From Acidimicrobiales bacterium (GTDB taxonomy: Bacteria; Actinomycetota; Acidimicrobiia; Acidimicrobiales; Iamiaceae), in contig DASZTW010000017.1 in NCBI GenBank assembly GCA_035547835.1, forward strand, positions 1 to 64,000: DNA of 64,000 bases, in the 5' to 3' direction. The position numbers were made by a program, and so were the translations under genes. Of the stretch, positions 1-64,000 are shown one piece after another (position 1 is the first letter of the stretch; each line of letters starts with the position of its first letter). The notes beneath the pieces are model-generated. The model ran no database searches. It had not been told where the DNA came from and saw only the letters and a program-made list of their open reading frames with translations.

Positions 1-36
1 GTGTTGCCAAGGCAGCAACGCCGGCAGCCACTCGAC

Positions 37-306
37 TCAGTAGGTCGGTAGCGCCAAGAGGTTGTCAGTCCAGATGCCGTCCTTGTGCGTGCGGATGTAC
101 TTGGGTGTTGCGTTCACAACGCCCACCTGCACGTACGAGGACCCGGCAGCAACCCGAGCATCGCCGCCGGTCTCGATCCAGCCGACCATGTCAGCTCGGG
201 AGGATTGGTCCGTGACCCCAGTCGAGCGGTCTTCCCACGTCACTTCGGCGATGTGCTCATGCCGCGAGCCGCCGACAAGGTGAATCTGCGTTATGTAACG
301 AGCCAT
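37..306 (-). CDS. DUF3892 domain protein
   Basis: An 89-residue protein that is almost entirely one DUF3892 domain: N-terminal ITQIHLVGG, HEHIAEVTWED in the middle and a YIRTHKDGIWTDNLLALP C-terminus typical of the family. Its function is unknown; members are small soluble proteins, often in accessory or phage-like regions. The ATG at 306 is chosen because the homologous part starts there; the open frame runs on to about 984 without family similarity. No partner gene is visible in this window and the gene may continue a cluster to the left of the edge. Confidence 0.8.
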   Translation of the reverse strand: MARYITQIHLVGGSRHEHIAEVTWEDRSTGVTDQSSRADMVGWIETGGDARVAAGSSYVQVGVVNATPKYIRTHKDGIWTDNLLALPTY

Positions 307-429
307 AGTGGCCCCTTCCCGGCGCAGAGCGCCGATTTGGGCCGAGACCAGGTGGCGAATCGCACCCCGGCTTCCACTTGGGTAGCGTGGGGTTGTCAGA
401 GCGATCGGGTCACCACCCGGTCCCGGCAC

Positions 430-456
430 GAGCCCAGGCCATCTCGGCCTGGGCTC
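430..456. terminator. Perfect 11-bp GC-rich hairpin in the 307-639 intergenic region
   Basis: GAGCCCAGGCC (430-440) and GGCCTGGGCTC (446-456) form a perfect 11-bp stem with a 5-nt loop, followed on the plus strand by CTTGTCGTT. It is probably an intrinsic terminator-like structure. The T-run is weak, so the direction is uncertain. I see no gene in the rest of the 333-nt gap. Confidence 0.55.
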
Positions 457-603
457 TTGTCGTTGGAAGTGATTTGCTTCCGGCACCAACAGTACCCGGC
501 GGGTGCGACAGTCTCGGTGATACCACCTTGCTGGCTCGGTGATGGCGGCATGCTGAGAGGCGAGGGGCGCGAGCAAGCCGCGCGCGATCTGCTCGCTCGG
601 TGC

Positions 604-632
604 TTGACCTACGCGACTGTAATTACTATGCT
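604..632 (+). promoter_or_regulatory. Promoter of the RHH gene, with embedded 8-bp palindrome
   Basis: TTGACC (604-609), a 17-nt spacer and TATGCT (627-632) make a good sigma-70-type promoter whose start point would fall on the GTG at 640, giving a leaderless mRNA. The perfect palindrome GTAATTAC (619-626) sits in the spacer directly against the -10 and would suit a small ribbon-helix-helix repressor. Confidence 0.6.
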
Positions 633-639
633 GTAGTTT

Positions 640-846
640 GTGACCACTACCCAAGTTGCGAGCAGCACGCAAGCCAGGACGACAACGGCGATCCGGTTCC
701 CTGAGGAGCTGCACGAACGACTGAGGGTCGCAGCTGAAGGTTTCGGATTGCCGTTGAACTTCATCGTGGTCAAGGCGATGGAGGACTTCCTGGACCGCAT
801 GATCGATCCCTCCGAGTTCCGGCTCACCAAGGATCAGCCCGCCTAG
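640..846 (+). CDS. Ribbon-helix-helix (CopG/Arc-like) DNA-binding protein, orphan antitoxin-like
   Basis: A 68-residue protein with the RHH pattern: a short strand TTTAIRFPEEL, then LHERLRVAAEGFGLPLNFIVVKAMEDFLDRM as two helices. Such proteins bind DNA as dimers through the strand and are often antitoxins that repress their own operon. The GTG start at 640 is supported by a promoter placed for leaderless transcription. No toxin ORF follows within the next 170 nt, so it is either an orphan antitoxin or a stand-alone repressor. Family assignment is good; role is inference. Confidence 0.7.
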   Translation: MTTTQVASSTQARTTTAIRFPEELHERLRVAAEGFGLPLNFIVVKAMEDFLDRMIDPSEFRLTKDQPA

Positions 847-949
847 GCAGACCTCGTAGCGCTTCGCAGACGCTGGAAGGCTTCTGGCGGGTTCGAAAGC
901 GCATGCAGGGCGTCCGCCAAACGGTCCGTAGGCGTGCGCCCGGGTCCGG

Positions 950-970
950 GGCCATCCACCACCGATGGCC
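950..970. terminator. 7-bp hairpin between convergent genes
   Basis: GGCCATC (950-956) pairs with GATGGCC (964-970) across a 7-nt loop, between the end of the RHH gene and the end of the minus-strand methyltransferase. No T-run follows; a weak terminator is possible. Confidence 0.3.
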
Positions 971-1019
971 TCTGACCTGGGCAAGTGCCCGCCCGGCTGC
1001 CCATCGGACGCGGCCCGCC

Positions 1020-1613
1020 TCAGCTCTCCCCAGCCTCAGACCACCGACCGAGGCCCGGGACGAACCGGCCCGCCACCGTTGCCCAGGCCGTGAAGGCCGG
1101 CCCATGGGTGGTGCGCAGGTACGGCTCCTCCACGGCGCGGGCTTGCAGCTCCACCCCGGCTGTCATGGCGAGCACCGCGGCCACGGTCAGCAGCGACGGC
1201 ACCACGAGCAGCTGGCCGACGGCGAACACCACCATGCCGGTGTAGATGGGGTTGCGGACACGGGCGTAGAGGCCGTGACTGACGAGCGCGGTGGTCTCGT
1301 TCGGGTCGACGCCGACGCGCCACGACGCACCCATCTGCACTTGCGCGACGGCGACCAGCGCCACCGCCGCCAGAGCGATCACGACCCCGGCTGCTCGGGT
1401 CGGCCAGGGCGAAGACCACGGGCCGACGGCGAGCGAGGCGCCGAGCAGCGCCCCTGCCGTGAACATGAGGGCCCGCGCGGCACCCGCCGACGCGCGGTGC
1501 GGTCGGCCGAGCCGCCACCCCGAGTCGCGGGTGCGCCGCCATTGCAACCAGGTGCGGACACCGAACGCGACCACGAGGAACACGATGTCGAGCGAACCTG
1601 CCAGCCAGACCAT
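1020..1613 (-). CDS. Isoprenylcysteine carboxyl methyltransferase-family membrane protein
   Basis: A 197-residue integral membrane protein with several hydrophobic segments and the conserved C-terminal ICMT/PEMT signature: RNPIYTGM, then EEPYLRTTHGPAF and RFVPG. In this superfamily the region binds S-adenosylmethionine at the membrane interface. The ATG at 1613 is preferred because GGAAGGGG lies 7-8 nt upstream; an in-frame TTG at 1652 would add 13 residues. Its start lies about 45 nt from the divergent iron-regulated lipoprotein gene. The methyl acceptor is unknown. Confidence 0.75.
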   Translation of the reverse strand: MVWLAGSLDIVFLVVAFGVRTWLQWRRTRDSGWRLGRPHRASAGAARALMFTAGALLGASLAVGPWSSPWPTRAAGVVIALAAVALVAVAQVQMGASWRVGVDPNETTALVSHGLYARVRNPIYTGMVVFAVGQLLVVPSLLTVAAVLAMTAGVELQARAVEEPYLRTTHGPAFTAWATVAGRFVPGLGRWSEAGES

Positions 1614-1658
1614 GTCTTGGCCCCTTCCACGTTGCACTTGCAGGGATGCCAACTGTCA

Positions 1659-1678
1659 TTAGTAAGGTATCCTAACTA
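1659..1678. promoter_or_regulatory. DtxR/IdeR-like iron box over the fecB-like start
   Basis: An imperfect palindrome with arms AGTnAGG and CCTnACT lies at 1661-1677 inside a TTAG...CTAACTA context, close to the TTAGGTTAGGCTAACCTAA consensus of DtxR/IdeR. It touches the ATG at 1678, so a Fe(II)-repressor bound here would cover the promoter and start of a leaderless transcript. A second, better box lies at 5795-5810 at the other end of the locus. Confidence 0.65.
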
Positions 1679-2673
1679 TGACTCTACAAGGGCACCGAAT
1701 ACAACGGCTCGTTCCATTCGCGCTCGTCGCGCTGCTGCTCGCCACGCTCGTGGCCGGGTGCGGATCCTCCGGCAACAAAGCCGACACCGGCGGCGCCGGC
1801 GGCGACGCCGTGACCATCCGGCAGGCCAGCGGCGACCCCGTGACCGTCCACGGCATCCCCAAGCGCATCGTCGCGCTCGGCTCGCAGTGGACCGATGCCC
1901 TGCTCGCGTTCGGCGTGCAGCCGGTTGCGTTCGTGGGCGACCCCAATTCCGGCAAGGCCGGCAAGCTCCCGTGGCAGGGCGCCCTGTCGTCGAGCGCCAC
2001 CGTCATCCCCTACACCGGCGCGATCCCCTTCGAGCAGGTGAGCAAGGCGCACCCCGACCTCGTGCTGTACCCGGGGTGGGCCGTGCAGAGCAAGGGCGAC
2101 GTGACCCGCCTCACCGCTGGCGGCCAACGGCCGGCGCTGGGCGCACTCACCGACCGCCAAGTCGATCCGTGGCAGGACCAGATCACCGCGCTCGGCAAGA
2201 TCCTCCACCAGACCGACAAGGCCGCCCAGATCATCAAGGGCGTGAACGACCAGGTCGACGCGCTGGCCAAAGACCTGCCCAGTCTGAAGGGCAAGACGTA
2301 CATCCTGGCCAACTACGTGGCCGGTGACTCGATCACCGTGGTCGCCGACCCCGACGACGGCGCCGCCTCGCTGTTCAAGGGCCTCGGCATGTCGATCGCG
2401 CCCGACATGTTGCAAAAGGCCGACGGCGCCACCGGCCGGGTCGACATCAGCCTCGAACAGGTGAGCCTGCTCGATGCCGACGTGCTGTTGTTGCTCACCA
2501 ACGGCTCCGATCCACACAAGCTGCCCGGCTACGACGACCTCGCACCCGTGAAGGACGGCGCCGTCACGGAGCTCGACTACTCGCTCGCCGTGGCGGTGAA
2601 CACGCCGTCGTCGCTGTCGATCCCGTACGCGCTGGGCAAGATCCGCCCGGCACTGGAAGCCGCGGCCAAGTAA
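1678..2673 (+). CDS. Ferric-siderophore ABC transporter substrate-binding lipoprotein (FecB/FepB-like)
   Basis: A 331-residue lipoprotein: N-terminal hydrophobic segment and lipobox LVAGC with Cys28, then a class III periplasmic-binding fold (IPKRIVALGSQWTDALLAFGVQPVAF... VLYPGW). It should capture a ferric-siderophore outside the membrane and hand it to the FecCD-type permease encoded convergently at 3511-5698. The start is fixed by the iron box that abuts it. It is transcribed toward the minus-strand ATPase, with a 10-nt gap between the stop codons. Confidence 0.85.
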   Translation: MTLQGHRIQRLVPFALVALLLATLVAGCGSSGNKADTGGAGGDAVTIRQASGDPVTVHGIPKRIVALGSQWTDALLAFGVQPVAFVGDPNSGKAGKLPWQGALSSSATVIPYTGAIPFEQVSKAHPDLVLYPGWAVQSKGDVTRLTAGGQRPALGALTDRQVDPWQDQITALGKILHQTDKAAQIIKGVNDQVDALAKDLPSLKGKTYILANYVAGDSITVVADPDDGAASLFKGLGMSIAPDMLQKADGATGRVDISLEQVSLLDADVLLLLTNGSDPHKLPGYDDLAPVKDGAVTELDYSLAVAVNTPSSLSIPYALGKIRPALEAAAK

Positions 2674-2683
2674 CGCGGCCGCC

Positions 2684-3514
2684 TCACCTGGCCACGACCC
2701 GAGCCCGGGGGATCACCATCGGTCTCCCGGTCTCGGGGTCGGGTTCCACGCGCACCCGAAGCCCGAACACCTCTTCCACCAGCTCGGCGGTGACCACGTG
2801 GTCGGGCGGGCCTTGGGCCACGATCGCACCGTTGCGCATGGCGATCAGGTGGTGGGCATAACGGGCCGCCTGGTTCAGGTCGTGCAGCACCACCACGATG
2901 GTGCGCTGCTCGCGCTGGTTGAGGTCGTCGAGCAGGTCGAGCACCTCGACCTGGTGGGCGAGGTCGAGGTACGTGGTGGGCTCGTCGAGCAACATCACGT
3001 CGGTTCCCTGCGCCAGCGCCATCGCGATCCACACGCGCTGGCGCTGCCCGCCCGACAGCGCGTCGACCGCCCGGTCGGCGAGCGCCGTGGTCTGCGTGGC
3101 CTCCATGGCGGCTTGCACCACCGCTTCATCCGACGGCGACCACTGGGCGAACCACCCCTGGTGCGGGGCCCGGCCGCGCGCCACCAGGTCGGCAACCGTG
3201 ATGCCCTCGGGTGCCAGCGGTTGTTGCGGCAAGATGCCGAGTTGGCGGGCCACCTCCTTGGTGTGCATCCGGTGCACGTCTTCGCCGTTGAGGTAGACGA
3301 CGCCGGCCTTGGGCTTCAGCAACCGCGCGAGCGCACGCAACAACGTGGACTTGCCGCATGCGTTGGCACCCACGATCACCGTGATCTCACCGGTGGGGAT
3401 CTCCACGTCGAGCGCGTCGATGACCTGCAACCGCTCGTACGCGAGCGACAGCCCCTCGGCGCGCAAGCCACGGCAATCGGATGCCGTGGCGCCGTCGCGG
3501 TGCTTGGCGCTCAC
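2684..3514 (-). CDS. Ferric-siderophore ABC transporter ATP-binding protein (FepC/FecE-like)
   Basis: A 276-residue ABC ATPase: Walker [10 protein letters not shown] (49-57), signature LSGGQRQR (153-160), Walker B DVMLLDE (about 172-178) and the FepC-typical [26 protein letters not shown] switch region. The GTG at 3514 overlaps the TGA of the upstream permease gene (GTGA), so it is probably translationally coupled. It energises import through the two FecCD permeases. The reading frame stays open far upstream, but homology begins shortly after this start. Confidence 0.85.
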
Positions 3515-4625
3515 TCGCCCGTTCCCATCCGGTTGGCCCGAGCCAGCAGGTACAGCAGGTACGGCGCCCCGATCACGCCCGTGACCACGCCGACTGGCAG
3601 CTCGGTGGGAGCGAAGATGCGCTGGGCGATCAGGTCGGACCACACCAGCAACGCCGCGCCGGTCAGCGCGCTCGGCACCAACGTGGCACCGGGGGCACGC
3701 ACCAACCTGCGGGCGATCTGCGGGGCCACCAGCGCCAGGAACGCCACCGGGCCAGCCGAAGCGGTGGCCACCGACACCAGCACCACCGCGCACGCCATCA
3801 GCCCGGCACGTGCGGGCTCCACGCGCACGCCGAGCCCGCGGGCAGTGTCGTCGCCGAGCTCGAGCAGCCGCATCGACCGTCCGAGCCCGAGCGTGGGGGA
3901 CGCCAGCAACGCCAGCGCGACCACCAGCGGCCATACGTTCTCCCAGCCGCGTCCGTTGAGGCTGCCGGTGAGCCACACCATGGCCCGCTGCGCCTCGTAG
4001 ATCCCCGCGCGCGTCAACAAGTACTGCGTGATGGCCGTGGTCATCGCCGCCATGCCGATGCCGACCAGCACGAGCCGGTAGCCGAGCACGCCGCGCCGGT
4101 ACGCGAGACCGTAGATCAGCGCGGCGGCGAGCAGGCCGCCGGCGAGGGCACCGAAGGTGACCACCGTGGCCCCCGCGCCCGCCAACACGATCAGCGCCAC
4201 GGCCACAACGCCGGCGCCGCCGGTGATGCCGATGACGTCGGGACTCGCGAGCGGGTTGCGCGCCAACGACTGGAAGATCGCGCCCGACACGCCGAACGCC
4301 GCGCCCACCAACACCCCGGTCAGCGCCCGGGGCAGGCGCAGCTGTTGACCACGAACGTGGTGTCGACGTTGCCGCGGCCGGCGAGCGCGCGCGCCACGTC
4401 GGGCAGCGGGATCGGGTAGTCGCCGACGCACAGGGCAACGGCAACGCCGGCCACCACGACCAGCCCGAGCAGCACCGACACCACGACCAGGCGCGGCTCG
4501 ACGCGCAAGCTCACGCGCAGCACGGGCAGGCGCACCACGCGTCGGTCGCCCGGCGCGAGCCGCCAGCGGGAGTGGGCGGCGAGCGGCGCGCCCGACGGAG
4601 CGGTGGGTGCGGCGAGGTCGGTCAC
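3511..4625 (-). pseudogene. FecD-like ferric-siderophore permease, single-base frameshift
   Basis: A FecCD-family permease split between two frames. The N-terminal part (GTG at 4625, GTGA overlap with the upstream permease) reads to ...DTTFVVN and then hits a stop at about 4320; the family continuation [25 protein letters not shown]... resumes in the next frame and runs to 3511. One C is missing at about 4344 (AACAG where AACCAG would restore frame). The gene is 1115 nt; adding one base gives 372 codons, the normal family length. It is either a real inactivating mutation or a sequencing error; everything else in the gene looks intact. Confidence 0.85.
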
Positions 4626-5698
4626 AGCGCTGCCAGGCTCCGCTTGCGCACCAGGGCGATGAACACGGGGGCGCCGATCATCGCCGTGACCACGCCGACC
4701 TGCACTTCGCCGGGGTGGGTCACCACCCGGCCCACGATGTCGGATCCCAACAACAAGATGGCCGCCAGCACACCGGCGAACGGCACGATCCATCGGTAGT
4801 CGGGCCCACAGATCGCGCGCGCCACGTGCGGCACGGTGAGGCCCACGAACAAGATCGGGCCGGCCGCCGCGGTCGCCCCGCCACACAGCAGCACCACCGA
4901 CACGCCTGCCGCAGCCCGGGCGAGGCCCACACGAACGCCGAGCGAGCGGGCGACGTCGTCGCCGAGGCTCAAGCTGTTGAGCGACCGCCCGCACCGCATC
5001 GCGATCGCGGCGCCGACCACCAGGAACGGTGCCACTTGCCCCACCACCGTGGCATCGCGTCCGGCCAGCGAGCCGACGACCCAGAAGCGGAACTGGTCGA
5101 GGGTCGACACGTCGAGCAGCAGCACCGCGGTGGTCAACGACGTGAGCAGGGCCGCGACCGCGGCCCCCGCGAGGGCGAGCTTGGTGGGCGTGGCGCCGTC
5201 GCGGCCCAGAGCGCCGAGCGCGTAGACCAGCACCGACGCCACCGCCGCCCCCAGGAGCGCGAACCACACGTAGGCACCGAGGGTGCTCAGGCCGAAGGCG
5301 TGCATCACGAGCACCACGGCAAACGCCGCGCCGGCGTTCACGCCGAGGATGCCGGGATCGGCGAGCGGGTTGCGGGTGATGCCCTGCATCACGGCGCCGG
5401 CCATGCCGAGGGCCACGCCGGCCTCCACGCCGAGCAGCGTGCGGGGCACCCGCAAGGCGCGAACGATGTCCTGGTCGGCCGAGCCGTCGAAGTGGAAGAC
5501 GGCGTTCCACACCTGGTCGAGGGCCACGTGCTTGTTGCCGATCGCCAAGCTCACGAACATCACGACGACCAGCACCGCGATCGCCACGCCCAGGCCGATC
5601 GCCAGGGTGCGGTTGCCACGCGCCGCGGAGCCGGTCCTGTCGAGGTCCGCGCACACGGCGGGCGCGGGCACGGCAGGCGCCGCAGCGGGCGGGCTCAT
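4622..5698 (-). CDS. FecC/FepD-like ferric-siderophore ABC permease
   Basis: A 358-residue FecCD-family permease with about nine to ten hydrophobic helices and the family motifs LRVPRTLLGVEAGVALGMAGAVMQGITRNPLADPGILGVNAG and AAAGPILFVGLTVPHVAR. The ATG at 5698 has GGAG about 9 nt upstream. It heads a minus-strand operon followed by the frameshifted FecD-like gene and the FepC-like ATPase, with 4-nt overlaps. An iron box at 5795-5810 lies about 100 nt upstream and is shared with the divergent irtAB genes, so iron repression is likely. Confidence 0.85.
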   Translation of the reverse strand: MSPPAAAPAVPAPAVCADLDRTGSAARGNRTLAIGLGVAIAVLVVVMFVSLAIGNKHVALDQVWNAVFHFDGSADQDIVRALRVPRTLLGVEAGVALGMAGAVMQGITRNPLADPGILGVNAGAAFAVVLVMHAFGLSTLGAYVWFALLGAAVASVLVYALGALGRDGATPTKLALAGAAVAALLTSLTTAVLLLDVSTLDQFRFWVVGSLAGRDATVVGQVAPFLVVGAAIAMRCGRSLNSLSLGDDVARSLGVRVGLARAAAGVSVVLLCGGATAAAGPILFVGLTVPHVARAICGPDYRWIVPFAGVLAAILLLGSDIVGRVVTHPGEVQVGVVTAMIGAPVFIALVRKRSLAAL

Positions 5699-5794
5699 CA
5701 CCTGCTCCAAGTGACCAGGGCCACGTCCGGCTGCGCCATGGGTGCGATGGTAGGACTCCCTAGTTCTGACATTCAAACTTGGCCAATGCGATCT

Positions 5795-5810
5795 ATTAGG
5801 GTGACCTAAT
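5795..5810. promoter_or_regulatory. DtxR/IdeR-like iron box in the fecC-irtA divergent promoter
   Basis: ATTAGG, a 4-nt centre and CCTAAT form a perfect-armed palindrome matching the outer halves of the DtxR/IdeR consensus. It lies between the divergent FecC-like and IrtA-like genes and can govern both. Confidence 0.75.
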
Positions 5811-5847
5811 CCCACGACGAACGAACCGCGAACGAGAGGCCGGCGAC

Positions 5848-5934
5848 GTGATCGAGCACCACCCGACGACTTCCACGCTGGTGGATGCCCAGGCGGCCAG
5901 CGCGTGGCGACGCGGCGCCAGGAGCGCTCGATGA
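5848..5934 (+). CDS. Possible 28-codon leader ORF coupled to irtA
   Basis: GTG at 5848 with GAGAGG upstream opens a 28-codon frame ending in a TGA that overlaps the irtA ATG at 5931 (ATGA). The peptide is basic at its C-terminus (WRRGARSAR) and has no recognisable family. It may be a leader that couples translation to the iron-regulated promoter, or chance; no sequence similarity supports it. Confidence 0.25.
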   Translation: MIEHHPTTSTLVDAQAASAWRRGARSAR

Positions 5935-8543
5935 GCCGCGGGATGCAGGGCACGCTCCTGCGAGCGCTCGGCGCGAACGAATTCGTCATCCGCGTCGACG
6001 ACGCGTACGACCTCGTACCGGGTCTTCGGCGGGTGCATTGCTCCTCGCCGAGCCTGTTCGAGGCCTTCCAGCCCGGACCCACCGACTTCGTCCGCCTGTG
6101 GTTCCCCGATCCGGTCGAACCCGACCTCGAGGTGCAGCGCGGTTACACGATCACCGACCCCGACCCGGCGACCGGCACGTTCGTGCTCGACATCGTGTTG
6201 CACGAGCCTGCCGGCCCGGCCGCCACTTGGGCGCAGACCTGCCAGCCCGGCGACGAGGTGGCCGCGACCTCCTATGGATCGCAACCGTTCGAGCTCGGCG
6301 ACCCCGAGCCCGCAGGCGTGCTGCTGATCGGCGACGCCGCGTCGCTGCCGGCGATCAACTCGATCCTGGGCGTGGTACCGCACCACCTGCCCGTCGAGGT
6401 GTTCCTCGAGTGGAGCGACGAGCGCGAGCACGCGATCCCCGTCGCCGAGCACCCGAGCGCCGCCATCCACCGCCTGCCGCGCGAACTGGGCGCAACCAAG
6501 GTGGTCGACGCCATCGCCAACCGCGACTGGTCGGACTGGAAGGCCTGGATCGGCGCGGAGCGCATCACCACCAAGCTCGTGAAAGCTGCGCTGAGGGACC
6601 AGCACGGCTTCCCCAAGTCGGAGGTGAAAGCCACCCCGTACTGGATCCACGGACGGCCCTACGGCGGCAGTCGCGGCGCGAAGGCGGCGGCCAGAGCGGC
6701 GACCGAGGAGCACACCCGCCCCGCATCACCCCGCCCGTCCGGCTCGCACGCCGGGCGCGAATCCTCGCCCGCGCCCGCGGCGGCCGTCGAGGTTCGTCCA
6801 GGTCGTTGGCGCGCGAACGCGGGCGTCGACCTGCTCGATCCCGTGCGCTCCACCATGCGCCTCGCGGGCGTGATCGAGGGCATCGTCACCCTCGCCGGCC
6901 TGGTGCCGTTCGTGCTGCTCGCCGAAGTGGGTCGCCGCCTGCTCGACGGCCAGACGGTGAACGACCAGTGGCCGGTCGCCAAGGTCGCCCTGATCATCTT
7001 GGGCAGCTCGGCGCTCGCCGAGTCCGCGCTGATGCTGTGGCTGCACGTGGTCGACGCCCGCTTCGCGCTCGACGTGCGCCGGCGGCTGCTCGCCAAGCTG
7101 GCGCGCCTGCCGCTCGGCTGGTTCACCGACCGCAACGGCGGCATCGTGAAGCAGGCCGTCACCGAGGACACGGCGCGGTTGCACAGCCTGGTCACCCATG
7201 CCGCTCCCGACGCCACGGCCGCCGTGGTCGCGCCGCTCGCGGTGCTGGTGTACCTGTTCGTGGTCGACGCCCGGCTCGCCGCGGTGCTGTTGATCCCGGT
7301 GATCGCGTATGTGGCGGTCTTCTCCTCGATGACCGGTGCCAGCCGGGCCACCATGCCGAAAGTGACGGCGTGGGCCCGGCGCATGGACGGCGAGGCCGGC
7401 GGCTACCTCCAAGGCCTGCCGGTGGTGCGGGTGTTCGGCGGATCGGCGGCAAGCCGCTTCCGGCGCAGCGTCGACGAGTACACGGGCTTCCTCGCCTCGT
7501 GGCAGCGCCCCTTCGTGTCGAAGAAGGCCACCGCGGCGCTGATCACCGACCCCACCACGTTCTTGTGGATCATCGTGGCGGTCGGCGGGGTGCTGGTGGC
7601 GTCGCACCACATGGCGGGCGCCGACCTGCTCCCGTTCCTGCTGCTCGGCACCACGTTCGGGCCCCGGCTGCTCGGCCTGGCGTACGGGATGGTGGGCGTC
7701 CGCGAGGCACGCGAAGCGGCCAAGCGGATCGGCCTCACCCTCACCGAAGACGAGCTCGAGACCATGCCAGACCTCCGTGCCGGCGCTGCCTCGGGCGGCG
7801 CAACACCCGCGGCCGAAGTTCGCCTCGAAGGGGTGACGTTCGAGTACCGACCCGGCCACCCCGTGCTGCGCGACGTCGACGTGGTGCTCCCCGCGGGCAC
7901 GGTCACGGCCCTGGTCGGACCTTCCGGCTCGGGCAAGTCGACCCTTGCCGCGCTCGTCGCCCGCTTCCACGATCCCATCGCCGGTCGCATCACGATCGGC
8001 GGCGACGATCTGCGAGCGCTCGCCCCCGACGACCTCTACCAGCGGGTCGGGTTCGTGCTGCAAGACGTGCACCTGCTGCGCGAGACCGTGCACGACAACA
8101 TCGCCCTGGCGCGGCCCCACGCCACCCGGGCCGAAGTCGTTGCCGCCGCCGAGGCCGCCGCCATCGCGGCCCGCATCGACGAGCTGCCCCACGGCTACGA
8201 CACCGTGCTCGGCGACGAGGTCGGGCTGTCGGGCGGCGAAGCGCAGCGGATCACGATCGCCCGGGCGATCCTGGCCGACACGCCAGTGGTGGTGCTCGAC
8301 GAGGCCACCGCGTTCGCCGACCCCGAAGCCGAGCACCAGGTGCAGGTGGCGCTCGGGCGGCTGCTGCGCGACCGCACGGTGCTGGTGATCGCGCACCGGC
8401 TGCACACGATCGTCGACGCCGACCAGATCGTGGTGCTCGACGGTGGCCGCGTGGTGCAGAGGGGCACCCACGGCGAGCTGGTGCACGCCGTGGGCCGCTA
8501 TCGCGACTTGTGGCGACCGGCCACGGTGGGGAGCGCACGATGA
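5931..8543 (+). CDS. irtA: IrtA-like siderophore ABC importer with N-terminal siderophore-interacting domain
   Basis: An 870-residue three-part protein: an FAD/NAD-type siderophore-interacting domain (residues about 1-250; RGYTITD, GDAASLPAINSI, WIHGRPYGG), a six-helix ABC exporter-fold membrane domain (about 300-560), and an ATPase with GPSGSGKST near 663, LSGGEAQR near 765 and VVVLDE near 785. This is the mycobacterial IrtA architecture (859 aa in M. tuberculosis): import of ferric siderophore coupled to flavin-dependent reduction on the cytoplasmic side. The ATG at 5931 has AGGAG six nt upstream and is preferred to the GTG at 5904. It overlaps irtB by ATGA and is downstream of an iron box. 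Confidence 0.88.
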   Translation: MSRGMQGTLLRALGANEFVIRVDDAYDLVPGLRRVHCSSPSLFEAFQPGPTDFVRLWFPDPVEPDLEVQRGYTITDPDPATGTFVLDIVLHEPAGPAATWAQTCQPGDEVAATSYGSQPFELGDPEPAGVLLIGDAASLPAINSILGVVPHHLPVEVFLEWSDEREHAIPVAEHPSAAIHRLPRELGATKVVDAIANRDWSDWKAWIGAERITTKLVKAALRDQHGFPKSEVKATPYWIHGRPYGGSRGAKAAARAATEEHTRPASPRPSGSHAGRESSPAPAAAVEVRPGRWRANAGVDLLDPVRSTMRLAGVIEGIVTLAGLVPFVLLAEVGRRLLDGQTVNDQWPVAKVALIILGSSALAESALMLWLHVVDARFALDVRRRLLAKLARLPLGWFTDRNGGIVKQAVTEDTARLHSLVTHAAPDATAAVVAPLAVLVYLFVVDARLAAVLLIPVIAYVAVFSSMTGASRATMPKVTAWARRMDGEAGGYLQGLPVVRVFGGSAASRFRRSVDEYTGFLASWQRPFVSKKATAALITDPTTFLWIIVAVGGVLVASHHMAGADLLPFLLLGTTFGPRLLGLAYGMVGVREAREAAKRIGLTLTEDELETMPDLRAGAASGGATPAAEVRLEGVTFEYRPGHPVLRDVDVVLPAGTVTALVGPSGSGKSTLAALVARFHDPIAGRITIGGDDLRALAPDDLYQRVGFVLQDVHLLRETVHDNIALARPHATRAEVVAAAEAAAIAARIDELPHGYDTVLGDEVGLSGGEAQRITIARAILADTPVVVLDEATAFADPEAEHQVQVALGRLLRDRTVLVIAHRLHTIVDADQIVVLDGGRVVQRGTHGELVHAVGRYRDLWRPATVGSAR

Positions 8544-10300
8544 TCCGCATCCTGCTCGGGCTCGTGCCGGACCACGGCAAGCCACTCCTGCGGCGGTTCG
8601 TCGCGCTGCTCGCGGCCACGGTGGTGTTCCGCGCGGCCACCTGCGTACTGCTGGTCCCCGTGCTGGCCCGGCTGTTCTCCGACGACCCCGGTTCGGCGTG
8701 GGGGTGGATCGGCGCGTTCACCGCGGCGCTGGCGCTCCAGGCGTTCACGCGGTTCCGCGTGGCGAAATCGGGCTTCGAGCTCGGCCTCACGGTGGTGGGC
8801 GAGCACCAACACCGCCTGGTCGACCACGTGGCGGCGCTCCCGCTCGGCTGGCTCAGCGGCACGCGGCGCGCCCAGGCGCAGCGCTCGATCGCCGCGACCG
8901 CCCCCGAAGTCGCCCAGACGATCGGCAACCTGGTCACGCCCCTCGTTTTGGCGGTTGCGCTGCCGCCGGCGATCGCGATCGGCCTGCTGTTCATCTCCTG
9001 GCCGCTCGGCCTCGCCGCGCTCGCCTCGGCTCCGCTGCTGGTGGCGGCGTGGTGGGCGGGCAACCGCTGCTCCAAGCGCGCCGACGCCGCGTTCGCCGAT
9101 TCGGTCACCGAGGTCGACGACCGGGTCCTCGAGTTCGCCCGGGCGCAACGCGCGCTGCGCGGTGCCCGACGCGCCCACCCCGAACAGTCAGCTGCCGGGC
9201 GGGCGCTGGCCGACCAGCACGTGGCCACGGTGAGCTTGTTGCGCTGGTCAGTGCCGAGCGAGCTGCTGTTCTCCGTGGCGAGCCAGCTCGCGCTGTTGAT
9301 CCTCGCCGTGGTCGCGCTGGCACAGCTGCGCAGCGGCGCCGTGTCGGTGGCCGAAGCCGTTGCGCTGCTGGTGGTGGTCGTGCGCTTCTTGGAGCCGTTC
9401 ACCAACTTGGCCGAGCTGGTGGGTGCCCTGCAATCGAGCACCACCACGTTGCGCGGGATCGACGAACTGCTCCGCGCCCCGGCGCTCGACACGCGGCACG
9501 ACCTCACGGTGCCGGGTCGCGTGGCCGGCCCGCCCGAGGTGCGTCTCGAAGGGGTGCGCTTTCGGTACCCCGGCGCCACCGCCGATGCCGCGGCCGGACT
9601 CGACATGGTCGCGCCCGCCGGGTCGACCACCGCCATCGTGGGCCCCTCGGGCGCCGGCAAGTCGACGATTCTCGGCCTCGTGGCGCGCTTTCACGACGTG
9701 ACCGATGGGCGCGTGCTGGTCGGTGGCCGCGACGTGCGCGGCGTCGAGCCTGCCGAGCTGTACGCGGACCTGAGCGTCGTGTTCCAGGACGTGTATCTGT
9801 TCGAGGGCACGATCCGCGACAACGTGCTGGTTGCCGCCCCCCACGCCAGCGACACCCAGCTCGCCGACGTGGCAGGTCTGTCTCGGGTCGACGAGATCGT
9901 GGAGCGCCTGCCTGCCGGATGGGACACGCCCGTCGGCGAGGGCGGCATCGCCCTGTCAGGTGGCGAGCGCCAGCGCGTGGGCATCGCCCGTGCATTGCTG
10001 AAGGAAGCGCCGCTCCTCCTGGTCGACGAAGCCACCAGCGCGCTCGACCCCGAGAACGAGCAAGCCGTCGCGGCGGCGCTGGCCGACGGCCGCGGTCGTC
10101 GCACCACGCTCGTGGTGGCGCACCGGATGCGCACCATCGAGCAGGCCGACCACGTGGTGTTCATCGACCAGGGGCGCGTGGTCGAGTCCGGCCCCCGCGA
10201 CGAGCTGTTGGCGAGCGGCGGGCGGTTCGCCGACTTCCACCGCGACCGCGTGGCCAGCGGTTCGTGGACGATCGGCCGCGCCGCCGTCAGCGTGCCGTGA
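8540..10300 (+). CDS. irtB: IrtB-like siderophore ABC importer half-transporter
   Basis: A 586-residue half-transporter with a membrane domain (about 1-310) and an ATPase: GPSGAGKST near 368, LSGGERQR near 472 and LLLVDEATSALDPE near 492. Exporter-type fold used for import, as in mycobacterial IrtAB, where IrtB lacks the flavin domain. The ATG overlaps the irtA stop (ATGA), so the two subunits are made together and should form the heterodimer. The 3' end overlaps the convergent dynamin-like gene by 14 nt. Confidence 0.88.
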   Translation: MIRILLGLVPDHGKPLLRRFVALLAATVVFRAATCVLLVPVLARLFSDDPGSAWGWIGAFTAALALQAFTRFRVAKSGFELGLTVVGEHQHRLVDHVAALPLGWLSGTRRAQAQRSIAATAPEVAQTIGNLVTPLVLAVALPPAIAIGLLFISWPLGLAALASAPLLVAAWWAGNRCSKRADAAFADSVTEVDDRVLEFARAQRALRGARRAHPEQSAAGRALADQHVATVSLLRWSVPSELLFSVASQLALLILAVVALAQLRSGAVSVAEAVALLVVVVRFLEPFTNLAELVGALQSSTTTLRGIDELLRAPALDTRHDLTVPGRVAGPPEVRLEGVRFRYPGATADAAAGLDMVAPAGSTTAIVGPSGAGKSTILGLVARFHDVTDGRVLVGGRDVRGVEPAELYADLSVVFQDVYLFEGTIRDNVLVAAPHASDTQLADVAGLSRVDEIVERLPAGWDTPVGEGGIALSGGERQRVGIARALLKEAPLLLVDEATSALDPENEQAVAAALADGRGRRTTLVVAHRMRTIEQADHVVFIDQGRVVESGPRDELLASGGRFADFHRDRVASGSWTIGRAAVSVP

Positions 10301-12011
10301 CGGCAGCCGCGTCACCCCCAGACGGCGCGTCGCTTGCGGCCTGCACGATCTGGCGGGCCAGCGCCTGCACCTGCTGATCGTGCTCGCCATGACGAGCGAT
10401 CTCGTCAGCGGCGACCCGCCGGAGGTGCTCGCCGTGCGATGCCGCACACAAGATGGCGTCCCGCGCGCTCGACAGCTCGTCGCGCAACATCGACTCGAAC
10501 GCCGCGCGCGCCTCGCCAAGACGGCGCGTGAGATCGTGGCGGATCCGGCCCGCATGCTTGTCGAGCTCGACGCGGAGGTGCCCGCGGCCCCACATGAGCG
10601 CACGGCGACGCAACAGAGCGCTCGGAACCAGGCGTCGCCCGACCGCGAGAAGGGGCTCGGACAGGCTCGTGCCCGTCGGGAACAAGTAGAAGAACCGCTC
10701 GCGCTGTCCAGAGATGGGTGGCAACCTGACCGCGGGCAAGTCGATCTCGAAGATGTCGGCTGCCGCCTGGCGGACGGACGAGATCCGCTCCGAAGCGCGG
10801 CCGCTGAGCTGCGCCGCGATCGCCAACCACTCCTCGTCGGCTTGATCGGCGCGCCGGGTCCTGAAGCCGTCGAACTCGTCCTCGACGATCCGTTCCACCG
10901 CACGGCGGACCCGCTCACGGGCCTGACGCGCGGGACCCGAGGCGACCACAGCCTCGAGCTCGCCGCTGCGCCGGTCGGCCGCGGCGCGGGCGAATGCGGC
11001 GAGATCACGCCCAAGGCGCGCGGCCAGCTCTTCGACCTCCCTGGCGAGCACCAACTGGTCCTCCGAGAACAACCGGTCCTGTGCATCTGCGGCCGCTCGA
11101 AACGCCGCGACGCGCCGGTCGAGCTCGTCGGCCTCGAGCGTCGCCGCCGACTCCGCCAGGCGGGCGTCGTCGACGACGCGCTGCAGGAGGCGCTGCGCGT
11201 CGGCCAGCGCCACTTCGTCCCGCGCGGCAGCGAGCTCTTCACCCACGAACGCCGACAACGCCGCGAAGAACGCGTCGAACCCGGGTTCCGGCGGGCCGCC
11301 TTCAGTCCGGGCGTCCAGCGCCGCTCGGGCGCTCAAGGGCCACACCGGCGTACCTGGGTCGTCGATCACCGAACGGACGAACGCCACGACCTCGGCGACG
11401 TCGTCGTGGTCGAGGTGGTCCACCTTGTTGAGCACCACGAAGCGCCGGGCGCGGCGACGCCGGAACGCCTCGAGCAGGTCTCGTTCGCCGGCAGACAACG
11501 GCGCATCCGCAGCGAGCACGATCACCGCGCCATCGGCGTCAGCCGCGGCCGCGAGCGCCGCATCGGTGTTGTGACCGTGCACCGAACCGATGCCCGGTGT
11601 GTCGACCAGCGTCAGGCCGGGCCGCAACAGCGGGGCCGGCACCCGCACCGCGACACGCTGCACTCCCCTCTCGTTGCGCGGGTTGGCCGCCTCGGTGACC
11701 CAGTCTGCGAGCGAGGTGACGGACGCGTCACGTTCGGTGCCGTCGAGCAGGTGGATCGTCACACCGGGCGGCCCGTAGGAGACCTCCGTGCCGAGCGCGG
11801 TGAGCGGCAGCACGCCGCTCGGCAGCACGGCTTGGCCTACCAGCGCGTTCACCAACGTGGACTTCCCTCGCTTGAACTCGCCCAGCACTGCGATGTGGAA
11901 CTGGCCTTCGGCAACTCGCTTCGCCAACATGCGAGCAGCACGGCGGACGGCGGGAGAAGTGGCGAGCTCTGCGAGAGCTCGAGCTTGGGTGATGAGACGG
12001 TCACGATCCAC
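10287..12011 (-). CDS. Bacterial dynamin-like GTPase
   Basis: A 574-residue protein with a dynamin-type GTPase domain: G1 GEFKRGKST (44-52), G3 DTPG (137-140) and G4 NKVD (195-198), followed by a long helical region rich in Arg/Ala/Glu. Such proteins oligomerise on membranes and remodel or repair them. A central hydrophobic stretch (FFYLFPTGTSLSEPLL...) may be the membrane paddle. GTG start. It stands alone here, whereas bacterial dynamins often occur as adjacent pairs; it is convergent with irtB. Confidence 0.75.
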   Translation of the reverse strand: MDRDRLITQARALAELATSPAVRRAARMLAKRVAEGQFHIAVLGEFKRGKSTLVNALVGQAVLPSGVLPLTALGTEVSYGPPGVTIHLLDGTERDASVTSLADWVTEAANPRNERGVQRVAVRVPAPLLRPGLTLVDTPGIGSVHGHNTDAALAAAADADGAVIVLAADAPLSAGERDLLEAFRRRRARRFVVLNKVDHLDHDDVAEVVAFVRSVIDDPGTPVWPLSARAALDARTEGGPPEPGFDAFFAALSAFVGEELAAARDEVALADAQRLLQRVVDDARLAESAATLEADELDRRVAAFRAAADAQDRLFSEDQLVLAREVEELAARLGRDLAAFARAAADRRSGELEAVVASGPARQARERVRRAVERIVEDEFDGFRTRRADQADEEWLAIAAQLSGRASERISSVRQAAADIFEIDLPAVRLPPISGQRERFFYLFPTGTSLSEPLLAVGRRLVPSALLRRRALMWGRGHLRVELDKHAGRIRHDLTRRLGEARAAFESMLRDELSSARDAILCAASHGEHLRRVAADEIARHGEHDQQVQALARQIVQAASDAPSGGDAAAVTAR

Positions 12012-12152
12012 GCCACGAGCCTCCGAGTGGGTGTTCGTAGGGACCGTCAGCCAGAGAACTGGCGCTTGTGGGTGAGCCCCATCACCAACCCGACAGCGTA
12101 CCGCCGGCGGTCCACCCCGTCGGTTGCCTGGTGCGACGGCGGGCGTGCAAGC

Positions 12153-12827
12153 ATGCCTCCAATGGAGGGAAGAACCACGAAATCACGTCGCGGCCGTGGT
12201 CGCCCACCGAAGTCCGAAGGTCTGGTCACTTCGCAACGGTTGCTGGAAGCTGCCGCGGCCGCCTGCGCCGAGTACGGCTTCGACGGCAGCACGCTGGCGC
12301 GCATCGCCGAGAAGGCCGATGTACACCCGACCGCGATCTACAACCACTACAGGTCACGCGAGGAGCTGCTGTACGCGGCGGCGGTGCAAGCGCTCGACAA
12401 GATCACCGCGGTCGCGTTCGAGCCACCCGAGGGCCCGCGCTCGGTTCGGACGATCGCGGCGGCCTACTTGCAGCCCGGCATGGCGCAACAGCGCCGGCTG
12501 ATCGCCGAGATCCACGTCGCCAGCAGCCGCGACCCTCGCTTGGCGGAGCTGCTCGTCGAGTGGCACCGGGCTTGGGCCGAGCCGTTGATCGAGCTCCTGG
12601 CCCCGACCGACCCGAACCCGCGGGCCACCGTCAAAGTGCTGTACCTGCTGTTGCTCGGCTTGTGCCACCTCGACGACGTCGCTGATGTCAGAGCGAACCG
12701 GTCGTCGGTCGTCGAGCGGGCCGAGCGGCTCGTCGACGTGCTCGTGCCCGGAGTCGACAGCCGCCGCGAGGGAACGGACCCCGTCACCGGGGGTCGACCG
12801 CGAGCTCGAAGCGCTCGACGGCCTTGA
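12153..12827 (+). CDS. TetR-family transcriptional regulator
   Basis: A 224-residue TetR protein: basic N-terminus TTKSRRGRGRPPK, then helix-turn-helix (LLEAAAAACAEYGFDGSTLARIAEKADVHPTAIYNHYRSREELLYAA) and a variable ligand-binding domain. ATG at 12153; a second ATG at 12162 is possible. Its 3' end overlaps the convergent P450 gene by 44 bp. Its position suggests control of the P450/SnoaL/Rieske cluster, but no clear operator was found there. Confidence 0.8.
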   Translation: MPPMEGRTTKSRRGRGRPPKSEGLVTSQRLLEAAAAACAEYGFDGSTLARIAEKADVHPTAIYNHYRSREELLYAAAVQALDKITAVAFEPPEGPRSVRTIAAAYLQPGMAQQRRLIAEIHVASSRDPRLAELLVEWHRAWAEPLIELLAPTDPNPRATVKVLYLLLLGLCHLDDVADVRANRSSVVERAERLVDVLVPGVDSRREGTDPVTGGRPRARSARRP

Positions 12828-13959
12828 CGAACACGTTGGCCTCGTAGACCGGCGCCGCGGCCGGCCGCAGGGTGGTGTACCGCGCGGTCAGTTCCTCGAG
12901 CACCACGCGCATGGTGAGCCGTGCCAAGTGCGCGCCGAGGCAGAAGTGGGTGCCGAACCCGAACGCCACATGAGGGTTCGGGTCGCGCCCGAAGTCGACG
13001 TCGTCAGGGGCAGCGAAGACCTGCTCGTCGCGATTCGCCGACGGATACACGAGGGCCAGCCGGTCGCCGGCGCGGATCTCGGTCCCGTCGATCTCGACGT
13101 CGCTCGCGGCAGTGCGGAACATGTTGTTCAGCGGCGTGATCCACCGCAGCAGCTCCTCGACCGCCGCGGGGATCCGGGCAGGATCGGCCGCGAGCTGCTC
13201 CCAGAGATCGTTCCGCTCGCTGAACAAGATCAGCGACCTCGCAATGGTGGTGCGGGTGGTCTCGGCGCCGCCCGGGATGACCAGTCCAAGCTCGGAGTTG
13301 ATCTCTTGCAGGCTCATCGGGCAGCCGTCCAGCTCGGCATTGGCCCAGCGCGACAGCAAGTCGTCCGCAGGGCACGCGCGCTTGGCCTCCACAGTCGGAT
13401 TGGTGAGCATCGCGATCTCGTTGACCGCGCGGATGCCGTCGGACAGCTGGTTCATGTCGACGCCCATCGTGTCGACGCGCATGAGCCGTTCCGACCACGA
13501 CCGGACGTCGCGCCAGTGGCTGTCGGGCCAGCCGAGCAACCGGCACGTCAACACCGACGGGACCCTTGCCGCGAGCGCGTCGACCACTTCGAACTGCGGC
13601 GCGAAGGCAACCGCAGCGAGGGAGGTCGTCACCACTTCCCTCACCTCGGCTTCGAGGCGGCCCACCGCGCGGGGCGTGAAGCGATCCGAAACCAAGCGGC
13701 GCTGCCGTGCGTGGGCCGGATCGTCCCGGCTGATCATCGACGTCTCGGTGGGCATCCACACCGAGCGATAGCCCTGGCTCGACACGAAGTCCGCCGCGCG
13801 CCGCTCGACGTGGCGGAGGTGCTCCATGCGGGTCAGGCACAAGATGCCGTTGCGATCGCGGTAGATGGGCTCGTGCGCGCGCATCCACCGGTACGCGGGA
13901 TGCGGATCGCCCACGTGGAACCGCGGGTCGACCAGATCGATGTCGGGACGCCCGCTCAC
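12784..13959 (-). CDS. Cytochrome P450
   Basis: A 391-residue soluble bacterial P450: I-helix oxygen-binding PGGAETTRT, K-helix EELLRW, and heme-binding FGFGTHFCLGAH with the axial Cys. The GTG start at 13959 overlaps the stop of the upstream SnoaL-like gene (GTGA), so the two are cotranscribed. It needs ferredoxin and reductase partners, which are not in the window. Substrate is unknown; the neighbouring Rieske oxygenase points to catabolism of a hydrophobic ring compound such as a terpenoid, steroid or aromatic. Confidence 0.85.
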   Translation of the reverse strand: MSGRPDIDLVDPRFHVGDPHPAYRWMRAHEPIYRDRNGILCLTRMEHLRHVERRAADFVSSQGYRSVWMPTETSMISRDDPAHARQRRLVSDRFTPRAVGRLEAEVREVVTTSLAAVAFAPQFEVVDALAARVPSVLTCRLLGWPDSHWRDVRSWSERLMRVDTMGVDMNQLSDGIRAVNEIAMLTNPTVEAKRACPADDLLSRWANAELDGCPMSLQEINSELGLVIPGGAETTRTTIARSLILFSERNDLWEQLAADPARIPAAVEELLRWITPLNNMFRTAASDVEIDGTEIRAGDRLALVYPSANRDEQVFAAPDDVDFGRDPNPHVAFGFGTHFCLGAHLARLTMRVVLEELTARYTTLRPAAAPVYEANVFVKAVERFELAVDPR

Positions 13960-14768
13960 TGCACCGCGAACAGGTTGATGCCGAGCAGGCCACCAGCTGT
14001 GAAGAGGCGAGCCGACACGGCGTCGACGTGCGCCACCACACCATCCGCGACCCTCGCGATGCCGGCGACGTGCAGCGAAGCCGGCTCGCCTTTGTGGTCC
14101 TCCACCAGCGGACCGAGCCCGCCGCGGTACGCGCCGTTCAACGTGGCGTGGAACGGCACTGACGCGCCGGCGGAGAACAGGTCGTTGATCGTCACGCCGG
14201 CCACGTCGAGCACCGGCTCGTAGACCGCCCCGGTGCGCCCGTCGTCGATGTGGTGCGATGCCGCAGCAGCCAGGTTGCCGGCCTCGAGCCACGACCGGAC
14301 CACCGCTTCGGCCGCCGAGTCGGCCGGCACCGGTTCCGTGCCCACCCACGGGTCGACGTGGGGCGGCATCAGTGGGTGCGCCGCGCCGGTGGTGGTCTGC
14401 TCTTGCATCGCGAAGTAGTCCTGCTCGACGTAGTTCTCCGTGAGCCGCGTGCCGTTCCACTTGTACAGCCCGATACCCCGCCAGCAGGCCAGCGCGCGCC
14501 CGTCGGCCGCGGGCATCGCCGCGTGCTCGCTGAAGTACATGCAGAGCCGATCGCCGTTGAGGACGAACTCGTGCACGACCAGGCCGAGGCCCGGCGCCGC
14601 GGCGAAGATCTGGCTCACGGCCGCGGCATACGAGCTGGAGCGAACCAGCTCCATGCCGTTGATGTGCACGACGTAGTCGGGCTCCATGATCTCCTCGTAG
14701 AGCGACTGGTCGTGGGAGTTCGTGTAGTCGATGCAGTACTTGCGCATCAGGGCGACGAACGGGTGCAC
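13956..14768 (-). CDS. SnoaL/NTF2-like protein
   Basis: A 270-residue protein whose N-terminal half (VALMRKYCIDYTNSHDQSLYEEIMEPDYVVHINGMEL...CWRGIGLYKWNGTRLTENYVEQDYFAM) is a SnoaL-like alpha/beta barrel; the C-terminal half resembles a second, diverged copy. The family includes cyclases, dehydratases and non-catalytic pocket proteins, so the reaction cannot be stated. GTG start at 14768 with a strong GGAGGAGG four nt upstream. Coupled to the downstream P450 by a GTGA overlap. Confidence 0.7.
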   Translation of the reverse strand: MHPFVALMRKYCIDYTNSHDQSLYEEIMEPDYVVHINGMELVRSSSYAAAVSQIFAAAPGLGLVVHEFVLNGDRLCMYFSEHAAMPAADGRALACWRGIGLYKWNGTRLTENYVEQDYFAMQEQTTTGAAHPLMPPHVDPWVGTEPVPADSAAEAVVRSWLEAGNLAAAASHHIDDGRTGAVYEPVLDVAGVTINDLFSAGASVPFHATLNGAYRGGLGPLVEDHKGEPASLHVAGIARVADGVVAHVDAVSARLFTAGGLLGINLFAVQ

Positions 14769-14861
14769 GGGGCCTCCTCCGTTGGGACGAGATGGAGATG
14801 ATCGACGATGGCCACGACGATCGCGGCCACGACGTGCGAGCGGGCGGCGGGTTGCAGGTGC

Positions 14862-14930
14862 TCAGACACCAGCGAGCCAGTCGAGCGTGAGCTCCTCGAC
14901 GGAGCGAGGCAGCAGCTCGCCGTCGCCCAC
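14862..14930 (-). pseudogene. Possible remnant of a phosphotransferase-family gene
   Basis: Immediately after the Rieske gene, a GTG at 14930 opens a 22-codon frame reading VGDGELLPRSVEELTLDWLAGV before a stop. LPRSVEELTLDWL resembles the N-terminus of ecdysteroid-kinase-like phosphotransferases, which often sit in such oxygenase operons. The rest of that family is missing, so this may be the stub left by a deletion. Similarity rests on about 15 residues only. Confidence 0.3.
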
Positions 14931-14931
14931 G

Positions 14932-16158
14932 TCAGGCCTCCACGAACGGGCCGAGCACTGGCGGAACCCGGAGTTGTTCGGCCACGCGCTCGACGCCGAT
15001 CGTGCGGTCGAGCGTCTCGTGCAGGTGGTAGATCCGGCGCTCTTGGTAGCTCAGCCGGAACGAGTCGATGCCACCCGCGTCGATCGACACCTGGATGCCC
15101 GGCAGGACCTTCAGGTCCTCGAACAGCACGGCTTGGTTGAACTCCACGAACGGCTCCAGCAGCGTGGGCGCCAGCTCGTCGTCGGGACCGACCGACGAGC
15201 ACCAGTGCACGTGGTACGTCGACGTGCCCGGCCCGGTTGGCCAGTTGGTGATGAAGAACAAGAAGCCCGGCCCACCGAAGACGATGCTGAGGTTCGGGAA
15301 CACGTGGTACGAGAACGTCCCCACCAGCGGCAGGTCACCGACGCCACCGACGAGCGGTGGGAACGGCGTGTCGAACTGCATACCGTCGTGCAGGCGGACC
15401 AGCATTCGGGAGTGGCCGTTGCCGAGCAGCTGGATGCCGGTGGCGGCCTGCCGCAACCCTTTGGCGGCGGTGTCGCGGTGCACGTAGTTGACGTGGTAGG
15501 TCTCGACGTTCGCGTCGACCGGGATCTTCCAGTTCACCGGCACCTCGCGGGCGCGGTGGTCGGCAAGCCGGAGGCGACCGTTCAGCTCGGAGATCTCGCT
15601 CAGGTCCTCGCCGACAGCGCCCAGGTAGTCGGTCAGGGGCCCGGCATCGGGGTTCAGGTTGATGAACACCAACGGCCCCCAGACCTCGCACCGGACCGTG
15701 GTCAAGCCGAGACAGTCGCGATCGAGGTCGGCGAAGTTCCCGGCTTCCGGGTAGCCGACCAGCGCGCCTTCCAGCGAGTACACCCAGTTGTGGTAGGGGC
15801 AAGTGAGCCTCCGGCCGGTGTTGCCCTCGGCCTCGTCGAGGAGGGCCGCACCCCGGTGCTTGCACGTGTTGTAGAACGCGCGGATGCGCTCGTCTTGGCC
15901 CCGGACCAGCACGATCGGCTGCGGTAGCTGGTCCAACAGCCGGAAGTCGCCAGGCTCGGGCAACTCCTCTGTGTGCGCGACGAACAACCAGGTGCGACCG
16001 AACACCGCCTCGGCTTCGAGCGCCGCGAAGTCGGGGTCGCGGTATCGACCAGCTGGCACGGGCGGAAGGATCGGAAACCCGTCGGGGTAGGTGCTGCGCT
16101 CGGCTTCGGCGGCCGCACGGCTCTTGATCGTGTCGATGAGCGTGACGGACATCGTCAT
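14932..16158 (-). CDS. Rieske [2Fe-2S] ring-hydroxylating oxygenase, alpha subunit
   Basis: A 408-residue oxygenase: Rieske cluster ligands CKHRG and CPYHNW, 17-18 residues apart in the usual arrangement, then a catalytic domain with mononuclear iron ligands in NVETYHVNYVHRD. It would activate O2 to hydroxylate a ring substrate using electrons from a separate reductase. ATG at 16158 with GAGGTGA a few nt upstream. First gene of the minus-strand operon leading into the SnoaL-like protein and P450; divergent from a second P450 across an AT-rich promoter region. Confidence 0.85.
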   Translation of the reverse strand: MTMSVTLIDTIKSRAAAEAERSTYPDGFPILPPVPAGRYRDPDFAALEAEAVFGRTWLFVAHTEELPEPGDFRLLDQLPQPIVLVRGQDERIRAFYNTCKHRGAALLDEAEGNTGRRLTCPYHNWVYSLEGALVGYPEAGNFADLDRDCLGLTTVRCEVWGPLVFINLNPDAGPLTDYLGAVGEDLSEISELNGRLRLADHRAREVPVNWKIPVDANVETYHVNYVHRDTAAKGLRQAATGIQLLGNGHSRMLVRLHDGMQFDTPFPPLVGGVGDLPLVGTFSYHVFPNLSIVFGGPGFLFFITNWPTGPGTSTYHVHWCSSVGPDDELAPTLLEPFVEFNQAVLFEDLKVLPGIQVSIDAGGIDSFRLSYQERRIYHLHETLDRTIGVERVAEQLRVPPVLGPFVEA

Positions 16159-16194
16159 GGGGTCACCTCGGGGCGCAGCGAACCGCTTCAGAAA

Positions 16195-16225
16195 TCAACG
16201 CGTGCATATATACTGCGAGTCTCAA
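16195..16225. promoter_or_regulatory. Divergent promoter region of the Rieske and P450 genes
   Basis: The only AT-rich patch in the 112-nt divergent gap (TGCATATATACTGCG, 16203-16217) offers TATATA/TATACT -10-like hexamers on both strands. No convincing repressor palindrome was found. Confidence 0.35.
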
Positions 16226-16270
16226 CCCTTCCGCAACCGACCGCCCCGGGCTGGGGCCGCCGAGGTGACC

Positions 16271-17500
16271 ATGCGATACGACCCGTTCGACCCGGCGATC
16301 GTCGGCGACCCCTACCCCGTGTACGAGTGGCTGCGCGACGAAGCGCCGGTGCACTGGGCACCCGACACCGGCACGTACGTGATCTCTCGCTACGACGACG
16401 TGGCGGCAGCGCTGGCCGACGCCGACTCGTACAGCTCCGACGCGATGCGCGGGGTGCTCCTCGGCCAGCCGACGGGCACGGGCCAGCAACGGCTCCCGCG
16501 CGAGGAGGCCATGGGCACGTTGGTCGCGGTCGACCCTCCCGCCCACAGCGAGCTGCGCCGCATCGTGAACCGTGGCTTCACCCCCAAGCACATCAGCGGC
16601 TGGCGCGATCGCGTGACCGAGCTCGTCGACGAGCTCATGACGCCCATCGCCGGCGACGCAGCGTTTGACGTGGTGGCCGGGTTGGCCGCTCCCCTCCCGG
16701 TGCGGGTGATCGCCGAGATGCTCGGCGCCGACCCCGAGCAGGCCGCGCAGTTCCGGAGGTGGGCCGATGCGACCACCAAGATGATGAGCGGGTCCGCCCG
16801 CAACGGCGAGCTCGACAGCGAGGGGGTGACCGCGGCCATGCAGCTGGCGGAGTACCTCGGCAACTGCATCGACGAGCGCCAGCGCGAGCCGCGCGACGAC
16901 CTGCTCACGTCGCTCGTCCGGGCGGCCGGCGAGGAGGTGCTGACCCGAGCAGAAGCGGTTGGCTTCGCGGCGCTCCTCCTCTTCGCGGGCACCGAGACGT
17001 CGACCAACCTGATCGGCAACGCCGTGTGGGCGCTCGCCCAGCACCGCGACCAACTCGATCAGGCGATGGCCGACCCGTCCCTCCTCGAGGCCGTGCTGCA
17101 AGAGACGCTGCGCTGGGAGTCTCCCGTTCAGTACGTCTTCCGCCGCGCCACCCGCGAGATCGTCCTGCACGACACGACGATCCCGGTCGACGCCACCGTC
17201 ACGCTGCTGCTCGCCGCCGCCAACCGCGACCCTCGCTACTGGGGCGAGGACGCCGATCAGTTCGACATCACCCGCAACGCGTCGGGTCACCTGTCGTTCG
17301 GCTTCGGGCCGCACTACTGCCTCGGCGCGTCGCTCGCACGGACGGAGGCGGCCGCCGCGTTACGGCATGTCTTGCCGCTGCTGGCCGCCAGCGACGCCGT
17401 CGACGGTGGCGACGATCTGCTTGATTCGATGCAGTTCCGCGGCCGCCGGCGCCTGACGTTGACCTCGCACCAGCCCGCCGGCGCCCGCGACGGCGGCTGA
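16271..17500 (+). CDS. Cytochrome P450
   Basis: A 409-residue bacterial P450: N-terminal YDPFDPAIVGDPYPVYEWLRDEAPVHW, I-helix LLFAGTETSTNL, K-helix ETLRWESP and heme loop FGFGPHYCLGAS. Its ATG at 16271 is preceded by GAGGTG. It is divergent from the Rieske operon, with which it probably shares a substrate pathway. The substrate is unknown. Confidence 0.87.
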   Translation: MRYDPFDPAIVGDPYPVYEWLRDEAPVHWAPDTGTYVISRYDDVAAALADADSYSSDAMRGVLLGQPTGTGQQRLPREEAMGTLVAVDPPAHSELRRIVNRGFTPKHISGWRDRVTELVDELMTPIAGDAAFDVVAGLAAPLPVRVIAEMLGADPEQAAQFRRWADATTKMMSGSARNGELDSEGVTAAMQLAEYLGNCIDERQREPRDDLLTSLVRAAGEEVLTRAEAVGFAALLLFAGTETSTNLIGNAVWALAQHRDQLDQAMADPSLLEAVLQETLRWESPVQYVFRRATREIVLHDTTIPVDATVTLLLAAANRDPRYWGEDADQFDITRNASGHLSFGFGPHYCLGASLARTEAAAALRHVLPLLAASDAVDGGDDLLDSMQFRGRRRLTLTSHQPAGARDGG

Positions 17501-17503
17501 CAG

Positions 17504-17968
17504 CTAGAAGCGGGTGATCGGCTCGGTGGGCGGGGCGGAAGTGGGCTTGCGAGACGCCGCCACCGTGGCCGACATCGTGGCTTGCAACAGCGCCAGCGCG
17601 ACCGGGCTCTGCGGGTGCTGCTGGAGCACGAGCGAGATCTGGGTGGCCGCAGACGTGGTGTCACCCCGATCGAGCAGCGACCGGGCATAACGCAACCGGA
17701 GGCGCACGTCGCCCGGTCGAGCCGCGACCTCGTCGGCGAGCACCTTGGTCAGGTCGGCCACGATCGCCGGCGGCGGGGTCGGGTCGTCCGACGCCGCGAG
17801 CTCTGCGGCCACCGCTTCGGCGAGGCCCGCCTTGTCGACCGTGGAACCCGGACGCACTCCAGAGTCAGCCCGGCGGAACCGACCGGTCATCTGCCGCGGC
17901 ATCGGCCCGCTGATGCCGCCGAGCCCCCGCTCTTCGGGGGTGGGATCCGGGGGATGTTGGACGACCAC
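17504..17968 (-). CDS. Small tetratricopeptide-like protein of unknown function
   Basis: A 154-residue protein: Pro-rich N-terminus (QHPPDPTPEERGLGG), then TPR-like helices (AARPGDVRLRLRYARSLLDRGDTTSAATQISLVLQQHPQSPVALALL). TPRs mediate protein contacts. GTG at 17968 is chosen; the frame opens 30 nt earlier. The gene is convergent with the P450, 3 nt apart. No specific role can be given. Confidence 0.55.
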   Translation of the reverse strand: MVVQHPPDPTPEERGLGGISGPMPRQMTGRFRRADSGVRPGSTVDKAGLAEAVAAELAASDDPTPPPAIVADLTKVLADEVAARPGDVRLRLRYARSLLDRGDTTSAATQISLVLQQHPQSPVALALLQATMSATVAASRKPTSAPPTEPITRF

Positions 17969-18030
17969 GTGACAAGTATGTCGGGGCAGGCCACGCAACC
18001 CAAGGGCACTTGGTGTGCTGCGGTGCGTTG

Positions 18031-20310
18031 CTACCGGCGGAGGCGGCCGTGCGGTGACGCGCCCGCCGCGTCGGGGCCCTCGACGCCGGCCGTCTCGGCG
18101 CTCTGCAACGCCAGGATCCGCTCGCGGATCTCACGACCGGCAACCGGACGTCCGAACAGGTAGCCCTGCACCAGGTCGCAGCCCAGCCGGCGCAGCACCT
18201 CGAACTGGCTCTCGCTCTCCACACCTTCGGCGACCACCACCGCGTCAAGGCCCCTGCCGAGCACCACCAGCGCGGCGACGATGGCCTCGCTGTGGCTGCC
18301 GGGATCGTCGAGGTCGACCACGAACTGGCGGTCGATCTTCAGGCCGGCGAGGCGGGCGAGCTGCCTGGCGTACTCGAGCGACGTGTAGCCCGACCCGAAG
18401 TCGTCGATCGCCACCCGTACCCCGATCGCGGACAGCTCCTCGATCACCCGGGCGACGACGTACGGGTCGTCGGCCAGCACGCTCTCGGTGACCTCGAGCC
18501 ACAGGCGTGACGGGTCGACACCGAACTCGTCGGTGAGCGCCTTGACTTCCTGCACCAGACCGGGTTCGACCATCTGGCGTGCCGACAAGTTGGTCGTGAT
18601 GTGCAGGCCGGCCAACAGCGGGTCCCTCGACCAGCTGGCCGCTTGGCGCACCACTTCGCGCAGGACCCATGACCCCAACGGCACGATCAGGCCCGTCTCT
18701 TCGGCCACGTCGACGAACTGCGCGGGCATGACCAGGCCGCGGCCAGGACGGTTCCACCGGACCAGCGCCTCGAGGCCCACGACCGTCCGGTCGGCAACCT
18801 GCACGAGGGGCTGGTAGTGCATCATCAGTTCCTCGCCGGGGACGGCCCGACGAAGGTCAGCCTCGAGTTGCAGCCGCTCGACGACTTCGTCGTGCATGGG
18901 GCTCTCGAACACCACGTGCACGCCTCGGCCCCGGTTCTTGGCTTCATACATGGCGGCGTCGGCGTCACGGATGAGCTGTTGCGGGTCGCCCACTCCGGCG
19001 GCCGCGACCGCCACGCCCACGCTCACGCCGACCACCACTTCGACCCCGTCGAGGGTGAACGGCGTCGCAAGTGAGCGGATCAGCCGCTGCGCCAGCGCGC
19101 CGGCCGCCCGCGGGCCTTCCACTGCGTTGGCCACCACCACGAACTCGTCGCCGCCGAAGCGACCGATCGTGTCGCCTTCGCGCAACAGCGCCTGCCAACG
19201 CTCGACCACCAGGCGCAACAAGCGGTCTCCGGCAGTGTGGCCGAGGCTGTCGTTGACGACCTTGAAGCGGTCGAGGTCGCAGAACAGCACCGCCGCGCCG
19301 TCGAGGTTGCGAGCGGACAGTGCCAGCGCCTGCGCGATGCGCTCGACGATGAGCGTGCGGTTCGGGAGGCCGGTCAGCACGTCGTGCAGCGCCTGGTACG
19401 CGAGCGCCCGCTCCACCATGTGGCGCTGGATGATGATGGCAGCGAGGTGGGCGGTCTGCGCGAACTGCAGGCGCTCCGCCTCGGTGGGCCGACGGGCATC
19501 GGGCACGAACAGGCAGAACGTGCCCATCTCGGTGCCGTCGTCGTCGACGAGCATCCACGACCAACAGGCACCGAGACCCGTCTCGGCGAAGGCAGCACCC
19601 AGCGATCCCCAGGCGGGATCCGTCGCGAGGTCGCGGGAGATGACCGGTTGGTCCGCCGCGCGCAGCGCCTCCCCGAGCGGGCTACCGGGCCGTACGGCGT
19701 CGAACCGGAGGACGAGGTCGTCGGGGAGCCCGTGGTCGGCGATGGCGCGGATCACGCCGTCGGGCTCACGCAGCGCGACCAGCGGGATGCAGCCGGGCAC
19801 CGACCGACGTTCGATGTCGACGAGATCGGCAAGCATCTCGTCCATGCCCGCGCCTTGCGCCAACCGCTCGAGCAACACGGCGCCGTCGAGCACTTGTTCC
19901 TCGCGACGACGGACCTCGGTGATGTCGCGGGCGGTGATGAGCAGGCCCCCGACCTCGGGGTCGTCGATGAGGTTGCGTCCCAGCACCTCCATCAAGTGCC
20001 AGCGTCCGGTCGCGCCGCGCACCCGGATCGTGACCGGCGGCCGGGTGTCTTCCACACCGTTCGCCGACAGGGACCCCAGCCAGCGGAAGGCCTCGATGGC
20101 CTCGTCCCGGTCGTCTGGGTGGATGAACGAGAACACGTCGGCGTCGGCCTTATCGAGCGACACCCCGAACAGGCGGTGCGCGGCCGGGCTCGCATAGCGC
20201 ACGGCCCCGTCGACGCCGAGAAGGATGATCACCTCCGAGACCCCAGCGATCAACGCCCGGAACCGGGCTTCGCTTCGGATCAGCGCTTCCATCGACGACA
20301 CCGCCGCCAT
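18031..20310 (-). CDS. PAS-GAF-GGDEF-EAL cyclic-di-GMP enzyme
   Basis: A 759-residue signalling protein: PAS domain (about 10-130), GAF domain (about 140-300), diguanylate cyclase with intact GGDEF (GRFGGDEFVV), and phosphodiesterase with EAL (VGLEALVRWN), DDFGSGYTS and EGVE. An RxxD inhibitory site (REGD) sits five residues before GGDEF. Both catalytic signatures look intact, so it may make or break c-di-GMP depending on the sensor state. No transmembrane segment is evident, so it is probably cytosolic. Divergent from xseA. Confidence 0.9.
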   Translation of the reverse strand: MAAVSSMEALIRSEARFRALIAGVSEVIILLGVDGAVRYASPAAHRLFGVSLDKADADVFSFIHPDDRDEAIEAFRWLGSLSANGVEDTRPPVTIRVRGATGRWHLMEVLGRNLIDDPEVGGLLITARDITEVRRREEQVLDGAVLLERLAQGAGMDEMLADLVDIERRSVPGCIPLVALREPDGVIRAIADHGLPDDLVLRFDAVRPGSPLGEALRAADQPVISRDLATDPAWGSLGAAFAETGLGACWSWMLVDDDGTEMGTFCLFVPDARRPTEAERLQFAQTAHLAAIIIQRHMVERALAYQALHDVLTGLPNRTLIVERIAQALALSARNLDGAAVLFCDLDRFKVVNDSLGHTAGDRLLRLVVERWQALLREGDTIGRFGGDEFVVVANAVEGPRAAGALAQRLIRSLATPFTLDGVEVVVGVSVGVAVAAAGVGDPQQLIRDADAAMYEAKNRGRGVHVVFESPMHDEVVERLQLEADLRRAVPGEELMMHYQPLVQVADRTVVGLEALVRWNRPGRGLVMPAQFVDVAEETGLIVPLGSWVLREVVRQAASWSRDPLLAGLHITTNLSARQMVEPGLVQEVKALTDEFGVDPSRLWLEVTESVLADDPYVVARVIEELSAIGVRVAIDDFGSGYTSLEYARQLARLAGLKIDRQFVVDLDDPGSHSEAIVAALVVLGRGLDAVVVAEGVESESQFEVLRRLGCDLVQGYLFGRPVAGREIRERILALQSAETAGVEGPDAAGASPHGRLRR

Positions 20311-20348
20311 ACGGAAAGTATCGCAGGGCGCACGGAGAGCGGCCTACT

Positions 20349-20387
20349 GGGCGCCGAGCGAAGGGGCGCCGAGTACCGTCGGCGCCC
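20349..20387 (+). promoter_or_regulatory. xseA promoter with direct and inverted GGGCGCCGA repeats
   Basis: GGGCGCCGA occurs at 20349-20357 and again at 20364-20372, and its complement TCGGCGCCC is at 20379-20387, so the last copy can pair with either of the first two. TACCGT (20374-20379) is placed as a -10 for a transcript starting at the ATG at 20388. Confidence 0.4.
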
Positions 20388-20414
20388 ATGGGTGACGGGG
20401 TGACGCACCGATGA
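20388..20414 (+). CDS. Eight-codon leader ORF overlapping xseA
   Basis: ATG at 20388, eight nt after a -10-like TACCGT, reads MGDGVTHR and stops in a TGA that overlaps the xseA ATG (ATGA). It may let ribosomes load on a leaderless message and reinitiate at xseA. Too short for similarity evidence. Confidence 0.3.
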   Translation: MGDGVTHR

Positions 20415-21733
20415 GCGACCGGCTGCCGCTCGATCTGCCGGCGCCCGAGCGCACGTGGGAAGTGCGCGAGCTGGTGCACCAGATCGGCGCGGTGCTGCGC
20501 GACGCGTTCGCTCCCGAGCTGTGGGTGCAAGGCGAGCTGCGAAATCTCCAGCCGAGTGAGCGAGGTGGCACCCGCAACCTGTTCTTCGACCTGGCGGAGC
20601 CGGGCGCCCCCATCGGGGCCCGGCCCGCGTCGTCGCTCCCGGTCGTGCTGTGGGACGAGGACCGTCAGCGGGTCAACGCCAAGCTCCGGGCCAGTGGGCC
20701 CACCGTGAAGATGGACGAAGGCGTCCGCATGCGGATCCTCGTGCGGCTCGTCTGGTGGCGGCGCGGCGTCCTGCGGCTGGTCATGGTCGACATCGACCCG
20801 GCGTTCACGCTCGGGAAGTTGGCCGAGGACCGCCACCGCCTGCTGCGCACGCTCGCCGCCGAAGGTCTGCTCGACGCCAACGCCAGCCGTCCGCTCCACC
20901 CCGTGCCGCTTCGGGTGGGTTTGGTCACCGCGCGGGGCAGCGCGGCCGAGCGCGACGTGCTGCACGAGCTCGAGCAGAGCGCCATCGGGTTCCGGGTGCT
21001 GGTCGCCGACTCCCCCGTCCAAGGACCCCTCGCCCCCGCCGGTGTCGCCCGGGCTCTGGCGGTGGTGGCCGGCGCCGAGGTGCACGTCGTGGTCGTGGCG
21101 CGCGGCGGTGGCGCGCGCACGGAGCTGGCGGCGTTCGACGATCCCCGCGTCGCCCGCGCGGTAGCGCGATGCCCCGCGCCGGTGTTCACGGGCATCGGTC
21201 ACGAGACCGACCGCAGCGTGGCCGACGAGGTCGCGCACACGGCCTGCAAGACGCCCACTGCCGCCGCCGCGACGGTGGTGGCCACGGTCCGAGGGTCGCT
21301 CGATCGGCTCGACCGGAGCTGGGACTCCGTCTGCGCCGGCGTCGACGATCATCTCGGCCGGCATCGCCAGAGGATCGGCCGCGTGGCCGAACGGACCGCT
21401 TCGCAGACCTCCGGCGCGCTCCGGCGAGAAGCCGCGCGCCTCGACCAGATCGCGAGCCGCGCACCCGAGCAGGCCGCTCGCACGCTCGCGCGAGCGCGTT
21501 CCCGCCTCGACGACCTCGACCGCCACGTCCGCTCGCTCGATCCCGCCCAGCTCCTCGCCCGCGGCTGGTCGATCACCCGCGATGCCGACGGTCATGTGGT
21601 GCGCGACCCGACCCAACTCGCGTCCGGCGACGTGCTGGTGACCGAGCTGGCAGGCGGTCGGGTCACGAGCAGGGTCGAGGCGCTGGCCGAGGCCGGCGGC
21701 AACGACGGCGGCGACAACGGGGGAACGCCATGA
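20411..21733 (+). CDS. xseA: Exodeoxyribonuclease VII large subunit
   Basis: A 440-residue XseA: N-terminal OB-fold (WEVRELVHQIGAVLRDAFAPELWVQGELRNL), catalytic region with GLVTARGSAAERDVLHEL, RGGGARTELAAFDD and FTGIGHETDRSVADEVAHTACKTPTAA, then an Arg-rich coiled-coil. With XseB it degrades single-stranded DNA from either end. ATG at 20411; ATGA overlap with xseB gives coupled synthesis of the two subunits. Confidence 0.92.
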   Translation: MSDRLPLDLPAPERTWEVRELVHQIGAVLRDAFAPELWVQGELRNLQPSERGGTRNLFFDLAEPGAPIGARPASSLPVVLWDEDRQRVNAKLRASGPTVKMDEGVRMRILVRLVWWRRGVLRLVMVDIDPAFTLGKLAEDRHRLLRTLAAEGLLDANASRPLHPVPLRVGLVTARGSAAERDVLHELEQSAIGFRVLVADSPVQGPLAPAGVARALAVVAGAEVHVVVVARGGGARTELAAFDDPRVARAVARCPAPVFTGIGHETDRSVADEVAHTACKTPTAAAATVVATVRGSLDRLDRSWDSVCAGVDDHLGRHRQRIGRVAERTASQTSGALRREAARLDQIASRAPEQAARTLARARSRLDDLDRHVRSLDPAQLLARGWSITRDADGHVVRDPTQLASGDVLVTELAGGRVTSRVEALAEAGGNDGGDNGGTP

Positions 21734-21963
21734 CCGACGAACCGACCGAACGCGAGCAGCACGCCGACCACGTCCCGTACGCGGCCGCCGTGGCGGAGCT
21801 CGATCGCATCTTGGCGGCGCTCGAGCGCGACGACCTCGACGTCGACGCGGTGGCAGGCCAGGTCCGGCGCGCCGCCGACCTCATCGCCATCTGCCGCGCC
21901 CGGATCGATGCCGCGTCCTACGAGGTCCAGCGCGTGGTCGCCGACCTCGACGAGGAGGGCTGA
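21730..21963 (+). CDS. xseB: Exodeoxyribonuclease VII small subunit
   Basis: A 77-residue helical XseB (PYAAAVAELDRILAALERDDLDVDAVAGQVRRAADLIAICRARI), normal family length of about 80. Several copies bind along the XseA coiled-coil. The start overlaps the xseA stop (ATGA). Confidence 0.9.
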   Translation: MTDEPTEREQHADHVPYAAAVAELDRILAALERDDLDVDAVAGQVRRAADLIAICRARIDAASYEVQRVVADLDEEG

Positions 21964-21977
21964 CCCGCCAGCTCCGC

Positions 21978-22017
21978 GCCCGCACACCGGCCTGGCCGAT
22001 GCCGGGCACGTGCGGGC
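21978..22017. terminator. Hairpin after xseB
   Basis: GCCCGCAC (21978-21985) pairs with GTGCGGGC (22010-22017), with an inner CCGGC/GCCGG pair at 21987-21991 and 22001-22005. A GC-rich terminator-like stem without a T-run. Confidence 0.45.
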
Positions 22018-22024
22018 GGAACCG

Positions 22025-22030
22025 TAGGCT
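22025..22030 (+). promoter_or_regulatory. -10 element for a leaderless prenyl-synthase transcript
   Basis: TAGGCT ends 8 nt before the ATG at 22039, and there is no Shine-Dalgarno sequence, which suggests leaderless transcription. Confidence 0.4.
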
Positions 22031-22038
22031 GATCCTGC

Positions 22039-23118
22039 ATGGACGCCGCCGGTCCCAGTTCCGTCGCTCGGGCGGTCCCACCCAGCCTCACCTTGGTGGC
22101 CGAGCGCGTCGACCAGCGGCTGATCGCGTTCCTCGACGGTGAGCGGCACCGCTGGTCCGCCTTCGCCGACGACCTCGACCAGCCGCTCGCGTCCCTGATG
22201 CAGCTGATCCTCAGCGGCGGGAAGCGGCTGCGCCCGGCCTTCACGCATTGGGGCAACGTCGCCGCCGGCGGCGACCCCGACGATCCTCGTGTGATCGACG
22301 CAGGAGCTGCGTTCGAGCTGCTCCAAGCCTTCGCGCTGGTGCACGACGATGTCATGGACGATTCGTCGCTGCGGCGTGGCAACCCCACCGCCCACCTCAC
22401 GTTCGCCGACCACCACGCCAGCGACGAGTGGCGAGGCGAGTCCCGCCGGTTCGGCGAGGGAGTGGCCGTCCTCGTCGGCGACTTGGCCCATGTCTACGCC
22501 GACGAGCTCATGACCGGCATGCCGCGCGACGCCCTCGCGGTGTGGAACGAGCTGCGGGTCGAGCTGATGGTCGGGCAAGTCCTCGACTTGTTCGGAACGG
22601 CGCGGGGCGACACCGACCGCGACTCGGCACGGCGCATCTCCCGCTACAAGTCCGGCAAGTACACGATCGAGCGGCCGCTCCACGTCGGCGCCTCGCTCGG
22701 CGGTCGGCTCGACACGCTCGCCGGGCCCCTGTCGGCCTACGGCGACCCGCTGGGCGAGGCGTTCCAGCTGCGCGACGACGTGCTCGGCGTGTTCGGCGAT
22801 GAGGCACACACCGGTAAGCCGGTGGGCGATGACCTCCGCGAGGGCAAACCGACCCCGCTGCTGGCATTGGCGGTCGCGTCGGCGTCACCCGCACAAGCCG
22901 AGGCACTCCGAAAGGTCGGCGACCCGGCGCTCGGAGCCGACGAGATCGCGGACCTGCAGCAGGTCTTCGTGGCGACCGGTGCGGTGCGACAGCTCGAAGC
23001 GCTGATCCACGGCTTGGCCGACGAAGCCATCGACGCGATCCGCGCTGCGCCGATCCCGCCCGACGCCCGCGACGCGCTGGTCGACTTGGCGCACTTCGTG
23101 GCCGACCGCGACCGCTGA
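22039..23118 (+). CDS. Polyprenyl (geranylgeranyl-type) diphosphate synthase
   Basis: A 359-residue trans-prenyltransferase: first Asp-rich motif DDVMD (103-107), second DDVLGVFGD (from 245), and the substrate-binding GGKRLRP near 60-66. It condenses isopentenyl diphosphate units with an allylic primer in the cytosol, feeding quinone, carotenoid or lipid synthesis. The DDVLGVFGD form is common in actinobacterial IdsA/GrcC enzymes. Product chain length cannot be read with confidence. A -10 element sits 8 nt before the start. Confidence 0.87.
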   Translation: MDAAGPSSVARAVPPSLTLVAERVDQRLIAFLDGERHRWSAFADDLDQPLASLMQLILSGGKRLRPAFTHWGNVAAGGDPDDPRVIDAGAAFELLQAFALVHDDVMDDSSLRRGNPTAHLTFADHHASDEWRGESRRFGEGVAVLVGDLAHVYADELMTGMPRDALAVWNELRVELMVGQVLDLFGTARGDTDRDSARRISRYKSGKYTIERPLHVGASLGGRLDTLAGPLSAYGDPLGEAFQLRDDVLGVFGDEAHTGKPVGDDLREGKPTPLLALAVASASPAQAEALRKVGDPALGADEIADLQQVFVATGAVRQLEALIHGLADEAIDAIRAAPIPPDARDALVDLAHFVADRDR

Positions 23119-23147
23119 GACACCGCCGCAGGGCTCGCAGACCGGGT

Positions 23148-24374
23148 TCAGCCGCGGCTGCGGCGCTGGCGGCGACGTTGCCGGGCGCGTTGGCGGCGGC
23201 TGCGCCCCGGCCGGTCGGCGAGCGGGCCCGCCGCCAGCAGCCGGCGGCGAACCACCAGCACCCCCAGCCCTGTCGCCAGCACCACGCTCCCGGCAATGAG
23301 CGCGAGCCAGCCGCGTTCCAACTGATCGGTGGCCGGACCCGTCGATGCGCGGGCGGCCTTCGGCGCGGCGACCTGGTGTGGACTGCGCACGATCGGCACC
23401 GAGCTCGGCGTCGGCACCAATGCACCCGACGCGTCGCGCGCCGGAACGGGCGGGAGCTGATCGTCACCCGGCGACGACCGGGTCAGCCAGCCGAGGTTCA
23501 TCAAGTTGGTGGCGTCGCGCACCGGGTCTGACGCGCCGACCACCACCACGATCAGCGTGCGGCCGTTGCGGGTTGCCGCCGCCACGAGTGCATGCCCGGC
23601 CCGCTCCGTCCACCCCGTCTTCAGGCCGATCGCACCCGGATACGTCAACATGAAGTGGTTGTGGCTGCGGATGACGTGGTCGATGCCGTCGCCACCTTTG
23701 AAGCGGTACTCCTTCTGGCGGGCGATGTTCGCCAGGACCGGGTCGGCCAGCACCGCGCGGGCGGCGATGGCGAGGTCCCGGGCACTCACGAGGTTGCCGC
23801 CGGCGATCGAGAAGTGGCCGTCGAGCCCGGCCGGGTCACGCAGCACCGGGTGGTCCGCGAGTCGAAGCGTGCGGGTGAGGTCGGCCACGCGCTGCTCGAA
23901 GTTGGGGAGGTGCGGCCCCGACGCTTCGGCCAGGGCCATGGCCGCGTCGTTCGCCGACACCAACAAGAGGCACTCGAACAGGTCAGACGCCTTCCACACC
24001 TGTCCCGCCTTGGCGTTGATGTTCAACGCCGGCTCCCCGGCGGCCAGGGGCGAGATGATGACCGGGGCGTCCAGCGGCACGCGCTCGCGCGCCACCAACG
24101 CGGTGAACAGCTTGGCCGTCGACGCCACGAGCATCGGGGTGCGATCGTCGTCGGCGGCGAGCACCCGGCCGGTGGCGGCGTCGACCATCACGAACGCCTT
24201 CGGGGGCGCCAGCGCGGGGGTGGGCGCAGGCGTCGACGGTGGTGCGGGCGTGCCGGTCGACGCCATCCGAGGGGCTGCCGTCGCAGGTGTGAGCAAGGTG
24301 GGCACGACGCCGACGACGGGCAACCATGTCGCGGCGAGCGCGACGACGATCGCCGCAACAGCCCGGAATCGCAT
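23148..24374 (-). CDS. D-alanyl-D-alanine carboxypeptidase (peptidase S11 family)
   Basis: A 408-residue penicillin-binding protein: signal peptide (about 1-33), Pro-rich linker, catalytic STAK (Ser85, Lys88), SAN (140-142) and KTG (252-254), then a C-terminal membrane helix (about 353-373) and a very basic tail of Arg. It trims the terminal D-Ala of peptidoglycan peptides outside the membrane. It is convergent with the prenyl synthase and lies downstream of an uncharacterised membrane protein on the same strand. Confidence 0.88.
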   Translation of the reverse strand: MRFRAVAAIVVALAATWLPVVGVVPTLLTPATAAPRMASTGTPAPPSTPAPTPALAPPKAFVMVDAATGRVLAADDDRTPMLVASTAKLFTALVARERVPLDAPVIISPLAAGEPALNINAKAGQVWKASDLFECLLLVSANDAAMALAEASGPHLPNFEQRVADLTRTLRLADHPVLRDPAGLDGHFSIAGGNLVSARDLAIAARAVLADPVLANIARQKEYRFKGGDGIDHVIRSHNHFMLTYPGAIGLKTGWTERAGHALVAAATRNGRTLIVVVVGASDPVRDATNLMNLGWLTRSSPGDDQLPPVPARDASGALVPTPSSVPIVRSPHQVAAPKAARASTGPATDQLERGWLALIAGSVVLATGLGVLVVRRRLLAAGPLADRPGRSRRQRARQRRRQRRSRG

Positions 24375-24383
24375 CCGACTTGT

Positions 24384-25382
24384 CTAGTGCTGCGTCATCC
24401 AACTCGGCGGGGTCGGAGGCGCCGCAACCTGGGTGGTGGTCGTGACCGGGTGGGCGGCGGTGGTCGGCGGCGCGGCGGTCGGCGGAGGTGCGACCGTGCC
24501 GCCCGAGCCAGAGCCCGACGAGGAGCCGCCGCCGGTGCTCGGCGCGGCCGACCCCGCGGACGCGGCACCGACGTGGCCGCTGGAGCTCCGCGGCGTGGTG
24601 GCCGACGACCCGGACGAAGCGCTCGCCAGTGCGGCATCGGACGCTGGTTGCTCGCCCGACGTGGCAAGCGTGCTCGACGGCGCCGGAACGCTGGAGCTCT
24701 GTTGCACTTGGCTGGTCGACGACGAGCCACCCGCGGCGACGTCAGGGTTGTGCGAGGACCGGGCCATCAGCACGCTCATCACCAACAACACCAAGAAGGC
24801 GGCCGGGGCAGCGATCGCCACCACACGACGCCTCGACGACACGGACCGAGCGTGGGCTTCGCGCCCGCGGGCGACCGCCCGCTCCCGCAGCACGGCGGCG
24901 TCGCCCCCCGCCAGGGCCGGCTCAGCGACCTGAGCCGCGGCCAACGCGTCCCTGGTGCGAGCCGCCTCGGCGGACTGCAGCGGGGTGGTGCGGCGCACCG
25001 CGGCGGTGATGCCGCCCGGCAGGTCCTCGTCGCGGGGACCCGCACCGACGAAGTCCCCGAACGACGAGTCCTGTTCGGCGCCGGTGTGGACCTTCATCGT
25101 CGGGTTCTTCGACGCGGCGGGCGCGACGGGTTCCGCAGGCGGGGCGTCGAAGAACGACGCGTCGAAGGCCGGCAGCCGGTTGAGTACGCCTTCCGCTCGG
25201 GGCGGTGCCGCATCGCCGTCGACCCAGTCAGTGGGGTGGTCGAGCACGCGGACCGCGATGCGAGGTGCGGCCGGTCGCGGCGCAGGCGGCTCGGGGGCCA
25301 CGTCGCGGGTCGTCTCGGCCGGCGCGTCGTCGGCGGGCTTCGTCAGGTCGACTGGCCCACTGCCCTCTTCAGGATCCTGCAT
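24384..25382 (-). CDS. Single-pass membrane protein with Ser/Thr/Pro-rich extracellular tail
   Basis: A 332-residue protein I do not recognise. Residues 1-180 are acidic/Pro-rich and presumably cytosolic; a membrane helix (VVAIAAPAAFLVLLVMSVLMA, about 186-205) follows a basic SSRRR; the remaining 125 residues are low-complexity Ser, Ala, Thr, Pro and Gly, as in cell-wall-spanning segments. It ends 10 nt before the carboxypeptidase gene on the same strand, so the two are probably cotranscribed and a wall-related role is a guess. Confidence 0.6.
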   Translation of the reverse strand: MQDPEEGSGPVDLTKPADDAPAETTRDVAPEPPAPRPAAPRIAVRVLDHPTDWVDGDAAPPRAEGVLNRLPAFDASFFDAPPAEPVAPAASKNPTMKVHTGAEQDSSFGDFVGAGPRDEDLPGGITAAVRRTTPLQSAEAARTRDALAAAQVAEPALAGGDAAVLRERAVARGREAHARSVSSRRRVVAIAAPAAFLVLLVMSVLMARSSHNPDVAAGGSSSTSQVQQSSSVPAPSSTLATSGEQPASDAALASASSGSSATTPRSSSGHVGAASAGSAAPSTGGGSSSGSGSGGTVAPPPTAAPPTTAAHPVTTTTQVAAPPTPPSWMTQH

Positions 25383-25560
25383 GGATCTCGCCCATCCCCT
25401 GTGCTCGCCCGGTTGCCGCCGCTTTCCCGTAGTTTCGCGAGCTACACCCGTTTGTGACCAGTTTACGTACGGATTTCCTCATTCCTCGCCACGCTCCGTG
25501 GCCGCGGGGACACCACCGCCACGGAGCAGAGCCGAATCGGGATCCGGGGGTCGCACCCAC

Positions 25561-25668
25561 TAGAGTGGTCGACGACCTTCCGGCCCGCGGATCACGCACC
25601 TCGCGTGTGGGGACCGGAGATGCCACCGACGGTGGCACGCCGGTCGGGCGGACCCCGACCAGTCGACT
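25561..25668 (+). promoter_or_regulatory. Structured 5' UTR of the DEAD-box helicase gene
   Basis: After a -10-like TAGAGT (25561-25566), the leader holds two adjacent hairpins: TGCCACC/GGTGGCA (25621-25637, 3-nt loop) and GGTCGGG/CCCGACC (25642-25660, 5-nt loop), then the palindrome AGTCGACT (25661-25668), all before the Shine-Dalgarno at 25692. Helicase genes often have folded leaders that tune expression. The remaining part of the 25383-25701 gap shows nothing clear. Confidence 0.4.
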
Positions 25669-25701
25669 GGAGCGACCCACCCTCGCTCCTTGAGGAGCAT
25701 C

Positions 25702-27147
25702 GTGCAGCATCCCCCCGGCGCGCGCGCCACGTTCACCACTTTGGGAGTCCCAGGCCCCATGGTGCGCGCCCTGAAGGCTCGGGGGATCGACGACCCGTTC
25801 CCGATCCAGGCCGCCACCATCCCCGACCTGCTCGACGGGCGCGACCTGTGCGGCCGCGCCCCCACCGGGTCCGGCAAGACGCTCGCGTTCGGCATCCCGC
25901 TGGTGGCCACTGTCCACCACGGCGGCAAGGCCCAGCCTCGCCGCCCACGGGGCCTCGTGCTGGTCCCCACCCGTGAGCTGGCCGCTCAGGTGTGCCGCGA
26001 GCTCCAACTGCTCGGCAAGCCGCGAGGACCGTGGGTCGAGGCGTTCTACGGCGGCACCCCGTTCCCGCGCCAAGTTGCCGCGCTGCGCCGCGGGGTCGAC
26101 ATCGCGGTCGCGTGCCCCGGGCGGCTCGCCGATCTCATCAACCAGGGCTGTGTCGACTTGTCCGACGTCGAGATGGTCGTGCTCGACGAAGCCGATCGCA
26201 TGGCCGACATGGGCTTCTTGCCCGAAGTCAAGCGGCTGCTCGATCGCTGCACGAGCCGCCGCCAGACCGTGTTGTTCTCCGCCACGCTCGACGGCGACGT
26301 GCAAGTCATCGTCGACCGGTACCTGACCGACCCCGCCGTGCACGACATCGGCGGCGACGATCACCACCTCGACCGCTCCGACCACCACTTCTGGAAGGTG
26401 CAGCCCACCGACCGCGTGGCGACGGCCGCCAAGCTCGTGCACCACCACGGACCGACCATGGTGTTCTGCCGCACCAAGCGCGGCGCCGACCGGGTCAGCC
26501 GCCAGCTCGAGTCAGCCGGCATCACCTCGGCGGCGATCCATGGTGACCGCAGCCAGAGCCAGCGCGATCGGGCGCTGCGCTCGTTCCACTCCGGGCAGGT
26601 CCGTGCGCTGGTCGCGACCGACGTCGCCGCGCGGGGCATCCACGTCGACGGCGTGGCTTGCGTGATCCACTACGACCCGCCGGCCGACCACAAGGACTAC
26701 GTCCACCGCTCCGGACGCACCGCCCGCGCCGGCGCGACAGGTGTGGTGGTGACGCTGGTGGTGCCGGCGATGACCGGCGCGGTCAAGCGCTTGCAACGCG
26801 ACCTCGAGTTGCCGTCGGGCCTCACCGTCCCCGATCCCGGGCTCCCGACCGTCGTGCGGGCAACCCCGCGGGACGACCGGCGACCCGATACAACTGAGGT
26901 CGATCCATCGCCCCGCCCAAAAGCCAAGCGCCGAAACGGATCGACGCAGTACCGAGGGGCGGGCAGCCCGCGCCGGAGGTCGGGCCAGCAACGAGCGACG
27001 TCGCCGCGGGCGACGTCGACCAAGCGCTCGAAGGCGGGCAAGAACCACAACCGCACAACCGGTGCCGGCACCAGGGCGTCCAGCTCGGCCGGCACCCGGA
27101 CCAGACCAGGCCGCCAGGGCGCCAGTGGGCGCTCGGGCCGCAGATGA
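25702..27147 (+). CDS. DEAD-box ATP-dependent RNA helicase
   Basis: A 481-residue helicase: Q-motif region (FPIQAATIPDLLDGRD), motif I APTGSGKT, Ia PTREL, II DEAD (VVLDEADRM), III SAT, IV VFCRTKRGADR, V ATDVAARG and VI HRSGRTARAG. The C-terminal about 100 residues are a basic, disordered Arg/Ser/Gly tail suited to RNA binding. GTG at 25702 follows GAGGAG by 4 nt. A small conserved protein gene follows closely. Confidence 0.92.
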   Translation: MQHPPGARATFTTLGVPGPMVRALKARGIDDPFPIQAATIPDLLDGRDLCGRAPTGSGKTLAFGIPLVATVHHGGKAQPRRPRGLVLVPTRELAAQVCRELQLLGKPRGPWVEAFYGGTPFPRQVAALRRGVDIAVACPGRLADLINQGCVDLSDVEMVVLDEADRMADMGFLPEVKRLLDRCTSRRQTVLFSATLDGDVQVIVDRYLTDPAVHDIGGDDHHLDRSDHHFWKVQPTDRVATAAKLVHHHGPTMVFCRTKRGADRVSRQLESAGITSAAIHGDRSQSQRDRALRSFHSGQVRALVATDVAARGIHVDGVACVIHYDPPADHKDYVHRSGRTARAGATGVVVTLVVPAMTGAVKRLQRDLELPSGLTVPDPGLPTVVRATPRDDRRPDTTEVDPSPRPKAKRRNGSTQYRGAGSPRRRSGQQRATSPRATSTKRSKAGKNHNRTTGAGTRASSSAGTRTRPGRQGASGRSGRR

Positions 27148-27160
27148 GGAGGTCCTCCAC

Positions 27161-27427
27161 ATGGCAACGCAACGCAACACCTTCCAGAAGCGCCAGCGGG
27201 AACGCGACCGGCAGCAAAAGCAGGCGATGAAGCGCGCCCGGCGCCTCGAGAAGAACGACCTCGACCCTGAAGAGGAAGCCGCGCCCGAAGCCGCCGCGCC
27301 GGCTGTCGACCAGGGCAAGTTGCTCGAGGAGCTCGCCGAGATCCACCGGCTGTTCGACGACGAGCAGATCGACTTCGACACGTTCGAGCAGCGCAAGGCC
27401 GACATCACCGCGCAGCTCACGGGTTGA
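27161..27427 (+). CDS. Small basic protein with C-terminal SHOCT-like segment
   Basis: An 88-residue protein: basic N-terminus NTFQKRQRERDRQQKQAMKRARR of a type found behind helicase or RNA genes in several phyla, an acidic/Ala linker, and a C-terminal LLEELAEIHRLFDDEQIDFDTFEQRKADI that matches a SHOCT short oligomerisation segment. ATG at 27161 with AGGAGG upstream, 14 nt after the helicase stop, so probably cotranscribed. An RNA-linked role is inference. Confidence 0.6.
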   Translation: MATQRNTFQKRQRERDRQQKQAMKRARRLEKNDLDPEEEAAPEAAAPAVDQGKLLEELAEIHRLFDDEQIDFDTFEQRKADITAQLTG

Positions 27428-27452
27428 CCCGATCCGCTGCTCGGCGCGCCGC

Positions 27453-28112
27453 TCAGAAGTGCGCCGAGCAGTACACGCGGCCGGAGCGGTCGATGAGTGC
27501 GACCGCGCGAACCCGGGCGGTGTCGACGGTCGTGACCTTCCCCCAGGCCGGATGCTCGGCGCTGAGGTTGACGGGACCCGTCGTCGAGGTCGACCCGTCG
27601 ACCATCTGGAACCGCAGCCGGTACGCGCCTTGGCCGACGCCGGGCGGCAACCACCCCGGAACCGCGATGAACACCGTCGCTGGGTCGCGGCCGAGCTCCA
27701 CGCGCCCGACCCGGCCACCCGACGGCGTGATCATCGCCGCGCTGACGACGGCGCCGTGACCCCCACCTGAGCCTCGGGTGCTGCGCCAGCCGACCACCAC
27801 CCCGAGGGCCACCAACACCAACGCCGCGGCGGCGGCACCGAGCCAGGCGACCACACGCCGGCGGCGCCAGATCGGGACGGCACCGGGTCCGAGGCGGTTG
27901 AGCACGCGGGACTCGAAGCCGGCCGGCGGCTCGGCCGCGGGCGCGGCCAACAAGAGGTCGTCGACCACCGCCGCCAGCGCGTCGACTTCGGCCTGGCAGG
28001 CTCCGCACGTCGCCAAGTGGTCGAGGAGCGCCGCCCGCTCGGGCCCCGCGACCAGACCGAGCGCGATCTCGGCTGCCTGTCCACGCACTTCCGCGCACGA
28101 GATGCCGCTCAC
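27453..28112 (-). CDS. Zinc-finger anti-sigma factor
   Basis: A 219-residue membrane anti-sigma factor: an N-terminal ZAS-type finger (HLATCGACQAEV, HxxxCxxC), a membrane helix (VVAWLGAAAAALVLVALGVVVG, about 120-140) and an extracellular domain (RVELGRDPATVFIAVPGWLPP...). It should hold the upstream ECF sigma factor inactive until an external signal. GTG at 28112 overlaps the sigma stop (GTGA) and has GGAGG upstream. Confidence 0.85.
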   Translation of the reverse strand: MSGISCAEVRGQAAEIALGLVAGPERAALLDHLATCGACQAEVDALAAVVDDLLLAAPAAEPPAGFESRVLNRLGPGAVPIWRRRRVVAWLGAAAAALVLVALGVVVGWRSTRGSGGGHGAVVSAAMITPSGGRVGRVELGRDPATVFIAVPGWLPPGVGQGAYRLRFQMVDGSTSTTGPVNLSAEHPAWGKVTTVDTARVRAVALIDRSGRVYCSAHF

Positions 28113-28687
28113 GTTCCGCCTCCTCGCTCCGCCGACCCTTGCTCCGCTTCTTGGAGCGCGGCCCGCAGGCGGATGAGCCCACTGCGGATCCGGGTCTTGG
28201 CCGTCCCGAGCGGGACGGATTCGGTCTCGCTCACTTCTTGCGCGGTGCGTCCGCCATACGCGGCCAACATCACCGCGCGCCGCTGTTCGACCGGCACCGA
28301 CAGCAGCGCTCGCCGCACCCGTCCCGCGAGCTCGGCCGTCTCGGCCTGCTCGCCGGGCCCCGGCCCGGGCGCGGCGAGCAACAGCGCGAGGTCGTCCGGC
28401 TCGACGGGGCGCAACCGGCGGCTCCGCACGACATCGATGGCCAAGTTGCGAGTGATGGTCAACAGCCACGGCGCCACCGGGCCGCGGCGGGCGTCGTACG
28501 CCGCCGCATGGCGCCACGCCCGCACGAACGCCTCTTGGGCGACATCTTCGGCGAGCGCGGGGTCGTGCAACACGGCGAGCGCCACGCCGAACACCCGGTG
28601 CTGGAAGCGACGGACGAACGCGACCGCGGCCTCACGGTCCCCGGCGCCGTAGCCGGCGAGCAGCGCGTCGTCCGACACTTCTCGCAT
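28109..28687 (-). CDS. ECF RNA polymerase sigma factor
   Basis: A 192-residue sigma-70 family group 4 factor: region 2 (FVRRFQHRVFGVALAVLHDPALAEDVAQEAFVRAWRHAAAYD...LLTITRNLAIDVVRSRR) and region 4 (RALLSVPVEQRRAVMLAAYGGRTAQEVSETESVPLGTAKTRIRSGLIRLR). Paired with the overlapping zinc anti-sigma gene, so activity is controlled by release from the membrane. The target promoter is not evident. Confidence 0.88.
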   Translation of the reverse strand: MREVSDDALLAGYGAGDREAAVAFVRRFQHRVFGVALAVLHDPALAEDVAQEAFVRAWRHAAAYDARRGPVAPWLLTITRNLAIDVVRSRRLRPVEPDDLALLLAAPGPGPGEQAETAELAGRVRRALLSVPVEQRRAVMLAAYGGRTAQEVSETESVPLGTAKTRIRSGLIRLRAALQEAEQGSAERGGGT

Positions 28688-28726
28688 GCCAGCCTTACGT
28701 GCCGCAGCGTCGGAGGGATTGCCCGC

Positions 28727-29542
28727 TCACCCGATGCGGGCCGCCTGACCGCCGTCGACGGCCAACACGACGCCCGTGATGAACGCGGCCTCGTCGGACG
28801 CCAGGAACAGCGCGGCGTTGGCCACGTCCCACGCGGTGCCCTGGTGGCCGAGCGGGACCAGCGACGCCCTGGCCGCGGCGAGCTCCTCGCGCGAGGTGCC
28901 GCTCGCGCCGGCGGCGGCGTCAACCGCCATCGGGGTGTCCATGAAGCCCGGCATGATCGCGTTGGCGCGGATACCGAACCGGGCGTTGTTCAAGGCGAGC
29001 GACTGCGTGAGCGCGTTCACCCCCGCTTTGGAGATCTTGTACGCCGTGAGCTTGGTGGCGGCGGCAACCGCCGCGAGCGACGAGATGTTCACGATCACAC
29101 CCGCTCGCTGCTCGCGCATGATCGGCACCACGAGCTTGCACGTACGCCACAACGCCTTGAGGTTCACGTCGACGATGCGGTCCCAGGCATCTTCGGCGAG
29201 CCGGTTCGGTGTGTTGTCGCCGGCGCCGATGCCGACGTTGTTGTGCAAGATGTCGATGCGAGCGAACGCATCGAGCGCGCCTGCCGGGATCGACGCGCAC
29301 GCGTCGGGATCGGAGATGTCGGCCACCACGCTCGCCGCCAGGCCACCCGCTTCGGCCACCAATCGCTCGGTCTCCGCCAACGACACCGGGTCGCGGTCGA
29401 CGAGCACCACACTCGCCCCTTCCTGCGCGAACCGCAGCGCGGTCGCGCGACCGTTGCCGACCGTCTCACCCGGCGTCTGTCCGGCGCCGACGATCACCGC
29501 GACCTTGCCCTCGAGCCGGCCTCCGGCCGTGTCGGGGCTCAC
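28727..29542 (-). CDS. Short-chain dehydrogenase/reductase
   Basis: A 271-residue classical-type SDR: cofactor loop GAGQTPGETVGNG (19-31), Asp50 after beta-2 (LVDRD) suggesting NAD(H), catalytic Ser154 and YKISK (Tyr168, Lys172). The lengthened glycine loop is typical of a subgroup found in actinobacterial catabolic clusters. GTG at 29542 overlaps the stop of the AhpD-like gene (GTGA), so they form an operon. Substrate unknown. Confidence 0.85.
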   Translation of the reverse strand: MSPDTAGGRLEGKVAVIVGAGQTPGETVGNGRATALRFAQEGASVVLVDRDPVSLAETERLVAEAGGLAASVVADISDPDACASIPAGALDAFARIDILHNNVGIGAGDNTPNRLAEDAWDRIVDVNLKALWRTCKLVVPIMREQRAGVIVNISSLAAVAAATKLTAYKISKAGVNALTQSLALNNARFGIRANAIMPGFMDTPMAVDAAAGASGTSREELAAARASLVPLGHQGTAWDVANAALFLASDEAAFITGVVLAVDGGQAARIG

Positions 29543-30087
29543 GCTTCACCCAACCCGGGCAGCGGGCCTTCGGTCGGCACACCGAAGCTGTTGAGCGCGC
29601 CGGCCAGCATGGCGTAGTGGCCCGACAGCAGCGGCAGCTCGACCAGCTGGCGCTCGTCGTGCGTCGCCGCCAGCGCCGACCAGGTCGCGTCGCTCATGCA
29701 GTGGTGGTCCTGGAGGTCGTCGACCATCTGGAGCACGGCCGCGTCGGCCGGGTCCCAACCGGGCGCGCCGGCACCGTCCGCCACCCGGCGGATCTCGTCG
29801 TCGGACAGCCCCGCTTCGCGCCCGATCGCGACATGCTGGCCCCACTCGTACGCGGAGCCGCACCGGTATGCGGTGCGCAAGATGATCAGCTCACGTTCGC
29901 GCGCGGTGAGCTTCGACCCGGCGAGCAGCTTGCCGCCGAACGGAAGCCACTTGCGGTACAAGCCCGGGTTGCGGACCAGGGTGGCGAAGATGTTGAGCGA
30001 CGGCCCGGGACCGAGCAGCTCACGCTGCTCGCCGGTCAGGTCGTCGGGCCCGAGGGGCGCGAGACGAGGGGCGGATGGTTGGTTCAT
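29539..30087 (-). CDS. Carboxymuconolactone decarboxylase/AhpD-like protein
   Basis: A 182-residue all-helical protein of the CMD family (LTARERELIILRTAYRCGSAYEWGQHVAIGREAGLSDDEIRRV). The AhpD CxxC pair is absent: the position reads RCGSAYEW with one Cys, as in many actinobacterial members linked to oxidoreductase operons. ATG at 30087 is chosen because family similarity starts there. It precedes and overlaps the SDR gene; divergent from the HiPIP-like gene across 40 nt. Confidence 0.75.
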   Translation of the reverse strand: MNQPSAPRLAPLGPDDLTGEQRELLGPGPSLNIFATLVRNPGLYRKWLPFGGKLLAGSKLTARERELIILRTAYRCGSAYEWGQHVAIGREAGLSDDEIRRVADGAGAPGWDPADAAVLQMVDDLQDHHCMSDATWSALAATHDERQLVELPLLSGHYAMLAGALNSFGVPTEGPLPGLGEA

Positions 30088-30114
30088 GTGCCGGAGCGTA
30101 GGGGCGATTGCCGA

Positions 30115-30120
30115 TAGCGT
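30115..30120 (+). promoter_or_regulatory. -10 element for a leaderless HiPIP-like transcript
   Basis: TAGCGT lies 7 nt before the ATG at 30128 with no Shine-Dalgarno, as for several genes in this window. Confidence 0.4.
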
Positions 30121-30127
30121 CCGATAC

Positions 30128-30370
30128 ATGTCTGACTACGTGATCCCTGACCCGGAGCCGAAGGAGATCGACGAGAAGCTCGCGATGGAGCTGCGCATCC
30201 TTTCGTCGAACGCCGTGCTCAAGGGCCACCCCAGCGGTGACGAGCAGTGCGACAACTGCCTCTACTACCTCGAGGACACGGCCGAGATCTCGTATTGCTG
30301 GCACCAAAAGATCCGGATCCTCGTCGGCGCCACCTGGTGGTGCCAGTGGTGGGAGAAGGCCCCGGGCTGA
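30128..30370 (+). CDS. Small HiPIP-like iron-sulfur protein
   Basis: An 80-residue protein with four Cys (41, 44, 57, 72) spaced C-x2-C-x12-C-x14-C and aromatic context CDNCLYY and WWCQWW. This is close to high-potential iron-sulfur proteins (C-x2-C-x14-C-x13-C in Allochromatium), which bind one [4Fe-4S] cluster and carry single electrons. No signal peptide, unlike classical HiPIPs, so it would act in the cytosol, possibly with the nearby P450 or oxidoreductases. The Cys pattern is seen; cofactor and role are inferred. Confidence 0.6.
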   Translation: MSDYVIPDPEPKEIDEKLAMELRILSSNAVLKGHPSGDEQCDNCLYYLEDTAEISYCWHQKIRILVGATWWCQWWEKAPG

Positions 30371-30394
30371 TCTGCCGGACGTTCAGGCGAACGT

Positions 30395-31597
30395 TCAGCC
30401 GGTCGTGACCGGCAGCTTCTCCCAGCCGCGGACGCTGGGCGTGTGCGCCTGCACCGCCCGGTCCCAGTCCACGTCCCACTCGGGGAAGCGGTTCAGCACC
30501 TCGTCGAGCGCGATCCGGCCTTCGAGCCGGGCGAGCGCCGCGCCGAGGCAGAAGTGGATGCCGTAGCCGAAGCTCAGGTGCTGGGGGATGTCGCGGTGGA
30601 TGTCGAAGCGGTCGGCGTCGGGGAAGCGGCGCTCGTCGCGGTTGCCGGACCCGTTGAGCAGCACCATCGCGCTGCCTTCGGGCACCTCGTGGCCGTGGTG
30701 CTCGACCGCGTGGGTCATCGTGCGCGCCTGCACCGGTGAGGGGGCCTCGTAGCGCAGGATCTCCTCGATCGCGTTGGGGATCAGCGACCGGTCGGCCACC
30801 AGCTCGCGACGCTGGTCGGGATGCTCGGCGAGGAGCTTGCCGGTCCAGCCGATCAGCCGGGTGGTGGTCTCGTTGCCGGCCCCCGCGATCAACATGATGT
30901 ACGTGAGGATCTCCTCGCGGGTGAGGCGCCGCGTGGTGCCGGTCTCGTCTTCGAACTCGGCCGTGAGCATCTCGGTCATGAGGTCGTCGGAGGGATGCTC
31001 GGCCCGCCAGTCGACGTAGTCCGCGAACATCGCCATCGACTCGGCACCATCGGCCATCGTGTTGACGCCCTGGGTGTAATCGTGGTCCTCGTCGATGCGC
31101 AGGCCCGCGTCGAGCCGGTCGCGGATGACCTCCTGGTCCGACTCGGGGATGCCGAGCAGCATGCCGATCGTGCGCATCGGCATCTGCGCGCCGAGGTCGG
31201 CGATGAAGTCGAACTCGCCGGAGCCCACCAGCGGGTCGAGGCTGCGGGCGCAGAACGCCCGCACTTTCGGTTCGAGCGCGTTCATCTTGCGCGGCGTGAA
31301 CACCCGGGACAGCAGCCCGCGGTGCACGTCGTGGATCGGCGGGTCCTCCATCAAGATGATGCCCGACGGAAGCTCGACGTTGGCCTTGATGATCTCGAGC
31401 GTCGACCCCTTGCCGGACCGGTACGTGTCCCAGTCGACGAGTGCCTTTTGCACGTCGTCGTAGCGGCTCAGGGCGAAGAAGTCGTAGCGCTCGTTGTACC
31501 AGAGGGGCGCTTCGTCCCTCATACGCCGCCAGATCGGGTGCGGGTCCTTGTCGATCTCGATGTCGAAAGGGTCGTAATACAGGTCGGTCGACGTCAT
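30395..31597 (-). CDS. Cytochrome P450
   Basis: A 400-residue P450: YYDPFDIEIDKDPHPIWRRMRDEAPLWYN at the start, I-helix IAGAGNETTTRL, K-helix EEILRYEAPSP and heme loop FGYGIHFCLGAA. ATG at 31597 has GGGGGAG 9 nt upstream; a GTG at 31618 that overlaps the upstream stop is an alternative. It follows an LLM oxidoreductase gene in the same operon. Substrate unknown. Confidence 0.88.
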   Translation of the reverse strand: MTSTDLYYDPFDIEIDKDPHPIWRRMRDEAPLWYNERYDFFALSRYDDVQKALVDWDTYRSGKGSTLEIIKANVELPSGIILMEDPPIHDVHRGLLSRVFTPRKMNALEPKVRAFCARSLDPLVGSGEFDFIADLGAQMPMRTIGMLLGIPESDQEVIRDRLDAGLRIDEDHDYTQGVNTMADGAESMAMFADYVDWRAEHPSDDLMTEMLTAEFEDETGTTRRLTREEILTYIMLIAGAGNETTTRLIGWTGKLLAEHPDQRRELVADRSLIPNAIEEILRYEAPSPVQARTMTHAVEHHGHEVPEGSAMVLLNGSGNRDERRFPDADRFDIHRDIPQHLSFGYGIHFCLGAALARLEGRIALDEVLNRFPEWDVDWDRAVQAHTPSVRGWEKLPVTTG

Positions 31598-31614
31598 GGT
31601 GCGGTGCTCCCCCG

Positions 31615-32742
31615 TCACGTTCGTGCTGTTGCCACGCTCGTCCGGCCCGGGTTGGCCTCGAGCCCGTCGAAGCGGCCGGCCGGTCGGATCTCACGGTAGG
31701 CGGCGACGACCGGCGCGAGCTGATCGGGCGACGCGCCGTGCAGGATCACGCCATCGACGCCGAGGTCGAACTGTCGCAGCACCCGCTCGGCGCATCGCTC
31801 GGGCGAGCCGGTGGCGCTCGGTTCCAGCCACTCCTCGGGCAGGATCGAACCAATGTGCTCCAGCGCGGCCGTGTCGCCCTTGGCGTCGATGGCGCCGGGT
31901 ACCGAGCGGACCACGTCGTCGGCCCGGAACCGCTCGAGCACGGCGGGATCCCAGTGGTTGGTCGACACGAGCAGGTCGCCGTAACCCTGCAAGTACGTGG
32001 CCATCCGGCCGACGGTCTTCTTCAGACGGAGGTCGTACGGCAATCCGTCGTGGACCACGGCGTAACACGACCAGATCCGCACCGACGCAGGGTCGCGCCC
32101 CGCCGCCTCAGCCGCGTCGCGCACCGTCTGCACGCAACGCGCCGTCGTCTCGTCGGTGAAGAAGGTGTGCAGCACCACCATGTCCATGCAGCGGCCGGCC
32201 AACGACAGCGAGTTCGGGCCGAACGCGACGAAGCCGATCGGGATGTCCTCGTCGAACGACGCGTCGAGGTGCAGCACCGGGTACTTGCCTGCAGGGCCGT
32301 CGTGGCCCAGCACGAGCTCGCCTTGGAACAGGCGCCGCAGGATGCCGACGAAGTCCTCGACTTGGGCCGTGGTGATCGGCGGCAGCCCGTACGCGTCGAA
32401 CAGCGGCGCGATGCCCCGCCCCAAGCCCAGCGTGAAGCGGCCACCGGTGAGGCGATGCATGGTGGTGGCCATCGACGCGGTCACCAGCGGGTGGCGGGTG
32501 TTGTGGTTGGTGGCTGCCGTCGCGATGCCGAGCCGGTGTGACGCCGCGCCCACCGCGCCCGACAACGTGAGCGCTTCTTTGATGTTGAAGCGCTCGGAGA
32601 TGAACGCGCTGCCCAGCCCGAGCGCTTCGCCTGCGGGCACTTCGTCGAGCAGTTCGGCCGGCGACTCCGGCGCGCCGGCGAGCACGTAGAACGCCAGCTC
32701 GTTGAGCGGCTCGGGTCCGGCGGCGGTCACGTCACTGGTCAT
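31615..32742 (-). CDS. F420-dependent LLM-class oxidoreductase
   Basis: A 375-residue luciferase-like TIM-barrel oxidoreductase (LGLGSAFISERFNIKEALTLSGAVGAASHRLGIATAATNHNTRHPLVTASMATTMHRLTGGRFTLGLGRG). Subfamily features suggest coenzyme F420 rather than FMN. It probably reduces or oxidises the pathway intermediate handled by the downstream P450, whose start nearly overlaps its stop. Cofactor is by family knowledge; substrate unknown. Confidence 0.82.
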   Translation of the reverse strand: MTSDVTAAGPEPLNELAFYVLAGAPESPAELLDEVPAGEALGLGSAFISERFNIKEALTLSGAVGAASHRLGIATAATNHNTRHPLVTASMATTMHRLTGGRFTLGLGRGIAPLFDAYGLPPITTAQVEDFVGILRRLFQGELVLGHDGPAGKYPVLHLDASFDEDIPIGFVAFGPNSLSLAGRCMDMVVLHTFFTDETTARCVQTVRDAAEAAGRDPASVRIWSCYAVVHDGLPYDLRLKKTVGRMATYLQGYGDLLVSTNHWDPAVLERFRADDVVRSVPGAIDAKGDTAALEHIGSILPEEWLEPSATGSPERCAERVLRQFDLGVDGVILHGASPDQLAPVVAAYREIRPAGRFDGLEANPGRTSVATART

Positions 32743-32831
32743 CGCCGGACCCTACCGGCGACCCGTGGATCGGCGCGCGGGTCACGCGCCGTGGTTGGCT
32801 GGTCGCAGAAGCCGAGCTCGGAGGTTTCGTC

Positions 32832-33752
32832 GTGAAGGTGTTCGTCAGTGGTTCGACGGGCGTGGCGGGACGCAGCGCGGTGCCCGCGCTCGTCGCGGCC
32901 GGTCACGAGGTGACCGCCGCGGTGCGGTCGGAGGCCAAGGCCCACCAAGCGCGCTCATCGGGCGCCACCCCCCTGATGGTCGACTTGTTCGACGCCGACG
33001 CGGTTCGTGCGGCGCTCGACGGACACGAAGCGGTCTGCAACCTGGCCACCCACATCCCGCCGTTCAGCCGCGCCGGCCTGCCGGGCGCATGGAAGGAGAA
33101 CGACCGGATCCGCCGCGAGGTGTCGGCCAACATCGCCCGAGCCGCAGTGGCGGCCGGGGTCGCGGTGTGGGTGCAGGAGTCGGTCAGCTTCGTGTACGCC
33201 GACCACGGCGACGCGTGGATCACCGAGTCGGTCGCGCCCGGTGGCGGCAAGGTGACCGAGAGCTCGCTCGAGGCCGAGGCCAATGCCCGCGGCGCCGAGG
33301 CGGGCGGCGTGCGGCCGGTCGTGTTGCGCTTCGCGCAGTTCTACGGCGCCGGCACGGTGCACTCCCAGGCGATGTTCCGCATGGCGCGTCGGCGGCTGTC
33401 GCCGATCGTCGGCCGGCCGGAGGCGTACTTGTCGTCGATCCACACCGACGATCTCGGGCCGGCCATCGCGGCCGCGCTCGACGCGCCAGCCGGCACGTAC
33501 AACGTGGTGGACGACCAGCCGGTCACCCGCCGGGAGCTGCGAGCGATGTTCGAGTCCGCCCTCGGCAGGCGGCTGGTGCAGATGAGCCCGGGCATGTCGA
33601 AGCTCGGCGGTTCGAGCCTGGAGCCGGTGAGCCGGTCGTTGCGCATGTCGAACAAGGCCTTCAAGGACGCCACCGGCTGGGCGCCGACGTTCGTCTCGTG
33701 CCTCGAGGGATGGCCGGCCGTGATCGACACGCTGCGCGGCCGCGGCGGCTGA
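32832..33752 (+). CDS. NAD-dependent epimerase/dehydratase-family protein
   Basis: A 306-residue extended-SDR-type protein: VFVSGSTGVAGRSAVPALVAAGHEVTAAVRS is the nucleotide-binding start. The usual catalytic YxxxK is not found at the expected place (about 140-150 reads ESSLEAEANARG), so it may be a non-classical NAD-binding protein such as an NmrA-like or reductase-like member. GTG at 32832 with GGAGG upstream. Divergent from the LLM gene. Confidence 0.7.
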   Translation: MKVFVSGSTGVAGRSAVPALVAAGHEVTAAVRSEAKAHQARSSGATPLMVDLFDADAVRAALDGHEAVCNLATHIPPFSRAGLPGAWKENDRIRREVSANIARAAVAAGVAVWVQESVSFVYADHGDAWITESVAPGGGKVTESSLEAEANARGAEAGGVRPVVLRFAQFYGAGTVHSQAMFRMARRRLSPIVGRPEAYLSSIHTDDLGPAIAAALDAPAGTYNVVDDQPVTRRELRAMFESALGRRLVQMSPGMSKLGGSSLEPVSRSLRMSNKAFKDATGWAPTFVSCLEGWPAVIDTLRGRGG

Positions 33753-33761
33753 GCGGCCGCG
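33735..33761. terminator. Bidirectional terminator-like hairpin
   Basis: CGCGGCCGC (33735-33743) and GCGGCCGCG (33753-33761) form a perfect 9-bp stem whose loop holds the stop codon of the epimerase gene. It separates that gene from the convergent HNH gene. Confidence 0.5.
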
Positions 33762-33776
33762 TGTGGTCGGCCAGGG

Positions 33777-35126
33777 TCAGGCGGCTTCGCCGTCGGCGGG
33801 TGGCGGCCGGTTCGGCGGTTCGGGTGGTGGGCGGTGTCGTCGTGGTGGGCGGGGTGGGTAGCGGGGCGGCAACCGGTTGGGTCGCCGGCGTTCGATCTCG
33901 GTGCCGTCGGGACGGGTGAACCGCAACTCGCCGTCGTCGCCGCGTGCGGCCGCGAAGCCGCCCTCGTGCACCAGATGGTGGTGACGCGAACACAACAACG
34001 CCAGGTTCGCCAGGTCGGTCGGGCCGCCGGCTTCCCACCGCACCAGGTGGTGTGCTTCGCACCACTGGCCGGGCCGGTCACAACCAGGGAACACACAGCC
34101 CTTGTCGCGCACGAGCAACGCCCGACGCTGATCCTCGCTCGCCAACCGCACCGACCGGCCCAACTCCAACACCGCGCCGTCCGCGGTGGCCGCCAACGTC
34201 ACGATCCCGTCACACGACAGGCGCCGCACCATCTCGGGATCGACCCGGCCCCCACCATCGACCTCACACACCGCACCCAACGGCGCCACCCCACCCGCCG
34301 GGCCGTCCAACAAGTCCGCGTCGACCAAGGCGATCACGCTCGGCCGCGCCGGCACCCCACCACGGCCGGCCGTCGCCCGCCTGGTGAGCTCCATCAACGC
34401 CTCCGACCGCCGCCACGCCGCGCTCCGGGGCACTTCCTCCGACCCCACCCCGCTCCCAACCACCGGTCCACCGGCTCCTCCACCGCCCGCCTTGTCGGCG
34501 TCGGCGTCGGTGTCGAGGTCGCGGACGATGGCCTGCAACGCCCGGCTGAACGCGCTGCCCCACTCCGCGTCGAGCCGACCCTTGATGATGTGCGTCCCGT
34601 CAAACGTCTCGGACACGAACAGCTCGCACCGGTCACGCGGATCGGGCGCCGGCCCATCCGGGCGCACCGTGCGCTCCCAATGCGCCAACAACTGCCCGCA
34701 CTGATCGACCGTCAACGGCTCACACCACCCCACCAGGTCGGCCTCGGCCTCATCGAACCGCTCGGCCAGATCCTCGCGGCGCGCCTCAGCCAACAACCGG
34801 GCCTTGCCGGCACCGATCCGACCTGCCTCCAGCGCCGCCACCGTCACCGGCATGCACGCCAGGCGACGAGCCACCCGCAACTCGCGCAACGCGTCGGACC
34901 GGCTCACCTCCCCCTGACTCGCACGCCACGCCGCCGGCGACACCGCGCCGTCGACCGCCCACACCTGCCGCTGCTGCCACGCCGCCAACACCCGCGACCG
35001 CGCCAACAACACCTGCGCATCAAACCGGTCGAGCTCGGCCAACCAGTCATTCAACTCCGCGTCGGTCGCCGCGCCAGGGTCCGCGGCCACCGCCTCGAAC
35101 CACCTCGCCTCACCGATTCCGAACAT
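33777..35126 (-). CDS. DUF222/HNH endonuclease-domain protein (13E12-like)
   Basis: A 449-residue protein: N-terminal DUF222 region (WFEAVAADPGAATDAELNDWLAELDRFDAQVLLARSRVLAAW...), a Gly-rich linker near 235-250, and a C-terminal HNH module (CVFPGCDRPGQWCEAHHLVRWEAGGPTDLANLALLCSRHHHLVHEGG) with zinc-binding Cys and HNH residues, then a Pro/Arg tail. In mycobacteria this is the 13E12 repeat family, several of which are LexA-controlled. ATG at 35126 is set by a promoter and SOS-like box that fit a leaderless start there. It is probably DNA-damage induced; DNA cleavage is inferred from the HNH fold. Confidence 0.85.
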   Translation of the reverse strand: MFGIGEARWFEAVAADPGAATDAELNDWLAELDRFDAQVLLARSRVLAAWQQRQVWAVDGAVSPAAWRASQGEVSRSDALRELRVARRLACMPVTVAALEAGRIGAGKARLLAEARREDLAERFDEAEADLVGWCEPLTVDQCGQLLAHWERTVRPDGPAPDPRDRCELFVSETFDGTHIIKGRLDAEWGSAFSRALQAIVRDLDTDADADKAGGGGAGGPVVGSGVGSEEVPRSAAWRRSEALMELTRRATAGRGGVPARPSVIALVDADLLDGPAGGVAPLGAVCEVDGGGRVDPEMVRRLSCDGIVTLAATADGAVLELGRSVRLASEDQRRALLVRDKGCVFPGCDRPGQWCEAHHLVRWEAGGPTDLANLALLCSRHHHLVHEGGFAAARGDDGELRFTRPDGTEIERRRPNRLPPRYPPRPPRRHRPPPEPPNRPPPADGEAA

Positions 35127-35162
35127 ATGTACGAGACTACCAGCCACCTACGACACTTCCAA
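35120..35162 (-). promoter_or_regulatory. LexA (SOS)-like box and promoter on the HNH gene start
   Basis: CGAACATATGTACG (35120-35133) matches the actinobacterial SOS box CGAACNNNNGTTCG with one mismatch and covers the start codon. On the minus strand TTGGAA (35157-35162), a 17-nt spacer and TAGTCT (35134-35139) form the promoter, with the start point at the ATG. Confidence 0.65.
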
Positions 35163-35369
35163 CGGTGGTTCGTGCACTTTCCGGAACGCCTTCCGGCATC
35201 GCTCATCGGTCGCGGCGACGCCCCCAGGTGCGGCCGCCGCCACCCGAAGTCGGTCGGTTGCGCGATTAAACGCCACAAACCGGACACGCCGCGCGGGACG
35301 AAACCCACCCAGGCGCCAAACCTGTCGTCAAGTGGCCCGGCGGCGGGCCGGGGCGAAAGCGGGCGTGCG

Positions 35370-36650
35370 ATGGGCAGGCGGATCTGGGCGCTGATGTCGG
35401 TGGCCACCCTCGCGTTGGCCGTCATGGTGAGCTCGGGTGGGGCGGCGAGCGCGGACCCGATCTCGAGCACCGGCCCGCTCACGTCGATCACGACGACACC
35501 CGACCTCAACTGCGCGGTCAACCACGCCGGCGACACCGACGGCGAGTGGTACGGCGGCACCGCGTGCGGCACGTTCGTGGCGACCGGCGGATCGGTCTAC
35601 GGCCCCGTCAGCGTGCCGGCCGGCTTCTCGCCGTCGCGGTGGACGCCGGTGAGCCAGTCCAACTCCGGAAGCGGCTCGGCGGCCTCGCCGTTCACGATCA
35701 CCACCGCCGTCACCAACGGCGTCGGCCTCGACGTGACGCAAGTCGACTCGTACGTCGAGGGCCAGGAGTCGTACCGGACCGACGTCACGCTGCACAACAC
35801 CACCGCCGCGCCGATGCCGGTCATCTTGTACCGAGCCGGCGACTGCTACCTGGCGGACAGCGACGTGGGCTTCGGCCGCGTCGACGGCAGCGCGCCGACC
35901 TGTGTGGCCGTCGACCCGACCACCCATGCTGCGGGAACACGGGTCGAGCAACTGCTGCCCCTCACCGGCGGCAGCGACTACGTCGAGGACTACTACGGCA
36001 CGGTGTGGAGCGACGTGCACTCGGGCGCGCCCCTGCCGAACACGTGTGCCTGCAGCACCGCGATCGACAACGGCATGGGCTTGAGCTGGTCGGCCACGCT
36101 CGCACCAGGGGCATCCGCGTCGTTCGCGCATCTCACCACGTTCTCGCCCACCGGCCAGGTCCCCGTGCAAGTCGACATCCAGGCCGACGCATCGACCGCG
36201 ATCGCCAGCAGCACCGACGGCTACACGGTCACGATGACCAACGACAACGCCACGCCCGCCACGATCGACTCCGTGGCGACGCAACTGCCGCAGGGGTTCA
36301 GCTACCAGACGGGCACCACCACCGGCGCCACCACCGCCGACCCCCAGATCAACGGGCAGACGATGACCTGGAGCGGGCCCTTCACGATCCCTGCCCACGG
36401 TACGGTCACGTATCACTACGACGTCACGGTCGCGAGCACCGACGGGCACTACGAGAGCTCGGTCGACGGCGCCTCGTCCACCGCCACCGTCGCCAACTCG
36501 CTCGACACCGCGCCCATCGACGTCGCCGCCGTGCAGCCGCTCCCGGCCTTCCCGGTGAAGGGCCTACCGATCGCCGGGTTGATCGTGGTCGCCGCTGCGG
36601 GCGTCGTGGTGTGGCGCCGCCGGCGCTCGCGCACCCAGCACACCGCCTGA
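35370..36650 (+). CDS. Secreted, membrane-anchored surface protein
   Basis: A 426-residue protein: signal peptide (about 1-27, cut near ASADP), a beta-rich extracellular region with Cys residues and an Ig/DUF11-like repeat (STDGYTVTMTNDNATPATIDSVATQLPQGFSYQTGTTTG...GTVTYHYDVTV, about 285-370), then a C-terminal helix GLPIAGLIVVAAAGVVVW and a basic RRRRSR tail. It is anchored with its bulk outside. The Shine-Dalgarno is weak. Function unknown; adhesion or cell-surface architecture are possibilities. Confidence 0.7.
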   Translation: MGRRIWALMSVATLALAVMVSSGGAASADPISSTGPLTSITTTPDLNCAVNHAGDTDGEWYGGTACGTFVATGGSVYGPVSVPAGFSPSRWTPVSQSNSGSGSAASPFTITTAVTNGVGLDVTQVDSYVEGQESYRTDVTLHNTTAAPMPVILYRAGDCYLADSDVGFGRVDGSAPTCVAVDPTTHAAGTRVEQLLPLTGGSDYVEDYYGTVWSDVHSGAPLPNTCACSTAIDNGMGLSWSATLAPGASASFAHLTTFSPTGQVPVQVDIQADASTAIASSTDGYTVTMTNDNATPATIDSVATQLPQGFSYQTGTTTGATTADPQINGQTMTWSGPFTIPAHGTVTYHYDVTVASTDGHYESSVDGASSTATVANSLDTAPIDVAAVQPLPAFPVKGLPIAGLIVVAAAGVVVWRRRRSRTQHTA

Positions 36651-36755
36651 TCCTGCAGCGTCAGGCCGCCTCGGCCGGGTTCACCTGAGCCGGGGGCCGG
36701 GGGGGTGTCGCGGAGCCACGACCCCGCGCCGGACGTGGCGCTCGGCCCTGACGGT

Positions 36756-36761
36756 TAGGTT
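36756..36761 (+). promoter_or_regulatory. -10 element of the tRNA-Lys gene
   Basis: TAGGTT lies 8 nt before the tRNA 5' end; no clear -35 was seen. Confidence 0.35.
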
Positions 36762-36769
36762 GCATCCCA

Positions 36770-36842
36770 GGGCCGCTAGCTCAATTGGCAGAGCCGCGGA
36801 CTTTTAATCCGTTGGTTGTGGGTTCGAGTCCCACGCGGCCCA
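36770..36842 (+). tRNA. tRNA-Lys (anticodon TTT)
   Basis: A 73-nt cloverleaf: acceptor GGGCCGC/GCGGCCC, D stem GCTC/GAGC, anticodon stem GCGGA/TCCGT with loop CTTTTAA (anticodon TTT), T stem GTGGG/CCCAC with loop TTCGAGT, and discriminator A. No encoded CCA. Confidence 0.97.
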
Positions 36843-37096
36843 CTGCGCCTCACCACCGAGGTCCCGCGCGGAGCGGCCCGCCGAGTGCCGGAGAGCGACG
36901 GCGGAGCGAAGGCGTCCCGCCTCGAGGTACCTCGTGAACACCCTGGCTTCGCGGCTGGCACCTGCTGGGTCGGGGTCGGGACCTCGGGCATTCGCGCCGG
37001 TCGGGTCGGAAGAATCGAAGCGCGGCGGCAGACTCGTGTCACCATCCGCACCAGGTGGCCCCCGCACCGAGGTGACCCACTCGAAAGGATCACACC

Positions 37097-38011
37097 ATGC
37101 GCATCGGCCTCCCCGGGATCGGCAGCTCCCTCGATCGCATCGTCCACCAAGCCGAGCGCGCCGAGGCCGACGGCTTCTCGAGCCTCTGGTACGCCAGCGG
37201 AACGCTCGGGGACCCGCTCGTCGGCATGGCGGTCGCGGCTCGGGCCACCACGTCGATCGAGGTCGGCACCGCCATCGTCCAGACGTACCCGTGCCACCCC
37301 ATGCTGCTCGCCGCCCGCGCCAACGCCACGACCGAGGCCATCGGCACCGCCGGGCGGTTCACGCTCGGCATCGGCCCGTCGCACCAACCGGTGATCGAAG
37401 GCATGCTCGGCCTGTCGTACGACCATCCCGGCCGTGACACCGAGGAGTACGTGCAAGTGCTCGCGCCGCTGCTGCGGGGCGAAGCCGTGAGCTTCCACGG
37501 CGAGGCCTACCAGGTCAACGCCGGCCCGCTCGCGCTCTCGCCCGCCGGCGAGACCCCGGTCCTGATCGCAGCGCTCGGGCCACGGCTGTTGCGCATCGCC
37601 GGCCGGCACACCGCCGGCACCGTCACGTGGATGGCCAACGCCCGCGCCATTGGCGAGCACGTGTCGCCGCGGATCCGCAAGGCCGCTGGGGATGCCGGGC
37701 GCGCCGAGCCTCGCATCGTGGCCGGGCTGCCGGTGGCCGTGCACGACGACGTCGACGAGGCACGCCAAGTCGCCGCCAAGTCGTTCGGCATGTACGGCAC
37801 CTTGCCCAACTACCAGCGGATCTTGGAGCGCGGCGGCGTGTCGGGACCGGCCGACGCGGCGATCGTCGGCGACGAGGCCTCGGTGGCCGCGCAGCTGCAG
37901 GCGCTCGTCGACGCAGGCGTCACCGACGTCTGGGCCGCGCCGTTTCCGGTGGGCGACGACCGCCAGGCCTCGCGCGACCGCACCCGCGACCTCCTCAAGT
38001 CCCTGCTGTGA
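37097..38011 (+). CDS. F420-dependent LLM-class oxidoreductase
   Basis: A 304-residue luciferase-like oxidoreductase (MRIGLPGIGSSLDRIVHQAERAEADGFSSLWYASGTLGDPL...GRFTLGIGPSHQPVIEG). The short form and the start resemble a set of F420-dependent enzymes common in actinobacteria. ATG at 37097 with GAAAGGA upstream. It starts 254 nt after the tRNA; that gap holds only the palindrome CGAGGTACCTCG (36923-36934). Its stop codon lies inside the first unit of a hairpin repeat array. Substrate unknown. Confidence 0.85.
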   Translation: MRIGLPGIGSSLDRIVHQAERAEADGFSSLWYASGTLGDPLVGMAVAARATTSIEVGTAIVQTYPCHPMLLAARANATTEAIGTAGRFTLGIGPSHQPVIEGMLGLSYDHPGRDTEEYVQVLAPLLRGEAVSFHGEAYQVNAGPLALSPAGETPVLIAALGPRLLRIAGRHTAGTVTWMANARAIGEHVSPRIRKAAGDAGRAEPRIVAGLPVAVHDDVDEARQVAAKSFGMYGTLPNYQRILERGGVSGPADAAIVGDEASVAAQLQALVDAGVTDVWAAPFPVGDDRQASRDRTRDLLKSLL

Positions 38012-38351
38012 GCACTTGACCACCCCCACAGTGGCTGAGCGCTCACAGCACGAGGGGGCAAGGACCCCGAAGACCCCGCTGTGAGCACTTGACCACCCCC
38101 ACGGTGGCTAAGTGCTCACAGCACGAGGGGGCAAGGACCCCGCAAGACCCCGCTGTGAGCACTTGACCACCCCCACGGTGGCTAAGTGCTCACAGCACGA
38201 GGGGGCAAGGACCCGCAAGACCCCGCTGTGAGCACTTGACCACCCCCACAGTGGCTGAGTGCTCACAGCACGAGGGGGCAAGGACCCGCAAGACCCCGCT
38301 GTGAGCACTCGACCACCCCCACGGTGGCTGAGTGCTCACAGCACGAGGGGG
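38005..38351. repeat. Five tandem 73-74-bp units, each a long hairpin
   Basis: Units start at 38005, 38078, 38152, 38225 and 38298. Each begins GCTGTGAGCACTT and folds: CTGTGAGCACTT pairs with AAGTGCTCACAG, then a GA/CT internal step, then CCACC/GGTGG around loop CCCAC. The tail is CACGAGGGGGCAAGGACC. Stem changes are often paired (ACTT with AAGT in units 2 and 3, ACTC with GAGT in unit 5). A solo diverged copy is at 56631-56683. The first unit contains the stop of the upstream gene. The rest of the gap up to 38438 shows no gene. Confidence 0.9.
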
Positions 38352-38438
38352 TTGCCAGGTCACGCCGGGGCGGTCAGCACGAGGGGGCGGGCGGCCGGGG
38401 TGGGCCGAGGGGCTGGTCCGACGGCGGCGGCGGCGCGG

Positions 38439-39266
38439 TCAGAGCAGGATGTTGTCCTCGTGGTCGGCGGGGGCGCCGGGCGGGCGGTCGCCGAGCCAGA
38501 TGCGACGGTCGAGATCCTGCGCGGGGGTGAGCTCGTCGGCCACGAGGGCGCCGTCGGCGTAGTAGATGACGGTCATCACGGTGCGGAGCTGGTCGGTGTG
38601 GTTGCGGCCCGCCGAGTGCAGCGTCCACCCGCCGTGGAAGGTGGCGTCGCCGGCGTGCAGCGCGCCGTACGTGTGCGTCGGGATGCCCTGCTGCTCGAGG
38701 AGTGCCGCGAACTCGACGTCGCCTTCCTTGCTGATGGCCTTGCCGCGGAGGTCGCCGAGCAGGTGGCTGCCCGAGGCGAACGTCATAGAGCCGACCTCGG
38801 GGTCGAGGTCGATCATCGGCATCCACATCGTGATCATGCGGTCGGTGTCGAGCGGCCAGTAGTAGTGGTCCTGGTGCCACGGGGTGCGGCCGCCGCCCGG
38901 CCCCTTGCACAGCGCCTGGTCGTGATAGAGCCGCACCCGCTCCACGCCGAGCAACTTGGCGGCGACCTCGGCGAACCGGCGGGCGAGCACGAACCGGGCG
39001 ATGCGCTCGTCGACCCGCCAGAGGTTGAACGACTGGAGGAACGCCCGGTCGAGGCTGCCCTCGGGACCGATCTGTTCCTTGTTGCGGGCGTGCTCGATGG
39101 CGGCCGTCTCGATCAGCGGGTGGTAGGCCGCCGCTTCCCCGGGCGAGCACAGGCCCGGCACCATCGCGTGGCCGTTGGCGGCGAAGCCGGCGATGACCGC
39201 GGCGTCGAGGTCGTAGGACCCGTCGAGGTCGGGTGGGGCGACGGTCGTCGCCTTCGTGTCGGTCAT
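38439..39266 (-). CDS. Phytanoyl-CoA dioxygenase (PhyH) family protein
   Basis: A 275-residue Fe(II)/2-oxoglutarate oxygenase of the PhyH family: iron ligands in WHQDHYYW (His, Asp) and in GWTLHSAGRN (distal His), followed by Arg for 2-oxoglutarate. It would hydroxylate a small or lipid substrate. ATG at 39266. Convergent with the LLM gene across the hairpin array; divergent from the cupin gene. Confidence 0.83.
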   Translation of the reverse strand: MTDTKATTVAPPDLDGSYDLDAAVIAGFAANGHAMVPGLCSPGEAAAYHPLIETAAIEHARNKEQIGPEGSLDRAFLQSFNLWRVDERIARFVLARRFAEVAAKLLGVERVRLYHDQALCKGPGGGRTPWHQDHYYWPLDTDRMITMWMPMIDLDPEVGSMTFASGSHLLGDLRGKAISKEGDVEFAALLEQQGIPTHTYGALHAGDATFHGGWTLHSAGRNHTDQLRTVMTVIYYADGALVADELTPAQDLDRRIWLGDRPPGAPADHEDNILL

Positions 39267-39387
39267 CTCCGCCTGCCCCCAGCGACTTGGTCAACGCGAG
39301 GGACCTGAGCTTTGCTGGCGGGCCGCCGCGTTGTCAACGACGGCGGCGGTCCCTGCCCCGCGGGGCGGCACGCGCCACACTTGGCCG

Positions 39388-39738
39388 GTGACCGCAGAGC
39401 ACGACGAGCGTCCCTGGGGCTCCTACACCGTCTTGGACGACACGCCCACCCACAAGGTGAAGCGCATCGAGGTGCTGCCTGGCAAACGGCTCAGCTACCA
39501 GCGCCACCAGCAACGGGCCGAGCACTGGTTCATCGTGTGCGGCGAGGCCGACGTCACCCTCGATGGCGCTCCCCACCACTTGGTGGCCGGCGAAGCGGTC
39601 GACATCCCCCGCGGCGCGGCCCACCGCATCGCCAACCCGGGCGACGACACGATGGTGTTCGTCGAGGTGCAGCACGGCACGTACTTCGGCGAGGACGACA
39701 TCGAGCGCCTCGAGGACGACTACGGCCGGGCCGGCTGA
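39388..39738 (+). CDS. Cupin, mannose-6-phosphate isomerase C-terminal type
   Basis: A 116-residue single-domain cupin: ERPWGSYTVLDDTPTHKVKRIEVLPGKRLSYQRHQQRAEHWFIVCGEADVTLDG...IPRGAAHRIANPGDDTMVFVEVQHGTYFGEDDIERLEDDYGR. This matches type II phosphomannose isomerase domains, with His residues for a metal. GTG at 39388 without a clear Shine-Dalgarno. The stop lies in the first unit of a 19-bp repeat array. Confidence 0.82.
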   Translation: MTAEHDERPWGSYTVLDDTPTHKVKRIEVLPGKRLSYQRHQQRAEHWFIVCGEADVTLDGAPHHLVAGEAVDIPRGAAHRIANPGDDTMVFVEVQHGTYFGEDDIERLEDDYGRAG

Positions 39739-39997
39739 TCAAGGCCGCACCATCTGACCAAGGCCGCACCAGCTGACCAAGGCCGCACCAGCTGACCAAG
39801 GCCGCACCAGCTGACCAAGGCCGGACCACCTGACCAAGGCCGGACCACCTGACCGCCGCCGGGCCACCTGACCGCCGCCGGGCCACCTGACCAAGGCCGG
39901 GCCAAGGCCGCACCAGCTGACCAAGGCCGCACCAGCTGACCAAGGCCGCACCGGCTGACCAAGGCCGGGCCAGGCCGGCTGACCGCCGCCGGAGGGA
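39735..39997. repeat. 19-bp tandem repeat array, about 13 units
   Basis: Unit CTGACCAAGGCCGCACCAG, starts at 39735, 39754, 39773, 39792, 39811, 39830, 39849, 39868 and 39887, then an 11-nt insertion, then 39917, 39936, 39955 and 39979. Variants replace CAAGGCCG by CGCCGCCG, or GCACCAG by GGACCAC. It starts on the cupin stop codon and fills most of the gap before the DUF2236 gene. Because 19 is not divisible by three, reading it as protein is not meaningful. Confidence 0.9.
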
Positions 39998-40080
39998 ACA
40001 CCTCCGCCGCCACCCGAACGTGACCTGGCAGACGACGCCGCTGACGGCCGAATCACCGGGAACCTTGCCATGGCGAGCAG

Positions 40081-40107
40081 TGGTACATAATCTGTGCTTA
40101 TGTACCA
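40081..40107. promoter_or_regulatory. Perfect 10-bp-arm operator over the DUF2236 start
   Basis: TGGTACATAA (40081-40090), a 7-nt spacer and TTATGTACCA (40098-40107) form a perfect inverted repeat. It contains a -10-like CATAAT (40086-40091) and the start ATG (40100). Most likely the binding site of the TetR encoded by the second gene of the operon. Confidence 0.75.
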
Positions 40108-41032
40108 ACCCACGGATGCAACCGCGGCCCCCGGCGCGGCGCCACACCCGGAGCTCGGACCCGATTCGCTGCTGTGGCGCTGGGCGGGCGACACCAGGAT
40201 CGCGTTCATGGCCGGCACCATCGGGCTGTTGCAGACCATGCACCCCGCCATCGGCCAGGCGTTGATCGACCACTCCGACTTCTTCGACGACCCCGCCGAC
40301 CGCGTGTTCCGGTCGCTGCCGGAGATCCTCGGCACCGTGTACGACGCGCCCGACGCGCCCACCGGCCGTTCCGTGCGCGACGCGCACCGCGACATCAAGG
40401 GCGTGCATCCGAGCGGCGAGTCGTACCACGCCCTCCAGCCCGACACGTTCTGGTGGGCCCACGCCACGTTCCAGTTCATGGTGGAGCAGGTGATCGACCG
40501 CTTCGATCGCCACCAGCTCACCAACGGCGAGCGCGACCGCCTCTACGCAGAAGGCGTGGCCTGGTATCGACGCTATGGCGTGAGCGAGCGCCCGGTGCCG
40601 CCGAACCGTGCGGCCTTCCAAGAGGTCTGGGACCACTACTGCGCCGAGGTCCTCCAACCCAACCCGGCGTCGGACTGGCTGATCGCCACGATCCTCGCCG
40701 ACCGCATCCCGAAGGTTCGCATCCCGCTCCCCAACCTGCCCGCATGGACCATGCCGGTGGTCAACACGCGCACCACCCGCAAGCTGCTCCAGCCGGGAGT
40801 GCGGATCACCGGCTTCGGGGGCCTGCCACCGATCGTGCGGGAACGGTTTGACATCCCGTGGACCCGCGCCGACCAGGTCGAGCTGCGCGCGCTGGAGACC
40901 GCCATCGCCCGCGGCTGGCCGCTGGTGCCGTGGCATCTGCGGTGGCAGCCGCGTGCGAAGGCGGGCTGGCGCCGCGAAGGGGTCGGCCGGCGCGGATCGA
41001 CCAGCCCGCTGCGCCGCCGCTCCGCGGCATGA
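40100..41032 (+). CDS. DUF2236 (MpaB-like oxygenase family) protein
   Basis: A 310-residue DUF2236 protein: LLWRWAGDTRIAFMAGTIGLLQTMHPAIGQALIDHSDFFDDPADRVFRSLPEI...DTFWWAHATFQFMVEQVIDRF. The family is helical; some members, such as fungal MpaB and latex-clearing-protein relatives, are heme-linked oxygenases. ATG at 40100 lies inside the operator, suggesting a leaderless transcript. It overlaps the TetR gene by ATGA. Its substrate is unknown. Confidence 0.8.
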   Translation: MYQPTDATAAPGAAPHPELGPDSLLWRWAGDTRIAFMAGTIGLLQTMHPAIGQALIDHSDFFDDPADRVFRSLPEILGTVYDAPDAPTGRSVRDAHRDIKGVHPSGESYHALQPDTFWWAHATFQFMVEQVIDRFDRHQLTNGERDRLYAEGVAWYRRYGVSERPVPPNRAAFQEVWDHYCAEVLQPNPASDWLIATILADRIPKVRIPLPNLPAWTMPVVNTRTTRKLLQPGVRITGFGGLPPIVRERFDIPWTRADQVELRALETAIARGWPLVPWHLRWQPRAKAGWRREGVGRRGSTSPLRRRSAA

Positions 41033-41664
41033 GCCGGCGCCGACCTGACATCCAGCTGGGCTCCGTGCTGGCGGCGGTCGGCGCTGCGGGCCACCACGAC
41101 GCCACCTCGAACGTCGTGCTCGATGCGGGGGAGCAGCTCCTGCGGCGCTACGGCCTGCACCGCTGGACCATGGCCGACGTGGCCGACGCCGCGCACCTCG
41201 GTCGCACCACGGTGTACCGCTCGTTCGCCAACCGCGACGACCTGGTCCACGCCGTGCTGGCCCGCGAGCTCCACCAGACCCTGGCGGCGATCGCCGGCGC
41301 AGTCGAGGCCGAGACCAGCATCGAGGACAAGGTCGTGGCCGCCGCAGTGGTGGGGCTCCGGGCACTGAACGGCTCGGTCGTCGACCAGCTGCTGCACAGC
41401 GACCCGGCCACGTTCCTACCGTTCCTGACCACCGACGCCGGGCCGCTGCTGGCGATCGCCCGCACGTCGTTGGCCTCGCAAGTGCGGGCGTTCGACCCGG
41501 CCATCGACCCACGGCTGGCCGAGGAAGTCGGCGAAGCCGCGGCCCGCCTCGGTCTGTCGTTCATCTTGACCCGCGACAGCGTGGTGCCCCTCGACGACCC
41601 GGTCGCCGCCCGCCAGTCGGTCCGCCGCCTGCTCCAACCCCTGCTGACCACGCTGCGCGCCTGA
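41029..41664 (+). CDS. TetR-family regulator, probably autoregulatory
   Basis: A 211-residue TetR protein: HTH in NVVLDAGEQLLRRYGLHRWTMADVADAAHLGRTTVYRSFANRDDLVHAVL, then a helical ligand domain. ATGA overlap with the DUF2236 gene puts both under the palindromic operator at 40081-40107, so it likely represses its own operon and releases on binding a substrate of the DUF2236 enzyme. Confidence 0.85.
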   Translation: MSRRRPDIQLGSVLAAVGAAGHHDATSNVVLDAGEQLLRRYGLHRWTMADVADAAHLGRTTVYRSFANRDDLVHAVLARELHQTLAAIAGAVEAETSIEDKVVAAAVVGLRALNGSVVDQLLHSDPATFLPFLTTDAGPLLAIARTSLASQVRAFDPAIDPRLAEEVGEAAARLGLSFILTRDSVVPLDDPVAARQSVRRLLQPLLTTLRA

Positions 41665-41857
41665 CGGCCGTGCCGAAGCGCCGGCCCGCCGCAGCTCGAA
41701 GACACCGCGTCCAGGCAGCTCCCAGGTCGCCCCGAGGACTCGTCCAGCAGGTCATGCGATCCTGTTGCGTCGGGCGGCCCCAATCCATCAGGGCCGCCCG
41801 GCCGTACCTGCCACGAAACCGCCCATCGGCGACCGCCGCCAGCCACAGGAGCAACCC

Positions 41858-42607
41858 ATGGCCCTCCGCACGTCTTTCCGCGACCATCGAGGCCGGTGGT
41901 TGGTCGGAGCCGCCGTCGTGGTCGTGGTCCTGATCGTCGGCGCCATCGGCATCATCAAGTTGATCCAGGGCAAAGGCGACCCGGAGCTCACCTTGAACGA
42001 CGCGCCGACCGTCCCGGCGCAGGCCGACTCGTCGACCACGGCACCGAGCGGTGGCAGCACCAGCACCGTGGCCAGCAGCAGCGACGGCATCGCCGGGACG
42101 TGGAAGATCGCGTCGGGCTCCCAGGTGGGCTACCGGGTGAAGGAGACCCTGTTCGGTCAGTCGACGACCGCCACTGGGCGCACGACGTCGGTCACGGGCA
42201 ACCTCACGATCGACGGCACGGCTGTCACCAACGCCTCGTTCACTGTGCAGATGGCCGATGTCACCAGCGACCGGTCGCAGCGCGACGGCCAGTTCCGCGG
42301 GCGCATCATGGAGGTCGACCAGTTCCCCACCGCCACGTTCGAGTTGACGTCGCCGATCACGCTGCCGTCGGTGCCCGCGATCGGCACGGAAGTCCACGAG
42401 AAGGCCACCGGGAAGCTCACGCTGCACGGCACCACCAAGACCGTGACGTTCACGGTGAACGCCCGGCGGGTGTCCGGCGGCATCCAGGTGCAGGGCCAGA
42501 TCCCCGTCACCTTCGCCGACTACAACATCGACAACCCGAGCGGCGGGCCCGCCAGCGTCGGCAACGACGGCACCCTCGAGTTCGCGCTGTCGTTCAGCCG
42601 AGCTTGA
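41858..42607 (+). CDS. YceI-like lipocalin-fold protein, membrane-anchored
   Basis: A 249-residue protein: N-terminal membrane helix (about 15-36), Ser/Thr-rich linker, and a YceI domain (GTWKIASGSQVGYRVKETLFGQSTTATGRTTSVTGNLTIDGTAVTNASFTVQMADVTSDRSQRDGQFRGRIMEVDQFPTATFELTSPI). YceI proteins form a beta-barrel that binds isoprenoid lipids. The domain would be extracellular. ATG at 41858 with AGGAG upstream. Overlaps the convergent lipoprotein gene by 14 nt. Confidence 0.85.
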   Translation: MALRTSFRDHRGRWLVGAAVVVVVLIVGAIGIIKLIQGKGDPELTLNDAPTVPAQADSSTTAPSGGSTSTVASSSDGIAGTWKIASGSQVGYRVKETLFGQSTTATGRTTSVTGNLTIDGTAVTNASFTVQMADVTSDRSQRDGQFRGRIMEVDQFPTATFELTSPITLPSVPAIGTEVHEKATGKLTLHGTTKTVTFTVNARRVSGGIQVQGQIPVTFADYNIDNPSGGPASVGNDGTLEFALSFSRA

Positions 42608-43232
42608 ACGCGGTGACCGACACCCGGCCGCCGTCGCACACCGGCCCGCCGCCCCACGCAACCGTGAGCTGCTGAGTCGAGTCCGGCGGGGTGATCTGCA
42701 ACTTCGTGCCACCGGTCAGGCACGACGGCGACACGTCGGTCCACGAGATCAGCGACGTGGCCGTGCCCGAGGCCGGCACGGTCAAGTGGTGCGGCCCAGG
42801 GTCGACGCTCGCCAGGTAGCCACCGCGGTCGGTCGACACGGCCAGCGCGTGGCCCGACGTGTCGAGCAGGCCGAGACCCGGGTAGCCGTACACCGTGCAG
42901 CTCTTGGCCGATGTGTTGGTGAACGTGATCTGCGCGGCGAGGTGCCCGGCGCCGGGTTGGCCATCGGGTGGCGGACCGAGCGCCGCGCTCAACGACGACA
43001 CGTCACACCGGTTCGAGCCTCCGGGGCTCGTGCTCCCGCTGGTGGTCGAGCTGCCGCCGGACCCGGTGGTCGACGAACCCCCCGGGGAGGTCGACGACGA
43101 GCCGGCCGACGATGCCGAGGTCGAGGTGGTGGTGGTCGTGTTCTTCTTTGAGCTCGAACTGCACCCGGCTGCCACCACGAGCAACCCCAGCACGGCGATC
43201 GACGGCACGACCACTTTCAGGATCCGAGACAT
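42594..43232 (-). CDS. DUF4232 lipoprotein
   Basis: A 212-residue lipoprotein: lipobox VAAGC with Cys24, a long Ser/Thr/Gly linker (about 25-72), then a DUF4232-type domain with CDVSSLSAALG, AQITFTNTSAKSCTVYGYPGLGLLD and a final CDGG region. The domain is extracellular; function unknown. ATG at 43232 with GGAGG upstream. Confidence 0.8.
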   Translation of the reverse strand: MSRILKVVVPSIAVLGLLVVAAGCSSSSKKNTTTTTSTSASSAGSSSTSPGGSSTTGSGGSSTTSGSTSPGGSNRCDVSSLSAALGPPPDGQPGAGHLAAQITFTNTSAKSCTVYGYPGLGLLDTSGHALAVSTDRGGYLASVDPGPHHLTVPASGTATSLISWTDVSPSCLTGGTKLQITPPDSTQQLTVAWGGGPVCDGGRVSVTAFKLG

Positions 43233-43392
43233 AGACACCTCCGCTCCTTCGCGTCGCGTCGCCACGCGGCGGCCTCGCCCGTCCCAGCGCCGAGCCGAAC
43301 CACCGCCGAGCCGAACCACCGCCAACTTACGCGCGGTCCGACCCGCCCGTCCGGGACCGGGTCGCCTGCCGCGCCCGGCAGCCAGCTGCCGA

Positions 43393-44502
43393 TCAGGCCT
43401 CGCTGACGCCCGCGTCGCCGAAGGTCGCCATCTCCCCGAGGATCCGCGCCGCCGCCACGACGAGCGGTACGGCCAGCGCCGCGCCCGACCCCTCGCCGAG
43501 GCGCAACCCGAGGTCGAGCAGCGGCTCGACGCCGAGGTGGTCGAGGGCCGCCGACGCGCCGGGCTCCACCGAGCGGTGACCGGCGATGACCGCCGCAGCC
43601 ACGCCGGGCGCGAGCGCGTCGGCCACGAGCAGGGCGCTGAGGGCGATCACGCCGTCGACGACCACCGGCACGCGGGCTGCGACCCCGCCCAGGATGAAGC
43701 CGGCCAGCGCGGCGTGCTCCAACCCGCCGAGCTCGGCGAGGACGACCAACGGATCGGTCGACGAGCCCACACGGGCCACCGCGGCCGCGACCACGGCGGT
43801 CTTGCGATCGAGCGTCTCGTCGTCGATGCCCGTGCCACGGCCGGTGACCTCGGCCGCGCCGCGGCCCGTGAGAGAGGCGACCAGCGCCGCCGAGGCGGTG
43901 GTGTTGGCGATGCCCATGTCGCCCGTCACCAACAAGCGCGCGCCCCCGGCCACGAGCGCCGCCGCCACTTCCGCGCCGACGTCGAGCGCGGCACGTGCCT
44001 CGTCGACCGTCATGGCCGGGCGCACCGACAGGTCGTCGGTGCCGGGCCGCACCCGACGGTCGAGGAACACCGGGCCTGCCGCGAGGCTGCCCGCCGGAAG
44101 CTCCCGCGCAACACCAGGGATTTCGGGAACGTCGGTGGCAACTCCCACGTCGACGACCGTGAGGGCGGCACCGGCTTGGCGGGCCAGCACGTTGATGGCC
44201 GCGCCTCCGGCGCAGAAGTTGGCCACCATCTGCGCGGTGACCTCCTGCGGCCACGGCGACACCCCCTTTGCGAGCACGCCGTGGTCACCGGCGAACACGG
44301 CCACCGCCGCGGGTTCCGGCACCGGAGGCGGGCACGTACCGGCGATGGCGGCGAGCTGGGCCGAGAGCGACTCGAGCCGACCGAGCGAACCGGGCGGTTT
44401 GGTGAGCTGGTCCTGGCGAGCCACGGCGGCGGCGCGAGCGGCTTCGTCGAGCGGGCGCACGGCGGCACGCGCCTGCTCGAAAGGAGAGTCGGGCGATGGC
44501 AT
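43393..44502 (-). CDS. cobT: Nicotinate-nucleotide-dimethylbenzimidazole phosphoribosyltransferase
   Basis: A 369-residue CobT: QDQLTKPPGSLGRLESLSAQLAAI, VFAGDHGV, GDMGIANTTASAAL and GHRSVEPGA are family landmarks, and the catalytic Glu near the end of the family core is in LGEGSGAALA. It activates the lower ligand base for cobalamin. ATG at 44502. Last gene of a five-gene minus-strand cob operon. Confidence 0.92.
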   Translation of the reverse strand: MPSPDSPFEQARAAVRPLDEAARAAAVARQDQLTKPPGSLGRLESLSAQLAAIAGTCPPPVPEPAAVAVFAGDHGVLAKGVSPWPQEVTAQMVANFCAGGAAINVLARQAGAALTVVDVGVATDVPEIPGVARELPAGSLAAGPVFLDRRVRPGTDDLSVRPAMTVDEARAALDVGAEVAAALVAGGARLLVTGDMGIANTTASAALVASLTGRGAAEVTGRGTGIDDETLDRKTAVVAAAVARVGSSTDPLVVLAELGGLEHAALAGFILGGVAARVPVVVDGVIALSALLVADALAPGVAAAVIAGHRSVEPGASAALDHLGVEPLLDLGLRLGEGSGAALAVPLVVAAARILGEMATFGDAGVSEA

Positions 44503-44507
44503 GGAGG

Positions 44508-45443
44508 TCACCTCTCGGCGGTTGCGGCGGCGAGCGCGGCGCGCAGGTTTGGCAAGTCGGTGGGCCGCGGCACGGCGACCCGAAGTGTGCCCGGCATCCC
44601 GAAGCTGGTGCAGTCGCGGGTCACCACGCGTTGCGCGATCAGCGCGTCGCGCAGCCAGCTGGCCCCGTCGACCAGCACCCACGGCCCCGCGGTGTCGCGC
44701 ACGGTGAAGCCCGCACCTCGGAACAGATCGGCGAGCCCAGCGCGCAGGTCGACCACGTGGTCGCGCCAGGCCGCCAAGTCGACCGGTGCCAGCAGTTCCG
44801 GCAGCGCCGAGCACACCAGCCCGTTGACCGACCACTCCGGTTGCGCGGCCCGCAACCGGCCCAGGAGGTCGGCATCGCCCGACAGCACGTAACCGACCCG
44901 CAAGCCAGGGCACGCCAGGAGCTTCGTGAGCGAGCCCACCACCACTGCGCCCCGGCGGTGGTCGCCGCGCGTCCACGAGCCGGTCGCCAGCGGCCAGAAC
45001 GCTTCATCCCACACGCCTGCTTCCGCGTCCGCCGGTGCGAGCTCGCCGAGCGGGTTGTTGGGGTTCGACCGCCACACCGGTCCGCCGCCGCGGGGGTACA
45101 GCGAGAAGTCGGGCTCGATGACCGACCCGCCGAGTTCGGCAGCCACCAGCGAGATCGCCTCGGCGCCACCGTTGGTCAACAGCACTTCGTCGACCGGCAC
45201 GGCCATGACGCCGGCCAGCGCGGCGGCGGCAGCGGCGGGGTCGGGATACCGGCCGAGCGCGTCGAGGTGGCGGGCGACGACCGCCGACGGGTCGGGTGCC
45301 ACCGGGTTGAGGCTGGCCGACAAGTCGAGCACGTCGCCCGGGTCGAGCCCGAGCGAGGCCGCGATGCGGGCGCCGTCGCCGCCGTGCACGCGAGGGTCCG
45401 GCGCGCGGCCGCCGACGCCACCCGAACGTGGTGCGGCGGTCAT
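44508..45443 (-). CDS. cobC: Threonine-phosphate decarboxylase-like aminotransferase (CobC/CobD type)
   Basis: A 311-residue fold-type I PLP enzyme: HGGDGARIAASLGLDPGDVLDLSASLNPVAPDP at the start, and SLTKLLACPGLRVGY with the PLP Lys. Within a cob operon this is the enzyme that supplies the aminopropanol linker. It is slightly shorter than most (about 350). Overlaps cobD by ATGA. Confidence 0.85.
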   Translation of the reverse strand: MTAAPRSGGVGGRAPDPRVHGGDGARIAASLGLDPGDVLDLSASLNPVAPDPSAVVARHLDALGRYPDPAAAAAALAGVMAVPVDEVLLTNGGAEAISLVAAELGGSVIEPDFSLYPRGGGPVWRSNPNNPLGELAPADAEAGVWDEAFWPLATGSWTRGDHRRGAVVVGSLTKLLACPGLRVGYVLSGDADLLGRLRAAQPEWSVNGLVCSALPELLAPVDLAAWRDHVVDLRAGLADLFRGAGFTVRDTAGPWVLVDGASWLRDALIAQRVVTRDCTSFGMPGTLRVAVPRPTDLPNLRAALAAATAER

Positions 45444-46450
45444 CGGGCGACCCCCCGGCGCGGCGACGCCCGCCGCACGCGTCGCTCGGCGGCCGCGACC
45501 GTCGGGGCGACGACCGGGGCGAGGAGCACGGCGGCGAGCGCCAGGTCGACGTCGCGAGCCAACCGGCAGGCGCGGGCGATGTCGGCCACCCGCGCCGCAG
45601 ATCCGTCGCCCAGCGAAGCGCGCACTTCCCGCCGGTCGCCGTAGTCGTTGGTCCCACCGAGGCGCACGCCCAACGCGGCGGCGAAGGCCGCTTCGACCAC
45701 GCCCGCGCTCGGGGACGGATGGTTCGGCGCGTCGCGACGAACCGCGCGCCACACCGCGCGGGCACGGTGGGGCCGGACGGCTGCGACGAGCGCAGCGGCG
45801 ACGCGGGCGGGCACCACGTTGGCCGCGTCGTCGAGCTTGGCCGCCGCCCATCCAAAGCGCTCGTAGCGCGGTGAGTGGTGCCCGACCATCGCGTCGAGCG
45901 TGTTGGCCGCCCGGTACACGAGCACCCCGCAGGGTCCCGCGACCGCCGCCCACCAGGCCGGCGCGACCACTGCGTCAACCGTGTTCTCGGCCACCGACTC
46001 CACCGCGGCCCGCGCCACTTCTCCTTCGTCGAGGCCCGACGGGTCACGGCCCACCAGCCACGGCAGCTGCTGCCGGGCCGAGCCGAGATCGCCGACGGCC
46101 AGCGCGTCGCCGACACGCCGGGCCGCGCGGTCGAGCCCGCCGCCGCCGGTCGCCACCAGCGCCGGCACGAACGCGAGCGCCACCCGCCCCAGGCCGGAGC
46201 GCGAGCCGGCGCGCGCCAACGCCACGCCTGCCGCCGCGGCGATGCCGACCCCGATCGCGAGGTGCACGACGCCCGCGGCCCGCGCGTCGCGCCAGGTCCA
46301 CCGCTCGACGCGGCTCATCGCGGTGCCGAACCACGCAACCGGGTGCCACGCGTCGGGTGGGTCGCCGACGGAGCGGTCGACCACGATCGCGAGCGCCGCC
46401 CCTGCGCAGCCGGCGCGGAGTCCGTGCACCTTGATCGCGGACCTCACCAC
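45440..46450 (-). CDS. cobD: Adenosylcobinamide-phosphate synthase
   Basis: A 336-residue membrane protein of the CbiB/CobD family: DRSVGDPPDAWHPVAWFGTAM, ESVAENTVDAVVAPAWWAAVAGPCGVLVYRAANTLDAMVGH and PNHPSPSAGVVEAAFAAALGVRLGG. It joins the aminopropanol group to cobyrinate. GTG at 46450, or at 46447 with a GTGA overlap with cobS. Several hydrophobic helices. Confidence 0.9.
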   Translation of the reverse strand: MVRSAIKVHGLRAGCAGAALAIVVDRSVGDPPDAWHPVAWFGTAMSRVERWTWRDARAAGVVHLAIGVGIAAAAGVALARAGSRSGLGRVALAFVPALVATGGGGLDRAARRVGDALAVGDLGSARQQLPWLVGRDPSGLDEGEVARAAVESVAENTVDAVVAPAWWAAVAGPCGVLVYRAANTLDAMVGHHSPRYERFGWAAAKLDDAANVVPARVAAALVAAVRPHRARAVWRAVRRDAPNHPSPSAGVVEAAFAAALGVRLGGTNDYGDRREVRASLGDGSAARVADIARACRLARDVDLALAAVLLAPVVAPTVAAAERRVRRASPRRGVAR

Positions 46451-47160
46451 TTGGCAGTGGCCAGCACGAGCGCGACGGTCTCGCCGAGCACCCCGGCGGC
46501 TCCGAGGACATCGCCGGTGAAACCACCAAGGCGGACGTTGGCCAAGGCGTACAGCGCCGCTGCCGCCAGCACGACCCCGGCCACCGCCACCACACCCGCC
46601 ACCCCCGCACCCCAGGCTGCCAGCGCGCCGCCCGCGACCACTCCGACGATCCCGGTCACGGCCAGGGGCAGGGGCCCGTCACCGAGGAACACCGACGCGA
46701 GCCCGCCTTCGGCCCGGGCGTACGGCACCAGCACCGGGCCGAGCACCATCACCGATCGCGAGGCGCACCAGATGCCCGCCACCAGCGCGATGTCCGGTCG
46801 GATCGACGAGAACGCCGCGAACCGGGCGACGAGCACGACGACCGCCGTGGCGACGCCGAACGCGCCGAGGTCCGGCGCGTCCATGACCTCGAGCCGTCGA
46901 CGCCGCGGCAGGTGCGGAAGCAGGCCGTCGGCCGTGTCGGCCAGACCGTCGAGGTGCAGCATCCCGGTGAGGCCGAGATCAGCCACGACCGCCAGCGCAG
47001 CCGGCACCAACGGGCTGGTCCACCCCTTGCCCGCGCCCCACCAGACCACGCCCACGAGCGCGCCGATCGCGGCGCCCACCGCGGGGAACCACCGCATGGT
47101 GCGGCCGTCGGGGATCGACGCGCCACCGAACAAGGTGAGGAACCCGAGCGCCTTTCGCAT
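46444..47160 (-). CDS. cobS: Adenosylcobinamide-GDP ribazoletransferase (cobalamin synthase)
   Basis: A 238-residue CobS: hydrophobic membrane protein with HLDGLADTADGLL, the family Mg-binding motif, and PYARAEGGLASVF. It performs the last assembly step of the nucleotide loop at the membrane. ATG at 47160 shares one base with the cobU stop (TGATG). Confidence 0.92.
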   Translation of the reverse strand: MRKALGFLTLFGGASIPDGRTMRWFPAVGAAIGALVGVVWWGAGKGWTSPLVPAALAVVADLGLTGMLHLDGLADTADGLLPHLPRRRRLEVMDAPDLGAFGVATAVVVLVARFAAFSSIRPDIALVAGIWCASRSVMVLGPVLVPYARAEGGLASVFLGDGPLPLAVTGIVGVVAGGALAAWGAGVAGVVAVAGVVLAAAALYALANVRLGGFTGDVLGAAGVLGETVALVLATAKW

Positions 47161-47657
47161 CAGACCTCGATGGTGCGGCCGGCGACCACCAGCAGCACCC
47201 GGTCGGCGGCTGCCGCCACCGCCTGGTTGAGGTCGCCGAGCGCGTCGACGAACTGCCGGCCCGCCTGCGATCCGGGGTGCACCGACAGCCCGACTTCCTC
47301 CGACACGACCACCGCGTCGCCTGCCCGCGAGCGCAGCGCGTCGACCAGCCCAGCTGCGTCGACCTGCAGGTCCGGCGCGGCCGCCACCCAGGTGCCGAGG
47401 CTGTCGAGGAGCGCGACGCCGCCGAGCGACGACAGCATCGGTGCCATCAGCGCGGTGTCGACGATCTCGAGGGTGGCCCACCCGACGGGTCGCCGGGCTC
47501 GGTGCGCGGCGATGCGGGCAGCCATGGCGTCGTCGGTGGCGATGCCGGTGGCGACGTACGTGACGGCGGCGCCGGTGGCGTTCGTGAGGTCGCGCGCGAT
47601 GCCTTCGGCCACGGCCGACTTCCCGGACCTCGTCCCGCCCAACACCAACGTGATCAC
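47160..47657 (-). CDS. cobU: Adenosylcobinamide kinase/guanylyltransferase
   Basis: A 165-residue CobU: P-loop GGTRSGKS (7-14), VTYVATG, LLDSLGTWVAA, and VVVSEEVGLSVHPGSQAGRQFVDALGDLNQAVAAAADRVLLVVAGRTIEV. It phosphorylates and guanylylates adenosylcobinamide. First gene of the cob operon. GTG start at 47657. I see no cobalamin riboswitch in the short upstream gap. Confidence 0.92.
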   Translation of the reverse strand: MITLVLGGTRSGKSAVAEGIARDLTNATGAAVTYVATGIATDDAMAARIAAHRARRPVGWATLEIVDTALMAPMLSSLGGVALLDSLGTWVAAAPDLQVDAAGLVDALRSRAGDAVVVSEEVGLSVHPGSQAGRQFVDALGDLNQAVAAAADRVLLVVAGRTIEV

Positions 47658-47741
47658 CGCACCTCCGCCGGCATCGTCGGGACCCTGGCCACGCGCCGAA
47701 GCTACTGCGCGCCCGTCACGATCCCGAAGGCCGGACGGAGG

Positions 47742-49679
47742 TCAGGGAGCGACGGCGTCGGCGATGAAGCGGGTGAGGTTCGGCGAGCCCCAGCCGGTGA
47801 CGTAGTCCCACCCGGCGTGGGTGGTGTACAAGCCGTTGCCGACCACCGGCAGGCCGAGCAGCCCGGTGGTGACGTCGAAGAAGTCGCGCTGCTGGTGGGC
47901 CTTGCCGAGGCGATAGATCGTCTCGTTCGCGAAGCCGAGCCCACCCGTGTCGGTCGACGCGGCTTGCGCCCGGGCCCACATGCCGACCCACAGCGGCGAC
48001 GACAGCGACGTGCCGCCGCCCGAGGAGTCGGAGCCGTCGCTGACGATCGGGTAGTAGTTCGTGAGCGCGTCACCGGAGAGCGCGGCGATGTCGGGGATGC
48101 CGCGGCACGGCTTGGCGGTGTTGGTCAGCTTGCCGTCGCTGGTGCCGAGGCAGGGCAGGTTCACCCCCGACACACCTGCCTGGTACGCGGGCTGATCGAT
48201 GAACAACGTGTCGCCGCCGCCCCCGAAGGTCCAGCCGTACTCGAGCGCGCGCTGTGGCGGCGTGGTGGTCGTGGTGTACAAGACGGTGCCGCCGACTGCG
48301 GTCACGTACGGGCTGCTGGCGGGATACAGCGTGAACGGCACGGCTTGGTTGGCCACGCCGTTGCCCGCGCCGACCACCGGCAGGTACACGATCGGGCACG
48401 ACGAGCCGGCGTCGCCCGACGCGGCGAACAGCGTCTTGCCCTGCAACGTGGCCTTGCGGAGCGTGGCGTCAGCGACGGGCTGCAGCTCGTTGATCAGGCC
48501 GGTGCCGGCGCCGAGCGACATGACCGACGGGTCATTCAGGATCTTGCCCAACAGGCCGTCGATCACATTGCCGGGCAACGACTGCTCGCACTCACCGAAC
48601 GAGGCGTTGGCCTGTCGCGGTGCCCCGGCGTCGGCTGCCCAGGTGTCGAAGAGCTGTGCGACGTGGGCGTCGCTGAGGTCGGGCGCGAAGTACAAGTCGA
48701 TCCGCGACAGCCCGGGCGCCATGCCGGCGGCGGCCTGGGTGTCGATGTTCCACTCGGCCAAGCCGGACGTGTCGCCGAATGAGCCGCTGCCGATGTGGTG
48801 CACGGTCACGGGCGTCTGGGTGGGCAGGTGGAACTCGGTCTCGAAGCGGTGCAGGTCGAGGATCACCTGGCCGGTGGCGCCGGCGCCGAACACCGCGACG
48901 GTCTGGCCGCCGCCGATGTTGCCGCTCGGCATCTGGTACGCGCCCCAGAGGTCTTGCGGCGTCTGCTCGTCGATGTTGGCGTCGAGCAGGTTCGCCACCG
49001 GCCCGAGCGCGGAGGTGGCACGCCGGGCGGCGGCGCGCTGACGGGCACGCTGCGCCCGCTCGTGGGTGGTGATCGACTGCTGCAAGGTGTTGAGCCCGAG
49101 CACCGACGAGATGCCGAGCTGCGACGGCACGCGGGGCGCCGCCGTGTTGGCGAGGAACGTGGTCGCGCCCGAGCGGAACGTGTGGAGCCGCACGCCGAAG
49201 CGCGACTGGACCTGGCGCACGGTGCCGCTGACCCCGATCAGGTCGCGCAGCGGCGACGAGTACGTGACGCGCAGGCCTGCCGCCTCGAGCCACTTGCGAG
49301 TGGCGGTCCAGCGCGCCGCGGGCGCGCCGAAGCGGTCGGCGATCTGGGTGGGCGTGAGGTAGCGGTGATAGCTGGAGCCCCCGGCCGTGTAGATCGCCCG
49401 GTACGCCGCCGCCTCACCCGCCGGGTTGGCGCCCGACACGGCCACCGCCAAGTCGAGCTTGGTGCCCGCGGGCGCGGCGCCGAGGTCGGTCAGCGATCGG
49501 AGGCCGGGCACGACCAACCCGTGGAGCGCGACGAGGTGACCCTCGGGCGTGCGGCGCCCGGTGGCCCGTTCCGCGGCTGCCGGAAGCGCCACGGTGGCCA
49601 CGAGGACCACCACCAGCGCGGCGATGGACACCGTCCGTCGCGGGATGCGTCCGACTTTCACGTTTCGCGACATGTTCAC
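47742..49679 (-). CDS. S53-family serine-carboxyl peptidase (sedolisin/kumamolisin-like)
   Basis: A 645-residue secreted protease: signal peptide (about 1-36), activation prodomain (about 45-205), and catalytic domain with Glu309/Asp313 (LAEWNIDTQ), oxyanion Asp423 (ASGDAGS) and Ser558 (GGTSLSSP). The C-terminal WDYVTGWGSPN fits the calcium site. Sedolisins act at acid pH. Start at 49679 (GTG) or ATG at 49673. Upstream of nothing on its strand; divergent from the SpoU gene. Confidence 0.9.
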   Translation of the reverse strand: MNMSRNVKVGRIPRRTVSIAALVVVLVATVALPAAAERATGRRTPEGHLVALHGLVVPGLRSLTDLGAAPAGTKLDLAVAVSGANPAGEAAAYRAIYTAGGSSYHRYLTPTQIADRFGAPAARWTATRKWLEAAGLRVTYSSPLRDLIGVSGTVRQVQSRFGVRLHTFRSGATTFLANTAAPRVPSQLGISSVLGLNTLQQSITTHERAQRARQRAAARRATSALGPVANLLDANIDEQTPQDLWGAYQMPSGNIGGGQTVAVFGAGATGQVILDLHRFETEFHLPTQTPVTVHHIGSGSFGDTSGLAEWNIDTQAAAGMAPGLSRIDLYFAPDLSDAHVAQLFDTWAADAGAPRQANASFGECEQSLPGNVIDGLLGKILNDPSVMSLGAGTGLINELQPVADATLRKATLQGKTLFAASGDAGSSCPIVYLPVVGAGNGVANQAVPFTLYPASSPYVTAVGGTVLYTTTTTPPQRALEYGWTFGGGGDTLFIDQPAYQAGVSGVNLPCLGTSDGKLTNTAKPCRGIPDIAALSGDALTNYYPIVSDGSDSSGGGTSLSSPLWVGMWARAQAASTDTGGLGFANETIYRLGKAHQQRDFFDVTTGLLGLPVVGNGLYTTHAGWDYVTGWGSPNLTRFIADAVAP

Positions 49680-49770
49680 GATCTACGACGATATGCCCCG
49701 ATCCTCCTGCTTTGCAGGCGAAGTGCGCCGATGCGCGGCGCCACACGGGGGTGCGGACCAAGGGCTCTCG

Positions 49771-49776
49771 TACGCT
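49771..49776 (+). promoter_or_regulatory. -10 element for a leaderless SpoU transcript
   Basis: TACGCT ends 7 nt before the GTG at 49784; no Shine-Dalgarno. Confidence 0.35.
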
Positions 49777-49783
49777 GTCTGAC

Positions 49784-50458
49784 GTGGACCAGCAGCGACC
49801 AGCCGGCGGCGAGGACCGCGAGGTCGGAGTGGGCCCGCACCCGCGCCCGTGGCCGGACGACCCGCGGCTCGACCCCGAACTGCTGGCCAACGGTGACCGG
49901 CGCAACGTGGTCGACCGGTTCCGCTACTGGCGGGTCGAGGCGATCGTGGCCGATCTCGACGCCCGCCGTCACCCGTTCCACGTGGCGATCGAGAACTGGC
50001 ACCACGACCTCAACATCGGCACCGTGGTTCGCAACGCCAACGCGTTCGGCGCGGCTGCTGTCCACATCGTGGGCAAGCGCCGTTGGAACCGGCGCGGCGC
50101 GATGGTGACCGACCGCTACCAGCACGTCGCCCACCACCCCACGATCGAAGGTCTGGTGGACTTCGCTCACCACGAGGGACTGGCGGTGGTCGGCATCGAC
50201 AACGTCGCCGGCTCCCGCCCGATCGAGCAGGTGGTGCTACCCGAGCGGTGCATCTTGCTGTTCGGCCAGGAAGGGCCGGGGCTGTCGGCGGCGGCCCGTG
50301 CCGCGTGCTCGGCCGTGTGTTCGATCACCATGTACGGTTCGACCCGCTCGATCAACGCAGGGGTGGCGTCGGGCATCGCCTTGCACACCTGGGTGCGCCA
50401 GCACGCCACGGCCGCAGCACCTGCCGGAGCGTCCCTCGACCCGAGCCTCGAACCGTGA
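49784..50458 (+). CDS. SpoU/TrmH-family RNA 2'-O-methyltransferase
   Basis: A 224-residue SPOUT methyltransferase: motif 1 NIGTVVRNANAFG, motif 2 LLFGQEGPGLS and motif 3 STRSINAGVASGIALH, which form the trefoil knot that binds S-adenosylmethionine. Target RNA unknown (tRNA or rRNA). GTG at 49784 is chosen from a -10 seven nt upstream. Overlaps the following TetR gene by GTGA. Confidence 0.85.
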   Translation: MDQQRPAGGEDREVGVGPHPRPWPDDPRLDPELLANGDRRNVVDRFRYWRVEAIVADLDARRHPFHVAIENWHHDLNIGTVVRNANAFGAAAVHIVGKRRWNRRGAMVTDRYQHVAHHPTIEGLVDFAHHEGLAVVGIDNVAGSRPIEQVVLPERCILLFGQEGPGLSAAARAACSAVCSITMYGSTRSINAGVASGIALHTWVRQHATAAAPAGASLDPSLEP

Positions 50459-51180
50459 CCCGCAAGCACCATCCCAAGCCCCGCCGCACACCCGACCAGA
50501 CCCGGGCCGAAGCCCGCGCCGAGCGCCGCTCCGGCCTGCTCGACGCCGCTCTGGTCGCCATCCGCCGCGACGGCTCCAACATCTCGATGGAGGCGATCGC
50601 CGCGGAGGGCGGGGTCACCAAGCCGATCCTGTACCGCCACTTCGGCGACCGGGAGGGTCTGCTGCAAGCGCTCACCGAACGGTTCGGCGACACGCTCGTG
50701 GCCCGCCTCCGCGCCGGCCTGCCCGCTGGCAGCGACGTCCGCGAAGCCACCCGCACCGCCATCGACGGCTACATCGGCACGATCGAACAAGACCCCGACC
50801 TCTACCGGTTCATCATCCAGCAGACGCCGGTCGGCGGGGGCACATTGCAGGGTTTGGTCGACCAGGTGGCCGCGCTGCTCGCCACCGTGATCGGCGAGAC
50901 GCTGCGCACGATCGGCGCCGACTCGGGTGCCGCCGAGATCTGGGCCTATTCGATCGTCGGGATGGTGCACGTGGCGGGTGACCACTGGGTCGCGCACCCC
51001 ACGATGCCCCGCGAGCGCCTCGTCGAGTACCTGACGGGTCTGCTGTGGACCGGCATGGCTGGTAGCTCGATCCGCCTGGTCGGCGACCCCGAGATCCGGC
51101 GGACGCTCGCCGACGGCCTCGCCGACGACTTGGCGAAGGGCCAGTCGCCCGACCCGGCCGCGCCGCTCAGCGGGCTGTGA
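50455..51180 (+). CDS. TetR-family regulator
   Basis: A 241-residue TetR protein: HTH in LLDAALVAIRRDGSNISMEAIAAEGGVTKPILYRHFGDREGLLQALTERFG, C-terminal domain typical of the actinobacterial TetR_C subgroup (YRFIIQQTP...VHVAGDHWVAHPTMPRERLVEYLTGLLWTGM). GTG at 50455 overlaps the SpoU stop. It may regulate the DUF7064-like gene that follows; no operator was identified. Confidence 0.83.
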   Translation: MTRKHHPKPRRTPDQTRAEARAERRSGLLDAALVAIRRDGSNISMEAIAAEGGVTKPILYRHFGDREGLLQALTERFGDTLVARLRAGLPAGSDVREATRTAIDGYIGTIEQDPDLYRFIIQQTPVGGGTLQGLVDQVAALLATVIGETLRTIGADSGAAEIWAYSIVGMVHVAGDHWVAHPTMPRERLVEYLTGLLWTGMAGSSIRLVGDPEIRRTLADGLADDLAKGQSPDPAAPLSGL

Positions 51181-51232
51181 GCGAGCCCGGGCCAACGGCC
51201 GGTCCGGTCATCGCCTCGGCCGGTGGCGGCGC

Positions 51233-51238
51233 TACCGT
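51233..51238 (+). promoter_or_regulatory. -10 element for a leaderless transcript of the CrtC/AttH-like gene
   Basis: TACCGT ends 6 nt before the GTG at 51245. Confidence 0.35.
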
Positions 51239-51244
51239 CCGGCT

Positions 51245-52246
51245 GTGCGCCGACTGACCCCGCTCGACGAGCTCCTCGCCCACCAGATCCCCGAGCCGAT
51301 CACGACCGTCGGCATCGAGCACCCGCACTGGCGCGAGTCGTACTTCTTCGAAGCCCACGGTCCGAGCCCCGACAGCGACATGGTGGCCGTCGGGTTCGGC
51401 TGCTACCCGCAACGCCAGGCGATGGACGCTGTGGTGCTCGGCCGGATCGGCGACCAGCCGCTGTTCGCGCACGCCCGGCGCGAGTGGGGCCTCGACCCGC
51501 AGACACCGGTGGCCGGCCCCGTCCGCGTCACGATCGAGGAGCCGTTCGAACGGATCCGCTTGCAGATCGACGGCGCCAACGGGCTGCAAGCTGACCTCAC
51601 GTTTCGGGCCCGCACCGAGCCCTACGGGTTGCGGCGGGGACGACTGCTCGATGACAACGGGCTGTTGATCTGGGACCAGTCACACATGATCCAGAGCGGC
51701 GTGTGGTCCGGCGAGTACCGCTTCGGCGGCGTGTACCAGACCGTCGCCGGGTGGGTTGGCCAGCGCGACCACTCGTGGGGCGTGCGAGACCACGGCCGTG
51801 CGCCGCTGTGGATGTGGTTCGCGATCCAGCTCCCTGACGGCATGCTCGGCGCCTGGCACTGGGAGGACCGCAACGGCGCCCGGATCTTCACCGACGGTTG
51901 CTGGGCACCGGCCGATCGCAGCGACCCGATCCCGGTGATCGACGTGCGCCACTCGATCTCGTGGCTCGACGGCGGCGGCCAGCCCACCACGTGGGACGGC
52001 CAGGGCGAGTCGGTGACCGGTCTGGGCGGCCGGGTGGTGTTCACGCTGGCGGGCGGCCAGCAGATCGAGATCTCCGCGCGCGGCACTTGGGGGGCCCGCT
52101 ACACGCCGTTCCACGGCGGCGGCCAGCACCTCATGGCGGTGACGGCCGACGACGGCCGCGAAGGCACCGCAGTCTTCGAGGTCACCGGCTGCGACCACCA
52201 CCACTTCTTCCCGCTCGGCTACCAGCCCGGCCCGCTCCCGGCCTGA
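51245..52246 (+). CDS. CrtC/AttH (DUF7064/7065)-like protein
   Basis: A 333-residue beta-rich protein with the landmark GQRDHSWGVRDHG near 180-192, plus HWRESYFFEAHGP and HHHFFPLGY. It resembles the double-lipocalin-fold group related to hydroxyneurosporene synthase and AttH that often sits beside TetR genes in lipid or terpenoid loci of actinobacteria. No catalytic assignment can be made. GTG at 51245, 6 nt after a -10. Confidence 0.6.
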   Translation: MRRLTPLDELLAHQIPEPITTVGIEHPHWRESYFFEAHGPSPDSDMVAVGFGCYPQRQAMDAVVLGRIGDQPLFAHARREWGLDPQTPVAGPVRVTIEEPFERIRLQIDGANGLQADLTFRARTEPYGLRRGRLLDDNGLLIWDQSHMIQSGVWSGEYRFGGVYQTVAGWVGQRDHSWGVRDHGRAPLWMWFAIQLPDGMLGAWHWEDRNGARIFTDGCWAPADRSDPIPVIDVRHSISWLDGGGQPTTWDGQGESVTGLGGRVVFTLAGGQQIEISARGTWGARYTPFHGGGQHLMAVTADDGREGTAVFEVTGCDHHHFFPLGYQPGPLPA

Positions 52247-52269
52247 CGCGGCGTTTGCGCGAGCGTCCA

Positions 52270-52671
52270 GTGGGGCAGGCGGCGAACGTGTTCCGAACGC
52301 AACTGCCGCCTGTGCCCGCCAACGCGCGCGCGGCGCGGCAGTTCGTCACCGCGGCGCTCACCGACTTGCGGTGCAGCCACTTGGAGGCCACCGCGGCGCT
52401 GCTCACCAGCGAGCTGGTCACCAACGCCATCGTGCACGCCCACACCCCAATCGAGGTCCGCGTGGTGCTGAGCCGGCCAGGGCGGATCCGCATCGAGGTC
52501 GACGACGACGATTCGGCCGAGCCGGTCGCGCCGCCCACCCCGATCTGGCCGAGCGGCGACGACGAGAGTGGCCGGGGCCTCGCCATGGTGGCGGCCCTCG
52601 CCGCGGCATGGGGCGTCGACCTCCACACGCCGCCGGCGCCCGGCAAGACGGTCTGGTTCGAGCTGAGTTGA
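52270..52671 (+). CDS. HATPase_c anti-sigma/regulatory ATPase
   Basis: A 133-residue GHKL ATPase domain: RAARQFVTAAL, LLTSELVTNAIVHA (N box with Glu and Asn), and ESGRGLAMVAALAAAWGVD (G box). Such stand-alone domains act as anti-sigma or anti-anti-sigma regulators. The start is uncertain: GTG at 52270 or 52288, or TTG at 52255. It lies two genes before the SigF-like factor in the same direction. Confidence 0.75.
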   Translation: MGQAANVFRTQLPPVPANARAARQFVTAALTDLRCSHLEATAALLTSELVTNAIVHAHTPIEVRVVLSRPGRIRIEVDDDDSAEPVAPPTPIWPSGDDESGRGLAMVAALAAAWGVDLHTPPAPGKTVWFELS

Positions 52672-52804
52672 GCCGTCTTCGGAGCGCAACAGCGCCTGGG
52701 CGCGCACCGCAGCGGCCGGGCGTCGCGCGGGTCGCCGGCCCGGTCGGCCGTTCGGGCGGGTGTGCCAGACTCGACCAGCCCCTCCCACACCCGTGAGGTC
52801 CCGC

Positions 52805-53179
52805 GTGTCACGAGACGAGGTCCGACTCACCCTGCCGGCCGTCCCCGAGTACGCCCGCATCGCGCGGCTCACCGCGGCGGGCCTGGCAGCCCGGGCGAGC
52901 TTCACGTACGACGAGGTCGAGGACCTGCGCATCGCGCTCGGCGAGGTCTGCTCGCTGCTGTTCGGCCCCGAGCCCACCGGAACGGTCGAGTTCGTGTTCG
53001 AGCTCGACGACGACGTGGTCGAGCTCACCGCCACCCGCCACGGCGGCGAGGCCACACCAGGAGGCGACGACTCCGACCCGGACCTGTCCGAGCAGATCCT
53101 GGCCGCAGTGGTCGACGCCTTCCGGCGCGGCGACGACGGCACTTCGGTGCAACTCCAGAAGCGCCACGTCGAGGACTGA
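52805..53179 (+). CDS. RsbW/UsfX-like anti-sigma factor
   Basis: A 124-residue protein with the layout of SigF anti-sigma kinases: LTLPAVPEYARIARLTAAGLAARASFTYDEVEDLRIALGEVCSLLF. The N-box Asn is not conserved at LGEVCSLLF (Ser/Leu instead), as in several actinobacterial anti-sigmas. GTG at 52805 with GAGG upstream. It ends 1 nt before the sigma gene start, so the two are coupled. Confidence 0.78.
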   Translation: MSRDEVRLTLPAVPEYARIARLTAAGLAARASFTYDEVEDLRIALGEVCSLLFGPEPTGTVEFVFELDDDVVELTATRHGGEATPGGDDSDPDLSEQILAAVVDAFRRGDDGTSVQLQKRHVED

Positions 53180-53180
53180 G

Positions 53181-53951
53181 ATGCCGCTCGAAGACCACGA
53201 GCGGGCACATCAACGGGTCCTTTTCGCCGAATACGCGCGCACCCGCGACCCGAAGGTCCGCGACGAGCTCATCGCCGCGCACCTCCGACTCGCCCGCCAC
53301 CTCGCACGTCGCTTCTCCAACCGGGGCATCCCGCTCGACGATCTGGTGCAAGTGGCGTCGCTGGGCCTGGTGAACGCTGTCGACCGGTTCGACGCAAGCC
53401 GGGGCCTCGAGTTCTCGACGTTCGCGACGCCCACGATCATGGGCGAGCTGAAGCGCCACTTCCGCGACAAGGGGTGGTCCGTGCGCGTGCCGCGGCGCAT
53501 CCAAGAGCTGCACATCGAGATGAACGCGGTGATCGCGCGCCTCAGCCAGCAGCTCGGCCGCACCCCCACCGTCGCCGAGCTCGCCCGCGCCACCGGCAGC
53601 ACCGAGGAGGAGATCCTCGAGGCGATGGACGCCAGCCAGGCCTACCGCTCGGCGTCGATCGATGCGCGGATCGGCGGCGACGAGTCCCGCACCCTCCACA
53701 ACGTGCTCGGCCGCGACGACACCAACATGGAGCTGGCCGAGCAGCGCCACCTGCTCGGCGATCTGCTCGACAGCCTCCCCAAGCGCGAGCAGCTGATGAT
53801 CCGCCTGCGGTTCTGGGAGGGCATGACCCAGAGCGAGATCGCCGAGCGCCTCGGCATCTCCCAGATGCACGTGTCGCGCCTGCTCACCAAGAGCTTGGCG
53901 TTGATGAAAGAGCGGGCTGACATCGACCCCGAGGACTTCCTCGAGTCGTAG
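53181..53951 (+). CDS. SigB/SigF-family RNA polymerase sigma factor
   Basis: A 256-residue group 3 sigma factor: region 2 (LARHLARRFSNRGIPLDDLVQVASLGLVNAVDRFDASRGLEFSTFATPTIMGELKRHFRDKGWSVRVPRR), region 3 (LGRTPTVAELARATGSTEEEILEAMD) and region 4 (LLDSLPKREQLMIRLRFWEGMTQSEIAERLGISQMHVSRLLTKSLALMK). It controls stress or stationary-phase genes in relatives and would be held by the RsbW-like protein encoded just upstream. Confidence 0.92.
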   Translation: MPLEDHERAHQRVLFAEYARTRDPKVRDELIAAHLRLARHLARRFSNRGIPLDDLVQVASLGLVNAVDRFDASRGLEFSTFATPTIMGELKRHFRDKGWSVRVPRRIQELHIEMNAVIARLSQQLGRTPTVAELARATGSTEEEILEAMDASQAYRSASIDARIGGDESRTLHNVLGRDDTNMELAEQRHLLGDLLDSLPKREQLMIRLRFWEGMTQSEIAERLGISQMHVSRLLTKSLALMKERADIDPEDFLES

Positions 53952-53979
53952 CGGTCCGGGCGGGCCAGCGCCGGAGGGT

Positions 53980-54441
53980 TCAGCGGCCGGTGTGGCCGAA
54001 CCCGCCGAGGCCCCGCGCCGAGTCCGGCAGCTCGTCGACCACGTCGAAGTGGCACCGGGCCACGGCGTGCACCACCAGTTGGGCGATGCGGTCACCGCGC
54101 CGGATCTGGTAGCCCTCGGAGGGGTCGGTGTTCACCAGCACGACCCGCAGCTCGTCGCGGTAGCCGGCGTCGATGAGGCCCGGGCTGTTGAGCACCGTGA
54201 CCCCGTGGCGCAGCGCCAGCCCGCTGCGGGGTTGCACGAACCCGGCCGTGCCCTCGGGGAGCGCGATCGCGATCCCGGTCGGGACCAACGCCCGCCCGCC
54301 GCCCGGCTCGAGGTACGCATCCTCCCGGGCGACCAGATCGGCCCCCGCGTCACCGTCGTGCGCGTGCGCGGGCAGCGGAAGGTCGGGGTCGAGCTGCCGC
54401 ACGAGGATCGTCGCGGCGAACGGTCCGGCGGCTTCCGTCAC
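53980..54441 (-). CDS. dut: dUTP diphosphatase
   Basis: A 153-residue trimeric dUTPase: motif 1 DAGADLVA (31-38), motif 3 region GLIDAGYRDE (88-97) with PRSGLALRHG (71-80), motif 4 RGDRIAQLVV and motif 5 RGLGGFGHTGR. Motif 5 usually reads GFGSTG; here it has His in place of Ser. GTG at 54441 follows a -10 by 7 nt. It hydrolyses dUTP to keep uracil out of DNA. Confidence 0.92.
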   Translation of the reverse strand: MTEAAGPFAATILVRQLDPDLPLPAHAHDGDAGADLVAREDAYLEPGGGRALVPTGIAIALPEGTAGFVQPRSGLALRHGVTVLNSPGLIDAGYRDELRVVLVNTDPSEGYQIRRGDRIAQLVVHAVARCHFDVVDELPDSARGLGGFGHTGR

Positions 54442-54448
54442 GGCACCG

Positions 54449-54454
54449 ACGCTA
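54449..54454 (-). promoter_or_regulatory. -10 element for a leaderless dut transcript
   Basis: TAGCGT on the minus strand ends 7 nt before the GTG at 54441. Confidence 0.4.
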
Positions 54455-54566
54455 GTGGTGCATCCCCGCAATGGCAGCAGAGGCCCGGCAAGCCATAGCC
54501 CGTGGGTCCAGAAGCAGGGCCGAGGCCCTGCATGCCGTGCGCAGGGCGGCGGCCCACCCGTCGGCA

Positions 54567-54761
54567 TCAGGGGGAGCCGCGCCATCTGCGTCGTCGCCTC
54601 ACCCATCGCACGACCGACGTGAGCACGGTCACCCAGAACAGAAGGTTGAACGTCACGCCGACGACCGTGCCGAGATCGTCGCCGTCAACGATCGCAACAC
54701 CTGCGAACCAGACCGCCAAGGCTACGCAGGCGATGGCGATCCAGCGCGCTACCGCGACCAA
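54567..54761 (-). CDS. Small two-helix membrane protein
   Basis: A 64-residue hydrophobic protein with two predicted membrane helices (about 4-24 and 33-52) and a basic Arg-rich C-terminus (VRRRRRWRG). TTG start at 54761 with GGAGG about 8 nt upstream. No family recognised. The short gap to dut (54442-54566) shows nothing else. Confidence 0.45.
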   Translation of the reverse strand: MVAVARWIAIACVALAVWFAGVAIVDGDDLGTVVGVTFNLLFWVTVLTSVVRWVRRRRRWRGSP

Positions 54762-54900
54762 GCGGTCGGCCTCCGGCCCAGGAAGTAACCACCCAACCTA
54801 TTTCACAGACGGACCACTAGCCCGGCGGATTCAAGGGCTGTCACGGCTGACCGCCCGCTGAACGATGATGGCCGCAGGTCGGGCCCGCCCCGCCACGACC

Positions 54901-54906
54901 TAACCT
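54901..54906 (+). promoter_or_regulatory. -10 element for a leaderless orn transcript
   Basis: TAACCT ends 6 nt before the ATG at 54913. Confidence 0.35.
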
Positions 54907-54912
54907 GCCGCC

Positions 54913-55497
54913 ATGCTCGCCTGGATGGACCTCGAGATGACCGGGCTCGACCCGGCCCGGCACCGGATCGTCGAGATCGCCACGATCGTCACCGACGACC
55001 AGCTCGAGATCGTCGCCGAAGGTCCCGACCTCGTCGTGCACCAACCCGCTGCAGCGTTGGCCGAGATGGACAAGGTCGTCGTCGAGATGCACACGCGGTC
55101 GGGGCTGCTCGAGGCGATCGGCGCGTCGGCGATCGACCTGGCCGACGCCGGCCGCCAGACGCTGGAGTTCCTCCAGGAGCACATCCCCGAGGCCCGCACC
55201 GTCCCGCTGTGCGGCAACTCGATCGGCACCGACCGCCGCTTCCTCGCGGCCTACCTGCCCGAGATCGAGGAGTTCCTCCACTACCGCTCCGTCGACGTGT
55301 CGACCATCAAGGAGTTGGCGAAGCGCTGGTATCCGTCGCTGGCCGACACCATGCCGCACAAGGCAGGCGCGCACCGTGCGCTCGACGACATCCGCGAGAG
55401 CATCGACGAGCTGCGGTGGTGGCGCGAGCACGTGTTCGTGGCCGGCAACGGGCAGGCCGGCGGCGACGGGCCCGACCGCGGCGCCGCGTCCGGATGA
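54913..55497 (+). CDS. orn: Oligoribonuclease
   Basis: A 194-residue DEDDh exonuclease: Asp6/Glu8 in WMDLEMTGLDP, CGNSIGTDRRFL in the middle, and HRALDDIRESI near the end. It degrades nano-RNAs, including pGpG from c-di-GMP breakdown, so it complements the EAL enzyme at 18-20 kb. ATG at 54913. The tail beyond residue 180 is Gly/Ala-rich and variable. Confidence 0.92.
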   Translation: MLAWMDLEMTGLDPARHRIVEIATIVTDDQLEIVAEGPDLVVHQPAAALAEMDKVVVEMHTRSGLLEAIGASAIDLADAGRQTLEFLQEHIPEARTVPLCGNSIGTDRRFLAAYLPEIEEFLHYRSVDVSTIKELAKRWYPSLADTMPHKAGAHRALDDIRESIDELRWWREHVFVAGNGQAGGDGPDRGAASG

Positions 55498-55501
55498 GGG
55501 A

Positions 55502-55517
55502 TTGACCGAACGGTCAA
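55502..55517. promoter_or_regulatory. TetR-type palindrome before the metallo-hydrolase gene
   Basis: TTGACCG (55502-55508), AA and CGGTCAA (55511-55517) form a perfect inverted repeat just upstream of a -10-like TACGAT (55519-55524), which ends 7 nt before the ATG at 55532. The shape fits a TetR repressor site. No regulator gene is adjacent. Confidence 0.55.
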
Positions 55518-55531
55518 GTACGATCGCTCCG

Positions 55532-56587
55532 ATGGCAACGGAGCGACCACGGCGGCAGGAGCAGGAGAAGGCGACCGACGAGATCACCGAGGTGGCGCCC
55601 GGCGTGCTCCGCCTCCAGCTCCCCATCGAGCTCCCCGGCCTCGGCCACGTCAACTGCTACGCCATCGAGGACGAGCGAGGGGTGGCGCTCGTCGATCCCG
55701 GTCTTCCAGGGCCCAAGCCGTACCAGACGCTCAAGGCACGCGTCGAAGCAGCGGGGTTCCCGCTCGAGCGCGTGCACACCGTCATCGTCACCCACTCGCA
55801 CCACGACCACTTCGGGGGTGCGCCCCAGCTGGCCAAGGACACCGGCGCCGACATCGTCACCCACGAGAGCTTCCGGCTGTGGTGGGACGCCGGCCAGGAC
55901 GGCGAGGAGCTGATCGACGCGCCCACCAACGCCGACGGGTCGCTAGCCGACCCCGATCGGCGCCAGGCGCCGTGGGGTGGCGAGCGGCCCCGCCCGCCGC
56001 GGCGGGTTCGGGTCAAGGCGAGGGTCGGCAAGCTGCTCGGCCGCAACTGGTGGCGGGCACCCACGCCCACGGTCCGCCTCACCGACGCCGAGACGATCAA
56101 GCTGGGCGGACGCGAGTGGGTTGCGGTCCACACGCCCGGCCACACCAGCGACCACCTGTGCCTGTTCGACCCCACCGAAGGCGTCCTGTTGTCGGGCGAC
56201 CACGTACTGCCCACCATCACCCCGCACATCGGCGGGGTGGGCATGGGGCGCGACCCGCTGCTGCGGTTCTTCCAGTCGCTCGAGCGGATGCACACGCTCG
56301 ACGGCGTCAACCACGTGCTGCCGGCCCACGGCCACCCCTTCACCGACCTCGGCGGCCGCGCCGACGCCATCCGTCGCCACCACGAGGAGCGGCTCGACAA
56401 GCTGCGCAAGGCAATCGACGGCCTCGGGCCGAGCGACGTCACCGGGCTGTCGCACGAGCTGTTCCAACCCCGCTCGTGGGGTCCGATGGCCGAGAGCGAG
56501 ACCTGGGCCCACCTCGAGCACCTCCGCCTGATCGGCGACGCCGAGCGCGACGAGGTCGCCGGCCGCCTCATCTACCGCACCGCCTGA
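55532..56587 (+). CDS. Metallo-beta-lactamase-fold hydrolase
   Basis: A 351-residue MBL-fold protein: HxHxDH motif (His88, His90, Asp92, His93) in THSHHDHFGG, HTPGHTSDHLCLF, SGDHVLPTITPHIG and LPAHGHPFTD for the two-metal site. The C-terminal domain (RRHHEERLDKLRKAIDGLGPSDVTGLSHELF...HLEHLRLIGDAERDEVAGRLIY) is winged-helix-like, as in thioesterase/lactonase-type members. Substrate unknown. Confidence 0.83.
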   Translation: MATERPRRQEQEKATDEITEVAPGVLRLQLPIELPGLGHVNCYAIEDERGVALVDPGLPGPKPYQTLKARVEAAGFPLERVHTVIVTHSHHDHFGGAPQLAKDTGADIVTHESFRLWWDAGQDGEELIDAPTNADGSLADPDRRQAPWGGERPRPPRRVRVKARVGKLLGRNWWRAPTPTVRLTDAETIKLGGREWVAVHTPGHTSDHLCLFDPTEGVLLSGDHVLPTITPHIGGVGMGRDPLLRFFQSLERMHTLDGVNHVLPAHGHPFTDLGGRADAIRRHHEERLDKLRKAIDGLGPSDVTGLSHELFQPRSWGPMAESETWAHLEHLRLIGDAERDEVAGRLIYRTA

Positions 56588-56630
56588 CCAACCCGCCCCC
56601 CGATCCAGGGCGCCCACCCGCCCCCCGCTG

Positions 56631-56683
56631 CTGTGAGCACTCAGCCACCTCCACGGTGGTCAAGTGCTCACACCACGACGGGG
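56631..56683. repeat. Solo copy of the 73-bp hairpin repeat
   Basis: Starts CTGTGAGCACTC. GTGAGCACT (56633-56641) pairs with AGTGCTCAC (56663-56671) and CCACC (56645-56649) with GGTGG (56655-56659) around TCCAC. It ends CCACGACGGGG, matching the tail of the five-unit array at 38005-38351. It follows the metallo-hydrolase stop by about 40 nt. Confidence 0.85.
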
Positions 56684-56734
56684 TTTGCGGCCGAACTGCC
56701 CAGCGCCCGGTGCCCACGCGGCGCGAAACCGGAA

Positions 56735-56780
56735 GATTTCGAGAAATCCTTTGACGCGGGGCTCGTGATCGTGGTCCCAT
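56735..56780 (+). promoter_or_regulatory. AT-rich palindrome and promoter of the whiB7-like gene
   Basis: GATTTC/GAAATC (56735-56748) is a palindromic AT-rich patch 2 nt before the -35 TTGACG (56751-56756). A weak -10 (TCCCAT, 56775-56780) would start transcription at the uORF ATG at 56788. In mycobacteria WhiB7 activates promoters, including its own, through an AT-rich tract beside the -35, so autoregulation is likely. Confidence 0.55.
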
Positions 56781-56787
56781 AGCGGCC

Positions 56788-57018
56788 ATGACCACGCATC
56801 CCTCGCACACGGCGCACCTGGCGTTTGCCGGCGCAGTGGCAGTGGTGCGTCCGTCCGCGGCTGCCGGACACTCCCCGGCTCCTTACGCCACCCCGGCCAA
56901 GGCCATGTGGCGAAAGGCCACCGCCGTCGACTGCACCACCACTGGGCTCAGCCAGGCCCCGGTGAACACGATCGACGGCACCGATCTCGCCACCCGGCGA
57001 CCCCCTGGAGGAACGTGA
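56788..57018 (+). CDS. First upstream ORF in the whiB7-like leader
   Basis: A 76-codon frame from ATG 56788 to TGA 57018 with no recognisable domain. It lies at the start of the leader and ends in a GTGA overlap with a second frame that crosses the terminator. Its probable role is sensing translation, not making a product. No similarity supports the peptide itself. Confidence 0.4.
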   Translation: MTTHPSHTAHLAFAGAVAVVRPSAAAGHSPAPYATPAKAMWRKATAVDCTTTGLSQAPVNTIDGTDLATRRPPGGT

Positions 57019-57107
57019 GGGCACCAACCTCACTTCGCAGGACCTCCACGAGGCCGCCGGGTTCGCCCGGCGGCCGTTGTGTTTTTCTGCCGACCAACCC
57101 CAGCTGA
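57015..57107 (+). CDS. Second upstream ORF crossing the leader terminator
   Basis: GTG at 57015, after GGAGGAAC, opens a 30-codon frame that runs through the intrinsic terminator and stops at 57107. Ribosomes on it would sit across the terminator stem. It overlaps the first uORF stop (GTGA). Confidence 0.4.
   Translation: MRAPTSLRRTSTRPPGSPGGRCVFLPTNPS
57052..57087 (+). terminator. Intrinsic terminator (attenuator) in the whiB7-like leader
   Basis: GGCCGCCGGG (57052-57061), TTCG loop, CCCGGCGGCC (57066-57075), then GTTGTGTTTTTC. A perfect 10-bp GC-rich stem with a T-run, about 100 nt before the gene, as in the whiB7 leaders of other actinobacteria. Confidence 0.85.
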
Positions 57108-57172
57108 GACCCCGACCACGACCCATCCACCCACGACAACCCCAGCGCAGTTCCGACGAGAAGGAACCTCCC

Positions 57173-57544
57173 ATGTACGCCGAGTCCAACGAAGAACTCA
57201 TCCTCGAGCCGCTGCAACCCGCCGAGCCGGAGGCCTGGTGGGGCGACGCACGCTGCCGCGACGGTGGTGGCGCCTTCGCCGGCCTGTTCTTCTCCGAGGA
57301 GCTCCAGGACATCGCCAAGGCCAAGCGCATGTGCGCCGAGTGCCAGGCGTTGGTGCCCTGCCTCGAAGGGGCGATCGCTCGGCGCGAGCCGTGGGGCGTG
57401 TGGGGCGGGCAGCTGTTCTTGAACGGGAAGGTCCTCGCCAGCAAGCGGCGTCGGGGCCGCCCGCCGAAAGTGGCACGGCCCGAGGACCAGCTCCCCGAGA
57501 TCCCCGTGCCCGAGCACCTGGCCGGCCACCTCCGCACTGCCTGA
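57173..57544 (+). CDS. whiB7: WhiB7-like transcriptional regulator
   Basis: A 123-residue Wbl protein: four Cys (28, 54, 57, 63) for a [4Fe-4S] cluster, the WGVWGG turn (74-79), and an AT-hook RRGRPPK (93-99). The AT-hook is the feature that marks WhiB7 among Wbl proteins; WhiB7 binds AT-rich DNA with the primary sigma factor and turns on intrinsic drug-resistance genes when ribosomes are stalled. AAGGA precedes the ATG. It sits behind a leader with two uORFs and a terminator. Confidence 0.85.
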   Translation: MYAESNEELILEPLQPAEPEAWWGDARCRDGGGAFAGLFFSEELQDIAKAKRMCAECQALVPCLEGAIARREPWGVWGGQLFLNGKVLASKRRRGRPPKVARPEDQLPEIPVPEHLAGHLRTA

Positions 57545-57660
57545 CACGGCCACCGGAACGCGGAGGACCGTCGGCCACCGGCACGGTTCACGACCTGGCA
57601 GCCGAGCGAGCCCGGGTGACGCAACAGGCGAGCCCCGGCCTGCACGATGCCACCACCACG

Positions 57661-57697
57661 CCGGCCCCACCCGGACTCCCCCACCGGGTGGGGCCGG
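57661..57697. terminator. 14-bp perfect hairpin after the whiB7-like gene
   Basis: CCGGCCCCACCCGG (57661-57674) pairs with CCGGGTGGGGCCGG (57684-57697) around a 9-nt loop, about 115 nt after the whiB7-like stop. No T-run. It may stop or protect that transcript. The rest of the 57545-57811 gap is GC-rich low complexity. Confidence 0.5.
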
Positions 57698-57811
57698 GCG
57701 AGGCGGCCACGCCACCTGCCCCGACGGTGGGCCCGGGCGAGATGGCCCCACCACCTGACCCGTCGACTGTGGGGCCGGCCAGGGCCGGCAGTAGCGTTGG
57801 TCCGACCGGCC

Positions 57812-58396
57812 ATGACCCGCACGATCCGCTTTCCCGCCGGCCGTCGCCTGGCCATCGTCGCCGCTGCGCTCGTGGTTGCAGCGCTCGCGGTGGCGCTCGC
57901 CGTCGACCTGATCGGCCGCCACGACCGCTCGTCGAACGCGTCGGGCGCCCACGCGGCGTTGCACGGTAGACCGCTGCCGTCGGTGCAGGTCAAGCGCTTC
58001 GATGCCACCGGCACCGAGGTCGACATCCGGTCCTTGGCCGAGGGCAAGCCCATGCTGATCAACGTGTGGAGCAGCACCTGCGAGCCGTGCAAGCGAGAGA
58101 TGCCGGCGCTCGACAGGGTGTCGCGCCAACTGAAGGGGCGCGTCACGTTCGTCGGCGTGAACGTCTCGGACACCGCCGACACCGGCCGCCGCTTCTTCGA
58201 GCGCTACGGCGCGACGTACCTGCAAGTGCGCGACCCGCGCGCGTCGCTCGTGGCCGCGGTCGGCTCGCAAGTGCTACCGACCACCTTGATCGTCGACCGC
58301 AACGGCGACGTGGTCGACGGGCACCTCGGTGCACTCACCGCCCCAGAAGTGCGCGACCTGCTGCAAGCCGATCTCGGTATCAGGACGTCGGGCTGA
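57812..58396 (+). CDS. TlpA/ResA-like thiol-disulfide oxidoreductase
   Basis: A 194-residue thioredoxin-fold protein: N-terminal signal/anchor (about 12-33), then a redoxin domain with CxxC (Cys90-Glu-Pro-Cys93) in NVWSSTCEPCKREMPALDRV and cis-Pro in QVLPTTLIVDRNG. It acts outside the membrane to reduce disulfides, using electrons from the CcdA-like protein encoded next. ATG at 57812. Confidence 0.85.
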   Translation: MTRTIRFPAGRRLAIVAAALVVAALAVALAVDLIGRHDRSSNASGAHAALHGRPLPSVQVKRFDATGTEVDIRSLAEGKPMLINVWSSTCEPCKREMPALDRVSRQLKGRVTFVGVNVSDTADTGRRFFERYGATYLQVRDPRASLVAAVGSQVLPTTLIVDRNGDVVDGHLGALTAPEVRDLLQADLGIRTSG

Positions 58397-58400
58397 GCCC

Positions 58401-59291
58401 GTGATCGACGCCCCGTTCGCCCTGGCGTTCGCCGGCGGGATGTTGGCCACGGTGAACCCGTGCGGGTTCGCCATGCTCCCCGCCTACTTGTCGTGGTTCC
58501 TCGGCGCCGAGGCCACCACCGACGACACGCCCGGCGGACCGCTGCGGGCACTGGTCGTGGGCGGGTCGGTCTCACTCGGCTTCATGGCGGTGTTCGCGGC
58601 GGCTGGCGCCCTGCTCGCATGGATCAGCCACCGCGTCTACAACGTCGCCCCCTGGATCAGCCTGGTGATCGGCGCCGGGCTGGTGATCGGCGGCGTGCTG
58701 TTGCTGGCCGGACGGGAGCTGCGCGTGGCCATGCCGAGGCTCGACCGCGGCGGGCGCACGCAGGGCCTCGGGTCGATGTTCGTGTTCGGGGTGTCGTACG
58801 CGATCGCGTCGATCGGCTGCACGTTGCCGGTGTTCTTCGCGACGCTGTCGACCACGTTCGGCAACAGCGTCGTGTCGGGCTTGGCGTACTTCGTGACGTA
58901 CGGCTTGGGCATGGCGCTGGTGCTGATGGTGCTGACGCTGGCGCTCGCTCTCGTGGGCCGCTCGCTGGTGCACCACGTGCGGCGCATCCTTCCCGTCGTC
59001 AACCGAATCGCCGGGGGCCTGCTGGTGGTGGCCGGCGCGTACGTCACCTGGTACGGCATCGTCGAGATCCGTGGCAAGGGTGGCGACCACGGACCGGTCA
59101 AGGTGGTGACCGACTGGTCGGCGAGCATCCAGCGGTGGGTCGACCGGGTGGGCGCGGGCACGCTCGGCCTGATCCTGGCCCTGGTGTTGGCGGTGGCCGT
59201 GCTGGTCGCGCTGCTGCGGTGGCCGGCGGACGTGCCCGAAGCGGCCGACGCCGCCGAGCCCGCGGAGCCGGCCGAGCTGCGCGACCGCTGA
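58401..59291 (+). CDS. CcdA/DsbD-like membrane thiol-electron transporter
   Basis: A 296-residue membrane protein with about seven helices: NPCGFAMLPAYLS and SIGCTLPVFFATL hold the two transmembrane Cys that pass electrons from cytosolic thioredoxin outward. GTG at 58401, 4 nt after the tlpA-like stop, so they are an operon. No cytochrome c genes follow, so the target may be another cell-surface thiol protein. Confidence 0.85.
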   Translation: MIDAPFALAFAGGMLATVNPCGFAMLPAYLSWFLGAEATTDDTPGGPLRALVVGGSVSLGFMAVFAAAGALLAWISHRVYNVAPWISLVIGAGLVIGGVLLLAGRELRVAMPRLDRGGRTQGLGSMFVFGVSYAIASIGCTLPVFFATLSTTFGNSVVSGLAYFVTYGLGMALVLMVLTLALALVGRSLVHHVRRILPVVNRIAGGLLVVAGAYVTWYGIVEIRGKGGDHGPVKVVTDWSASIQRWVDRVGAGTLGLILALVLAVAVLVALLRWPADVPEAADAAEPAEPAELRDR

Positions 59292-59315
59292 GGCCTCGAC
59301 CACGGCGGCGGATCG

Positions 59316-59939
59316 TCAGGGCATCAACCGCTCGACGACCCACGGATCGCCGGGCGACGCCCGCCGGTACACGAAGCGGTCGTGGAGCCGGAACGGCTGG
59401 CCCTGCCAGAACTCGATCTCGGCGGGCACCACCCGGTAGCCACCCCAGTGGTCGGGGCGCGCGACGGGGCGACCGTCGAACTTCGCTTCGAGGGCGTCGT
59501 AGCGGGCTTGCAGCGCGGCCCGGTCCGCCACCGGCTCGCTCTGGTCGGAGATCGACGCGGCCAGCTGGCTGCCGCGCAGCCGGGTGTCCCAGTACTGGTC
59601 GGACTCGGCGGCCGGCAACGGCTCGCACCGCCCGGTCACCCGCACCTGGCGGTCGTGGTCGATCCACCCGAACGTGAGGGCGACCCGTGGGTTGGCGGCG
59701 AGCTCACGGCCCTTGCGGCTGCGGTAGTTCGTGAAGAACTCGAAGCCCCGGGCGTCGTGCCCGCGCAGCAGGACGTAGCGCGCCGAGGGCTGCCCACCGG
59801 CACCGACCGTCGACACCACCATCGCCTCGGGGTTGGCGCGCGGCTCGCGGCGCCACGCCTCGTACCACCGGTCGAACTGCTCGATCGGGTCGTCGGCCAG
59901 GTCGGCGCGGCGCAGCGGCGGGTGCGGGAGGTCGACCAC
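59316..59939 (-). CDS. pdxH: Pyridoxamine 5'-phosphate oxidase
   Basis: A 207-residue PNPOx: AMVVSTVGAGGQPSARYVLLRGHDARGFEFFTNYRSRKGRELAANPRVALTFGW is the FMN-binding part, and the C-terminus WGGYRVVPAEIEFWQGQPFRLHDRFVYRR is diagnostic. It makes pyridoxal phosphate. GTG at 59939 follows a TAGGCT -10 (59946-59951) by 6 nt. Confidence 0.92.
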   Translation of the reverse strand: MVDLPHPPLRRADLADDPIEQFDRWYEAWRREPRANPEAMVVSTVGAGGQPSARYVLLRGHDARGFEFFTNYRSRKGRELAANPRVALTFGWIDHDRQVRVTGRCEPLPAAESDQYWDTRLRGSQLAASISDQSEPVADRAALQARYDALEAKFDGRPVARPDHWGGYRVVPAEIEFWQGQPFRLHDRFVYRRASPGDPWVVERLMP

Positions 59940-59945
59940 ACCCTG

Positions 59946-59951
59946 AGCCTA
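59946..59951 (-). promoter_or_regulatory. -10 element for a leaderless pdxH transcript
   Basis: TAGGCT on the minus strand ends 6 nt before the GTG at 59939. Confidence 0.4.
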
Positions 59952-59998
59952 CGGGTGGGCCAGGCGTCGGGCCCGGCCCACCCGTCGACGCGGGGGCG

Positions 59999-60979
59999 TC
60001 AGCTCTGCTTGAACTTCAGGCCGTACACCTTCTCGAGGCCCAGCAGGCACGGCTCGCGGGTGGGGCACTCGGGCGGGCCGCCCATGGTGAGCTCGTCCTT
60101 CACCTTCGCCAGGTCGGAGATGGTCTTCAGGCCGTACTTCGACGCCGTGTCGGATCGCACGACGTAGACGTTGACGTCGTCGGCCGGTGCCGGCGTCAGC
60201 AACGTGAAGCCCTTCGCCTCGGCCAGCTTCTTGGCGTCGGCCGTGACCGTCGCCAAGTCCTGGGACACCGTGGCCTTCGGGTCGAGGAACGTCAACAGCG
60301 TGGCGGTGAACTCCGGCACGAGATCGAGGCTGCCGTTCTCGAGCGCCGGGAGGTAGACCTCACGGGCACCGATGTTGGGCTTGTTCTCCACGGTGACGCC
60401 GGCCGACTTCAACGCCTCGTAGTAGAGGTCGCCGACGATCTGCGACTCCGGGAAGTTGGCGCTGCCGACCTTGATGTTGCCGGTGGCTGTCAGGTCGCCG
60501 GGGAGCTTGTTGGTCTGCAACCAGTCCTTGGCGACGGCGTCGGCGTCCTGGCCGTCGATCACGACGGACTTCACCATGTTCTGGATGGCGTCGGGCGTGA
60601 TCTTCGCGCTGACGGCGTCGAGCACCTTGGTGACCGCCGGCGTCGCCGCCGACGTGCGGATGGCCGGCACGAAGTGGTCGGGGGCCTGCAGGTGCTTGTC
60701 GTCTTGGAGCACCACCCAGTGGTAGGCCGGGATGTGCCCATCGACCGAGAACAGCACGGCGATGTCGATCGACTTCTGCTTGAGGGCGTCGACCGTGAGG
60801 GGACCACCGCTGTCGAGCGGCTTGAAGTGGAACGTCGCCGCCGCGCCGCCGGTGGAGGTCGCCGCCTTGCTCGATTTGGAACTGGTGCACCCGCTGAGGA
60901 CCATCGCCACGCAGAGGCCGAGCGCGGCCCCAACCGCGAGCGGTCGCCGCCGGCGGGAACCGGATCGGACTTGCATCAT
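59999..60979 (-). CDS. Circularly permuted glycine betaine/osmoprotectant-binding lipoprotein
   Basis: A 326-residue lipoprotein (lipobox VLSGC, Cys31). Family blocks occur in swapped order. Residues 50-155 (FKPLDSGGPLTVDALKQKSIDIAVLFSVDG ... AVAKDWLQ) match the normal C-terminal half of OpuAC/ProX-type binding proteins; residues 169-326 (IKVGSANFPESQIV, NIGAREVYLPALENGSLDLVPEF, GGPPECPT, GLEKVYGLKFK) match the normal N-terminal half. The new ends fall at the usual junction between the halves. ATG at 60979 with GAAAGG upstream. Followed, on the same transcriptional unit order, by permeases located upstream. Confidence 0.88.
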   Translation of the reverse strand: MMQVRSGSRRRRPLAVGAALGLCVAMVLSGCTSSKSSKAATSTGGAAATFHFKPLDSGGPLTVDALKQKSIDIAVLFSVDGHIPAYHWVVLQDDKHLQAPDHFVPAIRTSAATPAVTKVLDAVSAKITPDAIQNMVKSVVIDGQDADAVAKDWLQTNKLPGDLTATGNIKVGSANFPESQIVGDLYYEALKSAGVTVENKPNIGAREVYLPALENGSLDLVPEFTATLLTFLDPKATVSQDLATVTADAKKLAEAKGFTLLTPAPADDVNVYVVRSDTASKYGLKTISDLAKVKDELTMGGPPECPTREPCLLGLEKVYGLKFKQS

Positions 60980-61056
60980 CACTGTCTGCCTTTCGTTGGA
61001 GAGCACGGAGTCGTGGGGGACACGGGCGAGGGAGCGGGCCGGGCACGGCGCCAGCG

Positions 61057-61848
61057 TCACGCTGCTTCGGCGGCCACCGGCCGATCGTCGAGATCGAAGC
61101 CGGGCGTCGCTGCCGGCGCCAGCGCGGGACGGCCGCGGGTGCTGGACCGCAGGCCTTTCGCCGTGGTGGCCCGCTGGAGCGCCGCGAACGCGACTTCCAC
61201 CAGCACCGCCAGCACGGCGACCAGCACCGCGCCGGCCACCAGCTGCGCCTTGCCGGCCGGGTCGACCCGACCGTCGATGATGAAGCGACCGAGGCCCCCA
61301 GCGCCGATCACCGCGGCGAGGGTCGCGGTGGCCACGACCTGCACAGCCGACGTGCGGATGCCGGCCATGACCAGCGGCAGCGCGATCGGCAGCTCGGCGC
61401 GGAACAGCTGCTGCGACTCCGACAGGCCCATACCCCGCGCCGCGTCGCGCAGCTCGTCGGGCACCTCGACCATGCCGACGTAGGAGTTGGTGACGATCGG
61501 CGGGATGGCGAGGACCAACATGGCGACGAACACGGGGATCGACCCGATGATCGGCCACTCGCGCAACCCCACCAACTTCACACCGACGGCCAAGATCGCG
61601 AACGACGGCAGCGCCCGGCCGACGTTGGAGACGTTCACGGCCAGCAGCCCGAACCGGCGCTTGTGCCCGAGCCAGACCGCCACCGGCACCGACACGGCGA
61701 CTGCGACCGCGAGCGGCACGAACGACATCTGGAGGTGTTGCACCGTGCGGTGCACGATGCCTGCCGCGCCTTGCCAGTGCTCGGTCGCGCGCAACCAGTC
61801 GACCACTTGGCTGACGATCGAGGAGGCGACCACCGCAGCCCCGGTCAC
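61057..61848 (-). CDS. Osmoprotectant ABC transporter permease (OpuBB/ProW-like)
   Basis: A 263-residue permease with the binding-protein-dependent inner-membrane loop (YVGMVEVPDELRDAARGMGLSESQQLFRAELPIALPLVMAGIRTSAVQVVATATLAAVIGAGGLG). GTG at 61848 overlaps the stop of the other permease (GTGA). It precedes the binding-protein gene by about 77 nt. The C-terminal 40 residues are a hydrophilic extension. Confidence 0.87.
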   Translation of the reverse strand: MTGAAVVASSIVSQVVDWLRATEHWQGAAGIVHRTVQHLQMSFVPLAVAVAVSVPVAVWLGHKRRFGLLAVNVSNVGRALPSFAILAVGVKLVGLREWPIIGSIPVFVAMLVLAIPPIVTNSYVGMVEVPDELRDAARGMGLSESQQLFRAELPIALPLVMAGIRTSAVQVVATATLAAVIGAGGLGRFIIDGRVDPAGKAQLVAGAVLVAVLAVLVEVAFAALQRATTAKGLRSSTRGRPALAPAATPGFDLDDRPVAAEAA

Positions 61849-62555
61849 GACGATGCCCTCCCCGCACGGGCCCAGGGGGTGGCCAGGCGCTGCAAGCCCG
61901 CCAAGGTCACGTCGGCCACGACGGCCAACAGAACCGACAGGAGCGCGCCGACCGTGATCGCGGTGCGCGGCAAGGTGCCGCCGAGGCCGGAGTTGATCAG
62001 CTGGCCCAACCCGTCGAGCCCCAAGATCGCGGCGATGGTCAGCATGCCGATCGTGCTCACCGTGGCGATGCGGACCCCCGCGATGATGGCCGGCAGCGCC
62101 AGGGGCACTTCGACGGCCCACAGCCGCCGCACGCGCGTGTAGCCCATGCCGTCAGCCGCGTCCTTCACTTCGGCCGGCACCGAGTCGAGCCCCGTCACCA
62201 CGTTGCGCACCAGGATCAGCAACGTGTAGGCCACCAACGGGATCAGCGCCGTGGTGCGGCTCAACCCCGTGTACGGCACCAGCAGCGCGAACGCCGCCAG
62301 CGACGGGATCGTGTAGAGCACCCCCGAGAACGCCAGGACGGGTCCGTACGCCCTGCGATGGCGGGCCGACCACAGGCCGAGCGGCAAGGCGATCGCCAAC
62401 CCGATCACCACCGCCAGCACCGTCAGCTCGACGTGCGCCACCAACGAGCGCCAGATGAGGGGGCGGTGGCCGGTGATCCAGCGCCACACCCACCACGACT
62501 CGGTGGGGATCGGGGGCGGCAGCTTGCCCGGCACGGCGAGGAGTTGGAATGTCAC
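61845..62555 (-). CDS. Osmoprotectant ABC transporter permease (OpuBB/ProW-like)
   Basis: A 236-residue permease: SLVAHVELTVLAVVIGLAIALPLGLWSARH, and the EAA-like loop TGLDSVPAEVKDAADGMGYTRVRRLWAVEVPLALPAIIAGVRIATVSTIGMLTIAAILGLDGLG. GTG at 62555 has GGGAGGGGG just upstream; the frame is open to 62633. Pairs with the neighbouring permease as a heterodimer. Confidence 0.87.
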   Translation of the reverse strand: MTFQLLAVPGKLPPPIPTESWWVWRWITGHRPLIWRSLVAHVELTVLAVVIGLAIALPLGLWSARHRRAYGPVLAFSGVLYTIPSLAAFALLVPYTGLSRTTALIPLVAYTLLILVRNVVTGLDSVPAEVKDAADGMGYTRVRRLWAVEVPLALPAIIAGVRIATVSTIGMLTIAAILGLDGLGQLINSGLGGTLPRTAITVGALLSVLLAVVADVTLAGLQRLATPWARAGRASS

Positions 62556-62744
62556 GGTCCCCCTCCCGCTGGATCGCAGCGCCCCGGGGTTCGTCGCGGC
62601 CGACCGTTCGGGCGGCCGTTGGGTACGGGGCATGACGCTACCGGCCCGATCCCGAAGCGCGCCGGATTTCTGACAATCGTGCGGGTTCGGGGTCGCGGTG
62701 CCCTAACGTCATCGTGGCCATCGGCCACTGGGAGGCCTTCGGGC

Positions 62745-63941
62745 GTGATCCGCCTCGAACACGTCACCAAGCGCTACGACGACGGCACGGTCGCGGTCGA
62801 CGAGCTCGACCTGGAGATCCCGACCGGCGAGCTGTGCGTGCTGATCGGTCCCTCCGGTTGCGGCAAGACCACGACGCTGCGGATGGTCAACCGCCTCATC
62901 GAGCCGTCGAGTGGTCGGATCTGGCTCGACGACGAAGACGTCACCCACGTCGACCCCGTCCAGCTGCGGCGCCGGATCGGCTACGTGATCCAACAAGTCG
63001 GCCTTTTCCCGCACCAGACCATCGGGACGAACATCGCCACCGTGCCCCGCCTGCTGGGCTGGGACCGCAAGCGCATCTCCGCCCGCGTCGACGAGCTGCT
63101 CGACCTCGTCAGTCTCGATCCCGCCACGTTCCGCGACCGCTACCCGCACCAGCTGTCGGGTGGGCAACGGCAGCGGGTCGGCGTGGCCCGTGCGCTGGCC
63201 GCCGACCCGCCGGTGCTGTTGATGGACGAGCCCTTCGGCGCCATCGACCCCATCAGCCGCGACCGGTTGCAAAAGGAGTTCCTCCGACTCCAGCACGAGC
63301 TCCGCAAGACGATCGTGTTCGTCACCCACGACATCTCCGAGGCCGTCAAGCTCGGCGACCGCATCGCGATCATGCAGGTCGGTGGTCGCCTCGCCCAGTA
63401 CGACACCCCCTCGGAGATCCTCGGCAACCCGGCCGACGACTTCGTGGCCGAGTTCGTCGGGGCCGACCGTGGGCTCAAGCGGCTCGAGGTCACCGGCATC
63501 TCCGCTGCGCAGCTCGTTTCGCCGCCGGTGGTCACCGCCGCCACCACCGTCGCCGAGGTCCGTGCGCGCCTCAACGGCGACCGCCCGGCCATCGCGCTCG
63601 TGCTCGACGACCGCGGCGGGGTCGAGGGGTGGTTGGGTCGCGACGAGCTCGAGTCGCTCGACGGATCGGGCGCCGGGACGGCAGTCGGTGCGCCGACGGC
63701 GACCCGAGCCGGCCGGTCGCCGACCGTTGGCGAGCACCTCCGGCCGGTCGCTGCCACCGTCGGCGTCGACGATTCGTTGAGGGACGGGCTGTCGGCCCTG
63801 TTCCTGTCCGACGGCGGCTGGGTGCCGGTGGTCGACCGCGAGAACCGCTACGTCGGGGTGCTCACCCCTGACTCCGTGCAGGCAGCCGCGTCCGGCCGTT
63901 CGCCGGACACGTCCTCGGCGGACCCGGCGGCGGCGGACTGA
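62745..63941 (+). CDS. Osmoprotectant ABC transporter ATP-binding protein with CBS domains
   Basis: A 398-residue ATPase: Walker A GPSGCGKTTT (35-44), signature LSGGQRQR, Walker B LLMDEPFGAIDP, then a C-terminal CBS pair (about 250-380; TTVAEVRARLNGDRPAIALVLDDRGG and VGVDDSLRDGLSALFLSDGGWVPVVDRENRYVGVLT). CBS domains in OpuA-type ATPases sense ionic strength or c-di-AMP. GTG at 62745 with GGAGG upstream. Divergent from the two permeases and binding protein. Confidence 0.88.
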   Translation: MIRLEHVTKRYDDGTVAVDELDLEIPTGELCVLIGPSGCGKTTTLRMVNRLIEPSSGRIWLDDEDVTHVDPVQLRRRIGYVIQQVGLFPHQTIGTNIATVPRLLGWDRKRISARVDELLDLVSLDPATFRDRYPHQLSGGQRQRVGVARALAADPPVLLMDEPFGAIDPISRDRLQKEFLRLQHELRKTIVFVTHDISEAVKLGDRIAIMQVGGRLAQYDTPSEILGNPADDFVAEFVGADRGLKRLEVTGISAAQLVSPPVVTAATTVAEVRARLNGDRPAIALVLDDRGGVEGWLGRDELESLDGSGAGTAVGAPTATRAGRSPTVGEHLRPVAATVGVDDSLRDGLSALFLSDGGWVPVVDRENRYVGVLTPDSVQAAASGRSPDTSSADPAAAD

Positions 63942-64000
63942 CCGGCCGGACCGCCGCGCCGCCCCCCGCTGGCGTCGGCGTGCGCCTCAGCTGATGGTCG

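Follow-up and report, generated by a model that had tools for sequence, protein, structure and literature searches.

Recurrent circular permutation, inferred to fall in lobe 2, of predicted Opu/OsmF-type substrate-binding lipoproteins from Actinomycetota

The window analysed here is a 64,000-nucleotide stretch of DNA from an Acidimicrobiales bacterium of the family Iamiaceae. At 59999-60979 it contains a complete open frame on the minus strand (60979 to 59999) with 326 codons and a stop, confirming the open gene of the original prediction. Its 326-aa product is annotated as a circularly permuted (T1) OpuBC-type substrate-binding lipoprotein on the basis of the open frame, the swapped stretches obtained with PF04069 and PDB chains, and an AlphaFold2 model. 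The protein begins with MMQVRSGSRRR, and a basic, hydrophobic signal sequence runs up to the lipobox LSGC (60887-60979, minus strand), a motif that was read by eye without a predictor and whose Cys31 is putatively lipidated; a low-complexity tether follows. The B segment (residues 50-157; 60509-60832, minus strand), normally the C-terminal part, matches positions 161-256 of the PF04069 profile and 157-266 of a canonical profile built from 55 canonical relatives and comprising 266 positions. The A segment (residues 169-326; 60002-60475, minus strand), normally the N-terminal part, matches PF04069 positions 3-148 and canonical positions 1-157. Between the two profile matches, a linker (residues 158-168; 60476-60508, minus strand), with limits that are approximate by a few residues, joins the old C-terminus to the old N-terminus. 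The motif positions, the residue limits of 50-155 and 169-326 and the intervening linker that had been proposed from the letters alone were thus borne out by sequence and profile matches. The T1 cut lies between 'YGLKFK' and 'PLDSGG', and the gene terminates at it with YGLKFKQS. Cys305 and Cys311 in GGPPECPTREPC (60047-60067) are invariant across ten T1 sequences and could form a disulphide in lobe 2, and the invariance of Cys31 in the ten aligned T1 rows arises by construction, the rows having been trimmed to begin at this Cys.

The substrate-binding protein (SBP) gene sits after two permease genes with BPD_transp_1 domains, P2 (61057-61851, minus strand, GTG start assumed; PF00528, E 4.4e-21) and P1 (61845-62633, minus strand; PF00528, E 2e-18), and the gene of a ProV-like ATPase with CBS domains is divergently transcribed (62745-63941, plus strand, GTG start assumed; TIGR01186, ABC_tran and CBS matches). 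The ATPase scored 334.6 bits against NCBIfam TIGR01186 proV, over the cut-off of 326.6, and the adjoining permeases and ATPase recognized in the original prediction were recovered. An adjacent ProV-like ATPase with BPD permeases meets the criterion for an Opu/ProVWX-type importer operon. Directly downstream of the SBP gene lies a pyridoxamine 5'-phosphate oxidase-like gene (59316-59939), which also adjoins the T1 gene at four loci of the same family (L098-L101) and the canonical gene L062.

The whole protein matched PF04069 (OpuAC) at E 3.5e-47 with 161.6 bits, above the gathering threshold of 21.2, in two stretches, of which residues 168-323 correspond to profile positions 2-148. Scanned separately, the A half gave an E-value of 4.8e-28 over positions 3-148 and the upstream B half one of 6.3e-18 over 161-256. 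Positions 161-256 consequently precede 2-148, which is not the profile's own order, and the separate alignment of the halves recommended as a check returned a reversed order. In a phmmer search of all PDB chains, the best match was EgtUC (E 7.6e-25), with residues 171-323 aligned to chain positions 10-165 and residues 63-157 to 176-272; OsmF, Archaeoglobus fulgidus ProX and OpuCC were also matched in two stretches each, only the best of which was given. Chance resemblance was ruled out by the phmmer and PF04069 E-values. Against the canonical profile, the first stretch begins at position 157 and the second finishes at 157, placing the inferred T1 cut almost exactly at 156/157. The proposed circular permutation is supported by all three comparisons.

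Relatives with the same order, a further check proposed at the outset, recur in independent assemblies. The genome searches covered Actinomycetota only, apart from a scan of named genomes and a plasmid collection. A first search found matches in 46 of 99 genomes, the source genome included, and the 30 loci read comprised ten T1 genes (the window gene among them), three with another permuted cut, 14 canonical genes and three contig-end fragments that were T1-like by their ends. T1 occurred in relatives of the same family and order, among them G004, a genome in one contig. Three cuts were distinguished by their canonical profile positions. In T1 genes of the main subfamily with a lipobox, the first stretch starts at 152-158 and the second runs to 153-157; in T2 genes these limits are mostly 118-127 and 123-126, with the cut at 124/125; and in T3 genes they are 188-192 and 190-191. 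The limits vary more in divergent rows (the first stretch starting at 134 in L092, 167 in L094, 161 in L142 and 172 in L141, and the second running to 154 in the last two), and apart from these rows the cuts are conserved within a few residues.

Wider sampling gave further permuted genes. The named-genome scan yielded 26 loci from Actinomycetota MAGs, 11 of them permuted, some of the 26 being the same contigs as other relatives in the set. A phylum-wide sample gave matches at E 1e-30 or better in 125 of 396 genomes, and among the matches listed at least 17 of those 125 had a single permuted match (4 T1, 12 T2 and 1 T3), all 17 loci reading as permuted with the canonical profile. In the family in which T3 was found, 85 of 101 genomes matched, 78 of them with a full-length match in T3 order (row count), and the T3 cut was present in 20 of the 20 loci read, including that of G643; T3 is not peculiar to one genome. 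The plasmid collection contained no record covering 80% of the window protein or the T3 protein. It did hold a Mycobacterium ulcerans plasmid (NZ_CP083743.1) whose annotated glycine betaine SBP matches residues 59-296 of the window protein in one piece, a sign that a named organism may have a T2-permuted protein. Two loci (L096:3584-5662 and L097:3131-5413) encode a T2-permuted SBP together with peptidoglycan-binding and polysaccharide deacetylase domains in one lipoprotein-like chain.

One objection is that two gene fragments were joined in the wrong order during assembly or sequencing. The source assembly is in 22 contigs, the window's own being 365 kb long, and many of the relatives are fragmented MAGs. 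The same in-frame cut, however, recurs in independent assemblies, including the one-contig genomes G004 (T1), G408 (T2) and G643 (T3), and is conserved within a few residues, divergent rows aside. For the permuted group as a whole, an artefact is already refuted by the independent assemblies, and for the window gene it retains next to no chance of being correct. The adjacent fused or misassembled copy that the original prediction had named as a possible source of the swap, or a second copy elsewhere, was likewise ruled out, as no such copy was found in the genome; no other PF04069 gene was detected in the source genome at E 0.001 (assembly 96.7% complete). The halves of the protein are truly swapped, and the arrangement is neither a misassembly nor unique.

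The permuted genes share their surroundings with the canonical ones. In a survey of partner genes at 35 loci, two of which are one gene (L039 and L101), T1, T2, T3 and canonical genes in most cases stood at the end of a gene group comprising an ATPase, two permeases and the SBP. This set was complete at 12 of the 13 distinct T1 loci with a lipobox, the thirteenth (L155) lying on a contig of 5 kb, and also at several T2, one T3 and several canonical loci. No partner gene was found in the available DNA of L155 and L050, and only part of the set was present at L144 and L150. No transporter genes were found near L093, L096 and L097; the sole match near L094 is a distant one, to an ATPase (28% identity). 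L093 (3998-5149) and L094 (3028-4209) are very divergent T1-order relatives from the window's own family that lack a complete importer set nearby and carry an N-terminal hydrophobic stretch in place of the lipobox; they are possibly sensors or orphan binders.

Structure prediction, the remaining check, gave a confident fold: AlphaFold2 with ten T1 sequences reached a pLDDT of 92.0 and a pTM of 0.86. The best fold match in the PDB was Bacillus subtilis OpuAC (2B4L, 2B4M and 3CHG), which aligned in chain order by VIA with Z 17 over 220-222 residues at 14-15% identity, spanning model residues 14-262 of 296. Foldseek gave only modest TM-scores to OpuAC, 0.51-0.55 when taken by query length. For EgtUC and OsmF, which share about 30% identity with the protein, the match was confined to the A half (model residues 135-296, Z about 11; for EgtUC by VIA, Z 11 over 159 residues at 31% identity). 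A full-chain match to OpuAC with a half match to EgtUC and OsmF is expected of a permuted member of the EgtUC/OsmF group. Nearest by sequence are EgtUC, OsmF (YehZ), A. fulgidus ProX and the OpuBC/OpuCC proteins (F-III), which share the two-lobed PF04069 domain; these run A-B, whereas the window protein runs B-A, with both ends inferred to lie in lobe 2. The T3 model was weaker (pLDDT 82.8, pTM 0.72), and its Foldseek list mixed OpuAC and ProX-type chains, the best TM-score by query among these being 0.50.

The match to OpuAC raises the possibility that the window protein is an ordinary member of the known OpuAC topology class. Permutation relationships among the glycine-betaine-binding proteins 2B4L (OpuAC), 1R9L and 1SW1 (A. 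fulgidus ProX) have been published (PMC2395249), and the fold matches imply that OpuAC would be the permuted one relative to 1SW1-type proteins. The end of the OpuAC chain (residue 272), however, aligns with model residue 262, or residue 292 of the protein. This is where T2 cuts, and the T1 end of the window protein comes about 32 residues later; only the first and last aligned residues were reported, so this mapping is consistent rather than exact. A protein cut at 156/157 instead of 124/125 does not have the OpuAC-type topology, in which the chain is cut at the T2 position. By sequence the protein is moreover of EgtUC/OsmF type, sharing about 30% identity with that group and 14-15% with OpuAC, and it groups with OpuBC-type proteins in a tree that included no OpuAC row. 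Membership of the OpuAC class was accordingly given only a slight chance. The original prediction had left open whether such a form was described: permutation among glycine-betaine-binding proteins is on record (PMC2395249), but OpuAC, the permuted protein known so far, is cut elsewhere and comes from a separate, distant subfamily.

The cuts were placed on the fold through EgtUC, in which lobe 1 (D1) comprises residues 233-331 and 445-506 and lobe 2 (D2) residues 341-432 (PMC9732360). T2 maps to 363/364, T1 to about 395 and T3 to 425/426, so that all three cuts are inferred to fall in lobe 2; this mapping and that of the pocket rest on one phmmer alignment. Since the canonical ends lie in lobe 1 and the cuts in lobe 2, the ends of the permuted chain and the lipid anchor would shift to lobe 2. 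The idea that the cuts lie between secondary-structure elements was dropped, as only T2 clearly does so in the T1 model (between helix 257-262 and strand 268-271). The T1 cut touches strands 19-24 and 292-294 of this model, and the T3 position would coincide with a short turn of helix.

The pocket is kept in part. EgtUC F293, T296, E375 and R379 correspond to F224, T227, E304 and R308, whereas K242, Y419 and Y443 are replaced by Ala174, Phe77 and Asp101; the counterpart of the N339/Y341 pair depends on the local alignment, with a two-residue gap. The aromatic cage of the quaternary-amine F-III proteins, formed in EgtUC by F293, N339, Y341, Y419 and Y443, appears only partly retained, with F224 and F77 aromatic, Y443 replaced by Asp101 and N339/Y341 alignment-dependent, and OpuAC has a Trp cage (PMC9732360). 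The score against the OsmF equivalog NF049931 fell short of its cut-off (101.5 against 400 bits). The original description as a glycine betaine/osmoprotectant-binding protein holds as a family label, the cage being kept only in part. In the absence of binding data the ligand is unproven, and betaine binding is not claimed.

How often the permuted order arose was addressed with trees. A tree of 108 distinct rows, auto-labelled as 69 canonical, 21 T2, 17 T1 and 1 T3, needed 14 label changes, and its long-branch permuted rows were poorly placed. Dropping 28 rows, namely 16 long, divergent or poorly placed ones (4 T1, 3 T2, 1 T3 and 8 canonical) and 12 near-duplicates, left an 80-row tree of 49 canonical, 17 T2 and 14 T1 rows, for which L046, auto-labelled T2 since the end of its contig truncates the A segment, was relabelled as the T1 gene it really is. 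This tree needed seven label changes, counts that include losses as well as gains, and its well-supported branches force at least six changes for the canonical label, at least five for T2 and only one for T1. Trees of each half alone needed ten changes each, with at least four forced for T2, and this agreement indicates that the multiple changes are not due to one recombined half. Some pairs of differing order are close, such as L095 (T2) and L062 (canonical) at 69% identity and L116 (T2) and L132 (canonical) at 70%.

A single ancient permutation, followed by reversals, renewed permutations or transfers that produced today's scatter, with the window gene a member of an old clade, would be compatible with one part of these results, in that T1 as one clade in the main subfamily was not rejected (p-AU 0.31). 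Under the model used, the AU test nevertheless rejected T1 and T2 as one clade (p-AU 5e-24, 80-row tree) and T2 alone as one clade (p-AU 6e-6), and three different cuts need further permutations anyway. A second subfamily, from the family of G634, also speaks against it. There, 26 of 35 genomes matched, and T1 order was found in two of the 26 (G634 and G753); the other genomes listed were canonical where both pieces appear, including G799, which carries the same genus label as G634, with A-half identities of up to 82%. A tree of 31 rows, of which 28 are canonical and 3 permuted, places two permuted rows (support of 83/60 for the pair) beside 18 canonical orthologues; the T2 gene L092 is placed apart, and two changes are forced by well-supported branches. 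The T1 cut is less exact here (161 or 172/154). By these trees, the second subfamily is taken to have acquired T1 independently, with canonical orthologues of up to about 80% identity alongside. We regard a single ancient event as very unlikely; more than one origin of the permuted order in Actinomycetota is shown, insofar as gene trees can show it.

The G634 gene also retains a possible trace of its formation. A signal-peptide-like stretch (canonical residues 16-48, 53% identical, E 8e-5) stands directly before B, giving the order leader, B (236-349) and A (70-237) in canonical numbering, which indicates that the mature domain was rearranged behind a retained leader. No fused double SBP that could represent an intermediate was present among the ORFs scanned (0 'multi'), and the DNA examined beside the second-subfamily T1 genes held no leftover half-genes, only chance-level tblastn hits. 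Among the loci examined (up to L157), two canonical SBP genes follow each other on the same strand at L084:148-2235, as permutation through duplication would require. Nei-Gojobori dN/dS lay at 0.39-0.64 for four pairs of T1 genes and at 0.29 for a T3 pair; values below 1 are weak evidence of purifying selection.

We hold with high confidence that the window gene encodes a working lipid-anchored SBP of an Opu/OsmF-type ABC importer, permuted in lobe 2 at T1, although no expression, binding or transport data exist. At the level of predicted proteins and gene trees, the sequences show how the segments are ordered, that the cut is nearly exact and conserved among relatives, that the neighbourhood is shared and that the permuted order has multiple origins. 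Such a protein would shut on a small ligand between its lobes in flytrap fashion and dock on the P1/P2 permeases, with its chain ends and lipid anchor leaving from lobe 2 instead of lobe 1 and with lobe 1 closed by the short linker between the old ends. Its origin may lie in a tandem duplication of the mature domain, or in a comparable rearrangement within it, behind a signal peptide that was retained; the outer halves would then have been lost.

Recurrence itself is well supported; its adaptive reason is not established. Lobe-2 permutation may be a route taken repeatedly by Opu-type proteins of Actinomycetota, with three cuts and several origins, and kept because the anchor moves from lobe 1 to lobe 2, which is inferred to alter the membrane-held lobe or the docking on the asymmetric P1/P2 pair; this proposal is tentative, possible rather than probable. 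The main rival is neutral tolerance, in which lobe 2 accepts new ends, tandem duplication supplies them and the anchor shift has no functional consequence. We give it an even chance. The same neighbourhood and similar partner proteins at canonical, T1, T2 and T3 loci agree with it, as does Treponema TpMglB-2 (Tp0684), a lipid-anchored SBP that is permuted in nature and nevertheless binds its ligand and changes conformation (PMC4990184). The position of all three cuts in lobe 2 is unlike random neutral cutting, albeit without a statistical test and with the reservation that foldability may restrict the sites. TpMglB-2 differs from the window protein in having a Cluster B sugar-binding fold, its permuted part being poorly conserved in sequence, and its authors suggest a link between permutation and anchoring (PMC4990184).

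Natural permutation of SBPs is already known from the glycine-betaine-binding proteins (PMC2395249) and TpMglB-2 (PMC4990184). Recurrent permutation at three lobe-2 sites appears to be new; in the open-access subset of the literature, neither permutation in the OpuBC/OsmF/EgtUC-type group nor the T1 and T3 cuts nor the recurrence was found. The literature cites Fukami-Kobayashi (1999) for 'domain dislocation'. Most descriptions of natural circular permutation concern isolated pairs. Here, one family combines three cuts, shared partner genes and several origins with orthologues of canonical and permuted order that share about 70-80% identity. Profile searches show the permuted genes as ordinary hits, and only a comparison of the two stretches reveals their order. 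The family offers a natural set of rearranged proteins for testing why such swaps succeed, and makes the origin of permutations, the selectable cut sites and the effect of the anchored lobe on ABC import directly testable.
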